From contig QJYB01000096.1 in NCBI GenBank assembly GCA_003247835.1, positions 1-48,760 on the forward strand: a stretch of DNA of 48,760 bases, in the 5' to 3' direction. Source of the stretch: Gammaproteobacteria bacterium. GTDB lineage: Bacteria > Pseudomonadota > Gammaproteobacteria > Pseudomonadales > Azotimanducaceae. Shown piece by piece: positions 1 to 48,760 of this stretch. The notes under the pieces were generated by a model. The model was not told where the DNA came from. It saw nothing but the letters and a program-made list of their open reading frames with translations, and did no database searches. Numbering within the stretch: position 1 is the stretch's first letter; each line of letters starts with the position of its first letter. Made by a program: the position numbers and the translations under genes.

Positions 1-437
1 GGCAGCCGGCCGGTGGCGTCCAGTGTTTCAAGACGGTCGGCCAGCACATCGAGCTGCATCCCCTCCTCGGAGAGCGGCACGCCCACCATGTCGAGCTTGA
101 GGCTGCGATAGGCGGCGAGGGTGCCCGGGTAGCTGAACTCCTCGATGATGCAGGTATCTCCAGGCGCGTCCTGCAGTGCCTCGGCGGTCAGGGTGACCGC
201 CTGCATGGACCCGTTGGTCAGCATCAGGTGGTCGGGACTCACCGCCACCTCTTCGCGCTCGGACTCCCTGCGTGCCATGGCCTCCCTCAAGGGAAGAAAA
301 CCGAGCTTTCCGGGGTAATCGTTCAGTGCCGCGGCTTCGCGTTCGATGACGCGCACGGCCGCTTCCTGCAATGCCCGCACCGGAAAGGTTTCGGGATTGG
401 AGCGGCCGCTGCCGAAGTCGTAACGGATCTGACTCAT
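1..437 (-). CDS. PLP-dependent class I/II aminotransferase (N-terminal part, cut by window edge)
   Basis: Only the first 145 or so residues are inside the window; the gene runs off the left edge. Translation begins MSQIRYDFGSGRSNPETFP and continues through YPGKLGFLPLREAMARR and LTNGSMQAVTL, the N-terminal lobe of fold-type I aminotransferases (2-aminoadipate/MocR-like group). It lacks the winged-helix domain of MocR regulators, so it looks like a plain enzyme. Its ATG overlaps the stop codon of the upstream isomerase-like gene (ATGA), so it is the third gene of a minus-strand operon and probably moves an amino group in the same catabolic route. The catalytic lysine lies outside the window, so the reaction cannot be predicted. 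Confidence 0.8.
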   Translation of the reverse strand, partial: MSQIRYDFGSGRSNPETFPVRALQEAAVRVIEREAAALNDYPGKLGFLPLREAMARRESEREEVAVSPDHLMLTNGSMQAVTLTAEALQDAPGDTCIIEEFSYPGTLAAYRSLKLDMVGVPLSEEGMQLDVLADRLETLDATGRL

Positions 438-1195
438 GTGGTCGACCTCCCCTCGGCGAGTCCGTGGCCGACCAGGTAGTCGTAGCTCTCCCGAACGGCC
501 GTCATCATATCCGTGGCGCAGGCGTCGAGCTCCACCACCAGCCACTCGAGCACCGCGTCGTCTGCAGCGGCGATGATGCCGGGCACATCCATGCGTCCCG
601 AGCCGACAGCAACGTGGGGTTGTTTTGCTTCCAGTGGCCCGTCCTTGATGTGCAGGAGCGGCGCGCGATGTCGGATGCGGGCGAGCTCAACGGCCGGATC
701 GCAGGCGCCGAAATTGGCAGCCCAGTAGGTATCCAGCTCGAACCTGAGGTCCGGCACCCACTCGGCGAGGTAGTGGAAGGCGGGACGGCCATCGAAAAGC
801 TGGAACTCCCACCAGTGGTTGTGGATCGCGAGCTCGAAACCCTGGGGGCGGAGCACGTCGATGAGCTGCTGGCACGTGTCGGCCGTGCGCCTTACTGCGT
901 CCAGGTCCACGAAATCGTCGGGCATGAAGCCGCCGATGGCACGGGTGAGGCCGAGCTCGGACAGCATTTCCACCACCTCGCCGATCGGCGATCGGTTGGC
1001 CCACGGCGTGTGGCTGGAAGAAATCTGCATGCCGAGCGCTTCCACCTGTGACCGGAATTCCCGGGGCGTCTTGCCGAACAGGTTGAAAGGCTCGACACCT
1101 CTGTAGCCGATGTCGGCGAGTCCGGTGAGCACAGCGTCGAAGTCCGCGGCGGACGCTTCGCGCAGCGAGTAGAGCTGAACGGAGATGGGTTTCAC
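434..1195 (-). CDS. Sugar phosphate isomerase/epimerase family protein (xylose isomerase-like TIM barrel)
   Basis: 253 residues from a GTG start that overlaps the stop of the upstream dehydrogenase (GTGA). The N-terminus MKPISVQLYSLREAS and the segments IHNHWWEF (about 124-131), FELDTYW (152-158) and LHIKDG (181-186) are the metal-binding barrel strands of the AP-endonuclease-2/xylose-isomerase-like superfamily. Proteins of this kind act as isomerases, epimerases, dehydratases or lyases on sugars, inosose or keto-sugars. Its place right after a Gfo/Idh/MocA dehydrogenase suggests it acts on the oxidised (keto) product of that enzyme. Family assignment is firm; the substrate is unknown. Confidence 0.88.
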   Translation of the reverse strand: MKPISVQLYSLREASAADFDAVLTGLADIGYRGVEPFNLFGKTPREFRSQVEALGMQISSSHTPWANRSPIGEVVEMLSELGLTRAIGGFMPDDFVDLDAVRRTADTCQQLIDVLRPQGFELAIHNHWWEFQLFDGRPAFHYLAEWVPDLRFELDTYWAANFGACDPAVELARIRHRAPLLHIKDGPLEAKQPHVAVGSGRMDVPGIIAAADDAVLEWLVVELDACATDMMTAVRESYDYLVGHGLAEGRSTT

Positions 1196-2244
1196 AGCAG
1201 CACCTCCCGGTTGCCGGCAGCTGAGGTATAGATCGCATCGAGGAGACGCTGCACGGTGAGTGCCTGATCGAGATCAATGATGGGTGCTTCCCGTTCGAGC
1301 AGCACATTGACGAAATGTTCGGCGCGGGAGCCGTGCGGATAGGCGGGCGGTGGCGCTTCGGGATTCTGGATGACACGATACGCACCACCCTCTCCGGGCT
1401 CGAACAGCTCGCCCGCGTAGACGGCCATGCCTGCGTCCTCGCCGTAGAGCAGTACGTCGTGATCGTTGCCGCGGCTCTGATGCAGAGCCCAGGCAGCTTC
1501 CAGTGAGACGACCACGCCACCCTCCAGGCGGATCAGCGCCGTGGCGAAGTCGTCCACGTCGAAGGTGTCGAAGGTCCGCTCGGAGCGACCCCAGCCGCCC
1601 TCGCCGAGACCCCGGTTGCCGAACCTGGTGAACGTTGCGCCGCTCACCGACACCGGTCTGAAGTTGTCCAGCAGGTGCAGGGCCACGTCCAGCACGTGGA
1701 CGCCGATATCGAGCAGCGCGCCCCCGCCCGAGGTGGCGCGGTTCGTGAACCAGCTGCCGAGCCGCGGGATGCCGGCGCGGCGCCGCCAGTAAGCCTTGAC
1801 GTGATAGATTCCGCCGAACCGACCGGCCTGACAGAGCTGCCGCGCGCGCTGAACGCCGGCCTCGAAGCGTTGATTCATGCCGATCATCAGAATCCGCTCG
1901 TTCCGACGTGCGGCTGCGATGACGTTCTCGGCGCCGTCGGCGTTTACTGCGAACGGCTTGTCGAGTAGCACGTGCTTGCCGGCATTCAGTGCCGCCGTGG
2001 CGACGGGCTCGTGCAGCATATTGGGTACCGCGATGTATACGGCGTCGATATCGTCCCGGTCGAGGAGTGTGTCCGCGTCGTTGTGAACGTTTTCCGCCCC
2101 CGTGCTGCGGGCCAGAGCAGAAGCCCGCTCGGTGCTGGGATCGGCGACAGCGACGATCCGGCAGTCAGGATGCCGCGCGAACTCCCTGGCGGTGAACGCA
2201 GCTATCTGACCGGCACCGATCATGCCGAGCCGAATGGTCGTCAT
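1192..2244 (-). CDS. Gfo/Idh/MocA family NAD(P)-dependent oxidoreductase
   Basis: 350 residues. The N-terminal Rossmann fold has GAGQIA at 10-15; the family's catalytic Lys is in the DKP motif at 95-97, and DIGVHVLD at 179-186 carries the usual Asp and His of the C-terminal domain. Enzymes of this family oxidise or reduce sugars, inositols and sugar acids with NAD(P). It is the first gene of a three-gene minus-strand operon, followed by the isomerase-like gene and the aminotransferase. The ATG at 2244 has a strong upstream ribosome site (AGGGGGAGG). A related but clearly different dehydrogenase starts divergently about 100 bp away. Confidence 0.92.
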   Translation of the reverse strand: MTTIRLGMIGAGQIAAFTAREFARHPDCRIVAVADPSTERASALARSTGAENVHNDADTLLDRDDIDAVYIAVPNMLHEPVATAALNAGKHVLLDKPFAVNADGAENVIAAARRNERILMIGMNQRFEAGVQRARQLCQAGRFGGIYHVKAYWRRRAGIPRLGSWFTNRATSGGGALLDIGVHVLDVALHLLDNFRPVSVSGATFTRFGNRGLGEGGWGRSERTFDTFDVDDFATALIRLEGGVVVSLEAAWALHQSRGNDHDVLLYGEDAGMAVYAGELFEPGEGGAYRVIQNPEAPPPAYPHGSRAEHFVNVLLEREAPIIDLDQALTVQRLLDAIYTSAAGNREVLL

Positions 2245-2345
2245 GGAACCTCCCCCTGGCCGCCCGGCGACGGACCTTGAGGCCCTTTGTCGAGGCGAAT
2301 GCGGTATCGTAGCACGGCGATTCCAGAGCGAGTTCAGGGGGAGGT
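2245..2345. promoter_or_regulatory. Divergent intergenic region with mirrored Shine-Dalgarno sequences
   Basis: This 101-bp gap separates two head-to-head operons and must hold both promoters. Its ends are a perfect 11-bp inverted repeat: ACCTCCCCCTG at 2248-2258 and CAGGGGGAGGT at 2335-2345. Each arm is the ribosome-binding site of the gene it faces. I see no clear sigma-70 box pair or other operator in between. Confidence 0.5.
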
Positions 2346-3527
2346 GTGGCGGACCGAAAGCTCAGGATGGGTCTGATCGGCGGCGGCGAGGGCGCATTCA
2401 TCGGCGCCGTGCACCGCATGGCTGCGGAGCTCGATGGTGAGATCGAGCTGGTCTGCGGTGCCTTTTCGTCGGACCCCGAGCGGTCACGCCGTTCCGGCGA
2501 GCACCTCTACCGCCTGCCGGCCGCGCGCTGCTATCCGGACTACCGGACGATGTTCGACAGCGAAGCGACACTCGATCCTTCGCGACGCATGGACTTCGTC
2601 ACCGTTGCCACACCCAACCACGTGCACTTCGACGCGGTCGTGCTCGCCATCGAGGCAGGCTTCGACGTGGTCTGCGACAAGCCGCTCACACACCGGCTGG
2701 AAGATGCGCTCACTCTGGCGGACCGGGTCGAGCAGAGCGACCGACTGTTCTGCCTGACCCACAACTACACGGGCTATCCCATGGTCCGTGAGGCAAGGTC
2801 GCTGGTGGCGTCCGGTCGGCTCGGGCGTATCCGCCGGGTGAGCTGCGAATATCTGCAGGGCTGGCTCGCGTCATCTGAGGAAGCTTCCGGCAACAAGCAG
2901 GCAGAGTGGCGCACGGACCCCGGCCGTGCGGGAGCAGCCGGGTGCTTCGGCGACATCGGTACTCATGCTCAGAATCTGCTGGAGTTCGTGACAGGGGAGC
3001 GGATCGAGGCTATTGCCGCTGATCTCTCCACATGGGTTGACGGCCGGGCGCTCGACGACGACGGCAACGTTCTGCTGCGGCTGTCGGGCGGTGGACGCGG
3101 CGTTCTTTCGGCGTCACAGATCGCGGTCGGGGAGGAGAACGCTCTGACACTGCGGATCTACGGAGAGCAGGGCGGTCTGGAATGGCACCAGATGTCGCCG
3201 AACACGCTGCGGGTGAAGTGGCCGGATCGGTCGGTGACGCTCCGGCGTACGGGTGGTCCGGAGACATCCACAGAAGCGGTGTCCGCGACGCGCCTGCCCG
3301 CCGGTCATCCGGAAGGCTATCTCGAGGCGTTCGCGCTGCTGTACCGGAATTTCGCTCGGGCGCTGCGTGCCCGCAACGACGGCCGTACGCCGGATCTCGA
3401 TTTTCCCGGCATCGCGGAGGGTGTTCGCGGCATGCACTTCATAGACGCTGTAGTGAAAAGCGCCAACGATGGGGGGCGGTGGCTCGACCTGCCCGGCAAG
3501 CGTAAGACCAGAACCGAGGAGCGGTAG
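2346..3527 (+). CDS. Gfo/Idh/MocA family oxidoreductase
   Basis: 393 residues from a GTG start placed just after CAGGGGGAGGT; an in-frame ATG at 2367 is the alternative start. The glycine-rich loop IGGGEGAF is at 11-18, DKP with the family Lys at 111-113, and [10 protein letters not shown] at 200-209 holds the expected Asp/His pair. It is about 40 residues longer than its divergent neighbour and differs throughout, so the two are paralogous families rather than a recent duplication. The next gene begins on the base after its stop, so the two are co-translated. Likely role: oxidation of a cyclitol, sugar or sugar-derived substrate; the substrate cannot be read from sequence. Confidence 0.92.
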
Positions 3528-4589
3528 ATGAGAACCCTGCAAGGTCCGGCCATCTTCCTGGCGCAGTTCATGGCGGAGGAGGCGCCATTCAACGACATCG
3601 AAGCCATGGCCCGCTGGGCCGCCGATCTGGGTTTCCTGGGCGTACAGGTGCCGATCGGCAATCCGGCGTTCATCGACGTCGCGCTTGCCGCCGAGAGCCG
3701 TGACTATTGCGACGACCTGAAAGGCAGGGTGGCTGACTGTGGCGTGGAAATCACCGAGCTTTCGACTCATCTCGAAGGTCAGCTCGTCGCCGTGCATCCT
3801 GCGTACGACAAACTGTTCGATGCGTTTGCGCCGAAGGCCGTGCATGGCGATCCGGCCGCGCGAATGGAGTGGGCAGCGACACAGCTGAAGCTGGCTGCGC
3901 GCGCCAGCGCGAACCTCGGTCTCGCGGCCCAGGCCGCATTTTCCGGTGCGCTGCTCTGGCCCATGCTCTACCCCTGGCCGCAGCGCCCGCCGGGTCTTGT
4001 CGAGCTCGGCTTCGAGGAGCTCGGGCGGCGCTGGCGCCCGATTCTCGATGTTTTTGAGGAAGCAGGCGTGGACTGCTGCTACGAGCTGCACCCTGGTGAG
4101 GATCTGCACGACGGCGTGACCTTCGAACGCTTCCTGGATTCAGTCGGTGGCCATGCGCGTGCCAACATCCTCTACGATCCCAGCCACTTCGTGCTGCAGC
4201 AGCTCGACTATCTCGAGTTCATCGACATCTATCACGAGCGGATCCGTATGTTCCACGTCAAGGATGCGGAGTTCCGTCCTACGGGGCGGTCGGGCGTGTA
4301 TGGAGGCTATCAGGACTGGATCGATCGCCCGGGACGCTTCCGCTCGCTGGGCGATGGCCAGATCGACTTCCACGCGATCTTCTCCAAGCTCGCTCAGTAC
4401 GATTACGCCGGCTGGGCCGTGCTGGAGTGGGAGTGTGCGCTGAAGCATCCGGAGGACGGCGCCCGTGAAGGGGCTGCCTTCATAGAGTCGCACATCATCC
4501 GCGTGACGGACCGGGCCTTCGACGACTTCGCCGCTGCCGGCCTGGACGAGGCGGCCAACCGCGAGATTCTGGGGCTCAATCGGACATGA
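3528..4589 (+). CDS. Sugar phosphate isomerase/epimerase family protein (TIM barrel)
   Basis: 353 residues, with its ATG directly adjoining the TAG of the preceding dehydrogenase. Segments CYELHPGEDLHDG, ILYDPSHFVLQ, MFHVKDAEF and AVLEWECALKHPEDG are the metal-binding Glu, Asp, His and Glu strands of the xylose-isomerase-like/AP-endonuclease-2 barrel. It is about 100 residues longer than the barrel protein at 434-1195, with extra sequence around residues 90-150, so the two act on related but different molecules or at different steps. The pairing with a Gfo/Idh/MocA enzyme repeats the arrangement of the divergent operon. Function beyond the family level is inferred. Confidence 0.9.
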   Translation: MRTLQGPAIFLAQFMAEEAPFNDIEAMARWAADLGFLGVQVPIGNPAFIDVALAAESRDYCDDLKGRVADCGVEITELSTHLEGQLVAVHPAYDKLFDAFAPKAVHGDPAARMEWAATQLKLAARASANLGLAAQAAFSGALLWPMLYPWPQRPPGLVELGFEELGRRWRPILDVFEEAGVDCCYELHPGEDLHDGVTFERFLDSVGGHARANILYDPSHFVLQQLDYLEFIDIYHERIRMFHVKDAEFRPTGRSGVYGGYQDWIDRPGRFRSLGDGQIDFHAIFSKLAQYDYAGWAVLEWECALKHPEDGAREGAAFIESHIIRVTDRAFDDFAAAGLDEAANREILGLNRT

Positions 4590-4636
4590 TGAATCCACGG
4601 GTGTGCGTAAAAGCACACAATTCATGGATTCGTCAT
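4588..4636. repeat. Two-part inverted repeat at the 3' end of the dehydrogenase/isomerase operon
   Basis: Starting at the TGA stop, GAATCCA (4591-4597) pairs with TGGATTC (4625-4631), and inside it GTGTGC (4601-4606) pairs with GCACAC (4613-4618) around a GTAAAA loop. No T-run follows, so it is not a classical intrinsic terminator; it may protect the mRNA 3' end. Confidence 0.45.
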
Positions 4637-4738
4637 TGACTTGAACTGGCACGAGGCGCAACATGCGCGTCCTTCGAAATCCGTCGAAAAAACCAGAACG
4701 AGCAGAGCGAGCGCAAAGAGCAGGACGATGAACCACAT
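4622..4738 (-). CDS. Possible small membrane protein (38 residues, tentative)
   Basis: A short minus-strand reading frame begins MWFIVLLFALALLVLVFSTD: one strongly hydrophobic helix followed by a short polar, cysteine-containing tail. It resembles many bacterial single-span small proteins in layout, but there is no clear ribosome-binding site before the ATG at 4738, and a TTG four codons further up is equally possible. It lies in an otherwise gene-free stretch of about 450 bp. I do not recognise it, and chance hydrophobicity is a real alternative. Confidence 0.2.
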   Translation of the reverse strand: MWFIVLLFALALLVLVFSTDFEGRACCASCQFKSMTNP

Positions 4739-4945
4739 GCGGAACAACGAAAACGTAGCGGCGCAGGGCGCCGGACGTACGCGCATGCGTTCGGATACGT
4801 GCGTGTATGCCTGCCCGTGGCCGCACGGCGTGACGGTCGATGGTGCGGATTCCATGACCGGCGCCTGTACGTCCATTGCGTTCGACGTGCTGCGTACCGT
4901 GAAAGGAGACTACGGCTCAAGCGGATAGACGATCGATTTCTACGA
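4640..4945. other. Gene-poor stretch upstream of the MFS gene
   Basis: Apart from the tentative small ORF at its left end, no convincing gene is visible here. Short plus-strand frames (for example 4728-4928) have no good ribosome site and no recognisable sequence. Two tracts of alternating purine and pyrimidine (4775-4790 and about 4795-4811) stand out. The stretch ends at a strong terminator, so it may be an untranslated leader or the 3' region of the operon on its left. Confidence 0.3.
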
Positions 4946-4998
4946 GAAACGAATCAGAAAACCCCGAAGAGCCAGAAGCCTTCGGGGTTTTTCGTTTC
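4946..4998. terminator. Strong, bidirectional intrinsic terminator before the MFS gene
   Basis: AAAACCCCGAAG (4958-4969) pairs perfectly with CTTCGGGGTTTT (4980-4991) across a 10-nt loop. An outer stem, GAAACGAA (4946-4953) with TTCGTTTC (4991-4998), extends it past a four-base bulge. Flanking A and T runs make it work in either direction. It ends only about 36 bp before the MFS ribosome site, so the MFS gene either has a very close promoter or is controlled by readthrough. Confidence 0.85.
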
Positions 4999-5003
4999 AG
5001 GCA

Positions 5004-5031
5004 TCCCGATTCTGAGTGTCACGGATCGGGA
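5004..5031 (+). repeat. Hairpin just upstream of the MFS ribosome-binding site
   Basis: TCCCGAT (5004-5010) and ATCGGGA (5025-5031) form a perfect 7-bp inverted repeat with a 14-nt loop, ending immediately before the Shine-Dalgarno sequence AGGAGAGG at 5034. It could be an operator or an mRNA structure that affects translation; no other evidence is visible. Confidence 0.4.
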
Positions 5032-5045
5032 CGAGGAGAGGAAAC

Positions 5046-6329
5046 ATGGCACTCATGACAAGCGCACCGTCTCACGGGAGGTTGCAGAACAACCTGCTGA
5101 GAACACTCTGGCTCGGGTTTTTCCAGGTTTTCCTGGTATTCATGCCCATTGCCGTACCGTTCTTCCAGTCCAAGGGACTGTCCATGCAGGACGTCTTCGT
5201 TCTGCAGGCCTGGTTCGGATTCGTTGTGCTCATCACCGAGGTGCCGTCCGGGTACATCGCGGACCTGTTCGGCCGCAAGATCACGCTTGTGATCGGCGCG
5301 GTCGCCGTAGGGGTCGGTAACAGCGTGCTGCTCGTTGCCGACGGGTTCTGGGGGCTCGCGCTCTTCGAGCTCAGTCTCGGTATCGGCCACAGCCTGATCT
5401 CGGGGGCCGACATCGCGCTCCTCTACGACACGGAGCTCGCACTCGGTCGTGGTGAGCAGGCGCAGCGGCAAATCGTCGGGCGGCTATACGGCTTCCGTAC
5501 GGTGTCCGAATCCATCGCCGCGCTGCTGTGCAGCCTGCTGCTGCTGCACTCCATGCAGGCGGTAGTGGTCGTTCAGGCCGTGGCCGGATGGATTCCACTG
5601 GTGCTGGCGGTGCTCCTCGTGGAGCCGCCGGGAACGAGACTCGCTTCGGACGATCATCTGGGCAACATGGCGGAGATCTGCCGCGTGCTGCTCACCCGAT
5701 CGCGCCTGCTGCGACTGATCGTGCTCGCGTTGTGCATCTGGAGCCTGACCACGTTCTTCGCGGTGTGGCTGCTGCAGAAGATCTGGGAAGACCAGGGCAT
5801 CGACCTGGTGCACTTCGGCTGGCTGTGGGCGGGACTCACCGTGGTCTCGGCGCTGGCCGGACGCTGGGCGCACCGGGCGGAGGACCTGCTCGGCACCACA
5901 GGCCTGCTGTTGTTCATTGGCCTGTCACCGGTGGTGGGCTATCTGGGGCTCGAGCACTTCGGTGTGATCGGCGGCTATCTGGCCAGTGCGACGTTCTTCG
6001 TCAGCCGCGGCTTCGGTCTGGTGGTGCTGCGCGACGCGCTCAACCGGCGTGTACCCAGTGAGTACCGGGCAACCGCGAACTCGCTGACGAGCTTCGGCTT
6101 CCGGGGTGCCTTCATGGTCACCGGTCCGGTGGTGGGCTACTACCTGGATCTCTGGGGCATGCAGGTGATGCTGTACCTGCTCGCGCTGGCCACCCTGGTG
6201 ATCTTTCTGGTGCTGGTGCTGCCGCTGCTGCTTGCGGTACGGGGTCTACCCACCAACCGCGAGCTGGAGCGGCAGGAGCTCGAGCTGCTCCAGTCTGCCC
6301 TGGAAAGGGAAAAGGTGCCCGGCGGCTGA
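5046..6329 (+). CDS. Major facilitator superfamily transporter
   Basis: 427 residues with about twelve hydrophobic segments. The loop after helix 2 reads SGYIADLFGRKI, a variant of the MFS signature DxxGRR/K, and the pattern of two six-helix halves fits the superfamily. I start it at ATG 5046, preceded by AGGAGAGG; an in-frame GTG at 5016 would add ten residues but has no ribosome site. The C-terminus ends in a charged cytoplasmic tail (NRELERQELELLQSALEREK). It stands alone between terminators, so context gives no substrate; drug or metabolite efflux is a common role for this type. Confidence 0.88.
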   Translation: MALMTSAPSHGRLQNNLLRTLWLGFFQVFLVFMPIAVPFFQSKGLSMQDVFVLQAWFGFVVLITEVPSGYIADLFGRKITLVIGAVAVGVGNSVLLVADGFWGLALFELSLGIGHSLISGADIALLYDTELALGRGEQAQRQIVGRLYGFRTVSESIAALLCSLLLLHSMQAVVVVQAVAGWIPLVLAVLLVEPPGTRLASDDHLGNMAEICRVLLTRSRLLRLIVLALCIWSLTTFFAVWLLQKIWEDQGIDLVHFGWLWAGLTVVSALAGRWAHRAEDLLGTTGLLLFIGLSPVVGYLGLEHFGVIGGYLASATFFVSRGFGLVVLRDALNRRVPSEYRATANSLTSFGFRGAFMVTGPVVGYYLDLWGMQVMLYLLALATLVIFLVLVLPLLLAVRGLPTNRELERQELELLQSALEREKVPGG

Positions 6330-6369
6330 TGAAGCCGTCACTGCACGCAGGCAGAGCACATCAGGTGTT

Positions 6370-6460
6370 CGCGGGATCCCCTCCCGCGGATGGCGGAATG
6401 CCGGTCCCCCGCACCGGCAACCGCTTTGCACCCGGAGCCTTCGGGCTCCGGGGCTTTTTT
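6370..6460. terminator. Stack of three hairpins ending in an intrinsic terminator, between converging genes
   Basis: Three perfect inverted repeats follow each other: CGCGGG/CCCGCG (6370-6388), TGCCGGT/ACCGGCA (6399-6419) and CCGGAGCC/GGCTCCGG (6432-6451). The last is followed by a run of six T (6455-6460) and is a good plus-strand terminator for the MFS gene. The other two may stop or insulate the opposing F420 operon transcript. Confidence 0.8.
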
Positions 6461-6473
6461 ACAGGGTCAGGTG

Positions 6474-8942
6474 TCAGTCGGCGGAGACGGCGATCAGACC
6501 CGGGCGCAGCAGCTCCCGTTTGCCCGTACGCTCGTACTTCTGCGCAGGGGTGTTGATGATCTCGGTGAGCTCACCAGCGGCGAGTCCGGCCGCGATCCGC
6601 TCGGCGGGCGCGTTCTCATAAAGTGTGGTGCGCTGGCGCGGTTTACGCCCGGCGTGCTCGATCATCCGGATCATCTGCTGGGGCGAGGTCTCCTGACCGT
6701 GCAGGGTGCCGGCGGCGCGACTGATGCTCTCGTTCATGAGCGTGCCGCCGAGGTCATTGCAGCCCGCGTTCAGCGACGCCACAACACCGGCATGCCCCAT
6801 CTTCACCCAGCTAGACTGGATGTTCGGGATCCAGGGGTGCAGTACCAGGCGCGCCACGGAGTGCATGAGAATCGCTTCCCGGAACGTGGGACCTTTGCGG
6901 GCCTTGCCTTTCAGGTACATGGGCGCTTCCATGTGCACGAAGGGCAGCGGCACGAACTCGGTGAAGCCGCCGGTCTCCCGTTGCAGGTCACGAACCCGGA
7001 TCAGATGCCGGGCCCAGTGCACGGGACGCTCGACGTGACCATACATGATGGTCGCCGTCGTGCGGAATCCGGCCCGATGGGCCGCGCGCATGACGGTGAG
7101 CCACTGATCCGTGTTGATCTTGTCCGGGCAGATGATCTGTCGAACCTCGTCGTCGAGGATCTCTGCCGCGGTGCCGGGCAGAGTCGAGAGGCCCGCTGCC
7201 TTCAGCTCCTCGAGATATCCGTCGAGGTCTTTGTTCGAGCTCGCCGCGCCCTGCCAGACTTCCAGCGGCGAAAAGGCGTGTACGTGCATGTCCGGCACTG
7301 CTTCTTTCACCGCCTTGACGATGTCGGTGTAGGTCTGGCCCGTGTACTCCGGATGGATGCCACCCTGCATGCAGACCTCGGTGGCGCCCCGATCCCAGGC
7401 CTCCTTGGTGCGGCGCTGAATCTCTTCATGAGACAGGTCGTAGGGTCGACCGCGCAGGTTCTCTGAGAGCTTGCCCTTGGAGAACGCGCAGAACTGGCAC
7501 TTGAAGTAGCAGATGTTGGTGTAGTTGATGTTGCGGTTGACGACGAAACTCACCGTGTCGCCGTTGACCTCGCGCCGCAGCCGGTCTGCCGCCTGCGCAA
7601 CGGCACTGAAATCGTCACCGCGGGCTTCGAACAGCCGTACGACTTCTGCTTCCGAGAGCGGCTCACCCGTCTCGACGCGGGTGAGGATCTGCTCCACGTC
7701 GGCAGAGACGCACTTCGGTTTGGCCGAGATCGCTGCGAGCACGTCCTCGGGTGGCTCCACGGGTTCCCCCGGGCTCCAGCGATCCGTGCGGGGAAAACCA
7801 TCCGCGTCCGTAGCGTTCAGCAGTGGCTCGTGCAGCTCCGAATCCACCCACGTGTCGAGGTCCTGCGCGTAACGCGGATAGATGGTCAGCCGTTCGTGGA
7901 GGGATTTGCCTGCAGCGCGGGTCTGAGCGGCAAGATCGTCCAGGTGCGGCCAGGGCGCTTCCGGATTGACGAAGTCCGGCGTGAGCGGTGACACGCCACC
8001 CCAGTCGTTGATGCCGGCGGCGACAATTTTCTCCAGCACACCCGGGCTCAGGTTGGGCGGCGCCTGCACGCTCATGGATGGGCCGAAAAGGATGCGGGCC
8101 ACGGCGATGGTCCAGAGCAGCTCGTTGAGATCGGGCTCCGGTGCGTGGGCCATCTTGGTATCCGGTTTGGCGCGGAAGTTCTGGACGATGATCTCCTGCA
8201 CGTGACCGTAGCGCTGGTGGAGCTCGCGGATGGCGAGCAGCGATTCGATACGCTCGGTGCGGTTCTCGCCGATGCCGATGAGGATGCCGGTGGTGAAGGG
8301 CACCCGTGCCTCGCCCGCGTCGGCCAGGGTCTTCAGGCGCACGGCGGGCACCTTGTCGGGCGAGCCGTAGTGAGGCATGCCTTTTTCCGTGAGCCGTTCC
8401 GATGTGGACTCGATCATGATGCCCATGGACGGGGAGATATGCCGCAGGCGACGCAGTTCCTCCGGCGTCATCGTTCCCGGATTGAGGTGCGGCATGAGGC
8501 CGGTCTCCTCATGGACACGCTTTGCAGCGTGATAGAGATAGTCGAGCGTGGAGTCGAAGCCCATTTCGGCGAGCGCTTCCCGGGCGGCGCGGTAACGGAG
8601 CTCGGGCTTTTCGCCCAGGGTGAAAAGCGCTTCCTTGCAGCCCATTTCGGCACCGTGGCGGGCAGTCTCCAGCACCTCGTCGATGCTCAGGTAGGGGGCC
8701 TGCACCTTGCGCGGCACCTGGGCGAACGTGCAGTAGTGGCAGACGTCGCGGCAGAGGTGGGTGAGCGGGATGAAAACCTTGCGCGAGTAGGTGACCACGC
8801 TGCCGAAACCCTGATCCCGGAGCTCGGCAGCAAGCGCCGCCAGCGCGCGGGTGTCTTCGACAGCCGCCAGCGCCAGCGCCTCGGCCGTGGACGGCAGCTC
8901 ACCCCGGGCGTGGGCTGCACGCAGTGTGTCGATGGGTGTCAT
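6474..8942 (-). CDS. fbiC: FbiC: bifunctional 7,8-didemethyl-8-hydroxy-5-deazariboflavin (FO) synthase, CofG-CofH fusion
   Basis: 822 residues, close to the actinobacterial fused enzyme. It makes FO, the deazaflavin core of F420, from tyrosine and 5-amino-6-ribitylamino-uracil by two radical-SAM domains. Both iron-sulfur motifs are intact: C64-x3-C68-x2-C71 (CRDVCHYC) in the CofG half and C478-x3-C482-x2-C485 (CYFKCQFC) in the CofH half. I choose ATG 8942, with GAGGA upstream, over a start 32 residues earlier whose extra sequence looks non-coding. It is the last gene of the fno-cofE-cofD-cofC-fbiC operon, 37 bp after cofC. The fused form suggests exchange with actinobacterial-type pathways; archaea use separate genes. 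Confidence 0.97.
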   Translation of the reverse strand: MTPIDTLRAAHARGELPSTAEALALAAVEDTRALAALAAELRDQGFGSVVTYSRKVFIPLTHLCRDVCHYCTFAQVPRKVQAPYLSIDEVLETARHGAEMGCKEALFTLGEKPELRYRAAREALAEMGFDSTLDYLYHAAKRVHEETGLMPHLNPGTMTPEELRRLRHISPSMGIMIESTSERLTEKGMPHYGSPDKVPAVRLKTLADAGEARVPFTTGILIGIGENRTERIESLLAIRELHQRYGHVQEIIVQNFRAKPDTKMAHAPEPDLNELLWTIAVARILFGPSMSVQAPPNLSPGVLEKIVAAGINDWGGVSPLTPDFVNPEAPWPHLDDLAAQTRAAGKSLHERLTIYPRYAQDLDTWVDSELHEPLLNATDADGFPRTDRWSPGEPVEPPEDVLAAISAKPKCVSADVEQILTRVETGEPLSEAEVVRLFEARGDDFSAVAQAADRLRREVNGDTVSFVVNRNINYTNICYFKCQFCAFSKGKLSENLRGRPYDLSHEEIQRRTKEAWDRGATEVCMQGGIHPEYTGQTYTDIVKAVKEAVPDMHVHAFSPLEVWQGAASSNKDLDGYLEELKAAGLSTLPGTAAEILDDEVRQIICPDKINTDQWLTVMRAAHRAGFRTTATIMYGHVERPVHWARHLIRVRDLQRETGGFTEFVPLPFVHMEAPMYLKGKARKGPTFREAILMHSVARLVLHPWIPNIQSSWVKMGHAGVVASLNAGCNDLGGTLMNESISRAAGTLHGQETSPQQMIRMIEHAGRKPRQRTTLYENAPAERIAAGLAAGELTEIINTPAQKYERTGKRELLRPGLIAVSAD

Positions 8943-8979
8943 CAGGTCATCCTCTGCACTTTGTCCATGTGTCCGTAAA

Positions 8980-9753
8980 TCAGGGTGTGGCTTCGGGGTT
9001 GTCTTTGTCAATCGTGCTGCCCGACAGGCGGGCCGCAATACCGGACTTCTCCAGGAAGGTGCCGGTCTGACTCGATCCGCCGGCTTCGAGCAGGTCTTTG
9101 AGGTCGTCCACGGTATCGATGTCGAGCCCGAAGCCGCGGCTGTGAACGATCCGCGGCGTCAGACCGCGGGCAAACGCGGCGTCCACGTGCGGCCGGAAGC
9201 TCTTGCCGTCGAATACGAAGCCGATCACATCGGGCGGCGACAGCACCAGGCAGTTGGTACCCAGGTTTTCAGAATCGGGCACCACGGTGACGGCGCCCGC
9301 CGGGCCGTCCATGGCGGCGTGCCCTGCGAGCAGGTCGTCGATCTCCCGGGCGCGGATCAGAGGCACGTCGGCCGGTATCACCATCACACCGCGGGCACCG
9401 AAGTGGTGGGTGAGATAGTCGCTCGCCTGGGTCAGCGCTTCGGGCAGGTCCGCGTCCGGACTCTCCGCGAAGCGTTCGGTGGAAAAGGACTGTGCCAGCG
9501 CGTCGGCCTCAGGTGTGCGGGAGACGATGAGGATGCCGGCGAGCCGTCTTGCCTGGCACAGCGCCGCGAGCACGTCCCGGGCCATGGCCAGCATCAGGTC
9601 CCGGCGCTCGGCAGCAGAGAGCATGCCGGCCAGTCGCCGTTTGGCGGATTCGAGCGTTTTCAGCGGTACGATGGCCCACATGACGGGTCCGTGAGATCGA
9701 GTGTTCCTGATGGTTCTGGTGAGTGGCCCGGTCCCGGCTTGCGCCGCGTTCAC
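8980..9753 (-). CDS. cofC: CofC/FbiD: phospho-lactate (or phosphoenolpyruvate) guanylyltransferase of F420 synthesis
   Basis: Up to 257 residues. From MWAIVPLKTLESAKRRLAG the sequence is typical of the MobA-like CofC/FbiD nucleotidyltransferase family, with VMVIPADVPLI as the metal-binding strand. It activates a three-carbon phospho-acid with GTP for CofD. Depending on the organism the substrate is 2-phospholactate, phosphoenolpyruvate or 3-phosphoglycerate; I cannot decide which. Start choice is open: GTG 9753 overlaps the cofD stop (GTGA), giving translational coupling and a 24-residue leader, while ATG 9681 gives 233 residues, nearer the usual size. Neither has a good ribosome site. Confidence 0.93.
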   Translation of the reverse strand: MNAAQAGTGPLTRTIRNTRSHGPVMWAIVPLKTLESAKRRLAGMLSAAERRDLMLAMARDVLAALCQARRLAGILIVSRTPEADALAQSFSTERFAESPDADLPEALTQASDYLTHHFGARGVMVIPADVPLIRAREIDDLLAGHAAMDGPAGAVTVVPDSENLGTNCLVLSPPDVIGFVFDGKSFRPHVDAAFARGLTPRIVHSRGFGLDIDTVDDLKDLLEAGGSSQTGTFLEKSGIAARLSGSTIDKDNPEATP

Positions 9754-10679
9754 CTGAGCGAGTCGAGAAAATCCAGTGTGACCCGGGCCAGCGCGATACG
9801 GTCGGCCAAACTTACCATGACGGTCCGGGTCACGACAGTCGGCACGTCCAGAGTCCCGTGGAGGTCGCCGTCCTGCTCGTCGAGCACGAAGCCATCCAGG
9901 AGATCCCCGTAATGGGCAGCCACGGCGGCTGCCGTGGAGGGGATGGCGAGCTCGGCCATCATCTTCGCCGTCGGTCCTTTGATGGCTGCGCCGCCGACGA
10001 TGGGAGATATGGCCACCACGGGTACGTCGAGGGCCGAGAGCCGCCGGCGCGCGTCACCGATGGCGAGCAGCGGGTCCACGGACACGAAGGGATTGGACGG
10101 GCAGATGATGATGCCGTTGAGTGAGGGCAGCAGCTCGGTGATGGCAGGATTCAGCCGCGCTGTCGCCGCACCTGAAAACTCGAAGCCGGTCACCTCCGGC
10201 GCACAGCGGTCGCGGACGAAGTAATGCTGGAAGGCGAGGGGACCGCTCGCCGTCTGGATGGTGGTACGCACCGGTTCGTCGGACATGGGCAGGATGCGAT
10301 GCGCAACGCCCAGGCGGGCTGCGATATCGGCGGTCACCTCCGTCAGAGAGCGACCGGAACCGAGCGCGTCGGTCCGGTAGGCGTGCAGCGCCAGGTCCCT
10401 GTCGCCGAGACGGAACCAGGTTTCGCCGCCGAGGCTTGTCAGAGTCTCCATGAACGACCAGGTCTCGTCCTGGCGTCCCCAGCCTTCTTTCGGGTTTGCG
10501 AGCCCCGCCAGGGTGTAGGTCAGCGTGTCGATGTCCGGGCTGATACTGAGCCCGAGATGCTCGAAATCGTCGCCGGTGTTGACGGCAAATACCACCTCGT
10601 CCGGTCCGAGCACGTGCGCGAGACCGAGAGAAAGCTTGGCCCCGCCGACCCCGCCGGTGATGGCCAGGTAGCCGGCCAT
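9750..10679 (-). CDS. cofD: CofD/FbiA: 2-phospho-L-lactate transferase of F420 synthesis
   Basis: 309 residues, the normal family length. It joins the activated phospho-lactate (or PEP) unit from CofC to FO, making F420-0 or its dehydro form. The N-terminus AITGGVGGAKLSLGLA (6-21) is the diagnostic phosphate-binding loop; VNTGDDFEHLGL and ICPSNPFVSVDPLL are further conserved CofD blocks. Its ATG overlaps the cofE stop by one base (TGATG), and its own stop overlaps the likely cofC start, so the three genes are translated together. No key residue appears changed. Confidence 0.97.
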   Translation of the reverse strand: MAGYLAITGGVGGAKLSLGLAHVLGPDEVVFAVNTGDDFEHLGLSISPDIDTLTYTLAGLANPKEGWGRQDETWSFMETLTSLGGETWFRLGDRDLALHAYRTDALGSGRSLTEVTADIAARLGVAHRILPMSDEPVRTTIQTASGPLAFQHYFVRDRCAPEVTGFEFSGAATARLNPAITELLPSLNGIIICPSNPFVSVDPLLAIGDARRRLSALDVPVVAISPIVGGAAIKGPTAKMMAELAIPSTAAAVAAHYGDLLDGFVLDEQDGDLHGTLDVPTVVTRTVMVSLADRIALARVTLDFLDSLR

Positions 10680-11452
10680 CAGCGGAACAGATCTTCTTCC
10701 AGCGGACGGATGATGAGAGCCGCGGTCTGATCGCCGGCCTCACCCACCGTCAGCGGCAGGCCGCGGACCACGGCCACGGGCAGTCGTTCCGTGGTCTCGC
10801 CCATGACCAGGATGGCAGCGCTGGCGATGGCGTCGGCCCGATTGATCAGCGTCACCTTGAGCTCACGTCCGAACATGTCCACGCCACCACGGTGGTCGTC
10901 CAGCACCGTGAGACCGGCGGCGCCGATGGCGATGCCGATGGTGCCGAGCCGCCAGGGACGGTTGGCACTGTCGGTGATGATCACCCCGACGTCGATGCCG
11001 AGCCGGTCCCGGAGGGTGTTCCTGATCGTCGCTGCAGAGGCGTCGGGATCCTTCGGCAGCAGCAGGGCTTCCTCGCCTTCACCGTGGACGATGTTGGACT
11101 GGTCGATGCCGGCGTGGGCACCCACCAGACCGAGCCTGTGCCGCATGATGAGCACGCCCGGTTTCTTGCGCAGCATCTCGGTGGATTCGGACAGTATCAG
11201 CTCCACGAGCCTCGGATCCTTGTCCGTTTCGTTGGCGAGCGCGATGGCCTCGGGCGAGGGAGTCACAGCGGCGAGAGGCACCTGGCGGCCTTCCGCCTTG
11301 GAGACGATCTTCTGGGCGAGGCACAGGCAGTCGCCGTTCTCGAGCGTCTGCCCGTTGCGGCTCATCGCCTCCGTGATCAGCGCAGCCAGGTCGTCCCCGG
11401 GCTGAACCAGGGGAACCCCCTGTACGCCGAATACGTGGTAGCCCGTACTCAC
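10679..11452 (-). CDS. cofE: CofE-type coenzyme F420-0:L-glutamate ligase
   Basis: 257 residues, matching stand-alone CofE. It lacks the C-terminal nitroreductase-like domain found in mycobacterial FbiB. It adds glutamate to F420-0 using GTP. Conserved blocks seen are ENGDCLCLAQKIVSKAEG, HRLGLVGAHAGIDQSN and ITDSANRPWRLGTIGIAIG. If CofD here makes dehydro-F420-0, the missing FbiB reductase domain must be replaced by another enzyme, since none is obvious in the operon. The start is GTG, 15 bp after fno. Confidence 0.96.
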   Translation of the reverse strand: MSTGYHVFGVQGVPLVQPGDDLAALITEAMSRNGQTLENGDCLCLAQKIVSKAEGRQVPLAAVTPSPEAIALANETDKDPRLVELILSESTEMLRKKPGVLIMRHRLGLVGAHAGIDQSNIVHGEGEEALLLPKDPDASAATIRNTLRDRLGIDVGVIITDSANRPWRLGTIGIAIGAAGLTVLDDHRGGVDMFGRELKVTLINRADAIASAAILVMGETTERLPVAVVRGLPLTVGEAGDQTAALIIRPLEEDLFR

Positions 11453-11467
11453 CGTCTGCCCCGGATG

Positions 11468-12148
11468 TCAGTGATCGCCCTGGCCGACGATCTTGATGCC
11501 GGAGTGAGAGAACTTACCCTGGCGATTAATCTGGATCAGGATCGACGTCAGCGCTTCGGCCGCCGCGGAGTTCTCGATGGGCCCGGCGTGATAACCCGTC
11601 ATGCCGGCCTCCGCTGCGAGCTCGATCACCTTCTCCCGGGCTGCCTTCTTGTTGCCGGCCACCAGCACGTCGCACTCGATGACCACGTCCTGCTGCAGCA
11701 GGTGGGCGGCGATGTTCTGAAAGGCGGTGACCACCATCACGTCGTCGCCGAGAAAGTCCTGGGCGCGCTTGCCGGCGCTGCCTTCAGCCGGCAGCTGCAC
11801 CGTGCCGACCTTCGGCGGCACCAGCGGCACCGTCACGTCGATGAGGATCTTGCCTTTGAGCCCGTCGCGGACGGTATCCAGGGTGGAGAGCTGGTGCTCG
11901 GCGGGCACGGTGAGCACGACGATGTTGCCGGCTTTCGCCGCGTCCCGGTTCTCCATGGCCTCGGCGGGCGTGTCGGGGCTGATCTTGGCGAGCTCCGCCA
12001 CCGCGTTCTGTGCTTTCTCCAGCGTCCGTGAGCCGATGATGATCCGGTGCCCGGCCTTGGACCAGCGGATCGCGAGCCCGGTGCCCAGATCGCCGGTACC
12101 GCCCAGAATGGCGATGGTTTCCCTGCTGCCGGTCGCGGCTTCTGACAT
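11468..12148 (-). CDS. fno: F420-dependent NADP reductase (Fno/NPDR)
   Basis: 226 residues. It moves a hydride between NADPH and F420 and so supplies or drains reduced F420. The Rossmann loop ILGGTGDLGTGLA is at 14-26, followed by IIIGSRTLEKA with Ser40/Arg41 placed to bind the 2'-phosphate of NADP. Blocks VVLTVPAEHQ and TAFQNIAAHLL, and the C-terminal AEALTSILIQINR, are typical of NPDR. It is first in the F420 operon, with a good ribosome site (AGAGAGG) before the ATG. Sitting first, it would give F420 reduction at the same time as F420 synthesis. Confidence 0.95.
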   Translation of the reverse strand: MSEAATGSRETIAILGGTGDLGTGLAIRWSKAGHRIIIGSRTLEKAQNAVAELAKISPDTPAEAMENRDAAKAGNIVVLTVPAEHQLSTLDTVRDGLKGKILIDVTVPLVPPKVGTVQLPAEGSAGKRAQDFLGDDVMVVTAFQNIAAHLLQQDVVIECDVLVAGNKKAAREKVIELAAEAGMTGYHAGPIENSAAAEALTSILIQINRQGKFSHSGIKIVGQGDH

Positions 12149-12182
12149 CTGCTTGCCTCTCTTTGCCCTTAAAAAGCGGGCG

Positions 12183-12188
12183 ATTATG
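12183..12188 (-). promoter_or_regulatory. Candidate -10 element for the F420 operon
   Basis: Read on the minus strand the sequence is CATAAT, matching TATAAT at five of six positions, about 35 bp before the fno ATG. The matching -35 region (GGCACA at 17-bp spacing) is poor, so this may need an activator. The 133-bp gap 12149-12281 must also drive the divergent oxidoreductase gene. Confidence 0.35.
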
Positions 12189-12281
12189 CCGCCAACCGAC
12201 TTCCGTGTGCCAGACCCGTGGCTGAACCCGTATCATGTCGGACCCGGCTCGGGGTCATTATCAGGAAGAGGGAGAGACAAA

Positions 12282-13202
12282 ATGAGCGAATCGATGCGGA
12301 TCGGTGTGATGATCGGCGCGGACGGCCCCGGCGCGTCCCTGGAAGACGTGATCGGCATAGCCAGAGATGCGGAGGCCCGTGGCCTCGACAACGTCTGGAT
12401 GGCCAACATCTTCAGCTTCGATGCGATCTCGACGCTGGCTCTCATCGGCCGGGAGACGAGCCGGATCCGCCTCGGCACGGCAGTCACCCCCACCTATCCC
12501 CGTCACCCCACGGCCATCGCCCAGCAGGCACTCACCACCAACGCCGCGAGCGGCGGACGGTTCACGCTGGGTATCGGCCTTTCCCACAAGATCGTCATCG
12601 AGGACATGCTCGGCATGTCCTACGACAAGCCGGCGAAGCACATGCGGGAATATCTGTCCGTGCTCATGCCGCTGGCACGCGGCAAGCCGGCAGCTTTCCA
12701 GGGCGAGCAGTACCGGGTCAACGCGGCGCTGGACATTCCTGGCGGTGCGCCGCTACCCGTGGTGGTGGCGGCACTGGGACCGGTGATGCTGAAGCTGGCC
12801 GGCGAGCTGGCCGACGGCACCAATACCTGGATGGTGGGGCCGAAGACCATGGAGAAGCACATCGTCGCCAATCTGACCCAGGCGGCGGACGGGGCAGGAC
12901 GCCCGGCGCCGCGGGTAGTGGGTGGCTATCCCATCGCGCTCACCACCAATATCGAGGCGGCGAAGCAGAAGATCAACGAGCAGCTGGTGATCTACGGCCA
13001 GCTGCCGAGCTACCGCGCGATGCTCGACAGGGAAGGGGCCAAAGGCCCGGCGGACATTGCGCTGGTCGGCGACGAGAACGCCCTGCGTGGGGAGCTCCGC
13101 AGGCTGGAGAGCATTGGAGTGACGGATTTCAATGCCGCCATTTCGGACGTGGAGGACGGTGTCCGCGACAGGACGCTCGAGTTCCTCGCCAGTCTCAAGT
13201 GA
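12282..13202 (+). CDS. LLM-class (luciferase-like) F420-dependent oxidoreductase, MSMEG_4879-like
   Basis: 306 residues of the luciferase-like TIM-barrel superfamily. The stretches MRIGVMIG, IRLGTAVTPTYPRHP, GIGLSHKIVIEDMLG and HMREYLSVLMPL resemble the actinobacterial F420-dependent MSMEG_4879 family that I recall; a search should confirm this. Such enzymes use reduced F420 to reduce, or oxidised F420 to oxidise, small organic substrates. The start ATG follows a purine-rich ribosome site (GGAAGAGGGAGAG). It is divergent from the F420 biosynthesis operon and shares its upstream region, which supports F420 rather than FMN as cofactor. Substrate unknown. Confidence 0.9.
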   Translation: MSESMRIGVMIGADGPGASLEDVIGIARDAEARGLDNVWMANIFSFDAISTLALIGRETSRIRLGTAVTPTYPRHPTAIAQQALTTNAASGGRFTLGIGLSHKIVIEDMLGMSYDKPAKHMREYLSVLMPLARGKPAAFQGEQYRVNAALDIPGGAPLPVVVAALGPVMLKLAGELADGTNTWMVGPKTMEKHIVANLTQAADGAGRPAPRVVGGYPIALTTNIEAAKQKINEQLVIYGQLPSYRAMLDREGAKGPADIALVGDENALRGELRRLESIGVTDFNAAISDVEDGVRDRTLEFLASLK

Positions 13203-13205
13203 GAC

Positions 13206-14048
13206 TCAGGACGGCGGCAGGTCGTCGCGGTATTTACGGCCGCGATAGCCGGGATCGATGAGACGTTTCGGGTGCAGGCCATCCACGTGGCCCATGAAGC
13301 CGGGGTCCACCACGCTGTAGCCGAGCAGGGCCTGGACGCGGGGGCTGTAGCGGCCGGCGAGGGTCGGCGATACCGCCAGGGTCATGTTCTCGAGCTGGCG
13401 CATCCATGGCACGCAGTACTGGGGCGTGATGGCGAGCCGGCTGGTGGTCGAGGTGTTAGCCCCACCCCGGTGGCGCAGATTGCCCGCGAAGATCACAACG
13501 GATCCCGCCGGCATCAGCACCTGGACCACCTCGTCCGCTGACGGCTCGCGAGGCGCCGCCCAGCGGTGACTGCCGGGAACTACCTCCGTGGCGCCGTTCG
13601 TCGCGGTGAAGTCGTCCAACGCCCAGATGGTGCTGATCCCGTAGGGCGATCGGGGTCCGACGGTGTTCGGCGCCCCTCCGGCGGCATCGTCGGTGTGCCA
13701 TGCCTGGGGTGTTTCGCCGGGGTGAACATTGATGGCCAGCGCCGAGGAGAGCAGGTAGTTCCTGGGCAGCAGCCGGTCGAGCAGCTCGAGAATCGTGGGA
13801 TGCTCGATGAGCAGCGCCACGGAAGGCGCCTTGGCGAGCAGCGCGTAGACCCGCTCGGTCGAAAACCCCTCGAAGTCGTTGCGGCCCATCTTCTGTTTTT
13901 TCAGATAGGGCGCGAGCTCGGCCCGGATGCGGGCAATGTCTTCAGTCGTGATCTGATCGGTGAGGATGGCGTAGCCGTCCCGGTTCAAGGCAGAAAGGAT
14001 CGCCTCGATACCGCCTGTTTCAGATGATGATGCGTTGTGCGTCGACAT
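13206..14048 (-). CDS. Phytanoyl-CoA dioxygenase (PhyH) family Fe(II)/2-oxoglutarate oxygenase
   Basis: 280 residues. The metal triad is visible as H118-x-D120 in WHTDD and H193 in LRHRGGAN, with R204 placed to bind 2-oxoglutarate. PVPGSHRW-type sequence (VVPGSHRW, 157-163) is also typical. The family hydroxylates lipophilic acyl compounds or small metabolites. It is last in an operon with a peptide-type importer and a luciferase-like oxidoreductase, 12 bp after the latter, so it probably acts on the imported compound or its product. It converges with the F420-linked gene ending at 13202, only three bases away. Confidence 0.92.
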   Translation of the reverse strand: MSTHNASSSETGGIEAILSALNRDGYAILTDQITTEDIARIRAELAPYLKKQKMGRNDFEGFSTERVYALLAKAPSVALLIEHPTILELLDRLLPRNYLLSSALAINVHPGETPQAWHTDDAAGGAPNTVGPRSPYGISTIWALDDFTATNGATEVVPGSHRWAAPREPSADEVVQVLMPAGSVVIFAGNLRHRGGANTSTTSRLAITPQYCVPWMRQLENMTLAVSPTLAGRYSPRVQALLGYSVVDPGFMGHVDGLHPKRLIDPGYRGRKYRDDLPPS

Positions 14049-14060
14049 GTCAGCTCCCGT

Positions 14061-14993
14061 TCAGTGGGTCTGGTTCAACCGTTCGATCTCGGGCTGCACG
14101 TGCTCGATGAACCGCTCCGTCTGCAGCATCACGTCCCCGCCGTCGGTGGTAATGGGTCGCAGGACGAACTTGTGTACCCCGGCACGCCGGAAGCGGTCGA
14201 CCAGCGCCATGATCTCCTCCGTGCCGCCGACGGCTGAGAGTCCCCTGGGATCCTTGCCGAGCCGTTTGCTGAGCACCTCATCATAGCGCCGGCAGACGGG
14301 CTCGTCCGGGCTGCCGAAACGGAAGGCGAAACCGGCGCCGTAGTGATCCTCGTCGATGTCGCGGCCGTAACGGGTCAGCGCGGTCTTGATGGCGTCGATG
14401 ACGGGTGCCACGTCCTCCGGGGTTTCGATCCCGGCCTGCCAGCCGGTACCCCAGCGCGCCGTGCGCTCCACCGCCTGGGCCGCGGAGCCGCCGATCCAGA
14501 GCGGCATCGGTTTCTGTATCGGACGCGGTGCGATGCTGGCATCGTCCAACCGGTAAAACTCTCCCTCGAAGGACACGCCCGTCCCGGTCCAGAGCCGCGT
14601 GACGATTTCCAGTGCTTCGTTCATCTTCCGACCCCGACCGCGGGTATCGGTGCCCGTGGCGGCATAGTCGCGCGAGCGCGCACTGCCGAGACCGAACGCG
14701 GGCAGCAGCCGGCCGTCCGACAGCACGTCGATGGTGGCGCAGGCCTTGGCGGTGAGCACGGGATCGCGGAGTCCCAGGCTCGCGACGTTCATGCCGAACT
14801 TGACGTGCTTCGTCCTGCCCGCCAGGGCGGCCATCACCGACATGCACTCGAGAAAGGGATCGGTGCCGATGATCCGGTCGGACTGCCACAGGGAGTTCAC
14901 CCGAGCCGCGTCGCAGAGATCCACCCACTCCCAGAAGTCTTTCGCGTTCTCGAAGGGGAAGTTGGCCATGCCGAGGCCCGCACCGATGGTCAT
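14061..14993 (-). CDS. LLM-class oxidoreductase, probably F420-dependent
   Basis: 310 residues of the bacterial luciferase-like fold. Recognisable parts include FGMNVASLGLRDPVLTAK, LLPAFGLGSARSRDYAATG and PRPIQKPMPLWIGGSA, the last being common to flavin- and F420-dependent members. Its ATG overlaps the stop of the permease gene (ATGA), so it is tied to the importer. Cofactor choice between FMNH2 and F420 cannot be read with certainty; F420 is favoured because the whole F420 operon lies one gene away and no flavin reductase is nearby. Substrate unknown. Confidence 0.88.
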   Translation of the reverse strand: MTIGAGLGMANFPFENAKDFWEWVDLCDAARVNSLWQSDRIIGTDPFLECMSVMAALAGRTKHVKFGMNVASLGLRDPVLTAKACATIDVLSDGRLLPAFGLGSARSRDYAATGTDTRGRGRKMNEALEIVTRLWTGTGVSFEGEFYRLDDASIAPRPIQKPMPLWIGGSAAQAVERTARWGTGWQAGIETPEDVAPVIDAIKTALTRYGRDIDEDHYGAGFAFRFGSPDEPVCRRYDEVLSKRLGKDPRGLSAVGGTEEIMALVDRFRRAGVHKFVLRPITTDGGDVMLQTERFIEHVQPEIERLNQTH

Positions 14994-15877
14994 GCCCGTC
15001 TCTCCGTCTGTGGTTCCGGGGTATCCCCATCGAGTATGGCAGCGTAGCCGCGGGTTTCCAGATCGTACTGATCGCGCAGCCGGTCACCGAGCATGTTGAA
15101 ACACCAGACGGTCAGGCCGAGAAACAGGGCGGGAAAGAACAGGGTCCACGGTGCAGACTCCATGGTCCGCGTGCCGTCGGCAATGAGCACGCCCCAGCTC
15201 GTCTCCGGCTCCTGGATACCGAGGCCCAGGAAGCTGACGAAGCTCTCTGCGAGGATCACGGCGGGGATGGTCAGGGTCGTGTAGACGAGCGCCGGTCCGG
15301 CCACGTTCGGCACCACGTGCCGGAACAGAATGCCGAGCCGTCCGGCACCAAGGGTGCGCGCCGCCTGTATGTAGCCCCGCTCCCGGATGGAAAGGGTCTG
15401 GCCGCGCACGATGCGGGCGATGTCGAGCCAGTAGACGGCACCCAGTGCCAGATAGAAAAGCCGCGGTTGCCTGCCGAATACCACCATGAGCAGGATCACG
15501 ATGAGGATGAACGGCACCGCGTAGAGCGCGTCAACGAGCCGCATCATGAGCTGGTCCGTGCGGCCGCCGCGCAGGCCCGAAAAGGCACCGAACGGCACGC
15601 CGATCAGCACGCTGACACAGGTCGCCACCGCTGCGACGGACAGGCTCACCTGAGCACCCAGCATGGTCCGGGAGAACAGGTCCCGCCCCACCAGGTCCGT
15701 CCCGAACCAGTGAGAGGCACTCGGCGGAGACTCCAGCGCATCCCAATCGATGAGCTCGGGATCCCAGCCCGACAGCACCACACCGGTGAGCGCGCCGGCC
15801 AGGACCAGGCATATCCAGGCGCTGGCGAGGCGGGCCGTCAGGCTGCCCATGAAGGCGGTCGTGAGGATACGACCCAT
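14990..15877 (-). CDS. ABC transporter permease, OppC/DppC type
   Basis: 295 residues with about six membrane helices. After helix 1 comes HWFGTDLVGRDLFSRTMLGAQVSL, the hallmark of OppC-like permeases, and the ATPase-docking EAA loop reads QAARTLGAGRLGILFRHVVPN. I start it at ATG 15877, which overlaps the OppB-like stop (TGATG); a longer frame upstream is antisense-like and unlikely. It pairs with the OppB-like permease to form the channel of a family-5 peptide/opine/nickel importer. No ATPase gene is present in this operon, so it must borrow OppD/OppF-like subunits from elsewhere. Confidence 0.93.
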   Translation of the reverse strand: MGRILTTAFMGSLTARLASAWICLVLAGALTGVVLSGWDPELIDWDALESPPSASHWFGTDLVGRDLFSRTMLGAQVSLSVAAVATCVSVLIGVPFGAFSGLRGGRTDQLMMRLVDALYAVPFILIVILLMVVFGRQPRLFYLALGAVYWLDIARIVRGQTLSIRERGYIQAARTLGAGRLGILFRHVVPNVAGPALVYTTLTIPAVILAESFVSFLGLGIQEPETSWGVLIADGTRTMESAPWTLFFPALFLGLTVWCFNMLGDRLRDQYDLETRGYAAILDGDTPEPQTERRA

Positions 15878-16797
15878 CAGCCGGTCAGACGGATGCGCGG
15901 GTCGAGCCTTGCGTAGCAGAGGTCGACCAGCAGGTTGAACGTGAGAATGAAACCGGCGTAGACCACAACCACCCCCATCACCAGCGTGTAATCGCGGTTC
16001 AACGCCGCCTGGACGAAGTAGCGGCCGATGCCGGGCAGCTCGAAAACCTGTTCGATCACCACCGAACCAGTCAGCAACGCCGCCGCTGCCGGACCCAGGA
16101 ACGAGATCACGGGCAGCAGCGCATTCGGCAGCACGTGACGGAACACGATCCGGGAGCGGGACAGCCCCTTGGCCCTGGCGGTCACGATGTGGGGTTCGAG
16201 CAGCACCTCGGCAACGCTGCCGCGGGTCAGACGCGCGATCGCGGCAACGAACGGCAGGGCGAGTGTCAGCGGCGGCAGCACGAAGTGCGCGAGGCTGCCC
16301 GTACCACCCGCGGGCAGCCAGTCGAGCCAGACGGCGAAGCACAGCACGGCCAGCGGTGCCAGCACGATGGACGGCAGGGCGAGTCCCAGGTTAGCGATGC
16401 CCATGACAAGCACATCCACGGAAGACCCCGGATTCAGTCCTGCGCGGGTCCCGAGCCCCACGCCCAGTGCGAGGCTGATCAGCAGCGCTGTGATGCCGAC
16501 ACCCAGACTCACCGGCAGTCCGGCCCGGATCAGCTCCCCGACCGAGAAATCCTTCTGTTTGAAGGAGGGGCCCAGGTCACCGCGGGCCAGCATGCCCAGG
16601 TAGTCCACATACTGCCGGGACAGTGGCCGGTCCAGGTGGTAGGCGGCGAGCAGGTTTGCCTCCACTTCAGGCGGCAGCCGCCTGTCCCCGTCGAAGGGAC
16701 CACCGGGTGCTGCCCGTACCATGAAGAACACCAGAGTGACGATGACCCAGAAAGTGACCAGGCTGAGCAGGAGCCTGGTGAGCAGATACCGGGTCAT
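15877..16797 (-). CDS. ABC transporter permease, OppB/DppB type
   Basis: 306 residues. The N-terminus TRYLLTRLLLSLVTFWVIVTLVFFMVR and the following RAAPGGPFDGDRRLPPEV are typical of OppB/DppB, and the EAA loop is VTARAKGLSRSRIVFRHVLPN. It should form a heterodimeric channel with the downstream OppC-like protein. It follows the binding-protein gene by 9 bp. Substrates of such systems include peptides, glycosides, opines and other small charged molecules. Confidence 0.93.
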   Translation of the reverse strand: MTRYLLTRLLLSLVTFWVIVTLVFFMVRAAPGGPFDGDRRLPPEVEANLLAAYHLDRPLSRQYVDYLGMLARGDLGPSFKQKDFSVGELIRAGLPVSLGVGITALLISLALGVGLGTRAGLNPGSSVDVLVMGIANLGLALPSIVLAPLAVLCFAVWLDWLPAGGTGSLAHFVLPPLTLALPFVAAIARLTRGSVAEVLLEPHIVTARAKGLSRSRIVFRHVLPNALLPVISFLGPAAAALLTGSVVIEQVFELPGIGRYFVQAALNRDYTLVMGVVVVYAGFILTFNLLVDLCYARLDPRIRLTG

Positions 16798-16806
16798 GGC
16801 GCCTGG

Positions 16807-18390
16807 CTACCAGGACAGAAAGCGGACCGGATGCACGTCCCGATTGTTTTCGTGCCAGCCAAGCAGCTTCGGATCCACCAGCCGCTTCACGGCCACGGAC
16901 CAGAGTGGCACCACAGGGAAGTCCTGCATGGCCATCGCTTCTCCCCGGGCCATGAGCGCGTAACGCTCCGGGATGTCGGCTCTGCTGCCGGCATCTTTCA
17001 TCAGGGCGTCATAGCCCGGGTTGCTGTAGCCGCCGTAGTTGACGTTACCGGCATCGGAGATGAGCAGGTCCAGATAGTGGCCGGGATTGTTCTCACCGAT
17101 CCAGCCGGCCTGGGCGACCTCGAAATCACCCTGGCGCAGATCCGAGAAATGCACCTTGAGCTCACTGTGATGCAGCGAGGTGGTGACGCCGATCTGCTTC
17201 CAGAAGCTGGCGATGGCGAGGTTCGTGCGTTTACCGTCGCCTTCGTCGAAATAGCGCAGGGTGACGTGCAGTGGGTTGTCCGGGCCGTAGCCGGCGGCGG
17301 TGAGCAGCTGGCGGGCGCGATCCACCCGTTCGGGTAACGGCTCTGACTGCCAGGTCACCGGCGGAGGTTGGTAGAAGTCCACCATGAACGGGACGAAGCC
17401 GGTTGCCGGATAGTTGCCGGTCCGCTGCACCTTGTCCGTGAGCACCTTCGGCTCGATGACGATGGTCAGCGCTTCCCGTACGCGCACGTCGTCGAACGGC
17501 GTTTTCCGCGTGTTGAAAACCAGGTAGATCATGGACAGCAGCGGCGAAACACGCAGATCATCCGGCATGGTGCTGCGCACGTGATCGAGCTCGCTGGCCG
17601 GAAAGGCGCCTATGGCGCTGACCTCCCCCGCACGGTAACGGTTGTAGGCGTTCTGCTCGTTGGCCAGCGGGTAGTAGTAGACCTCCTTGATGGCGAGAGA
17701 TTCGAAGAAGTACGGATTGGCCTTGATCCGCACGTATGCCTGCGGCCGCCACTCGTCCAGCACGTAAGCGCCGTTGCTGACCCAGTGCTCCGCACGTACC
17801 CAGTCGTCGCCCACCCGGTCGATGACGTGTTTCGGGACCGCGAAAGCGGTGGGGTAGAGCAGCCGCTCGGGTAGATGCGGATAGGGTTCCTCGAGCTCGA
17901 TGATCAGCGTTTGCGCATCCGGTGCCGACACGCCGAGACGCTCGACGGGCAGCTCTCCGGCGTTGATGGCCCGAGCATGCCTGAGTGGATACATGAAATA
18001 GGCAAGGCTCGCGGCGGTCCGGGGATCGAGCAGGCGCCGGTAGGCGTAGACGAAGTCGTCTGCCGTCACCGGCACGCCGTCGGACCAGCTGAGGTCGTTG
18101 CGCAGCACGAAGGTCCAGACGAGACCGTCCGCGCTCGTCGTCCACGACTCTGCTGCGCCCGGGACGATGCGGCCCTCCGCGTTCATCGCCGTCAGCCCGA
18201 GGAACAGATCCGTGAGGATGGTTTCCTCCAGACGCAGGTTGTACCGCTGAGGGTCCAGGGTCTGGGGCTCACCGGCGTTGCCGAGCCTGATTACCGTGTC
18301 ACCCTGAGCCTGCTCCGCGGCGGCCGGCTGGCAGCACAGCAGCACCGTCAGAACGGTGGTGGCAAGGTTCCTGATGCAGTGCAGAATCAT
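16807..18390 (-). CDS. Peptide/small-molecule ABC transporter substrate-binding protein (OppA-like, family 5)
   Basis: 527 residues, the normal size. Residues 1-25 are a signal peptide ending in QPAAAEQ, so the protein is periplasmic. VIRLGNAGEPQTLDPQRYN is the typical family-5 N-terminus; GAAESWTTSADGLVWTFVLRND and WSDGVPVTADDFVYAYRRLLDP are the classic family signature. It is the first gene of the operon oppA-oppB-oppC-oxidoreductase-PhyH and would select what the cell imports for those enzymes. A 13-bp palindrome overlaps its ribosome site. Confidence 0.95.
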   Translation of the reverse strand: MILHCIRNLATTVLTVLLCCQPAAAEQAQGDTVIRLGNAGEPQTLDPQRYNLRLEETILTDLFLGLTAMNAEGRIVPGAAESWTTSADGLVWTFVLRNDLSWSDGVPVTADDFVYAYRRLLDPRTAASLAYFMYPLRHARAINAGELPVERLGVSAPDAQTLIIELEEPYPHLPERLLYPTAFAVPKHVIDRVGDDWVRAEHWVSNGAYVLDEWRPQAYVRIKANPYFFESLAIKEVYYYPLANEQNAYNRYRAGEVSAIGAFPASELDHVRSTMPDDLRVSPLLSMIYLVFNTRKTPFDDVRVREALTIVIEPKVLTDKVQRTGNYPATGFVPFMVDFYQPPPVTWQSEPLPERVDRARQLLTAAGYGPDNPLHVTLRYFDEGDGKRTNLAIASFWKQIGVTTSLHHSELKVHFSDLRQGDFEVAQAGWIGENNPGHYLDLLISDAGNVNYGGYSNPGYDALMKDAGSRADIPERYALMARGEAMAMQDFPVVPLWSVAVKRLVDPKLLGWHENNRDVHPVRFLSW

Positions 18391-18397
18391 GGCGGAA

Positions 18398-18410
18398 CCT
18401 TACTGTAAGG
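18398..18410. promoter_or_regulatory. 13-bp palindrome at the oppA-like start region
   Basis: CCTTAC-T-GTAAGG is a perfect palindrome. On the minus strand its AAGG is the likely Shine-Dalgarno of the binding-protein gene, so it could be an operator or a translation-controlling hairpin. Confidence 0.35.
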
Positions 18411-18415
18411 CGTCG

Positions 18416-18445
18416 TTGATGCAAGGGTTCGCGGTCAAGCATACT
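18416..18445 (+). promoter_or_regulatory. Candidate sigma-70 promoter for glucokinase
   Basis: TTGATG at 18416-18421 and CATACT at 18440-18445 are separated by 18 bp, each matching consensus at four positions. Transcription would start only a few bases before the ATG at 18454, giving a very short or absent leader. Confidence 0.35.
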
Positions 18446-18453
18446 GCCGCGCC

Positions 18454-19407
18454 ATGACCTCCGCTGCGGATTGCCTGATCGCCGACATCGGCGCGACCCA
18501 CGCCCGTTTCAGCCGCTTTGTGGACCACGGACAGCCGGCAGAGGTGGTCGTGCTGGCCACAATCGGGTTCGCTGACGCCACGGCGCTGGTGGCTGCGGCG
18601 ATGAAAGCGCTGTCGCTCGATCGCCTCGACGCCGCCTGCTTTGCGGTGGCGGGTCCTGTGGTGAATGACCGCGTGGAAGTGACCAACGGTGAGCTCGTTT
18701 TCGATGCCACGGCGCTCGAGCAGACGTTCACCTGCCCGGTTCGTCTGGTGAACGACTTCGTCGCCCTCGCCACGGCGATTCCGATGCTCGAGCACTTCGA
18801 GGTGATCGGCGGAGACGTCGAGGCGGGCCGGCGGCGGGGCGTGAAGGCGGTGCTCGGACCGGGCAGCGGGCTCGGCATGAGCGTGCTGCTGCCGGAGGGT
18901 GCAACGGGCTGGCGGGTGCTCGCCTCCGAAGGCGGCCATACCGATCTGGCGCCGGGCAATCATCTGGAGCAGGAGCTGCTGTCACTGCTCATGACGGAGT
19001 ACGGCACGGTGTGCTGGGAGACGGTGCTGTCGGGACCGGGGCTCGTGCGACTTCATCAGCAGGTCTGCCGTCTGTGGGGTCTGCCCATCGAGTCCCTGAC
19101 CGCTGAAGAGATCAGCCGGCGCGGGGTGAACGCGGATGATCCGGTCTGCCATCAGACCCTCGAGATGTTCTTCGGCCTGCTCGGCGCGGCGGCGGGTAAC
19201 CTCGCCCTGATGGTGCGTGCTGAAGCCGGCGTTTACATCGGCGGTGGCATCGTTCCCTCGCTGGCGGAGTTCGCCCGGTCGAGCCCGCTGCGGCGTCGGT
19301 TCGAGGAACGGGCGGAGCTCGCCCACCTGATGAAGAAAATTCCCCTGCTACTGATTCTGGATTCCTACCCCGGGCTCGTCGGTGCGGCAGCCTGCCTGAA
19401 TGGGTGA
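18454..19407 (+). CDS. glk: Glucokinase (group A, bacterial Glk)
   Basis: 317 residues, matching E. coli-type Glk. It phosphorylates glucose with ATP in the cytoplasm. Motifs seen: the phosphate loop IADIGATHARF (9-19), LVNDFVALATAIP with the catalytic Asp, GPGSGLGMS (usually GPGTGLG), and SEGGHTDLAP in the sugar site. The C-terminal PLLLILDSYPGLVGAA is also typical. There is no strong ribosome site, fitting a short leader. The next gene overlaps its last 8 bp, so a sugar kinase is co-expressed with an anion carrier. Confidence 0.94.
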   Translation: MTSAADCLIADIGATHARFSRFVDHGQPAEVVVLATIGFADATALVAAAMKALSLDRLDAACFAVAGPVVNDRVEVTNGELVFDATALEQTFTCPVRLVNDFVALATAIPMLEHFEVIGGDVEAGRRRGVKAVLGPGSGLGMSVLLPEGATGWRVLASEGGHTDLAPGNHLEQELLSLLMTEYGTVCWETVLSGPGLVRLHQQVCRLWGLPIESLTAEEISRRGVNADDPVCHQTLEMFFGLLGAAAGNLALMVRAEAGVYIGGGIVPSLAEFARSSPLRRRFEERAELAHLMKKIPLLLILDSYPGLVGAAACLNG

Positions 19408-21184
19408 GTATTCGGCCGCACTGACCGGTCTGTTGCTGCTGCTGGCGCTGCTGGTCGCCTTCTCGCGGGAGAAGCGGCCTCCGGTGGTCCATGCCATCGT
19501 CGGGGTGGTCGCGCTGCTCGGTCTCGGGTTGCTGTCACCGGAGCGGCTGCTCGGTGTTTTCGGCAACCCGGCGCCGCTGACCATCGGCGGCATGTTCATC
19601 ATCTCCGGCGCGCTGCAGCGGACCGGGGTGCTGGAGGCCGCGGCCGGTGTCATTCTCCGGCGCACGCGCCGGCGTCCCCGACTGTCGCTGGTAGAGCTCG
19701 GTGCAGGCACGATCGCGGCCTCCGCGTTCGTCAACAACACGCCGGTGGTCATGATCATGATTCCGATCATGCGCCGCCTTGCCCGTGCCATCGGCGTGAG
19801 CGCCACCCGATTGCTCATTCCCCTGTCCTATCTGGCCATTCTCGGCGGCACGATCACGCTGATCGGAACCTCCACGAATCTGCTGGTGGACGGCGTGGCA
19901 CAGGCGCATGGGCTGGCGCCTTTCGGCATGTTCGAGATCACCGGGGTGGGAATCGCGGCCATGCTGGCGGGCGTTGCCTACCTGGTGACGTTCGGCCGGC
20001 TGCTGTTGCCGGACCGACCGGAGAGCGATGTGGATGACCGGGAGAGCGATCGTTTTCTGTCCGAATGCACGGTGCTGGAGGAGGGCGGGTTCACGGGCAG
20101 GCGCATCCCGGAGACCCGGCTCGGCCGCCGACCGGGGGTTCGGGTGCTCGGCATCCGCCGCGGCGCGGACATCCATCGGCAGCAGCTCGACGAACACGTG
20201 CTGGCCGCCGGGGACTGCCTGGTGGTGAGCGCGCATCCCGCGGAGCTGGCCTCGCTCGCGGAAGAGTACGACGTGCGGGTGGGGCTCATCGGCATCGGCG
20301 GACCCCTCTCGACCAAGAAGAACCGTCGTCCAGCCGACCTGCGCCTGACCGAGGCGGTGATCTCCAGCACTCACCCCGCCATCGGTCGCAAGCTCGTCGA
20401 GATTCCGCTCCTGTCACGTCTCAAGGTGCGGGTGCTGGGACTATCCCGTCCACGCCACCTGCCCGGACCGGACCTCGCCAACGCACGCATCCGCGCCGGT
20501 GACCGGCTGCTGATTGCTGCGGAACCGGACACGCTGCAGGCGCTGCGCGACAGTGTGGACCTCTACGACGTTGCGCACTCGAGCGCCCGCGCCTATGCGA
20601 GAAAACAGGCGCCGGTGGCTGTGCTGACACTGCTCGCGGTAGTGCTCGGTGCCGCGGTGTTCGATCTGCCCATCGTTGTGCTCGCCATCGCCGGCGTGGG
20701 GGTGGTGCTCTGGACCCGATGCCTGGAGCCGGAGGAGGCCTGGTCGGCGCTGGACGGCAACACGCTGGTGCTCATCTTCGCCATGCTGGCCTTCGGGGCC
20801 GGTCTGCAGGAAGCCGGTACTGTGTCGCTCATCGTCGACGGCCTGGCGCCCTGGCTGTCGGCTGCGAATCCGGTGCTGGTGCTGCTCGGCGTCTACGTTC
20901 TGGCGAGCGTTCTGACGGAGGCCATCACCAACAACGCGGTGGCGGTCATCCTGACGCCCATCGTCATCGAGCTGGCGGGGAGCCTCGGCATGGATGCCCG
21001 GACGCTGGTCGTTGCGGTGATGTTCGGCGCCAGCGCGAGCTTTGCCACCCCAATCGGGTACCAGACCAATACGCTGGTGTACGGCGCGGCCAACTACCGG
21101 TTCAACGATTTCGTGAAGTTCGGCATCCCCATGAATCTGGTGGTCGGTGTGGCGGTCTGCTCGGCAATCGCCTGGCTCGGCTGA
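19400..21184 (+). CDS. SLC13/DASS-type anion permease with two RCK_C (TrkA-C) domains
   Basis: 594 residues. The two membrane halves each carry the expected motif: FVNNTPVVMIMIPI with GTSTNLLVDG in the first, ITNNAVAVILTPI with PIGYQTNTLVYG in the second. Between them, roughly residues 205-395, are two soluble RCK_C domains. This layout is common in bacterial sulfate, dicarboxylate or other anion carriers of the ion-transporter superfamily; RCK_C domains probably sense a ligand. It overlaps the glucokinase stop by 8 bp. Substrate is not predictable. Confidence 0.93.
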   Translation: MGEYSAALTGLLLLLALLVAFSREKRPPVVHAIVGVVALLGLGLLSPERLLGVFGNPAPLTIGGMFIISGALQRTGVLEAAAGVILRRTRRRPRLSLVELGAGTIAASAFVNNTPVVMIMIPIMRRLARAIGVSATRLLIPLSYLAILGGTITLIGTSTNLLVDGVAQAHGLAPFGMFEITGVGIAAMLAGVAYLVTFGRLLLPDRPESDVDDRESDRFLSECTVLEEGGFTGRRIPETRLGRRPGVRVLGIRRGADIHRQQLDEHVLAAGDCLVVSAHPAELASLAEEYDVRVGLIGIGGPLSTKKNRRPADLRLTEAVISSTHPAIGRKLVEIPLLSRLKVRVLGLSRPRHLPGPDLANARIRAGDRLLIAAEPDTLQALRDSVDLYDVAHSSARAYARKQAPVAVLTLLAVVLGAAVFDLPIVVLAIAGVGVVLWTRCLEPEEAWSALDGNTLVLIFAMLAFGAGLQEAGTVSLIVDGLAPWLSAANPVLVLLGVYVLASVLTEAITNNAVAVILTPIVIELAGSLGMDARTLVVAVMFGASASFATPIGYQTNTLVYGAANYRFNDFVKFGIPMNLVVGVAVCSAIAWLG

Positions 21185-21206
21185 GCGAGCCGGTAGAGCA
21201 GACCCG

Positions 21207-21272
21207 TCAGTTAGGCAGGGTATCGATCAGCGCGTGCACGAAGGCGGACCCTCGCCACAGGCGCTCCTTCAT
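21207..21272 (-). CDS. Possible 21-residue ORF coupled to the crotonase-like gene (tentative)
   Basis: The ATG overlaps the stop of the upstream crotonase-like gene (ATGA), the coupling style used throughout this genome, and the frame reads MKERLWRGSAFVHALIDTLPN. It may be a real small protein, the remnant of a longer lost gene, or chance. No other gene is visible in 21185-21268. Confidence 0.2.
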   Translation of the reverse strand: MKERLWRGSAFVHALIDTLPN

Positions 21273-22045
21273 GGTTGCCCGCCGCTCTGATCGCGACCGC
21301 GGTTCTGAATGCCGGCCCGTCGCGCTGCCACCTGGTCTGCGCGCACCTCGTGAGCCCGACTGGCCGTCTGTTCCAGTGCCAGGCCCTGGTCGAGGGTGGT
21401 TCCCCAACCCGCGTCCATGATTCTCAGAATCTCGGCCCGGGTGACTGGCTCCGTGCTGCAGATGTCCCGGGCCACGGCCACCGCGGTGTTCAGGAGCTCA
21501 TCGGCAGGCACGATCCGGTTGACCAGCCCCCATGCCAACGCCTGATCCGCATCCAGGTAGTTACCGGTGAGGGAAAGCTCTTTGGCACGGTTGATGCCGA
21601 TGAGGCGCGGCAGCCGCTGGGAAAGCCCCCAGCCTGGCACCACGCCGACCCGCGCGTGGGTGTCGGCGAACTTTGCTGCCGGCGAGGCAAACAGGAAGTC
21701 ACACATGAGCGCGAGCTCGAAGCCGCCGGTGATGGCGAAGCCGTTGACAGCGCCGATCACCGGTTGCGGCAGGGCAGCCATGGCATTGCTGAGATCGACG
21801 CTGGACGTGATCCGTCCCGGATCGGTTTCACCACCGAGCTCCTTCAGATCCAGCCCCACAGTAAAAGCCCGGCCAGCCCCCGTCAGGACGATCACTTCCG
21901 TTCCGGGATCGTCTGCCAGGGTCGACAGGGTCTGCACCAGAGCGCCGCGCAGCGCCGCAGACAGCGCGTTCAATGCCTCGGGTCGGTTCAACGTCACCAC
22001 GGTGACGCCGTCGTGTTTCTCGGTCAGTACCAGGGACTCCGGCAT
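21269..22045 (-). CDS. Enoyl-CoA hydratase/isomerase (crotonase) family protein
   Basis: 258 residues from an ATG with a strong ribosome site (GGGGGAGA). The crotonase fold is clear: RPEALNALSAAL, oxyanion-hole strand GAGRAFTVGLDLKEL (56-70), and AITGGFELALMCDFLFA (104-120). Of the two catalytic glutamates of crotonase, the first is kept (Glu110), but the second position falls in FADTHARVGVVPGWG, where the sequence has His130 instead of Glu. Such members often are not classic hydratases. So acyl-CoA binding is well supported, the exact reaction is not. It stands alone, divergent from the CHAD gene. Confidence 0.9.
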   Translation of the reverse strand: MPESLVLTEKHDGVTVVTLNRPEALNALSAALRGALVQTLSTLADDPGTEVIVLTGAGRAFTVGLDLKELGGETDPGRITSSVDLSNAMAALPQPVIGAVNGFAITGGFELALMCDFLFASPAAKFADTHARVGVVPGWGLSQRLPRLIGINRAKELSLTGNYLDADQALAWGLVNRIVPADELLNTAVAVARDICSTEPVTRAEILRIMDAGWGTTLDQGLALEQTASRAHEVRADQVAARRAGIQNRGRDQSGGQP

Positions 22046-22132
22046 GTCTCTCCCCCTGCAGGATCTCGAAGGTCGGACAGGGTAACGGGATTGCACGCGG
22101 CGGGCGAGGGTGGCGGTTTTAGACAGCCAGAC

Positions 22133-22150
22133 TGACGTGTTTGCACGTCA
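22133..22150. promoter_or_regulatory. Perfect inverted repeat upstream of the CHAD gene
   Basis: TGACGTG (22133-22139) and CACGTCA (22144-22150) flank a TTTG spacer, 17 bp before the CHAD start. It has the form of an operator for a dimeric regulator or of a small mRNA hairpin. It lies in the 121-bp divergent gap shared with the crotonase-like gene. Confidence 0.4.
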
Positions 22151-22166
22151 TCTGGACTGGGGTAAC

Positions 22167-23186
22167 ATGAACCGTTCCCCCCCGAAGACGGCTATCACTC
22201 CACAAGATCGGCGGAGGTCCGCTCGCGTGTACGGCCGCATGCAGTTTGCCGACTACGTCGTCAGCTGGGCGCTGCAATCCCTGTCCAGAAGCCTGCAGAG
22301 AGTAGGTGGGCGGTCCGGTCCTGCGCCGGTGGAGCTTCGCTGCAGCGACCAGAAGGCCCTGATCCAGACGGCTGAACGGGTTTTCTCCCTCTGGCAGATG
22401 GCACAGTGGTCGGTCTCGAAAATCGAGTTCAAGCGCGCCCAGAGCGATCTCACGGCCATCGTCGACCTGTGCGCCACGGATCAGACCCCGGAACGCCTGG
22501 CCGCGCTGCGGCTCATCGAGAAAGCGGAGCCCAGGCTCCACCCGTTGCTGGAGGACATTGCCGCGAGTCTGGTCCGACCGTCACCCGACCGGGAAACCCA
22601 GGCCCAGGTTCGGGATCAGCTGAACGGGCTGCTGCAGGCGGAATCGGTACGCTGGCGGACCTACACGCCGTTGCGGATCATCGACCAGTCGGAGCTGATC
22701 GAGCATGGAATGCTGCGTGCCTTCGAGAAAGCGCAGTCGCTGTCGATCCGGCTGGATGGGATCGCCGGGGAGCCGGAAAAGCGGGCCAGCGCCAAGCGGC
22801 TCGCCCGCACTGGCCGCTGGACCCATCACTGCGTCAATCACCTTGAACTTCTGCGCCCGGCGCTGTCTGAGACAGGCAGGACCCGACGCTGGCACCTGAC
22901 CCGGCTTGCTGCCAAGCTCGATGAGCAGTGGGCCCTGGAGAAGCTGGCCCGTGCGCTGGTGCTCATGGACCTTAAGCCGAAGGCGTCGGTACGCCTGGAT
23001 CGGCTCGTCGGCCACGAACGCAAGCGACTGGACAAACAGCGTCGCAAACTGACCATCGGTGCGTTTGCCGGTGGAGCTGTCGCCTACCGGGCAGAGGTGA
23101 CCGAGGCGGTAGCCCAGCTGGGTCTGGAGGCCATCACGCTGCTGCCTCTGGAAGGTGCGTCGAACAGCGAAAAGGAGACAGGGTGA
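22167..23186 (+). CDS. CHAD domain-containing protein
   Basis: 339 residues from ATG 22167 (an upstream GTG at 22110 would add 19). The protein is helical and rich in Arg, Lys and scattered His, for example HGMLRAFEKAQSLSIRLDG, TGRWTHHCVNHLELLRPAL and LDRLVGHERKRLDKQRRKL, matching the CHAD pattern of conserved histidines and basic helices. CHAD domains bind inorganic polyphosphate. The similarity is moderate, so the call is probable rather than certain. Its stop overlaps the start of the selenoprotein gene (GTGA), an unusual partner. Confidence 0.7.
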   Translation: MNRSPPKTAITPQDRRRSARVYGRMQFADYVVSWALQSLSRSLQRVGGRSGPAPVELRCSDQKALIQTAERVFSLWQMAQWSVSKIEFKRAQSDLTAIVDLCATDQTPERLAALRLIEKAEPRLHPLLEDIAASLVRPSPDRETQAQVRDQLNGLLQAESVRWRTYTPLRIIDQSELIEHGMLRAFEKAQSLSIRLDGIAGEPEKRASAKRLARTGRWTHHCVNHLELLRPALSETGRTRRWHLTRLAAKLDEQWALEKLARALVLMDLKPKASVRLDRLVGHERKRLDKQRRKLTIGAFAGGAVAYRAEVTEAVAQLGLEAITLLPLEGASNSEKETG

Positions 23187-23767
23187 GTACGGGGAGTCTA
23201 GGTTTACGAATGCTGGCCGTACTGGCAGCTGCCGTGCTGTCCGCAGTGAGCTGGGCGGACGATTTCGCGGACGCCTGGGGACCGTCGGTAGGCAGTCCGT
23301 TGCCCGTTCTGGAGGCCCCTGACCAGACCGGAACCCTTCGTACGCTGGACGACCTGTCCGGTGAGCAGGGTCTGCTGCTTTTCCTGAATCGTTCCGCCGA
23401 CTGGTGACCCTTCTGTCAGCGCCAGTTGGTCCAACTGGCACAGTGGCAGGATGCCTTCGAGGCAGTGGGCGTGCATGTTGCAGCGATGACCTACGATGAT
23501 CGAGAAGCCCTGGCGACTTTTCATGCTGCGCAGGGATTGCGTTACCCGCTGCTCCAGGATGTGGACGTGAAGCATGTGAACGCCTATGGCGTACTCAATC
23601 GGGACTACCACCCCGGCGATTCCGGCTACGGTATTCCCTACCCCGGCGTGCTCTACATCGGCCCCGACGGCGTGATACGTGCCAAGTTTGCGGTGCCCGG
23701 TTATCGGCAGCGGCCATCGTTCCAGGCCATGCTGGACGCCATCAACGACCTCCAGTCCGCGGACTAG
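23183..23767 (+). CDS. Selenocysteine-containing redoxin (AhpC/TSA-like), exported; UGA at 23405-23407 read as Sec
   Basis: One reading frame of 194 codons is interrupted only by TGA at codon 75. Upstream it encodes a signal peptide (LAVLAAAVLSAVSWA) and the redoxin start GSPLPVLEAPDQTGTLRTLDDL, then LLLFLNRSADW. Downstream it resumes without frame change as PFCQRQLVQLAQWQDAFEAVG, then VAAMTYDD, FHAAQGLRYPLLQDVD and YPGVLYIGPDGVIRAKF, a complete peroxiredoxin/thioredoxin fold. The TGA stands exactly where the family has the first Cys of W-C-P-F-C, giving U75-x2-C78. A SECIS-like hairpin follows at 23421-23439. GTG 23183 overlaps the CHAD stop; ATG 23210 is an alternative start. Likely a periplasmic thiol peroxidase or reductase. 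It needs selA, selB, selC and selD elsewhere in the genome. Confidence 0.9.
23421..23439 (+). promoter_or_regulatory. Bacterial SECIS-like stem-loop
   Basis: GCCAGTTG (23421-23428) pairs perfectly with CAACTGGC (23432-23439) around a GUC loop. The loop begins 21 nt after the UGA at 23405-23407, inside the 16-37 nt window known for bacterial SECIS elements, and its first base is G, as SelB recognition generally needs. It lies within the coding sequence, as expected in bacteria. Confidence 0.8.
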
Positions 23768-23781
23768 GCACCCAGCCGCGG

Positions 23782-23810
23782 TTGAACAAACCATCGTGCC
23801 TCGATTAAAT
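23782..23810 (+). promoter_or_regulatory. Candidate sigma-70 promoter of the TRAP operon
   Basis: TTGAAC (23782-23787) and TTAAAT (23805-23810) are spaced by exactly 17 bp, each matching consensus at four positions. The box pair lies about 46 bp before the TatT start, in the only gap of this operon. Confidence 0.5.
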
Positions 23811-23856
23811 GCGCCCGCATGACGCGCTAAGGTGGAAAACGCGTAATGAGGATCGC

Positions 23857-24741
23857 ATGGCGCGAATCGTTGTTCCGATGATGCCGGGACCTGCAGCTCG
23901 CAGGGTGTTCCTGCCGCTGATGCTGCTCTCCCTGTCAGGCTGCATGTCCATGGTTGCCTCGTTCACGGCGGGCTTCGCCAGGGATCTGGGCGATTCCATT
24001 CTCGACAGTCCGGACGTGCAGATGGTTCAGGAAGGCGCCCCAGCATACCTGCTGCTCGTCGACGCCATGGTCAAGAAGAACCCGGACAATGCCGAGCTGC
24101 TCGCCCAGTCTGCCCGTCTGAACTCGGCTTACGCGACCGCTTTCGTCAGCGATCCGGCGCGGGCGAAAATGCTCGCGGCGAACGCGCTCAATGACATGGG
24201 ACACGCGGTCTGCCTCAACATGAAGGACGGCTGCGAGCTCAGGACGCGACCCTATGAGGCGTACGAAGCGTGGCTCGCAAAGCGTACTGTGAAGGATGTG
24301 CCGGAGCTCTATCAGCTCGGCAGCGTCTGGGCTGGCTGGATTCAGGCCAACAGCGACGACTTTGCGGCCATTGCGGAGCTCGGTCGCGTCAAGGCACTGA
24401 TGGCCCGTGTGGCAGAGTTGGATCCGACCTACGACTATGGTGGTGCGTACCTGTATCTCGGGGTGTTCGAGACGCTGTTGCCGCCGAGTCTCGGTGGACG
24501 CCCGGAGGTGGGTCGGTCACACTTCGAGAAAGCCATCGAGATTTCAGACGGAAAATTCCTGATGGCGAAGGTGATGTATGCGGATCAGTATGCGCGCCTT
24601 ATGTTCGACCGGGAGCTGCACGACCGACTCCTCCATGAAGTCGTTGCTGCAGATCCCAACGTGCCGGGACTCACCCTGATCAATACGGTCGCGCAACAGC
24701 GGGCCGATGAACTGCTGGAATCTGCCGATGACTATTTCTGA
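23857..24741 (+). CDS. TRAP transporter T-component lipoprotein (TatT)
   Basis: 294 residues. A lipoprotein signal peptide ends in the lipobox LSGC with Cys29, so it is anchored to the periplasmic face of a membrane. The rest is helical, with repeat-like helices such as NPDNAELLAQSARLNSAYATAFV, RVKALMARVAELDPTYDYGGAYLYLG and GRSHFEKAIEISDGKFLMAKVMYA, as in TatT (T0957-like) proteins. These form rings and associate with the TRAP binding protein, probably for hydrophobic ligands. ATG 23857 follows GAGG. The DctP gene starts inside its last codons. Confidence 0.92.
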   Translation: MARIVVPMMPGPAARRVFLPLMLLSLSGCMSMVASFTAGFARDLGDSILDSPDVQMVQEGAPAYLLLVDAMVKKNPDNAELLAQSARLNSAYATAFVSDPARAKMLAANALNDMGHAVCLNMKDGCELRTRPYEAYEAWLAKRTVKDVPELYQLGSVWAGWIQANSDDFAAIAELGRVKALMARVAELDPTYDYGGAYLYLGVFETLLPPSLGGRPEVGRSHFEKAIEISDGKFLMAKVMYADQYARLMFDRELHDRLLHEVVAADPNVPGLTLINTVAQQRADELLESADDYF

Positions 24742-25756
24742 CCGGCTCAAGAGGAGCGCTTCCCGGACCGGATGGATCCCGTTGCTGTTCGGCTGCCTGC
24801 TCGCCGGGTCTGCGCAGGCGGTCACATTCAAGGTCGCCACGCTGTCACCTGATGGCTCGGGCTGGATGAAGATGCTGCGCGAAGGTGCTACAGAGGTGGC
24901 CGAGCGGACGGATGGACGCGTGACGTTCAAGTTCTATCCCGGCGGGGTGATGGGCGACGACAAGGCCGTGCTGCGCAAGATCCGTTCCGGGCAGCTGCAT
25001 GGTGCCGTGGTGACGGCAGGCGGCCTGAGTCAGGTCTACGGAGATATCCAGCTCTACACCCTGCCCATGGTGTTCAGAAATCTGGCGGAAGTGGATTTCG
25101 TCCGTGGTCGCATGGACAGCGTTCTGATGAATGGCCTGAGAGAGCATGGGTTCGTCGGCTTCGGCATAGCGGAGGTCGGTTTCGCTTACGCCATGTCGAA
25201 AGATCGCGTGGAGACTTTTGATGAGATCCGCGCGCAGAAGGTCTGGATTCCGGACGGTGATCCGGGTGCCGAAATGGCCATCAGCACCTTCGACATCACA
25301 CCCATTCCGTTGTCCATCGCTGATGTGCTCGGTGGTCTGCAGACTGGGCTCATCGACAGCGTGGCGGTGCCACCGGTCGGCGCCATTGCGCTGCAGTGGC
25401 ATACGCAGCTCAAGTACGTCTTCGATCTGCCGCTGCTCTACGTGTACGGGCTGTTCGTCGTTCGCGACCGCCAGTTCGACACGCTCAGCGCGGCGGATCA
25501 GGCGACCGTACTGGAAGTCATGGGTAAGGTGGTGGGGCGGGTCAACGCCCAGAACCGGATCGATCACGAGCGGGCGGTGGAGGTGCTCAAGACCCAGGGA
25601 CTCGACTTCGTCGTACCGACGCCGGAGGAGGCACAACGGTGGAAGGCCATGGCAGAGCAGGCCTCCGCGAAGATGATCGACGAAGGGGTGATCTCCCGGT
25701 CGCTGTACGAAGAGCTACAGAACGAGCTGGCGGAATATCGAGGCGGTCTTGACTGA
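24728..25756 (+). CDS. TRAP transporter substrate-binding protein (DctP family)
   Basis: 342 residues. The signal peptide ends at GSAQA, followed by VTFKVATLSPDGSGWMKMLREGA, the usual DctP start. The ligand carboxylate-binding region (EVGFAYAMSKDRVETFDEIRAQKVWIP) has Arg215-like positioning in RAQKVW but not the perfect dicarboxylate motif, in line with TatT-associated binding proteins that take up non-dicarboxylate, often lipid-like ligands. I start it at ATG 24728, overlapping the TatT end by 14 bp. It captures substrate in the periplasm for the DctQM channel. Confidence 0.93.
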   Translation: MTISDRLKRSASRTGWIPLLFGCLLAGSAQAVTFKVATLSPDGSGWMKMLREGATEVAERTDGRVTFKFYPGGVMGDDKAVLRKIRSGQLHGAVVTAGGLSQVYGDIQLYTLPMVFRNLAEVDFVRGRMDSVLMNGLREHGFVGFGIAEVGFAYAMSKDRVETFDEIRAQKVWIPDGDPGAEMAISTFDITPIPLSIADVLGGLQTGLIDSVAVPPVGAIALQWHTQLKYVFDLPLLYVYGLFVVRDRQFDTLSAADQATVLEVMGKVVGRVNAQNRIDHERAVEVLKTQGLDFVVPTPEEAQRWKAMAEQASAKMIDEGVISRSLYEELQNELAEYRGGLD

Positions 25757-26210
25757 CCGCCTGATTGCGGGGCTCAGGTGGGTGGAAAGCGCGCTGCTCG
25801 TGGTCCTGCTCGGGACCATGGTTCTGCTGGCGGCCTATCAGGTCATCGCCCGCAACTTCTTCGATACCGGTATTCTCTGGGGTGACGCCCTGGTCCGCGT
25901 CCTCGTGCTGTGGGTCACGTTCATCGGTGCGACCATCGCCTCCCGCGACGATCAGCACATCCGTATCGACCTGCTGACCAGGTTTTTCGATGATCGATCG
26001 AATGCCTGGCTCGGCAGGTTTCGGAGCCTGTTCACCGCAGCCGTGGCAGGCCTGTTCGCATGGTACAGCGCCGAGTTCGTGGCGCTCGACTATCAGGACG
26101 GTATCGTTGCCTTCTCGTCCGTGCCCGCGTGGATCTGCGAGGCGGTGATGCCGGTCGGTGGAGCGCTGATCAGCCTGCGATACCTGCTCAGGACGCTGAC
26201 GCTCTCATGA
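25749..26210 (+). CDS. TRAP transporter small permease (DctQ)
   Basis: 153 residues with four hydrophobic helices. Conserved parts are LLAAYQVIARNFFDTGILWGDALVRVLVLWVTFIGA and ASRDDQHIRIDLL, classic for DctQ. The start is TTG at 25749, overlapping the DctP stop by 8 bp; its own stop overlaps the DctM start (ATGA). It scaffolds the large permease in the inner membrane. Confidence 0.94.
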   Translation: MTDRLIAGLRWVESALLVVLLGTMVLLAAYQVIARNFFDTGILWGDALVRVLVLWVTFIGATIASRDDQHIRIDLLTRFFDDRSNAWLGRFRSLFTAAVAGLFAWYSAEFVALDYQDGIVAFSSVPAWICEAVMPVGGALISLRYLLRTLTLS

Positions 26211-27487
26211 TCTGGCTGGGGATCGCACTGCTCATCGCCGCCGCCATCGCGGGCGCGCCGCTGTTTGCGGTGCTGATGGGGGCTGCCCTGCTGGGCTTCC
26301 TGTCCGCCGACATTCCGCTCACGGTGGTGGCGATCGAAGTCTACCGTATCGTCGACACGCCACTACTCGTGACGCTGCCCCTGTTCACCTTTGCCGGGTA
26401 CGTGCTCGCGGAGGCGGGCACGTCACGACGCCTCGTCAACCTCGTGCAGAGCGTCTTCGGCGCACTACCCAGTGGGCTGGCGCTCGTCGGTTTCGTGGCC
26501 TGCGCGATCTTCACGGCGCTCACGGGCGCATCGGGCGTGACCATTGTCGCGCTCGGTGCACTGCTGCTGCCGGCGCTCACCAGCGCGGGTTACTCCGAAC
26601 GTTTTTCACTGGGGCTCGTGACCACGTCCGGGAGCCTCGGGCTGCTGCTCGTTCCGTCCGTGCCGCTCATTCTGTATGGCATCGTCGCTCAGCAGATGGA
26701 CGTGGGCGAACCGTTCACGATTTCCGAGCTCTTTCTCGCCGGAGTGCTGCCGCTGCTTCTGATGCTGACGGCGCTCATCATCTACACGTTGTGGCACCAC
26801 CGGGGCGGGACCGTACCCAGGGTGCCGTATTCACGTCGGAAGCTCGCCGATGCGATACGGGATGCCCGCTGGGAGCTGCCGCTGCCGCTGGTGGTGCTGG
26901 GTGGAATCTACTCCGGCTGGTTCGCGATTTCCGAAGCCGCTGCAATCACCGCGGTGTACGTGACCATCGTTGAAGTGATGCTGTATAGGGAAATCCGCTG
27001 GTCGGCGCTCCCGAAGATCATGGTGGATTCCATGGTGATGGTCGGCGGCATTCTGCTGATTCTCGGAGTGGCGCTGGCATTCACCAATTTCCTGGTCGAT
27101 GCGGAAGTGCCGCAGATGCTGTTCGACTTCATGCAGGCCCACGTCGAGAGCGCGCTGGGCTTCCTGCTGCTGCTGAACCTTATGCTGCTGGTGCTCGGCG
27201 CGATGCTCGACATCTTCTCCGCGCTCGTCATCGTCGTGCCGCTGATACTGCCGGTGGCTGCCGGATACGGTATTCATCCGGTGCATCTCGGTATCATCTT
27301 TCTCGCCAACATGCAGATCGGTTATTTCACACCGCCGGTCGGGATGAATCTGTTCATCTCGAGCTACCGATTCAACCGTCCACTGCTGGACATCTATGCG
27401 GCCTGTATTCCGTTCATGATCGTGCTGCTCGTGGCGCTGCTGTTGATCACTTACGTGCCCTGGTTCAGCATGGCACTCATACGCTGA
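26207..27487 (+). CDS. TRAP transporter large permease (DctM)
   Basis: 426 residues with about twelve hydrophobic stretches. LFTFAGYVLAEAGTSRRLVNL, ALTGASGVTIVALGALLLPAL, LVPSVPLILYGIVAQQ and FTPPVGMNLFISSYRFNRP are DctM signatures. It is the sodium- or proton-coupled transport subunit. The ATG at 26207 overlaps the DctQ stop by four bases. An upstream in-frame extension reads as antisense-like junk and is not used. Confidence 0.95.
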   Translation: MIWLGIALLIAAAIAGAPLFAVLMGAALLGFLSADIPLTVVAIEVYRIVDTPLLVTLPLFTFAGYVLAEAGTSRRLVNLVQSVFGALPSGLALVGFVACAIFTALTGASGVTIVALGALLLPALTSAGYSERFSLGLVTTSGSLGLLLVPSVPLILYGIVAQQMDVGEPFTISELFLAGVLPLLLMLTALIIYTLWHHRGGTVPRVPYSRRKLADAIRDARWELPLPLVVLGGIYSGWFAISEAAAITAVYVTIVEVMLYREIRWSALPKIMVDSMVMVGGILLILGVALAFTNFLVDAEVPQMLFDFMQAHVESALGFLLLLNLMLLVLGAMLDIFSALVIVVPLILPVAAGYGIHPVHLGIIFLANMQIGYFTPPVGMNLFISSYRFNRPLLDIYAACIPFMIVLLVALLLITYVPWFSMALIR

Positions 27488-27529
27488 CGCACGGCGGGTT
27501 ATAAAAGAGATGCGTTGCAGAGGTAACAA

Positions 27530-28687
27530 GTGACGGGTCGTATCGCCGTCGTCATAGATCCCTGGAACTATCCGTTCAACGGCACTGTCGTCTCCACACG
27601 GCGCTTCGTCGCAGCGATGGAGCAGGCAGGTTACCAGTTCCGGATCCTGTCGATTCAGGCTCCGGAACTGGCCGAGGAAGAGGTGTTTGAGAAGCTGTCC
27701 ATACCGGGCTTCAACAGGATCATCGACACGATGCGCGCGCCCCTGGCAAAACCGGAGCGTGCCAGGCTCAGGAAGCTGCTTGCCGACTGCGATCTGCTCC
27801 ACGTCCAGTACCCGTTCTTTCTCGCTCATTCTGCTATCCGCGAAGCCCGGGCCCTCGGCATACCGGTGATCTGTTCGTTCCACGTTCAGCCGGAGAACAT
27901 CCTTCAGAACATCAGGCTGCCGAGCCGGCTGCTGTCGAGCCTTCTCTACCGGCTGTTCATCCGCTTCATCTACAGTCGCGCCGATCAGGTGATTGCGCCG
28001 TCATCCTTCGCGGCAGGACTGCTGACCAGGCACGGTCTGGACCGTCCCGTCACGGTGGTTTCCAACGGCGTACCGGACCGGTTCTTCCGGGTCGAACGGC
28101 GCCCGACGGATGGCAGTGGCTATTTGCTTCTCTCCGTGGGTCGGCTGGCGAGAGAAAAGCAGCAGGAGACACTGCTCCGTGCCGTCGCGTTGTCCCGTCA
28201 CCGGGATGCCATCAGCGTGGTGCTCGCCGGAGTAGGGCCGCGGCAGGCTTATCTCGAGCGGCTGGCTGGGCGGCTCCGTTTGAAAGCGCGCATCGGCTGG
28301 GTGGACGACGACGAGCTGCTTGGTCTCCATGGTAGGGCCGATCTGTTCGTGCACACCGGCACCATCGAGCTGGAAGGCATGTCGGTGCTGGAAGCCATGG
28401 CCACGGGCAACGTGGTCGTGGTGTCCGATGCTCAGGCCAGCGCCTGTGCGGCAATGATTCACGAGGCGCACTCGAGGTTTCACAAGGGAGATCCTGCTGA
28501 TCTGGCCGAGCGGATCGATTACTGGCTCGACCATCCCGATGCACGGGAAACCCAGCAGCGCTTCAACCAGCTCTATGCCCGGTCGCTGGCGCATGACAAG
28601 GCGGTCGGCCGTCTTGCATCGCTCTACGACGACACGCTCCGTGACGTCTCATCGGTGGAACCGGCGCAGATGAACGGCAGCTCTTGA
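27530..28687 (+). CDS. Glycosyltransferase family 4 protein
   Basis: 385 residues with a GT-B fold. The N-terminal acceptor domain begins RIAVVIDPWNYPFNGTVVSTRRFV and contains CDLLHVQYPFFLAHSA; the donor domain has LLLSVGRLAREKQQETLLRAV and the E-x7-E stretch ELEGMSVLEAMATGNVVVVSD. It would transfer a sugar from a nucleotide-sugar to a lipid or surface acceptor. GTG 27530 follows GAGG; its stop overlaps the next start (TTGA). It lies between a TRAP transporter and an RND protein, which suggests a shared job in envelope lipids. Confidence 0.92.
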   Translation: MTGRIAVVIDPWNYPFNGTVVSTRRFVAAMEQAGYQFRILSIQAPELAEEEVFEKLSIPGFNRIIDTMRAPLAKPERARLRKLLADCDLLHVQYPFFLAHSAIREARALGIPVICSFHVQPENILQNIRLPSRLLSSLLYRLFIRFIYSRADQVIAPSSFAAGLLTRHGLDRPVTVVSNGVPDRFFRVERRPTDGSGYLLLSVGRLAREKQQETLLRAVALSRHRDAISVVLAGVGPRQAYLERLAGRLRLKARIGWVDDDELLGLHGRADLFVHTGTIELEGMSVLEAMATGNVVVVSDAQASACAAMIHEAHSRFHKGDPADLAERIDYWLDHPDARETQQRFNQLYARSLAHDKAVGRLASLYDDTLRDVSSVEPAQMNGSS

Positions 28688-31242
28688 AGATCCTGGCTCT
28701 GGCACTCGGCCATTGGGTCGAGGTCTGCGAGCACCACCCGCGGACGGTGCTCTCACTGCTAGCCGGAGCGACCGTTCTGGCGGCTGTCTACGTCTCGTTC
28801 AACTTTGCTATCGATTCGGACCTGAGCAGGCTGATACGACCCTCCGAGGCGCTGACCTGGTACCGGGCGAACGAGCGTTACAAGGCGCAGTTTCCGGAGC
28901 TTCAGGAAACGTCGCTGGTGGTGGTTTCGGGTGTGGATCCGGTCGCCGTCGAGGAAACTGCCCGACGCCTGTTCGATGCCTTCACGGCCAGCCGCCGGTT
29001 CGAGTTCGTCTTTGCACCGGCGCTGGCACCGTTCCTGCGTGATCACCGGGCTTACTATCTCGACGAAGCGCTGCTGTCGGACTGGGTGGCGGGTGTGCAG
29101 TACGACTATGGTGCGCTGCTGCGGCTCGCGGATGGTGCGGATCTCGCCAACGCGGCGTTCACGCTGGCGGACCAGGTGGCCGCCACGAACGGGCTGAGAA
29201 CGCCGACGGTGCTCCGGAGCCTGATGGAGAACTTCGCCGACGGCGTTCCTTCCGATCTGCGGCTGGCAGCCTATCCGCATCTCGTGCCGGAAGCGGACGT
29301 CCACTATCTGATCATGATGCTGAAAGGTCATCAGCGGCTGGATGAGCGGCTGCCGAATGCGGCACAGGTCAGTCTGATCCGGTCGCTGATCGGGTCCATC
29401 GCGATACCGCCGGCTGTGCGTGTGCGGCTGACCGGCGAGGTGCCGCTGGCGAACGAGGAGATCAGCATGGCCCTGGACGGGATCGGCATCGCCGGATCCA
29501 TCTCGCTGGTGCTGCTGGCTCTCATCCTGTATTTCGGCATCGGCAGCTGGCGCATCATCGCGGCGACGTTCACGCTGCTCGGTGTGGGGGTGGTCTTTAC
29601 GCTGGCGTTCGGGGTCGCCACGGTGGGGGCGTTCAACACGCTGGCCCTGATCTTCGTCGTCATGTTCTTCGGTCTCGGAGTGGATTTTGCCGTGCATTTC
29701 TCGCTGCGCATGCGGGAAGGACTGACACCCGAGTCGACGGAGGATGCGGAGGTGCATTTCGTCCGCGAGGTGGGCCCGGCGCTGGCGCTGTGCATGGTGA
29801 CTACATGTATTGCCTTTCTGTCATTCACACCCACTCCCTATCGGGGACTGGGTGAGCTCGGCATCGTTTCTGCGGGAGGTATGCTGATCGCCTTCCTACT
29901 GACGATGACACTGCTGCCGGCGTTCTACAGCCTGTCCGGCATGCCGGTGGCCGCGGCGGACGGCGCGGGGCGATCGTGGCACTGGCGTGGCCGACCGGTG
30001 TTCACGCTCATTGGTGCCGGGGTTCTGGCAGTGGCTGCGGCCTGGCTGGCAAGGGAGGTGCGGTTCGACTACAGCGTTCTGGCTCTGCGGGACTCGAGCA
30101 CTGAGGCCATGAGCACCCTGCTCGAGCTTCAGGAGAACGGGGTGACGACGGACTACAGCATCAACGTGCTGGCTGCGGACGACGACGAGGCGCGTCGTTT
30201 GAAACGCGAGATCGGTGCGCTCCCCGAAACCGGCGACGTGCTGATACCGTCCGATCTGGTGCCTGATGACCAGCCCGACAAGGCGTCGCTGCTCATCGAG
30301 CTGAAGGCGCTGCTCGCGGACATCGAGCAAGTCGAGCCGGCAGACGTAACGCTCGCGACGGAGAGTCTGGCCGATGCGGTGTCTTACCTGGAAGAAGTCC
30401 GGCGGGAAGTGCCTGACGCGGAGCGCGACCTGTATGAATCCTTTCTCGAGGGACTGGCTGCTCTGGTGACGGACCCGACCCGACTGGCAGCGCTGAATCG
30501 CAACCTGGTGGATTCGCTTCAGGCCGAGCTCGTCGACCTGCATCGCATCGTGGAAGCGCGACCGTTCACGTTCGGGGACCTGCCTGAGGATCTCCGGGCC
30601 AGACTGGTTTCCAGGGAAGGCTGGCAGCTGATGACCGTGCAGCCGGCATCGGCCATCGACAGCCGGGAAGCGACGGATGCTTTCGTCGGTGCGGTGACCG
30701 CCATCGAGCCCGAGGCAGCCGGCCGCGCGGTGGTGGAGTGGGGTGTGGGGGGTGTCGCGGTCCGTTCCTTCGTGGAGGCGCTGTCGCTGGCAGTGGTCGC
30801 CATCGCCGTGCTGCTCCTGATCTATTTTCGGGGTGTGGTGCTGCCTATGATCGTGCTGGTGCCGCTGACGCTGACCACCCTGGTGACGTTCGCGGTGATT
30901 CAGCTGACGCCGCTGACGCTCAACATGGCCAACATCCTGGTCATGCCGCTGATTTTCGGTCTGGGCGTGGATACCGGCATCCATGTGGTGCACCGCTTCC
31001 GCACGGATGGCGACGTGGATGCCCTGTTCACGTCGAGCACGGCGCGGGCGATCATCATCAGCGCGTTGACGACGATCGGGACGTTCTTTTCGCTTTCGTT
31101 CAGCCCGCACAAGGGTGCTGCGTCCGTTGGTGTGCTGCTGACAGTCGCCATCACGGTGATGCTGATCGTTACCTTTCTGGTGGTACCGGCAATGCTGTCG
31201 CTGCTGCCGGAGAAGTGGCGGCGGCTCACTGGCCGCGCATGA
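28684..31242 (+). CDS. RND superfamily transporter, MMPL/HpnN-like
   Basis: 852 residues in two similar halves. Each half has one membrane helix, a large periplasmic domain (about 40-255 and 450-680) and five more helices. FFGLGVDFAVHFSLRMREGL and LIFGLGVDTGIHVVHRFR are the helix-4-type motifs of the two halves, with the Asp used for proton coupling. HpnN-like proteins move hopanoids or other lipids from inner to outer membrane. It starts at TTG 28684, overlapping the glycosyltransferase stop. Its last 17 bp overlap the converging GGDEF-EAL gene. Confidence 0.92.
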   Translation: MKILALALGHWVEVCEHHPRTVLSLLAGATVLAAVYVSFNFAIDSDLSRLIRPSEALTWYRANERYKAQFPELQETSLVVVSGVDPVAVEETARRLFDAFTASRRFEFVFAPALAPFLRDHRAYYLDEALLSDWVAGVQYDYGALLRLADGADLANAAFTLADQVAATNGLRTPTVLRSLMENFADGVPSDLRLAAYPHLVPEADVHYLIMMLKGHQRLDERLPNAAQVSLIRSLIGSIAIPPAVRVRLTGEVPLANEEISMALDGIGIAGSISLVLLALILYFGIGSWRIIAATFTLLGVGVVFTLAFGVATVGAFNTLALIFVVMFFGLGVDFAVHFSLRMREGLTPESTEDAEVHFVREVGPALALCMVTTCIAFLSFTPTPYRGLGELGIVSAGGMLIAFLLTMTLLPAFYSLSGMPVAAADGAGRSWHWRGRPVFTLIGAGVLAVAAAWLAREVRFDYSVLALRDSSTEAMSTLLELQENGVTTDYSINVLAADDDEARRLKREIGALPETGDVLIPSDLVPDDQPDKASLLIELKALLADIEQVEPADVTLATESLADAVSYLEEVRREVPDAERDLYESFLEGLAALVTDPTRLAALNRNLVDSLQAELVDLHRIVEARPFTFGDLPEDLRARLVSREGWQLMTVQPASAIDSREATDAFVGAVTAIEPEAAGRAVVEWGVGGVAVRSFVEALSLAVVAIAVLLLIYFRGVVLPMIVLVPLTLTTLVTFAVIQLTPLTLNMANILVMPLIFGLGVDTGIHVVHRFRTDGDVDALFTSSTARAIIISALTTIGTFFSLSFSPHKGAASVGVLLTVAITVMLIVTFLVVPAMLSLLPEKWRRLTGRA

Positions 31243-34200
31243 CGCGGACGTTCGGCTGCAGCATGTGCCTGACGTTGGTCAGGGGTAGAGGTTTGCTGAA
31301 CAGGTATCCCTGCGCGTACTCACAGTCCTGTTGCACCAGGAACTCATACTGTTCGCGTGTTTCCACACCTTCTGCGACCACCTCCATATTCAGCCGATGG
31401 GCCATGGCGATCACCGCCGAGGTGATGGCTTTGTCATCAGCGCTTTCGGGGATGTCCATGATGAAGCTGCGATCCACCTTGACTGTGGTGATCGGAAACT
31501 TCTTGAGATAGTTCAGCGACGAGTAACCCGTGCCAAAATCATCGATGGCCAGTCGTACACCGAGAGCGTGCAGCTGCCGGACAGTGGTGTTGGCAGCGTC
31601 CACGTCTCCCATGAGCATCGTCTCGGTGATTTCTATCTCGAGTGACGAGGGATCCAACCCTGTCTCGCGCAGGCTCCGACGGATGGTGGCGACCAGGCCC
31701 GGATCCCGGAACTGGCGGGGAGAGATGTTCACGGCGATCTGTATGGCGCGCCCCGCCTGGTCCGTGAGGTCCTTACCCGTGCGGCAGGTTTCCTGAATGA
31801 TCCACTTGCCCAGATCGACGATGGCGCCCGTTTCCTCGGCGACCTCGATGAACTCGACCGGTGCGAGGAGACCCCGCTCCGGATGGTTCCAGCGCACCAG
31901 GCACTCGACGCCAACGATCTGCCGGTTGTTGAGCCGTACTTTGGGCTGGTAGTAGAGCACGAACTCGTTGCGTTCGAGGGCGCGTCTCAGCTCGTATTCG
32001 GTCCGCAGACGTTTGATGGCGTTCGTATTCATTTCCTCGCTGTAGAAGTGATACGTGTTCCTGCCGTGTTCCTTGGCCCGGTACATGGCGAGATCCGCGT
32101 TCTTCATCAGCGAGTTGGGGTCAGTACCGTCCTGAGGCACGATGGTGATTCCGATGCTGGTGGTGACGACCAGCTGGTGGCCGGAGATGTTCAGCGGCTG
32201 TCTCAGCGTGCTGAGAATCTTGTCAGCAACATAGCTCGCATCGCTCGGTGACTTGATGTCGAAGAGCAGGACCGTGAACTCGTCACCGCCCAGGCGCGCG
32301 ACGGTGTCTTCCTTGCGTACGCAGTTGGTCAACCGCATGGAGACTTCCTGCAGCAGTTCGTCGCCCACCTCGTGGCCGAGGGTATCGTTCACCCGCTTGA
32401 ACTGATCGAGGTCGAGGAACAGCAGGGCGGACAGATGTTTCGAGCGTTGTGCGTGATCGACTGCCTGGCCGAGACGGTCGTAAAACAGCCGCCGGTTTGC
32501 CAGGTTGGTGAGCGTGTCATAGAACGCCATCCGCTCCATCTTCGAGCGACTGCTCTTCATCTCGGTGATGTCGGCGATCTGTGCGATCAGGTAAGCCGGT
32601 GCGCCAGCTCCGTCCCGCTGGACCACGACGTGCAGCGTCGTCCAGATCTCCAGCGCGTCCTCGCGGAGCATGCGGCACTCGGTTCTCACCGTTTCGTCCC
32701 GGCCGGAGACGAGGCGCCGCAGTGTTTCCTTGAGCTGGGTTCTGTCTTCCTGCGGTACCAGCCGCGATACGTGACTGCCTTCCATGGAACGCTTCTCGAA
32801 ACCCAGCATTTCGATGGCGAAGTTGTTCACCTGGAAGACATTACCCTTCAGATCGATGAGCAGGATCCCTATGGGTGCGTTCTCGAACGCGCTGCGGAAC
32901 CGCTGTTCGGATTCCTTCAGCTTCTGCTCGGCTTCCCGCAGCTCGTTCACATTCTTGGCGATACAGAGGATGCATGGTTCGCTGTTGATCTCGATGTAGG
33001 TTGCCGAAACCAGGGACTGAACGAGGAGGCCGTTCTTGGTATGGAAGTTCATTTCCCGGTTGGAGAAAAAACCCTGGCGGCTGAGCGCGTCGGTGGCCTG
33101 TGCCAGCGCGTCGTGATCGGCGAAGACATTCAGCTCGTAGAGTTTCCTGCCAACCAGCTCGTCGCGTTCGTACTGGGCGGCCAGCAGGAAGGAGTCGTTG
33201 ATGTCGTAGATGGTCAGATCCTTCTGTCGGAGAATCACGATGCCATCCGGACTTCGCCGGAATACCTGCTCGAATTTCTCTTCGCTCGCACGCAGTGCGG
33301 CCTCCGCCTGCAGCCGCCGGCTGATGTCTCTGCCGATGCACAGGGTGCACAGCTCACCGTCTATTTCCACGTAGCGCAGCGAGATCTCGACACTGACGAG
33401 CTCACCTTCGCTGGTCCGCAGCTGGGTTTCGAGATCCGTAGCTTCTCCCTTGCGTTCGAGCTCCCTGACGATGGTTCGCCGCTCTGACGCGTCGGCGAAT
33501 AGCCCCAGGTCGGTCTCGAGGTAGCCGATCGCATCCTCCCGGCTGTAGCCGAGCAGTCGCGTGAAGCTGGCGTTGAAGTCCATGATCAGCGAATCGGACT
33601 GGCGGACGATGAGGATCGCGTCCGGGCTGGTGTGAAAGATGCGGGAAAAACGTGCTTCGGAGCTCCTGAGCTGGGCCAGCGACGCCCGCTGCTCTTGAGT
33701 GTCCTTGCAGACCAGGGCGATGGCTTTGTCCTCATCACCCATGCCAGTCATGGATGCGGAGACGATGTGTGCCGTCGGCGGGTTCGTGCGCAGACCGCCG
33801 GGTTGCAGCTTCAGCCTGCTGAACTCCATCGGACTGGCGACTTCGGCCTGACACTTCTTGAACACGCCGATGAACCCCTTGTGCTCGTCCAGGGCGACGA
33901 AGTCCAGAATGCTCCTGCCTTCCAGCCGTTCTCCGGGCCGGGCCAGCAGGTCTACGGCGGCGGCGTTGGCATAGGTGATCCTGCCGCTCGTGTCCGTGTT
34001 GACGATGATGTCGGTGGACAGGTCCAGCGTGCGTTGCAGGCGGGATTCCGAGAGCGTTGCCTGGGACTCGGCATCCCGGGTAGCGGACAGGTCCAGCACC
34101 TGAATGATGATGTACTCCGGTTTACCGGCGTCGTTGCGGTGCAGCGTGGCGTGAGCGCTGGTCCATACGGTGCGCCCGGTGGACGTCGTGAGATGGCCCT

Positions 34201-34597
34201 CCAGATCGACCCGGCCACCGTCGAGCAGGGCCCGGCGTTCGTTCTGAAGCTTCTCCCAGGAATCTCCCGCCATCAGCTCCGACAGGTGGCGGTTCGCGAT
34301 CTCGTCCAGTGTCTGCCCGACCATGACCTCGATGGACCGGTTTGCCCAGCGGATGTGCCCCTGCAGGTCCAGAAGCATCAGACCCGCAGGCGCGTCGTCG
34401 AAAGCGCGCATGAACCTGCACAACGCCTGCCGTTTCTGCCGCCGGCTGGCCAGGTAGCCGAGCAGGGTGAAGACGATGATGCCGAGCAGTGCCCAGGGGA
34501 CGTAGTCTGGACGATAGGTGGCGATCGCGGCGCACAGAATGGCGGCGGCAACCGGGCTGACACCGATCAGCAGCGATAGGTAGCGGTTGTGCAGCAT
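31226..34597 (-). CDS. Membrane-anchored five-PAS GGDEF-EAL cyclic-di-GMP protein
   Basis: 1123 residues: two N-terminal membrane helices (about 5-50), five PAS domains in a row (about 60-700), GGDEF and EAL. The cyclase motif is intact (GGDEF 770-774), with the inhibitory site RKED (761-764) exactly five residues before it. The phosphodiesterase motif is E898-C-L rather than EAL, keeping the catalytic Glu; DDFGTGYSSL is also intact. So both activities are possible, tuned by PAS input (redox, light or ligand). I start at ATG 34597; a GTG-type start at 34642 is possible. It converges on and overlaps the RND gene by 17 bp. Confidence 0.94.
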   Translation of the reverse strand: MLHNRYLSLLIGVSPVAAAILCAAIATYRPDYVPWALLGIIVFTLLGYLASRRQKRQALCRFMRAFDDAPAGLMLLDLQGHIRWANRSIEVMVGQTLDEIANRHLSELMAGDSWEKLQNERRALLDGGRVDLEGHLTTSTGRTVWTSAHATLHRNDAGKPEYIIIQVLDLSATRDAESQATLSESRLQRTLDLSTDIIVNTDTSGRITYANAAAVDLLARPGERLEGRSILDFVALDEHKGFIGVFKKCQAEVASPMEFSRLKLQPGGLRTNPPTAHIVSASMTGMGDEDKAIALVCKDTQEQRASLAQLRSSEARFSRIFHTSPDAILIVRQSDSLIMDFNASFTRLLGYSREDAIGYLETDLGLFADASERRTIVRELERKGEATDLETQLRTSEGELVSVEISLRYVEIDGELCTLCIGRDISRRLQAEAALRASEEKFEQVFRRSPDGIVILRQKDLTIYDINDSFLLAAQYERDELVGRKLYELNVFADHDALAQATDALSRQGFFSNREMNFHTKNGLLVQSLVSATYIEINSEPCILCIAKNVNELREAEQKLKESEQRFRSAFENAPIGILLIDLKGNVFQVNNFAIEMLGFEKRSMEGSHVSRLVPQEDRTQLKETLRRLVSGRDETVRTECRMLREDALEIWTTLHVVVQRDGAGAPAYLIAQIADITEMKSSRSKMERMAFYDTLTNLANRRLFYDRLGQAVDHAQRSKHLSALLFLDLDQFKRVNDTLGHEVGDELLQEVSMRLTNCVRKEDTVARLGGDEFTVLLFDIKSPSDASYVADKILSTLRQPLNISGHQLVVTTSIGITIVPQDGTDPNSLMKNADLAMYRAKEHGRNTYHFYSEEMNTNAIKRLRTEYELRRALERNEFVLYYQPKVRLNNRQIVGVECLVRWNHPERGLLAPVEFIEVAEETGAIVDLGKWIIQETCRTGKDLTDQAGRAIQIAVNISPRQFRDPGLVATIRRSLRETGLDPSSLEIEITETMLMGDVDAANTTVRQLHALGVRLAIDDFGTGYSSLNYLKKFPITTVKVDRSFIMDIPESADDKAITSAVIAMAHRLNMEVVAEGVETREQYEFLVQQDCEYAQGYLFSKPLPLTNVRHMLQPNVRVMRGQ

Positions 34598-34656
34598 TGT
34601 CTGTCGCTTGGGGCTATGCGAGTTTATCCTTGGCACAACCACGTGACGTGTCGTCC

Positions 34657-35064
34657 ATGAACTACTCGTTGAAAGTATCCGTTGGTAGGCAGGGCCTCTA
34701 TGACATCACGCACAAAGTGGCGGATGTGGTGGCTGGTTCCGGAGTGAATGAGGGGTTGGTCACGCTGTTCGTGCGGCATACGTCCGCCAGCCTGCTGATC
34801 CAGGAAAATGCCGATCCCAGCGCTCAGGCCGATCTGGAGCGCTGGCTGAACCGTCTGGTTCCCGAGCACGATCCGATTTACACCCACACGGTGGAAGGGC
34901 CGGACGACATGCCGGCTCACATCAAGTCCGCGCTGACGGCAACGAGTCTCTCCATTCCCCTGGCGGACGGCAGGCTCATGCTCGGCACCTGGCAGGGCGT
35001 CTTTCTCTGGGAGCACCGGCATCATCGCGGCGACCGGGAAGTCGTCGTCAACGTGCTCGGCTGA
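34657..35064 (+). CDS. yjbQ: YjbQ/UPF0047 family protein
   Basis: 135 residues, the exact family length from ATG 34657. HTSASLLIQENADPS, HTVEGPDDMPAHIKSAL and LMLGTWQGVFLWEHR are the three family signatures, with the conserved His residues that sit in the trimer's active site. Some members have been reported to have a weak thiamine-phosphate synthase activity; the physiological role is unsettled. It stands alone, divergent from the GGDEF-EAL gene and followed by a converging small gene. Confidence 0.94.
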   Translation: MNYSLKVSVGRQGLYDITHKVADVVAGSGVNEGLVTLFVRHTSASLLIQENADPSAQADLERWLNRLVPEHDPIYTHTVEGPDDMPAHIKSALTATSLSIPLADGRLMLGTWQGVFLWEHRHHRGDREVVVNVLG

Positions 35065-35075
35065 CGACGGGATCG

Positions 35076-35471
35076 CTACTCGCGGTCGAGCACCATGTCC
35101 ATCCAGCGGCGATGACCGTCCGGATCCAGGATCATCGATGAGAAGTACAGGAGCAGCTCCCTGTGGGTCGCACTCAGGCGCGCTTCGGTCATCGCCTGCT
35201 CGCCTGCCTTGCTGTTGATGAAACGGAAGCACTCGGTCACGGACACGGACGGGCCGAGCACACCCGCCACACGCTCGTTCAGGTACTCGTGCAGTGGCTC
35301 GAGGTCCGCTTCATCGAGATCAGCATCCGCCGGATTGAGCACCACGTTGGCCCAGAGCGTGGCAATGTAGAGCTGGTAAAGCTCCCGATCCACGAACTTC
35401 TCCGCCACCCCGGATCGGGTCTCGATGTCGTCCAGGATCCGGCTGAAGCGAGCGCGTATGGGGTCGGTCAT
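35076..35471 (-). CDS. Conserved-looking protein of unknown function (131 residues)
   Basis: I do not recognise this protein. It begins MTDPIRARFSRILDDIETRSGV, is rich in acidic residues and predicted helices (ELYQLYIATLWANVVLNPADADL, LEPLHEYLNERVAGVLG), and has no signal peptide or membrane segment. It reads like a small soluble helical protein. The start at ATG 35471 leaves a 93-bp divergent gap to the acyl-CoA dehydrogenase. A much longer frame reading upstream of it is antisense to the dehydrogenases and should be ignored. Confidence 0.7.
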   Translation of the reverse strand: MTDPIRARFSRILDDIETRSGVAEKFVDRELYQLYIATLWANVVLNPADADLDEADLEPLHEYLNERVAGVLGPSVSVTECFRFINSKAGEQAMTEARLSATHRELLLYFSSMILDPDGHRRWMDMVLDRE

Positions 35472-35564
35472 GGTCGTAGTGTAGCAACGGCGCGGATGCT
35501 GGAGGTGGTTTGCATTCGACGAGGGCTTCGTTAACGTAGCGACCTGACTCTTCTGGGGATCGTA

Positions 35565-36704
35565 GTGCTGCAGTTCGATTCGATACGGTTGCCGGCGGAT
35601 ACGGATTCGCTCAGGCAGGAAGTACGCTCCTTCATCGAGGAACAGCGTACGCTCATCGGCAAACCCAACTCCGACTTCACCACCGGCCATGATGCGGAGT
35701 TCTCGGCCCTGCTGGGAGAGCGGGGCTGGATCGGCATGACCTGGCCGAAGCAGTATGGTGGGGGAGAACGGACCTTTTTCGAGCGCTACGTGGTTACTGA
35801 AGAGCTCCTTGCGGCGGGTGCTCCGGTCAGTGCGCACTGGATTGCCGACCGGCAGAGCGGGCCGCTCCTGCTGCGGTTCGGCACCGAGGCACAGAAGCAG
35901 ACATACCTGCCCGGGATCACCCGTGGATGTACCTTCTTCTCGATCGGCATGAGCGAGCCCAACACCGGCTCGGACCTCGCCTCCGTACGCACCACCGCGA
36001 TCCGGGAGGGAGATGCCTGGCGGATCAACGGCACCAAGCTCTGGTCTACGGATGCCCACCGCAATCACTTCATCATCGCTCTGGTGCGTACGGAACCCGG
36101 CTCGGAACGGCATGCGGGACTGTCGCAGATCATCGTTGATCTCCGGCAGGACGGCGCCGAGGTTCGGCCCATCCGGAACATGGCCGGGGGAGAGGACTTC
36201 AACGAGATCCGCTTCGACGACGTGCTGGTGCCGCTCGACAGGGTGGTCGGTGAGCCCGGGAACGGCTGGCAGCAGGTCACCAGCGAGCTCGCCTACGAGC
36301 GGAGTGGCCCCGAACGGTTCCTGTCCGCCTACCGGGTGCTGGTGGAGTTCGCCCGGGCGGCCGGCGCCAACCCCACAGCGGAGATGGCCTCGGTGACGGG
36401 TCGGGCAGCTGCGCACCTCATGACCCTGCGGCGCATGTCCATCTCTGTGGCGGGCATGCTCGAGGAGGGTAAGAGCCCCGACGTGGAAGCGGCGCTGGTG
36501 AAGGCGCTGGGCAACGATTTCGAGAAGCTGCTGCCGGAGATGGTCCGGCTCGCCACACCGGATGGCGTTCTTGGCGATGCCGCTTGGGCTGCCTTCCGGG
36601 AGAGCTATGCGGACACCCTGCTGCTGTCGCCGTCGTTCACGCTGCGCGGTGGAACGCGGGAAATACTGCGGGGCGTGATTGCCCGGGGGCTGGGGCTGCG
36701 CTGA
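35565..36704 (+). CDS. Acyl-CoA dehydrogenase, large-type subunit
   Basis: 379 residues from a GTG start. The acyl-CoA dehydrogenase fold is clear: GWIGMTWPKQYGGGERTFFE, FFSIGMSEPNTGSDLASVRT (flavin/substrate loop), WRINGTKLWSTDAH and the C-terminal LRGGTREILRGVIARGLGL. The cofactor is FAD and electrons pass to ETF. Its stop shares a base with the start of a second, shorter dehydrogenase gene (TGATG). That arrangement is typical of heterotetrameric (alpha2beta2) dehydrogenases acting on bulky acyl-CoAs such as steroid side chains. Confidence 0.94.
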   Translation: MLQFDSIRLPADTDSLRQEVRSFIEEQRTLIGKPNSDFTTGHDAEFSALLGERGWIGMTWPKQYGGGERTFFERYVVTEELLAAGAPVSAHWIADRQSGPLLLRFGTEAQKQTYLPGITRGCTFFSIGMSEPNTGSDLASVRTTAIREGDAWRINGTKLWSTDAHRNHFIIALVRTEPGSERHAGLSQIIVDLRQDGAEVRPIRNMAGGEDFNEIRFDDVLVPLDRVVGEPGNGWQQVTSELAYERSGPERFLSAYRVLVEFARAAGANPTAEMASVTGRAAAHLMTLRRMSISVAGMLEEGKSPDVEAALVKALGNDFEKLLPEMVRLATPDGVLGDAAWAAFRESYADTLLLSPSFTLRGGTREILRGVIARGLGLR

Positions 36705-37660
36705 TGGAAACGAGAACGCTGCTGCTCGATACCGCAGAGAAGATCTTTGCCGACCATTGTGACAAGACGCTGCTGGACAGCGCGGAGGCGGGCCGCTTTC
36801 CGGAAGGGCTCCTGAGCGTGATCCGCGAGGGTGGGTTTCAGCAGCTTGCCATGACGTCTTCCGGTGTGGATCTGGCTGACGCGCTGGCAGTGCTGAAGGC
36901 CGCGGGCCGCCACGCCGTGCCGCTGCCACTGGCGGAGATCGTGCTGTCCAACCGCTGGCTGGACCGGGATGACGCGCTGGTGTCCATCGGCACGGGCGAC
37001 GCGGAAAGTGCACGAGGGGTGCCCTGGGGTCGTCGGGCGGATGCCGTCATCTCGCTCACGCCGGATGGGTCGGCCTGCCTGCTTCGGGATCTGACAGTGA
37101 CAGAAGGGATCAATCTCGCCGGCGAGCCGCGGGATTCGGTTCGCGCGGCTCGCAGCGAGCGGCTGGATATCAGCGAAGACACCCACACGCTCCTGGCATT
37201 GTCCCGGGTGGTGATGATGGCGGGCGGTCTGGAACGGGCGCTCGAGTTGTCCCTCGCCTACGTCACTGAGCGCGAGCAGTTCGGGCGTCCCATCGCCAGA
37301 TTTCAGGCCATTCAGCATCACATGGCGGTGATGGCGGCAGAGACTGCTGCTGCCATCCGCGCGGCGGATGCCGCCCTCGCCGGGCTCGGCAGCGACCGGT
37401 CCGTGGAAGAGGTGGCTGTGGCCAAGAGCCGCGTGGGCGAGGCGGTGGGGGTGGTTGCCGAGCTCGCACATCAGGTACATGGCGCCATGGGCTACACCCA
37501 CGAACACCGTCTGCACCACACGACGCGCCGACTCTGGTCCTGGCGCGACGAGTACGGCACTGAGCGACACTGGCAGGAACGCCTCGGCCGGCGGCTGACG
37601 GCGCTGGTGGCGGCGGAAGGTCCGGACGCGCTGTGGTCGTTCATCGCCACCCGTGAGTGA
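36704..37660 (+). CDS. Acyl-CoA dehydrogenase-like protein, short subunit
   Basis: 318 residues, about 60 shorter than its partner. The C-terminal FAD-binding half is conserved (SLAYVTEREQFGRPIARFQAIQHHMA and HQVHGAMGYTHEHRLHHTTRRLW), while the middle beta domain is reduced (LLRDLTVTEGINL). This matches the smaller subunit of two-gene acyl-CoA dehydrogenases. ATG 36704 overlaps the previous stop by one base; an upstream in-frame extension lies inside the partner gene and is unlikely. Its end overlaps the DUF523 gene by 8 bp. Confidence 0.9.
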   Translation: METRTLLLDTAEKIFADHCDKTLLDSAEAGRFPEGLLSVIREGGFQQLAMTSSGVDLADALAVLKAAGRHAVPLPLAEIVLSNRWLDRDDALVSIGTGDAESARGVPWGRRADAVISLTPDGSACLLRDLTVTEGINLAGEPRDSVRAARSERLDISEDTHTLLALSRVVMMAGGLERALELSLAYVTEREQFGRPIARFQAIQHHMAVMAAETAAAIRAADAALAGLGSDRSVEEVAVAKSRVGEAVGVVAELAHQVHGAMGYTHEHRLHHTTRRLWSWRDEYGTERHWQERLGRRLTALVAAEGPDALWSFIATRE

Positions 37661-38630
37661 GCTTCCCGGCAGACCCGAGCCTCCGCTCGAGCTGGCGCTG
37701 AGCGAATGTCTGCTCGGCAGCGAGGTCCGTTACGACGGCAGCGGCGCCCGTTCTTCCTTTCCGCACGCCGCGCTGGCAGGCCTGTACCGGTTCCGGGGTA
37801 TCTGTCCGGAAGTGGGTATCGGCATGCCCGTACCCCGTCCACCCATTCGCCTGGTGGAAAGGGATGGCGTCAGGGCAGTGGGCGTGGCCCGGGGTGATCT
37901 GGACTGTACCGATGCCCTTGCAGCGTTTGCCGAGCGACAGGCGGCCACCCTGGGTGATGTCTCGGGCTATGTCTTCATGAAGAACTCCCCATCCTGCGGC
38001 TTGTACCGGGTGAAGGTCTATCCGGAAGCGGACGGAACCGTGAGCGGTGCGCCGCAGCGCACCGGGCGAGGGATCTACGCGGCGGCCCTCACACGTCTGC
38101 TGCCCGATCTGCCCATGGAGGAAACGGGCCGCCTCAATGACGACGTGCTCCGCGAGAACTTCGTCATGCGCACGTTCGCCTATGCACACTGGCAACGCCT
38201 GCTGGCCTTCGGCCTGAGCCGCGGTCGACTCATCGAGTTCCACAGTCGCTACAAGTATCTGCTCATGGCGCACAGCGTGCCGGCTTATCAGGAGGCCGGA
38301 CGGCTGCTGTCGAACCTCCGCGAAGACTTCGAAGCGAAGGCGGCAGCCTACTTTTCGCTGCTCATGAAGGGTCTCGCCGTCCCCGCCTCGCGGGGCGGCC
38401 ACGCCAATGTGCTCGCGCACCTGCAGGGATATCTGAAGCGGGTGCTCGACGCCGATACGCGTCGGGAGCTGGCGTCACTGATCAGCGCCTACCGTCGCGG
38501 TGAGCAGCCCCTGCTGGCGCCGCTTGCACTGCTCAAGCATCTTCTCAGACGCTATCCGGACCAGTACATCCAATACCAGTCCTATCTGGATCCCCATCCG
38601 GAAGCGGCCGGCCTGCGCCGGCCGCTCTAG
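37653..38630 (+). CDS. DUF523-DUF1722 fusion protein (TudS-like thiouracil desulfurase domain)
   Basis: 325 residues. The N-terminal half (1-150) is DUF523 with three conserved cysteines, Cys19 in SECLLG, Cys51 in GICPEVGIG and Cys115 in NSPSCGLY; in TudS these hold an iron-sulfur cluster that removes sulfur from thiouracil. The C-terminal half (about 180-315) is DUF1722, with FAYAHWQRLLAFG, FHSRYKYLLMAHSVPAYQ and the like. The GTG start overlaps the dehydrogenase stop by 8 bp. Function of the fusion is not established; sulfur removal or nucleotide repair is an inference from TudS. Confidence 0.9.
   Translation: MSELPGRPEPPLELALSECLLGSEVRYDGSGARSSFPHAALAGLYRFRGICPEVGIGMPVPRPPIRLVERDGVRAVGVARGDLDCTDALAAFAERQAATLGDVSGYVFMKNSPSCGLYRVKVYPEADGTVSGAPQRTGRGIYAAALTRLLPDLPMEETGRLNDDVLRENFVMRTFAYAHWQRLLAFGLSRGRLIEFHSRYKYLLMAHSVPAYQEAGRLLSNLREDFEAKAAAYFSLLMKGLAVPASRGGHANVLAHLQGYLKRVLDADTRRELASLISAYRRGEQPLLAPLALLKHLLRRYPDQYIQYQSYLDPHPEAAGLRRPL
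38603..38626. terminator. Perfect 10-bp GC hairpin between converging genes
   Basis: AGCGGCCGGC (38603-38612) pairs with GCCGGCCGCT (38617-38626) across a CTGC loop, at the very end of the DUF523-DUF1722 gene and 20 bp before the end of the converging ABC gene. No T-run follows, so it is a candidate factor-dependent or mRNA-protecting 3' structure serving one or both genes. Confidence 0.5.
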
Positions 38631-38645
38631 CCGATCTCCGACAAC

Positions 38646-40544
38646 TCAGGCGGTGACGCCACCATCCGACAGGCTGAGGCCACTGGAAGACTCCTGCAGG
38701 CTCTGCTGGCGATAGAGCTCGAAGTAGTGCCCGCGTGCATCCATCAGACTGTGATGGGTTCCGGTTTCGGTGATACGACCGTCCTCGATGACGACGATGC
38801 GATTGGCATTGCGGATCGTCGAGAGACGATGGGCGATCACGAAGGCGATACGCCCCCGGAGCACGTTGGCGAGTCCGCGCTGGATATGCTGCTCCGTTTC
38901 CGTGTCGACGGAAGACGTGGCTTCGTCCATGACCAGAATCTGTGGATCCGCGAGGATGGCCCGGGCAAAAGAGACCAGCTGTTTCTGTCCGGCGGACAGC
39001 CGGCTGCCTCCTTCTCCCGTCGGTGTGTCGTAGCCCGCTTCGAACTGGACGATGAACGGGTGCGCACCGGCAAGCCTGGCTGCCGCCTCCACCTCCGCAT
39101 CGGAGGCGTCCAGCCGGCCGTAGCGGATGTTCTCGCGAATGGAACCACTGAAGACGTGTGCGTTCTGCAGCACGATACCCAGGTTCGACTGCAGCCAGTG
39201 CAGACTCCGGTTCCGGTAGTCCAGGCCGTCGATCAGCACCGCACCACTGGTTGGCTCGTAGAACCTGCAGATGACGTTGACCAGGGTGCTCTTGCCGCCA
39301 CCCGTCGGGCCGACGATGGCGATGGTCTCGCCGCGCCGGACCGTCAGGTTGACGTCCCGCAGCACAGGGCTGGCCGGATCGTAGGCGAAGCTGACGTTCC
39401 TGAGCTCGATCTGCTCGATGGCTGCTTCGCCGCCATCCGGTGCGAAGCGCCCGGTCTCGCCGGTGGCTGTCTGGGTCCGATGCCTGGCCATGGATTCCAG
39501 CACGGACTCGGAATCCTTGATCTCTGGGTCCGCCTCGATGAGGCTCAAGATCCGCTCTGCCGATGCCTGGGCCATCTGCATCTCCGCGAACCAGTGACCC
39601 AGCTGCTCCACCGGATCGAAGAAGTGGCGTGTGTACGCCATGAAGGCGACCAGTGTGCCGGCCGATATAACCCCACCGAGCATATCGATGCCGCCGATGG
39701 CGAGCGCCAGACCCGTGGCCAGACTCGCCAGCGTCAGGACGATCGGTACGTAGATGGCGGCCTGGGTCAGATTGGTGACCGAGGCGCGATACATCTTGCC
39801 GGTGAGATCCTGAAACTCCTTCAGATTCGCTTCCTCGCGGACGAAGGCCTTGCTCGTCAGCACGCCCATGATGGCCTCATTGTAGGAGCCCGTGATCCGT
39901 GAGTTCGTGGCCCGGACCTGACGGGCGCTCTTCAGGATCCGGCGCTTGAACTTGGTGGACACCCAGGCGAGCACCGGCACGATGGCGAGCACCACCAGCG
40001 CCAGCTTGGCGTTGAGAAAGAGCATCACCACGGCGATGCCGAGCATGATCGTCGATCCCCACACCAGGTCCAGGAATCCCCAGGCGAGAATGTTGGACAG
40101 CCTCTCGCAGTCGGACGTCATGCGCGCCATCAGCCAGCCGACCGGCCGGTAGTCGTAGAAGCTGAACGACAGCCGCTGCAGGTTCCGGAAACCGTCCCGG
40201 CGGATGTCATGGCTGACGTGGGTGCGGATCTTCCCGCCCATCCAGATGAAGCCGCCGATGGACAGAGCCAGGGTGGCGGCGCAGAGCACGTAGGCGAACA
40301 TCCACGGCACGAGCGTGGCGTCCGCCCCGTGCGCTGAGACGTCGTCCACCACCGCCCGGGTGATCAGCGGAAAGGTGATGTCCGCGCAGGCGGTGGTGAA
40401 GGCGAACGTGCCGAGCAGCGTCAGGTCCCGCGGATACTCCCGCACATAGGCGAACAGCTTCTTCCACAGGTCCAGGTTCATGCGCGCGGCCAGCGCCTCC
40501 TCATCGAACCCGTCGTCGTAGTTCTCGTCGTCATAGTGATCCAT
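38646..40544 (-). CDS. ABC exporter half-transporter (permease-ATPase), catalytic partner
   Basis: 632 residues: an acidic N-terminal tail (DHYDDENYDDGFDEE), six membrane helices (about 30-330), then the ATPase. Walker A reads GPTGGGKSTL; the signature is LSAGQ (516-520) instead of LSGGQ; Walker B ends in D540-E541, so the catalytic Glu is present. ATG 40544 has a good site (AAAGGAG) and overlaps the upstream ABC gene by 14 bp. Together they form a heterodimeric exporter like BmrCD or TM287/288, probably for drugs, lipids or peptides. Confidence 0.94.
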   Translation of the reverse strand: MDHYDDENYDDGFDEEALAARMNLDLWKKLFAYVREYPRDLTLLGTFAFTTACADITFPLITRAVVDDVSAHGADATLVPWMFAYVLCAATLALSIGGFIWMGGKIRTHVSHDIRRDGFRNLQRLSFSFYDYRPVGWLMARMTSDCERLSNILAWGFLDLVWGSTIMLGIAVVMLFLNAKLALVVLAIVPVLAWVSTKFKRRILKSARQVRATNSRITGSYNEAIMGVLTSKAFVREEANLKEFQDLTGKMYRASVTNLTQAAIYVPIVLTLASLATGLALAIGGIDMLGGVISAGTLVAFMAYTRHFFDPVEQLGHWFAEMQMAQASAERILSLIEADPEIKDSESVLESMARHRTQTATGETGRFAPDGGEAAIEQIELRNVSFAYDPASPVLRDVNLTVRRGETIAIVGPTGGGKSTLVNVICRFYEPTSGAVLIDGLDYRNRSLHWLQSNLGIVLQNAHVFSGSIRENIRYGRLDASDAEVEAAARLAGAHPFIVQFEAGYDTPTGEGGSRLSAGQKQLVSFARAILADPQILVMDEATSSVDTETEQHIQRGLANVLRGRIAFVIAHRLSTIRNANRIVVIEDGRITETGTHHSLMDARGHYFELYRQQSLQESSSGLSLSDGGVTA

Positions 40545-42387
40545 GGCGTTCTCCTTTCCGGTGCGCGGTCGCCTCACCCCCGGCCATGTCGGCACGGATG
40601 GATGCGTCCAGCGCTCCCTGAATCTCACAGAGGCGGCGATAAGGCCCGTCCTCCGCCGAAAGCGTCCGATGGTCGCCCAGCTGCACCATTCGCCCCTGAT
40701 CCAGTACCAGGATGCGGTCGGCGTGCATCACCGAGGACAGCCGGTGGGCGATGATCAGCGTCGTCTGGCGCCCCTTGCGGTGGGCGAGTGCTTCCAGAAT
40801 CTGCCGTTCCGTGCCGGTGTCCACTGCCGACAGGGAATCGTCGAGCACCAGCACCGGTGGATCCTTGAGCAGGGCACGGGCCAGCGCAACGCGCTGCCGC
40901 TGACCTCCTGACAGAGTGACGCCACGCTCACCCACCATGGCCTCGAAACCGTCCGGAAACCGTTCGATGGAGGCATGGATGGCGGCGTCCCGACAGGCCT
41001 CGATAATGTCGGCGTCCGGTGCGTTGGGTCGACCCACCTTCAGGTTCTCGCGGATGCTGCGGGAATAGAGGAACGGGTCCTGCAGCACCACGCCGATCTG
41101 GGCACGCAGCCAGTGGCGGTTGAGCTCCGTCACCACATGGCCGTCGAGCAGCACCCGGCCGGACTGGTAGGGATACATCCTCAGCAGGACCCGGATGAGG
41201 CTGGATTTGCCGGAGCCCGGCGGACCGACCAGCGCCAGAGTTTCTCCGGGGCGGATGTGCACGCTTAGATCCTTCAGTACGGGCTTGTCCGGGTCATAGC
41301 CGAAGGTCAGGTGGTCGAAGAGGATCTCCCCGCGGGCTCTGCCGCTCTGGGGCACACGCTCGGTGCTCTCCTCGGGAGCGTCGAGAATCTCGTTGACCCG
41401 GCCCATGGAAACGACCGCCTTGCCGGTGTCGGTGAGCACGCGGCCAAGCTGGCGCAGGGGCCAGATCACCATGGACACGTAGGTCATGAAGGCAAAGAGC
41501 TCGCCGACGGTCAGCGTGCCCGCCATGATGAATCGACCACCCATGATCAGCACGATGCCGACCTGGCCCATGGCGAAGAAGTCGCTGATGCCCCAGTAGT
41601 AGCCCATGAGCCGGATCAGCCGGTAGTTGTGGTTGCGGAACGCGGCATTCTTGGTTCCGAACTTTTCGGTCTCGTAGCCCTGGCGCGCGAATGCGCGCAC
41701 CACACGGATGCCGGTGAGATTCTCCTGCAGCGTCGCCGTCATCTCGGCTTCGGCTTCGTCGGTGATCTGGAAGACTTCCTTCACCTTGGAAAAGAAGATG
41801 TAGGCGCCCACGACCAGGATCGGCATCAGCGAGATGGAGAGCCACGCCAGCGTCGAGTTCAGATAGAACAGGAAGGGCATCACGCACAGCAGCAGCATGA
41901 CGGCCCGGCCGATCTCCACCACGTCGGATGACAGGAACACACGCAGCGTTTCCACGTCAGAACTCGCCCGCTGAACCAGATCGCCGGTGTCCGCGGTGTC
42001 GTAGAAGGCGGCGCGCAGGTTATGCATGCGCCTGTACAGCGATTCGCGCAGCCCCCTGATGATGGCCTCGGACGCCGTCGCGGCGAGCCGGCCGCGGAAG
42101 AACAGGAACAGCCCGGCCAGCACCGTCGCAAGCACCGCCAGCACCGACGAGATTATCAGGTAGTCGAGGTAGGGTGACTCACCCCCGAGCGCGAGCGCGA
42201 GATTCAGCAGCCCCGGCTGTGCGTAGCTGAGGTCCCGCTCGACCACCAGGTCGATGGCGTACTTGCCGATCAGAGGCGAGCCGAACATGAACACGTTCAT
42301 GAGGGCCATCGACAGCACGGCGCCAGCGTAGCGATGACGCTGGCCTCGCGTGATCCGCCACAGGTTGTACGTATTTTCGTTGCTCAT
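40531..42387 (-). CDS. ABC exporter half-transporter (permease-ATPase), degenerate partner
   Basis: 618 residues: six membrane helices (about 20-310), then ATPase with Walker A GPPGSGKSS (388-396) and a perfect signature LSGGQ (492-496). Walker B ends in D516-D517, with Asp where the catalytic Glu should be. That pattern, one subunit with perfect signature and no catalytic Glu, the other with altered signature and intact Glu, is diagnostic of heterodimeric exporters with one degenerate ATP site. It is the first gene of the pair. YDTADTGDLVQRASSDVETLR is the usual intracellular loop motif. Confidence 0.95.
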   Translation of the reverse strand: MSNENTYNLWRITRGQRHRYAGAVLSMALMNVFMFGSPLIGKYAIDLVVERDLSYAQPGLLNLALALGGESPYLDYLIISSVLAVLATVLAGLFLFFRGRLAATASEAIIRGLRESLYRRMHNLRAAFYDTADTGDLVQRASSDVETLRVFLSSDVVEIGRAVMLLLCVMPFLFYLNSTLAWLSISLMPILVVGAYIFFSKVKEVFQITDEAEAEMTATLQENLTGIRVVRAFARQGYETEKFGTKNAAFRNHNYRLIRLMGYYWGISDFFAMGQVGIVLIMGGRFIMAGTLTVGELFAFMTYVSMVIWPLRQLGRVLTDTGKAVVSMGRVNEILDAPEESTERVPQSGRARGEILFDHLTFGYDPDKPVLKDLSVHIRPGETLALVGPPGSGKSSLIRVLLRMYPYQSGRVLLDGHVVTELNRHWLRAQIGVVLQDPFLYSRSIRENLKVGRPNAPDADIIEACRDAAIHASIERFPDGFEAMVGERGVTLSGGQRQRVALARALLKDPPVLVLDDSLSAVDTGTERQILEALAHRKGRQTTLIIAHRLSSVMHADRILVLDQGRMVQLGDHRTLSAEDGPYRRLCEIQGALDASIRADMAGGEATAHRKGERHGSL

Positions 42388-42784
42388 CGTTCTGTCCAGA
42401 ATGCGTTGACGTCATGGTGCGACCCGGAGTGCGGGTGGCCCTCGAGCGTCCGAATACGGACTTCTACAATGAGATCGAGGCGCTGCCCGTGATGGGCGAG
42501 TCCTCGAGTAGGTAGTGGAGCGTCAGCTCAAGGAATCGCCACCGGTGCCGGCATCGCTGCCGCGGGATCGGCCGATGCCGGTATTGCCCGGCACTACCCA
42601 GGCACAGGCATCGTTCCCGTGGAAAGCTGCTCTTCGGCGCGTGATGTATGTCTCTGTGTACATCATGAGTGCACTCCCTGATACATCGTCTGTCGCGTAC
42701 GGCGGCGTTGGTCGTGGAATTCCCGAACTGATCCCAACGGGATGAGCGGCGGGTGTGAAAAAGTGCGCCGGATGTTAACCCCGA
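42388..42784. other. 397-bp intergenic region with hairpins and short ORFs
   Basis: No recognisable gene. It holds several inverted repeats: GTCCG/CGGAC around AATA near 42450; GCCGGCATCG/CGATGCCGGT (about 42548-42583); TGATGTA (42642-42648)/TACATCA (42659-42665). Two short plus-strand frames exist: 42415-42516 (33 residues, including ALERPNTDFYNEIEALPVMG) and 42515-42745 (76 residues). Neither has a clear ribosome site. It may be a regulatory region, a structured RNA or the remains of a lost gene. Confidence 0.4.
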
Positions 42785-43591
42785 TCAGTCGGCGGGTTCA
42801 ACGAATTTGTAGACAAACTTGGAGGTTTTTCCGCGGATTGCCGGGTCGAACACGCTGATGTTGAGGGGATCCGCCGGATTTTCCAGCACGTCCGAACTGC
42901 CGACGAACTCGAAGCCGTGATCCTCGATGTCCATTCTGGCATAGGCTGGATCGATCCGATGCAGATCCTGCGCCGAGCTCGAGCCGGTACCGGGCAGCGC
43001 GACATGATCCACCACGGCCAGCGTACCGCCCGGCTTCAGCACTCTGTGCAGCATCACGAAGAAGGTATCCGGATCCAGGTCCCAGCCGTCGGTTTTATAG
43101 TAGAGGTCGTGGTAGGTCATCACCATGAGCACCAGATCCACGGAATCGTCGGGTAGATCGATGGCGTCGAGCTCCCGGTCATAGCGGACCACGTCGGGCA
43201 GACGGTCATCGGCCAGCCGCTGAGCCACGGCGTCGCCGGCGAAGCCGAGATAGGCGGCGTTGTTGTGCATGTACACCGTGCCTTCCGGCCCCATGGCTCT
43301 CGTCAGGATCTCGGAGTAGTAGCCGCCACCGGCGAAGAGATCGAGGGCGACCCCGCTCACCGGGACGCCGACGAAGTGCAGGACCTCTGCGGGATGGCTG
43401 TTCACGTCCCGATCCCGGTCCGCCGCCGGACGATCCGGTGAGGCGATGGCGTCGTCGATGCTGTCCGCGAACGTGGGAGCGCCCAGGAAGAGCGACACCA
43501 CCACGAGGCTGCGCAACAGTCTCTTCCCCGATCTTTGCAGAAGCTTGGACAGCCGAACTATCATTCCCTGCCCCAGTCGGTCGTTGCTCAT
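42785..43591 (-). CDS. Exported class I SAM-dependent methyltransferase-like protein
   Basis: 268 residues from ATG 43591 (ribosome site GGAGAG); ATG 43564 would give 259. A signal peptide is visible (LLRSLVVVSLFLGAPTFADS), which is unusual for a SAM-dependent enzyme. Motif I is VALDLFAGGGYYSEIL, later motifs are YDRELDAIDLPDDSVDLVLMVMTYHD and LKPGGTLAVVDHVAL. The mature protein resembles the predicted exported methyltransferases of COG4798. Whether SAM is available outside the cytoplasm, or the signal is a membrane anchor, is unknown. Confidence 0.88.
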   Translation of the reverse strand: MSNDRLGQGMIVRLSKLLQRSGKRLLRSLVVVSLFLGAPTFADSIDDAIASPDRPAADRDRDVNSHPAEVLHFVGVPVSGVALDLFAGGGYYSEILTRAMGPEGTVYMHNNAAYLGFAGDAVAQRLADDRLPDVVRYDRELDAIDLPDDSVDLVLMVMTYHDLYYKTDGWDLDPDTFFVMLHRVLKPGGTLAVVDHVALPGTGSSSAQDLHRIDPAYARMDIEDHGFEFVGSSDVLENPADPLNISVFDPAIRGKTSKFVYKFVEPAD

Positions 43592-43680
43592 CAGTCTCTC
43601 CGGTGCGTCTTCCCGCTGCTCCGGATGGTGCGACAACCGTCGACAGGGTTCAACCAGATGGAGTTCGATGGCGTATCGCG

Positions 43681-44589
43681 GTGAAGGTAGCCACAGCACA
43701 GACTTACGAGCAGGAACGCAACGAGCGTGCCCGCCGACTGCTGGAGATTCTCGAGCTCGAGCGGATCGAGGAGAACCTCTTCCGGGGGATGAACGAAGCC
43801 CGCGGCAACTACCGCCTGTTCGGGGGTCAGGTGCTTTCTCAGGCGCTCCGAGCTGCCTATGCGACCGTCTCTGACCGCCACGCCCATTCCGTGCACGGCT
43901 ACTTCATGCGGGCTGGCGATGCTTCGCTACCCGTGCTCTACGAGGTCGACCGGATCCGCGACGGACGTTCGTTTACCACCCGGCGGGTGGTCGCGATCCA
44001 GGAAGGTCATGCGATCTTCAGCATGAGCGTGTCGTTTCAGATTGACGAGCACGGCTTCGAGCACGCCGCGTCCATGCCGAACGTGCCGCCGCCGGAGGAA
44101 CTCGAGGACGACATGATCGTCGCTGCGCGATTGCCCGAAGACCATCCGGGCCTGAGCCCCATGGCGAGTCGGCCCCGTCCGTTCGAGATGCGGTCCGTAT
44201 TCCCGCTCGGCTCGGAAGCCTGGCAGCGGAACCGGTTCTGGAACCCGGTGTGGATCCGCTTCGCCAGCCACGTATCGGGAGACGACGGCACGCTGTCGCG
44301 GTGTCTGCTTGCCTACGCGAGTGACATGGGGCTGGTATCCACCACCGTGCTGCCGCACCAGGGTGCCGTTTCCCGGGATCAGGTACAGATGGCGAGCCTG
44401 GATCACGCGCTCTGGATTCACCGTCCGGTATCGCTCGATGGCTGGCTGCTGTTTCACAAGCACACGAGCACGGCCAACGGTGCTCGGGGTCTGGTGCACG
44501 CGGCGTTCTACGATGTCAGGGGAACGCTGCTCGCTTCCGTCAGTCAGGAAGGGCTGGTGCGTGAGAAGCGGACGGCGCCGGAGGCCTGA
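43681..44589 (+). CDS. tesB: Acyl-CoA thioesterase II (TesB)
   Basis: 302 residues, a double hot-dog enzyme that hydrolyses acyl-CoAs. Conserved parts are LFGGQVLSQALRAAYATV, VHGYFMRAGD, GRSFTTRRVVAIQEGHAIFSMSVSFQ, YASDMGLVSTT with the catalytic Asp, and SLDHALWIHRPVSLDGWLLF. I choose GTG 43681 because nearly all upstream sequence in this frame runs antisense into the methyltransferase gene; the ribosome site is weak. It is divergent from the methyltransferase and converges with the transglutaminase-like gene. Confidence 0.92.
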   Translation: MKVATAQTYEQERNERARRLLEILELERIEENLFRGMNEARGNYRLFGGQVLSQALRAAYATVSDRHAHSVHGYFMRAGDASLPVLYEVDRIRDGRSFTTRRVVAIQEGHAIFSMSVSFQIDEHGFEHAASMPNVPPPEELEDDMIVAARLPEDHPGLSPMASRPRPFEMRSVFPLGSEAWQRNRFWNPVWIRFASHVSGDDGTLSRCLLAYASDMGLVSTTVLPHQGAVSRDQVQMASLDHALWIHRPVSLDGWLLFHKHTSTANGARGLVHAAFYDVRGTLLASVSQEGLVREKRTAPEA

Positions 44590-44605
44590 AATCCGGATCC
44601 GACGC

Positions 44606-46060
44606 TCAGTCGGAAAAGTATCCTACGTCCCGGATGGAGAAGGTCAGCGGCACCGAGCCTGTCAGCAGTGACAGTGCGGCGGTGTCTTCCTCCGGCAGTG
44701 GAATGTGCGTTGCATCCAGGCGGGACTCACCCCAGGTCGGGTCCACAGCAGTCCAGTTGCCATCCACATAGAGCTCATTCCAGGCGTGATAGGCAAAGGC
44801 AGGTTCGGCACCATCCGCATAGGCCAGCCCGAATACGGTGAGCGCCGGTATGCCCTGGCTGCGGGCCAGCGTCGTGAGCAGGTCGGCGAACTCGGTGCAG
44901 TCACCACGGGGATCTGCGATCAGGTCGATAACGTGCCGCGTCGGCATGCCGGGCCGATAGTCGAGGAAATGATGCACGAAGTCAGTGAGCGCGAGTGCAC
45001 GCTCCGATTCGGTGCTGGCGTTGCGGACGGCGCTGGCGGCCAGTGCCGCAATCTCCGGGTGCATGCTTGGAATGTGCAAGGTTTCTTCCCGGTAGTCGGA
45101 ACGGACCGGTCCACCGACAATGGCGGGTGCGCTGAGGACCAGCTGCCAGTCATTCCCGTGTGTCTGTATGTCAGCGAAGATCTCTCGGGGGTCATCCGTA
45201 CCCTGCACACCGAGTACCAGTCGCGAGATCCGGGTGTGATCGGGCAGACGCCGATCCAGAGGGATGTAGTAGCTGGCGGCCTGCAGCGCGCTGCGCGGTG
45301 CCAGCGCATCCCGCCGGGTGGTGCGTGTCAGGTCGAAGAGACCGGAGATCGTCAGGTGCCGGGGTACGTAGTGCGTGTCCAGCTCGATGCGGGTAGCGGA
45401 GTAGGGTGCTGCGTTGGCGATCACGTAACCCTCGTCCGTGCGGGAAACGACCTCGAAGGTACGGGCCACACGGGCGGAGCGGTCGAAGTCGAGCGTGTCG
45501 ACTGATTTCCGGGTACCTTCCGCCGGCTGTTCGGTCGCCAGCCAGAGCTCGAAATGCAGGTAGTCCGCCAGTGAATACTGCCAGTCTAGATGCCGGTCGG
45601 CCGTACCGTCCGGAGGCACCCTGATCGCTGCGTAGTCGCCTTTCCGGCCCTCGATCCGCACACCGGCGGGTGCGGCCCGGCCGTTCGTCTGCAGATGTTC
45701 GGCCCGGAGCAGCGGGTGTGGCGGTGAAGCGTCGAACACCCGGCGCGCCGTGGTCGAAACCGGCTCGACAGAGCCGAGCGCGAATCGCTGCTCGCTCTCG
45801 AAGACCCAGTTGCCTTCGGGGTCCCGGTAGTTCCGCGTGTGCCAGTAGCCCAGGTGACGCCCGTCCAGTGACAGCCGGTACCACCGCTCGCCCAGCAGTG
45901 AGCGCGCCATGCCTGCCTCTGGGCTCGCAGGACTGAGCTGCCAGGCGATGAACACCAGGAACGCGCAGATGAGGCTCGCGATGAGTAGTCTTGCAGGCAA
46001 CGGTGACGGACAGCTTGTGCTCGGGATGCGGGGTACCGCGCAGAGCCGGGAGTATCGCAC
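44606..46060 (-). CDS. Transglutaminase-like (cysteine protease fold) membrane protein
   Basis: About 484 residues. One N-terminal membrane helix (LLIASLICAFLVFIAW) is followed by a long beta-rich domain and a C-terminal transglutaminase-like domain with the full triad: Cys in RGDCTEFADLLTTLARSQGIPA, His in FAYHAWNELYVDG and Asp in TAVDPTWGES. It is probably anchored in the inner membrane facing the periplasm and acts as a peptidase or amide-forming enzyme. The start is uncertain: GTG 46060 is used, TTG 46000 is the alternative. Divergent from glnS. Confidence 0.87.
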   Translation of the reverse strand: MRYSRLCAVPRIPSTSCPSPLPARLLIASLICAFLVFIAWQLSPASPEAGMARSLLGERWYRLSLDGRHLGYWHTRNYRDPEGNWVFESEQRFALGSVEPVSTTARRVFDASPPHPLLRAEHLQTNGRAAPAGVRIEGRKGDYAAIRVPPDGTADRHLDWQYSLADYLHFELWLATEQPAEGTRKSVDTLDFDRSARVARTFEVVSRTDEGYVIANAAPYSATRIELDTHYVPRHLTISGLFDLTRTTRRDALAPRSALQAASYYIPLDRRLPDHTRISRLVLGVQGTDDPREIFADIQTHGNDWQLVLSAPAIVGGPVRSDYREETLHIPSMHPEIAALAASAVRNASTESERALALTDFVHHFLDYRPGMPTRHVIDLIADPRGDCTEFADLLTTLARSQGIPALTVFGLAYADGAEPAFAYHAWNELYVDGNWTAVDPTWGESRLDATHIPLPEEDTAALSLLTGSVPLTFSIRDVGYFSD

Positions 46061-46084
46061 GTCCGCGATTCCGGGGAGGGATTT

Positions 46085-46113
46085 TCCGGTAGATCCGGCA
46101 GATCCGGTAGAAT
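46085..46113 (+). repeat. Three tandem 9-bp repeats overlapping the glnS promoter region
   Basis: TCCGGTAGA, TCCGGCAGA and TCCGGTAGA follow each other without gap at 46085-46111. The last copy runs into TAGAAT (46108-46113), a good candidate -10 box for glnS about 28 bp before its ATG. Copy-number change here could alter promoter spacing. Confidence 0.5.
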
Positions 46114-46140
46114 AGCCCGTTGCTCCCCGGTGCTCGGAAG

Positions 46141-47826
46141 ATGACCACACGCAGCGAACTCGAAGACGGCCACAGGCCATCGTCTGCTGGCGAACCAGCC
46201 GACGGCGGCACCGATTTCATCCGTCAGCGCATCCGTCGTGACCTGGAAAGCGGCGTGGTGACGGGCGGTGTCGTCACGCGATTCCCGCCGGAACCGAACG
46301 GTTTCCTGCACATCGGCCATGCCAAGTCGATCTGCCTCAACTTCGGGGTGGCGGAGGAGTTCGGCGGTGAGACCTACCTGCGCTTCGACGACACCAATCC
46401 GCTCAAGGAGAGTGACGAGTACGTGGAGGCCATCAAAGCGGATGTCTCCTGGCTCGGATTCGACTGGGGTGACAGGCTGACCTTCGCGTCCGACTACTTC
46501 GAACAGCTCTACCGGTTTGCCGTCGAGCTCATCGAACAGGACAAGGCCTTCGTCTGTTCGCTTTCCGGCGAGGAGATCCGCAGCACCCGCGGCACCCTGA
46601 CCGAACCCGGTACGCCTTCCCCGTATCGGGATCGCAGCGTGGCGGAAAATCTGGACCTGTTCGCACGCATGCGGGCCGGGGAGTTCCGCGACGGTGAGCA
46701 CGTGCTCCGGGCAAAGATCGACATGGCCTCGCCCAACCTGAACATGCGCGACCCGGTGATCTACCGGATCCGCCATGCGCATCATCAGCGGACGGGGAGT
46801 ACCTGGGTGATCTATCCCATGTACGACTTCACGCATTGCATCTGTGACGCACTGGAAGGCATTACCCACTCCCTGTGCACGCTCGAGTTTCAGGATCACC
46901 GGCCCCTGTACGACTGGGTGCTCGACAACATCAATGTCAACTTTCACCCGCCGCAGATCGAGTTTTCCCGGCTGGGTCTGACGCATACGGTCATGAGCAA
47001 GCGGCTGCTCAACCGCCTGGTCACCGAGCATCGGGTCGATGGCTGGTCCGACCCACGCATGCCCACCATCGCCGGACTCCGTCGTCGCGGCGTGACACCA
47101 GCGGCCATCCGGGAATTCTGCCGGCGCATCGGCGTCACCAAGCAGGACAATCTGGTGGAGGTGGAACTCCTCGAGTTCTGCGTCCGCCAGGACCTCGAGG
47201 GCAGCGCGCCGCGTGGCATGGCGGTGCTGGATCCGCTGAAGGTGACCCTGACCAACTACGGCGGTGATGGCGAGGTGCTGACAGCACCCTGGCATCCGCA
47301 GCTGCCGGTGCTCGGTGAACGGGAGCTCACCTTCGGGCAGACGCTCTATATCGAGCAGGAGGACTTCAGTGACGACCCGCCACCCAAGTACAAGCGCCTC
47401 TCACCCGGCGAGATGGTCAGGCTGCGTTACGGCTACATCATCCGCTGCGACGAGGTGATCCGCGATGAATCCGGCCGTCCGGTGGAGCTCCGATGCAGCT
47501 ACGTCGCAGAGTCGAAGAGTGGCAGTGACACCAGCGGCCTGAAGCCGAAGGGGGTCATTCACTGGGTGGACGGCGCGACGGCCATGCCGGTGCGCGTGCG
47601 TGCTTATGATCATCTGTTTACAGATGCGGCACCCGATTTCTCGGACCTGGATGCGGCGCTGAATCCGCACTCACTCACGGAGCATGCCGCCCTGGTCGAG
47701 CCGGCCATCGATGCAAGCCGGGAGACCCGCTTCCAGTTCGAGCGCCTGGGGTACTTCCACCGCGATCCCGACACCGCCGGGCTTTATCATCGAACCGTGA
47801 CGCTCCGTGACGGCTACCGGCCATAG
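46141..47826 (+). CDS. glnS: Glutaminyl-tRNA synthetase
   Basis: 561 residues, the normal size. It charges tRNA-Gln with glutamine. The class I motif HIGH is at 57-60 ([15 protein letters not shown]) and the KMSKS equivalent is [26 protein letters not shown] sequence ([12 protein letters not shown]) and the anticodon-binding C-terminal barrels are all present. A direct GlnRS is typical of Gammaproteobacteria and some Betaproteobacteria, which supports the taxonomic guess. The TTG at 46120 in the same frame is less likely than ATG 46141. The lyase gene follows after 9 bp. Confidence 0.97.
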
Positions 47827-47835
47827 GAGGCAGTG

Positions 47836-48760
47836 ATGAGCGAGCAGAGTGTGACCGTCATGGAGGTGAGCCCCCGTGACGGCCTGCAGAACGAATCGGC
47901 CCGGCTGACTACCGAGGAGAAGATCACCCTGGTGGAGCGGGCGCTGGATGCCGGTGCTCGCCGGATCGAGGTCACCAGCTTCGTGCATCCCAAGGTGGTG
48001 CCGCAGATGGCGGATGCGGAGGACGTCTGTCGGGGTATTCCTCAGCGGGGCGACGTCACCTACACGGGACTGGTGCTCAACCGCCGGGGCTACGAACGGC
48101 TGCTGGCGACGGAACGGCTCGACGAGGCGGGTATCGTCATTCCGGCTTCGGACACCTTCGGCAGTCGCAATCAGGGCATGACGATCAGCGAGGGTCTGGC
48201 AATGGCGACGGACATCCTGCGTGACGCCCGCCGCCGGGGGTTCCGTGCCCAGGTGACCATCGCCGTGGCCTTCGGCTGCCCGTTCGAAGGCGATGTGCCC
48301 GCGGATCGGGTCGTGGAGCTGGCAAAGGCGCTGGCCGACGCAGGCCCCGTGGAGCTGGCGCTGGCTGATACCATCGGTGTTGGCGTGCCGAGGCAGGTTA
48401 CCGAGCTGTTCGGACGGCTCCGGGAGGCGTTCGATGGCGAGCTGCCGCTCAGAGCCCATTTTCACGACACCCGCAACACGGGCATTGCCAACGCGGCGGC
48501 GGCGCTGGATGCGGGCGTCGCGACCCTGGATGCCAGTATCGGCGGTATCGGCGGCTGTCCGTTCGCCCCCAATGCCAGCGGTAACATCGCCACCGAGGAT
48601 CTGGTCTACCTGCTCAACCGCTCCGGTGTCGTCCACGGGCTTGATCTGCCCCGGCTCATCGATGCGGCGGAATGGCTCTCCGGTGCGCTCGGCAAGCCGG
48701 TGCCCTCGAGCCTGCTCCGGGCGGGGGATTTCGTGCCGGAGAGCGCGGCCGGGACAGCGG
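47836..48760 (+). CDS. mvaB: Hydroxymethylglutaryl-CoA lyase family protein (cut by window edge)
   Basis: About 308 residues are inside the window; the C-terminal tail lies beyond it. The protein cleaves 3-hydroxy-3-methylglutaryl-CoA to acetoacetate and acetyl-CoA in leucine degradation, or a close homologue. VSPRDGLQNE (12-21) carries the catalytic Arg and Asp, AHFHDTRNTG the metal-binding His residues, and GGIGGCPFAPNASGN the active-site Cys loop. ATG 47836 has a perfect AGGAGG. Placed just after glnS, it may be co-transcribed. Confidence 0.93.
   Translation, partial: MSEQSVTVMEVSPRDGLQNESARLTTEEKITLVERALDAGARRIEVTSFVHPKVVPQMADAEDVCRGIPQRGDVTYTGLVLNRRGYERLLATERLDEAGIVIPASDTFGSRNQGMTISEGLAMATDILRDARRRGFRAQVTIAVAFGCPFEGDVPADRVVELAKALADAGPVELALADTIGVGVPRQVTELFGRLREAFDGELPLRAHFHDTRNTGIANAAAALDAGVATLDASIGGIGGCPFAPNASGNIATEDLVYLLNRSGVVHGLDLPRLIDAAEWLSGALGKPVPSSLLRAGDFVPESAAGTA

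Follow-up and report, generated by a model that had tools for sequence, protein, structure and literature searches.

The two open reading frame fragments at positions 23183-23767 of the window, i.e., the whole 48,760-nucleotide stretch of DNA analysed here, very probably constitute one gene, in which an in-frame UGA is predicted to encode selenocysteine (Sec); the product is likely an exported enzyme of peroxiredoxin fold, with a predicted Sec-Pro-Phe-Cys site. We conclude that this is a real gene for a predicted selenoprotein, because the UGA is conserved in relatives, because a covarying SECIS-like hairpin follows it, and because the same genome holds two further redox or selenium genes with a UGA. 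The features discussed below are collected in Table 1.

Table 1. Position of the predicted selenoprotein gene, its elements and its neighbours in the window.
Feature	Position	Strand	Remarks
Upstream gene of 358 amino acids, labelled CHAD in the original prediction	22110..23186	+	No Pfam family
AAGGAG, likely ribosome-binding site for the redoxin GTG start	23172..23177	+	Sequence
Predicted redoxin selenoprotein gene, read through UGA	23183..23767	+	194 residues, AhpC-TSA family
Predicted signal peptide, residues 1-25	23183..23257	+	Hydrophobic N-terminus; cleavage near residue 25 by eye
In-frame TGA, predicted Sec codon	23405..23407	+	Codon 75, first position of U-P-F-C
SECIS-like hairpin	23422..23438	+	Six pairs, GU in apical loop
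TRAP transporter T-component (TAtT), downstream	23809..24741	+	PF16811, E 1.2e-76
TRAP substrate-binding protein DctP, downstream	24707..25756	+	PF03480, E 2.1e-30

The read-through product and its predicted chemistry

Translation of the frame places the GTG start codon at 23183, where it shares bases with the stop codon of the gene before it (GTGA), and a TAG stop at 23765-23767. Besides the TGA at 23405-23407, around which the residues read ...RSADW-U-PFCQRQ..., the frame contains no other lesion. A standard ORF list nevertheless divides the gene into a piece of 74 amino acids (23183-23407) and another of 113 (23426-23767), which is the kind of split that the original prediction expected of a gene caller; its joining of the two fragments into one redoxin gene also holds, as the coordinates, the frame and the codon number are correct. 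The AhpC-TSA family PF00578 matches the read-through product across the UGA, over residues 36-167, with an E-value of 4.3e-23 and a score of 82 bits, over the cut-off of 26.

Constraint seems to act before as well as after the UGA: in a comparison with locus L034, dN and dS are 0.19 and 1.61 upstream, and 0.23 and 1.11 downstream, with a usable dS missing in 7 of the 14 comparisons made. A genome-wide reassignment of UGA was considered and rejected. That is, TGA terminates 26 of the 32 long ORFs in the window (at least 200 amino acids, the longest chosen first; some may not be genes), and UGA is therefore not reassigned at large. Eleven UGA sites with a hairpin passed the screening rule in the window, and a redox motif is found at 23405 alone. 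No Rfam match over the gathering cut-off was found in the window or in locus L020.

The protein is probably exported, as had been proposed; this is predicted from its hydrophobic N-terminus, which, by a simple hydropathy rule, is shared by 59 of the 68 homologous loci with a TGA, the window copy included. The nine that the rule misses are L040, L054, L057, L079 (which is cut by a contig end), L106-L109 and L112. A lipobox-like Cys was noted by eye in L037, L049, L076 and L082.

A structure model of the read-through product (pLDDT 90.5) adopts a peroxiredoxin fold, closest to peroxiredoxins of the BCP/AhpE type, so that the oxidoreductase role preferred below is a tentative assignment. The same gene and the same Sec could also belong to a peroxidase, in which either Cys78 or Sec75 attacks the peroxide. 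The closeness of the fold to BCP/AhpE-type enzymes speaks for this, as does the alignment of Cys78 with a Cys of the BCP-type chain 2cx3, which we take to be the peroxidatic one. The signature of a classical peroxiredoxin active site is PxxxTxxC, however, and it is absent from the window protein, where Ser71 and Sec75 stand in place of Pro and Thr; the score with PRK09437, a thiol peroxidase model, is 38.2 bits, well below the required 140; and the W-C-x-x-C motif aligns with ResA, such that residue 75 falls on the first Cys of its CxxC. The motif found in the window protein is instead UxxC (U75-P-F-C78), standing where TxxC or TxxU would be; this motif is described in PMC1088965. We regard a peroxidase as a real but doubtful possibility, a judgement that concerns the function step alone and stands on a scale separate from that of the two alternatives considered further below.

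Our preferred model is that of a Prx-like thiol:disulfide oxidoreductase, not a classical peroxiredoxin. SelB with Sec-tRNA(Sec) would bind the hairpin after the UGA, and Sec would be inserted at codon 75 in place of termination. The N-terminal signal is predicted to direct the protein out of the cytoplasm. The selenolate of Sec75, at the start of helix 76-94, would make the attack within a U-x-x-C pair of thioredoxin type, and the Se-S bond would then be resolved by Cys78; the enzyme would in this way reduce disulfides or other oxidised thiols.

The UGA, its hairpin and its neighbours across relatives

The read-through protein was searched against 145 genomes, i.e., its own and those of relatives. 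By hand count, 62 genomes gave matches at E <= 1e-29. A single TGA interrupts the match in 59 genomes of family f1, its own (G000) included, and in G092, which belongs to another family; the G132 match is free of stops, and that of G018 contains a TAG and a TAA. In a class-wide sample of 369 genomes, few of them of the order, matches at E <= 1e-20 came from its own genome alone. TGA occupies the aligned position in 68 of the 70 loci compared, or in 67 of the 69 besides the window's own; this set combines 30 loci from the genome search (the window copy included) with 40 fetched in addition, contains some paralogues and some loci from the same genome, and leaves out weaker matches. The two exceptions are TGT (Cys) in G132 (L074) and TGG in G018 (L052). 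Among 11 loci from named organisms, the motif is absent from three, and the other eight encode W-C-P-F-C, with a Cys codon at the place of the TGA; these eight bear out the claim that the TGA sits at the first Cys of this motif in the family. L028 is a second, more distant Cys row, and the Cys rows total 10.

The hairpin pairs positions 18-23 with 29-34, the T of TGA being position 1, and it carries GU at positions 25-26, as do 62 of the 68 TGA loci. Across the set (68 TGA sequences, 67 of them distinct), 97.0% of 402 cells are paired, versus 82.1% in shuffles, and pairing drops to 10-44% when one side of the hairpin is slid. Covariation is 0.490, versus 0.192 in 500 shuffles, and 75 cells are changed on both sides, versus 26.2. 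None of the 500 shuffles reaches the observed values of pairing, covariation or two-sided cells; the relatedness of the sequences inflates the pair and covariation scores. Pairs with two-sided change (4) are hardly above the shuffles, 23 of 500 reaching that number, and further pair types (10) are matched by 364 of 500, so these are not above chance. Pair 18-34, for example, is CG in 27, GC in 15, AU in 9 and UA in 9 of 67 rows. In a synonymous recoding control, in which the protein is kept, 363 of 408 cells were observed at positions 19-24, versus 297.6 in the redraws (2000 redraws, sd 7.8, maximum 323). Pair 24-28 is present in just 31 of the 68 loci, and the apical loop therefore has three or five bases.

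Most Cys homologues lack this hairpin: among the 10 Cys rows, one makes five of the six pairs, one makes four, and the others two or three. The folding energies lend the predicted hairpin modest support, with z = -2.29 (41 nt) and -1.38 (54 nt) for the window; two relatives with Cys, folded in the same test as the 41 nt, gave z = +0.90 and +1.01.

The neighbours of the gene were surveyed at 68 loci, namely the 67 TGA loci besides the window's and L052. TAtT adjoins the redoxin in at least 25 of these and DctP in at least 23, while an enoyl-CoA hydratase lies near it in at least 15 (two at just 33-35% identity, one of them on the opposite strand). These counts are lower bounds, because most loci span about 1.5-2 kb per side; within these spans, none of the neighbours indicates a redox partner. 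A relative of the upstream gene adjoins the redoxin in at least 5 of the 68 loci, all of them close kin. The CHAD label given to that gene in the original prediction was not borne out, as its 358-residue protein matches no Pfam family at E <= 1.

Selenocysteine machinery and other UGA genes of the genome

The Sec machinery, whose complete absence would by the original prediction refute the selenoprotein reading, is found in part. The assembly of G000, which is 88.8% complete and comprises 129 contigs, contains selD, but nothing over cut-off for selA, selB or tRNA-Sec, and one of its contigs, C85, ends before the expected cluster. The best selB match (105.4 bits) and the best selA match (45.2 bits), both under cut-off, were taken as other elongation factors and as another PLP enzyme, respectively. 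Seven tRNA-Sec matches, all under the gathering cut-off, are Leu, Gly, Ser, Trp, Leu, Cys and Ser tRNAs.

These missing genes raise the question of whether Sec decoding was lost in this strain, in which case the UGA would terminate translation and the gene would be the recent remnant of a selenoprotein that other members of the family retain. We consider this improbable. To begin with, the assembly breaks beside the place where the cluster is expected. C85 aligns with the selA-selB-selC region of G002, a genome of the same genus, up to its last base, 19522; this end falls inside citrate synthase, and the start of selA in G002 corresponds to a point about 1.9 kb beyond it. In G001 and G003, too, selA is preceded by citrate synthase. 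The sel cluster of G000 most likely falls in an assembly gap. Both selB and tRNA-Sec occur in each of the three genomes of the same genus. Clusters of selA, selB and tRNA-Sec downstream of citrate synthase were seen in G002 (L125:7222-11029), G001 and G003; the families of the G002 cluster genes were confirmed, and tRNA-Sec is present in 5 of the 5 regions fetched. By hand count, selB is over cut-off in 73 of the 90 genomes of family f1 and tRNA-Sec likewise in 73 of 90, with a few of the tRNA-Sec scores close to it. A hand count also shows that at least one of selB and tRNA-Sec exceeds its cut-off in 53 of the 59 f1 genomes whose UGA redoxin matches at E <= 1e-29; the six in which neither does are G000, G020, G030, G049, G069 and G079.

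Two further genes of G000 stand against a loss of Sec decoding. The first is selD itself (L017:1501-2532 on contig C56; 362.3 bits), which has one in-frame TGA of its own, in the context S-R-T-C-G-U-A-A-K-I-S, presumably at the catalytic-Cys position of SelD. The hairpin CAGCUC-GGUC-GAGCUG follows it (z = -1.35). The second, a third UGA gene, encodes an AhpC-TSA redoxin (L141:1300-2079, minus strand, on contig C93) with the TGA in W-A-P-Y-U-G-C; its hairpin has the same offsets as that of the window redoxin, with GU in the loop (z = -0.57). A SelW-like Rdx protein (PF10262) was searched for in G000, and none was found. Among the genomes, selD with one TGA occurs in seven (G000, G001, G002, G005, G021, G050 and G082), and in most others of the family the selD domain forms part of a 600-800-residue frame. 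More than one UGA redoxin is present in several of the family's genomes. L106, L107, L108 and L109 are longer UGA redoxins that carry a U-P-P-C motif in frames some 390-450 residues long and lack a signal peptide.

A relic could also be suspected from G018, whose copy at this locus (L052:1501-2037, minus strand, on contig C49) is degenerate: the Sec codon reads TGG, and two more stops interrupt the frame. The hairpin of this copy still folds (z = -0.80), and it is flanked by the same kinds of neighbours as other redoxin loci. G018 has tRNA-Sec, no match over cut-off for selB or selD, and a UGA paralogue at another place (L106). A sense codon together with lesions, which the original prediction named as a sign of a pseudogene if seen in close relatives, is found in this copy alone, and a single degenerate copy does not argue against that of the window, where the frame is otherwise free of lesions and the hairpin intact. 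L052 does look degenerate; for the window copy, a pseudogene reading was rejected.

We give next to no credence to the idea that faulty sequencing or assembly turned a Cys codon into this UGA, or that the UGA marks a pseudogene, and for the family the idea is already refuted: a single TGA is indeed one base away from TGC or TGT, but TGA recurs in all but two of the other loci, followed by a hairpin that Cys homologues mostly lack, and the sequence is constrained on either side of it. Our reading remains that of a predicted selenoprotein, in agreement with the original prediction.

Significance and relation to known systems

The finding is notable in that the redoxin is conserved across most of one bacterial family and is truncated in databases. 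Among the 120 homologues listed (of 165), 74 miss the Sec column, starting at the equivalents of residues 79-85, and the column holds Cys in 32, Trp in 13 and Gly in one. The gene is thus an example of how databases lose UGA genes, the entries of its homologues beginning just past the Sec column. Trp is seen in P0002, P0009-P0016 and P0019 (ten by identifier, of the 13), and Gly in P0017; perhaps these residues reflect a TGA read by translation tables 4 and 25, or else they are true substitutions. Viral contigs were searched for the DNA behind a public relative that has Trp in this column, and none was found.

What is added is a lineage-wide predicted selenoprotein, probably located in the envelope, together with material for comparison, namely 68 TGA loci, 10 Cys rows and one degenerate copy, for asking what maintains Sec in an exported enzyme. 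It is conceivable, and perhaps close to an even matter, that family-wide Sec in the exported redoxin and the further UGA redoxins make up a selenium-based thiol redox system of the envelope; such a system would stay hidden from annotation because pipelines cut each gene at its UGA. The branch is not named among the selenoprotein-rich groups in the available portions of PMC5029168 and PMC13188914. The open-licence literature searched, as far as its accessible text goes, likewise contains nothing on selenoproteins of this lineage or on an exported Prx-like UxxC protein.

Redoxin-type selenoproteins themselves were already known, as the original prediction stated. In the accessible parts of these sources, a 'Prx-like protein' with a UxxC motif has been in print since 2005, from the Sargasso Sea set (PMC1088965), and the 'Prx-like 1' of GOS is a UxxC Prx-like selenoprotein (PMC2398784); 'Prx-like thiol:disulfide oxidoreductase' denotes the same printed class (PMC9312934, PMC13188914). 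The window protein therefore belongs to a known class. As that class is described in the text available, the two have in common PF00578, Sec in a thioredoxin-like UxxC, and the existence of Cys homologues; compared by description only, the window protein differs in its predicted signal peptide and in RSADWUPFC. By the same partial descriptions, the UGA gene on C93 resembles the printed 'UGC-containing Prx-like' selenoproteins.

The protein is also like the exported thiol-disulfide oxidoreductases of the ResA/TlpA type, in that their WCxxC position corresponds to W-U-P-F-C and in that it is predicted here to be exported; however, it scores 36.7 bits with the ResA model (PRK03147), against a cut-off of 170, and its overall fold is nearer to peroxiredoxins. 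From the BCP/PrxQ and AhpE peroxiredoxins it differs in lacking PxxxTxxC, with Sec at the Thr position. Lastly, the SelL-related model NF040769, which outscores every other NCBIfam model on the Cys relatives P0003 and P0006, matches the window protein weakly over residues 41-137 (37.3 bits, against a cut-off of 120). The motif of SelL is UxxU, whereas that of the window protein is UxxC.
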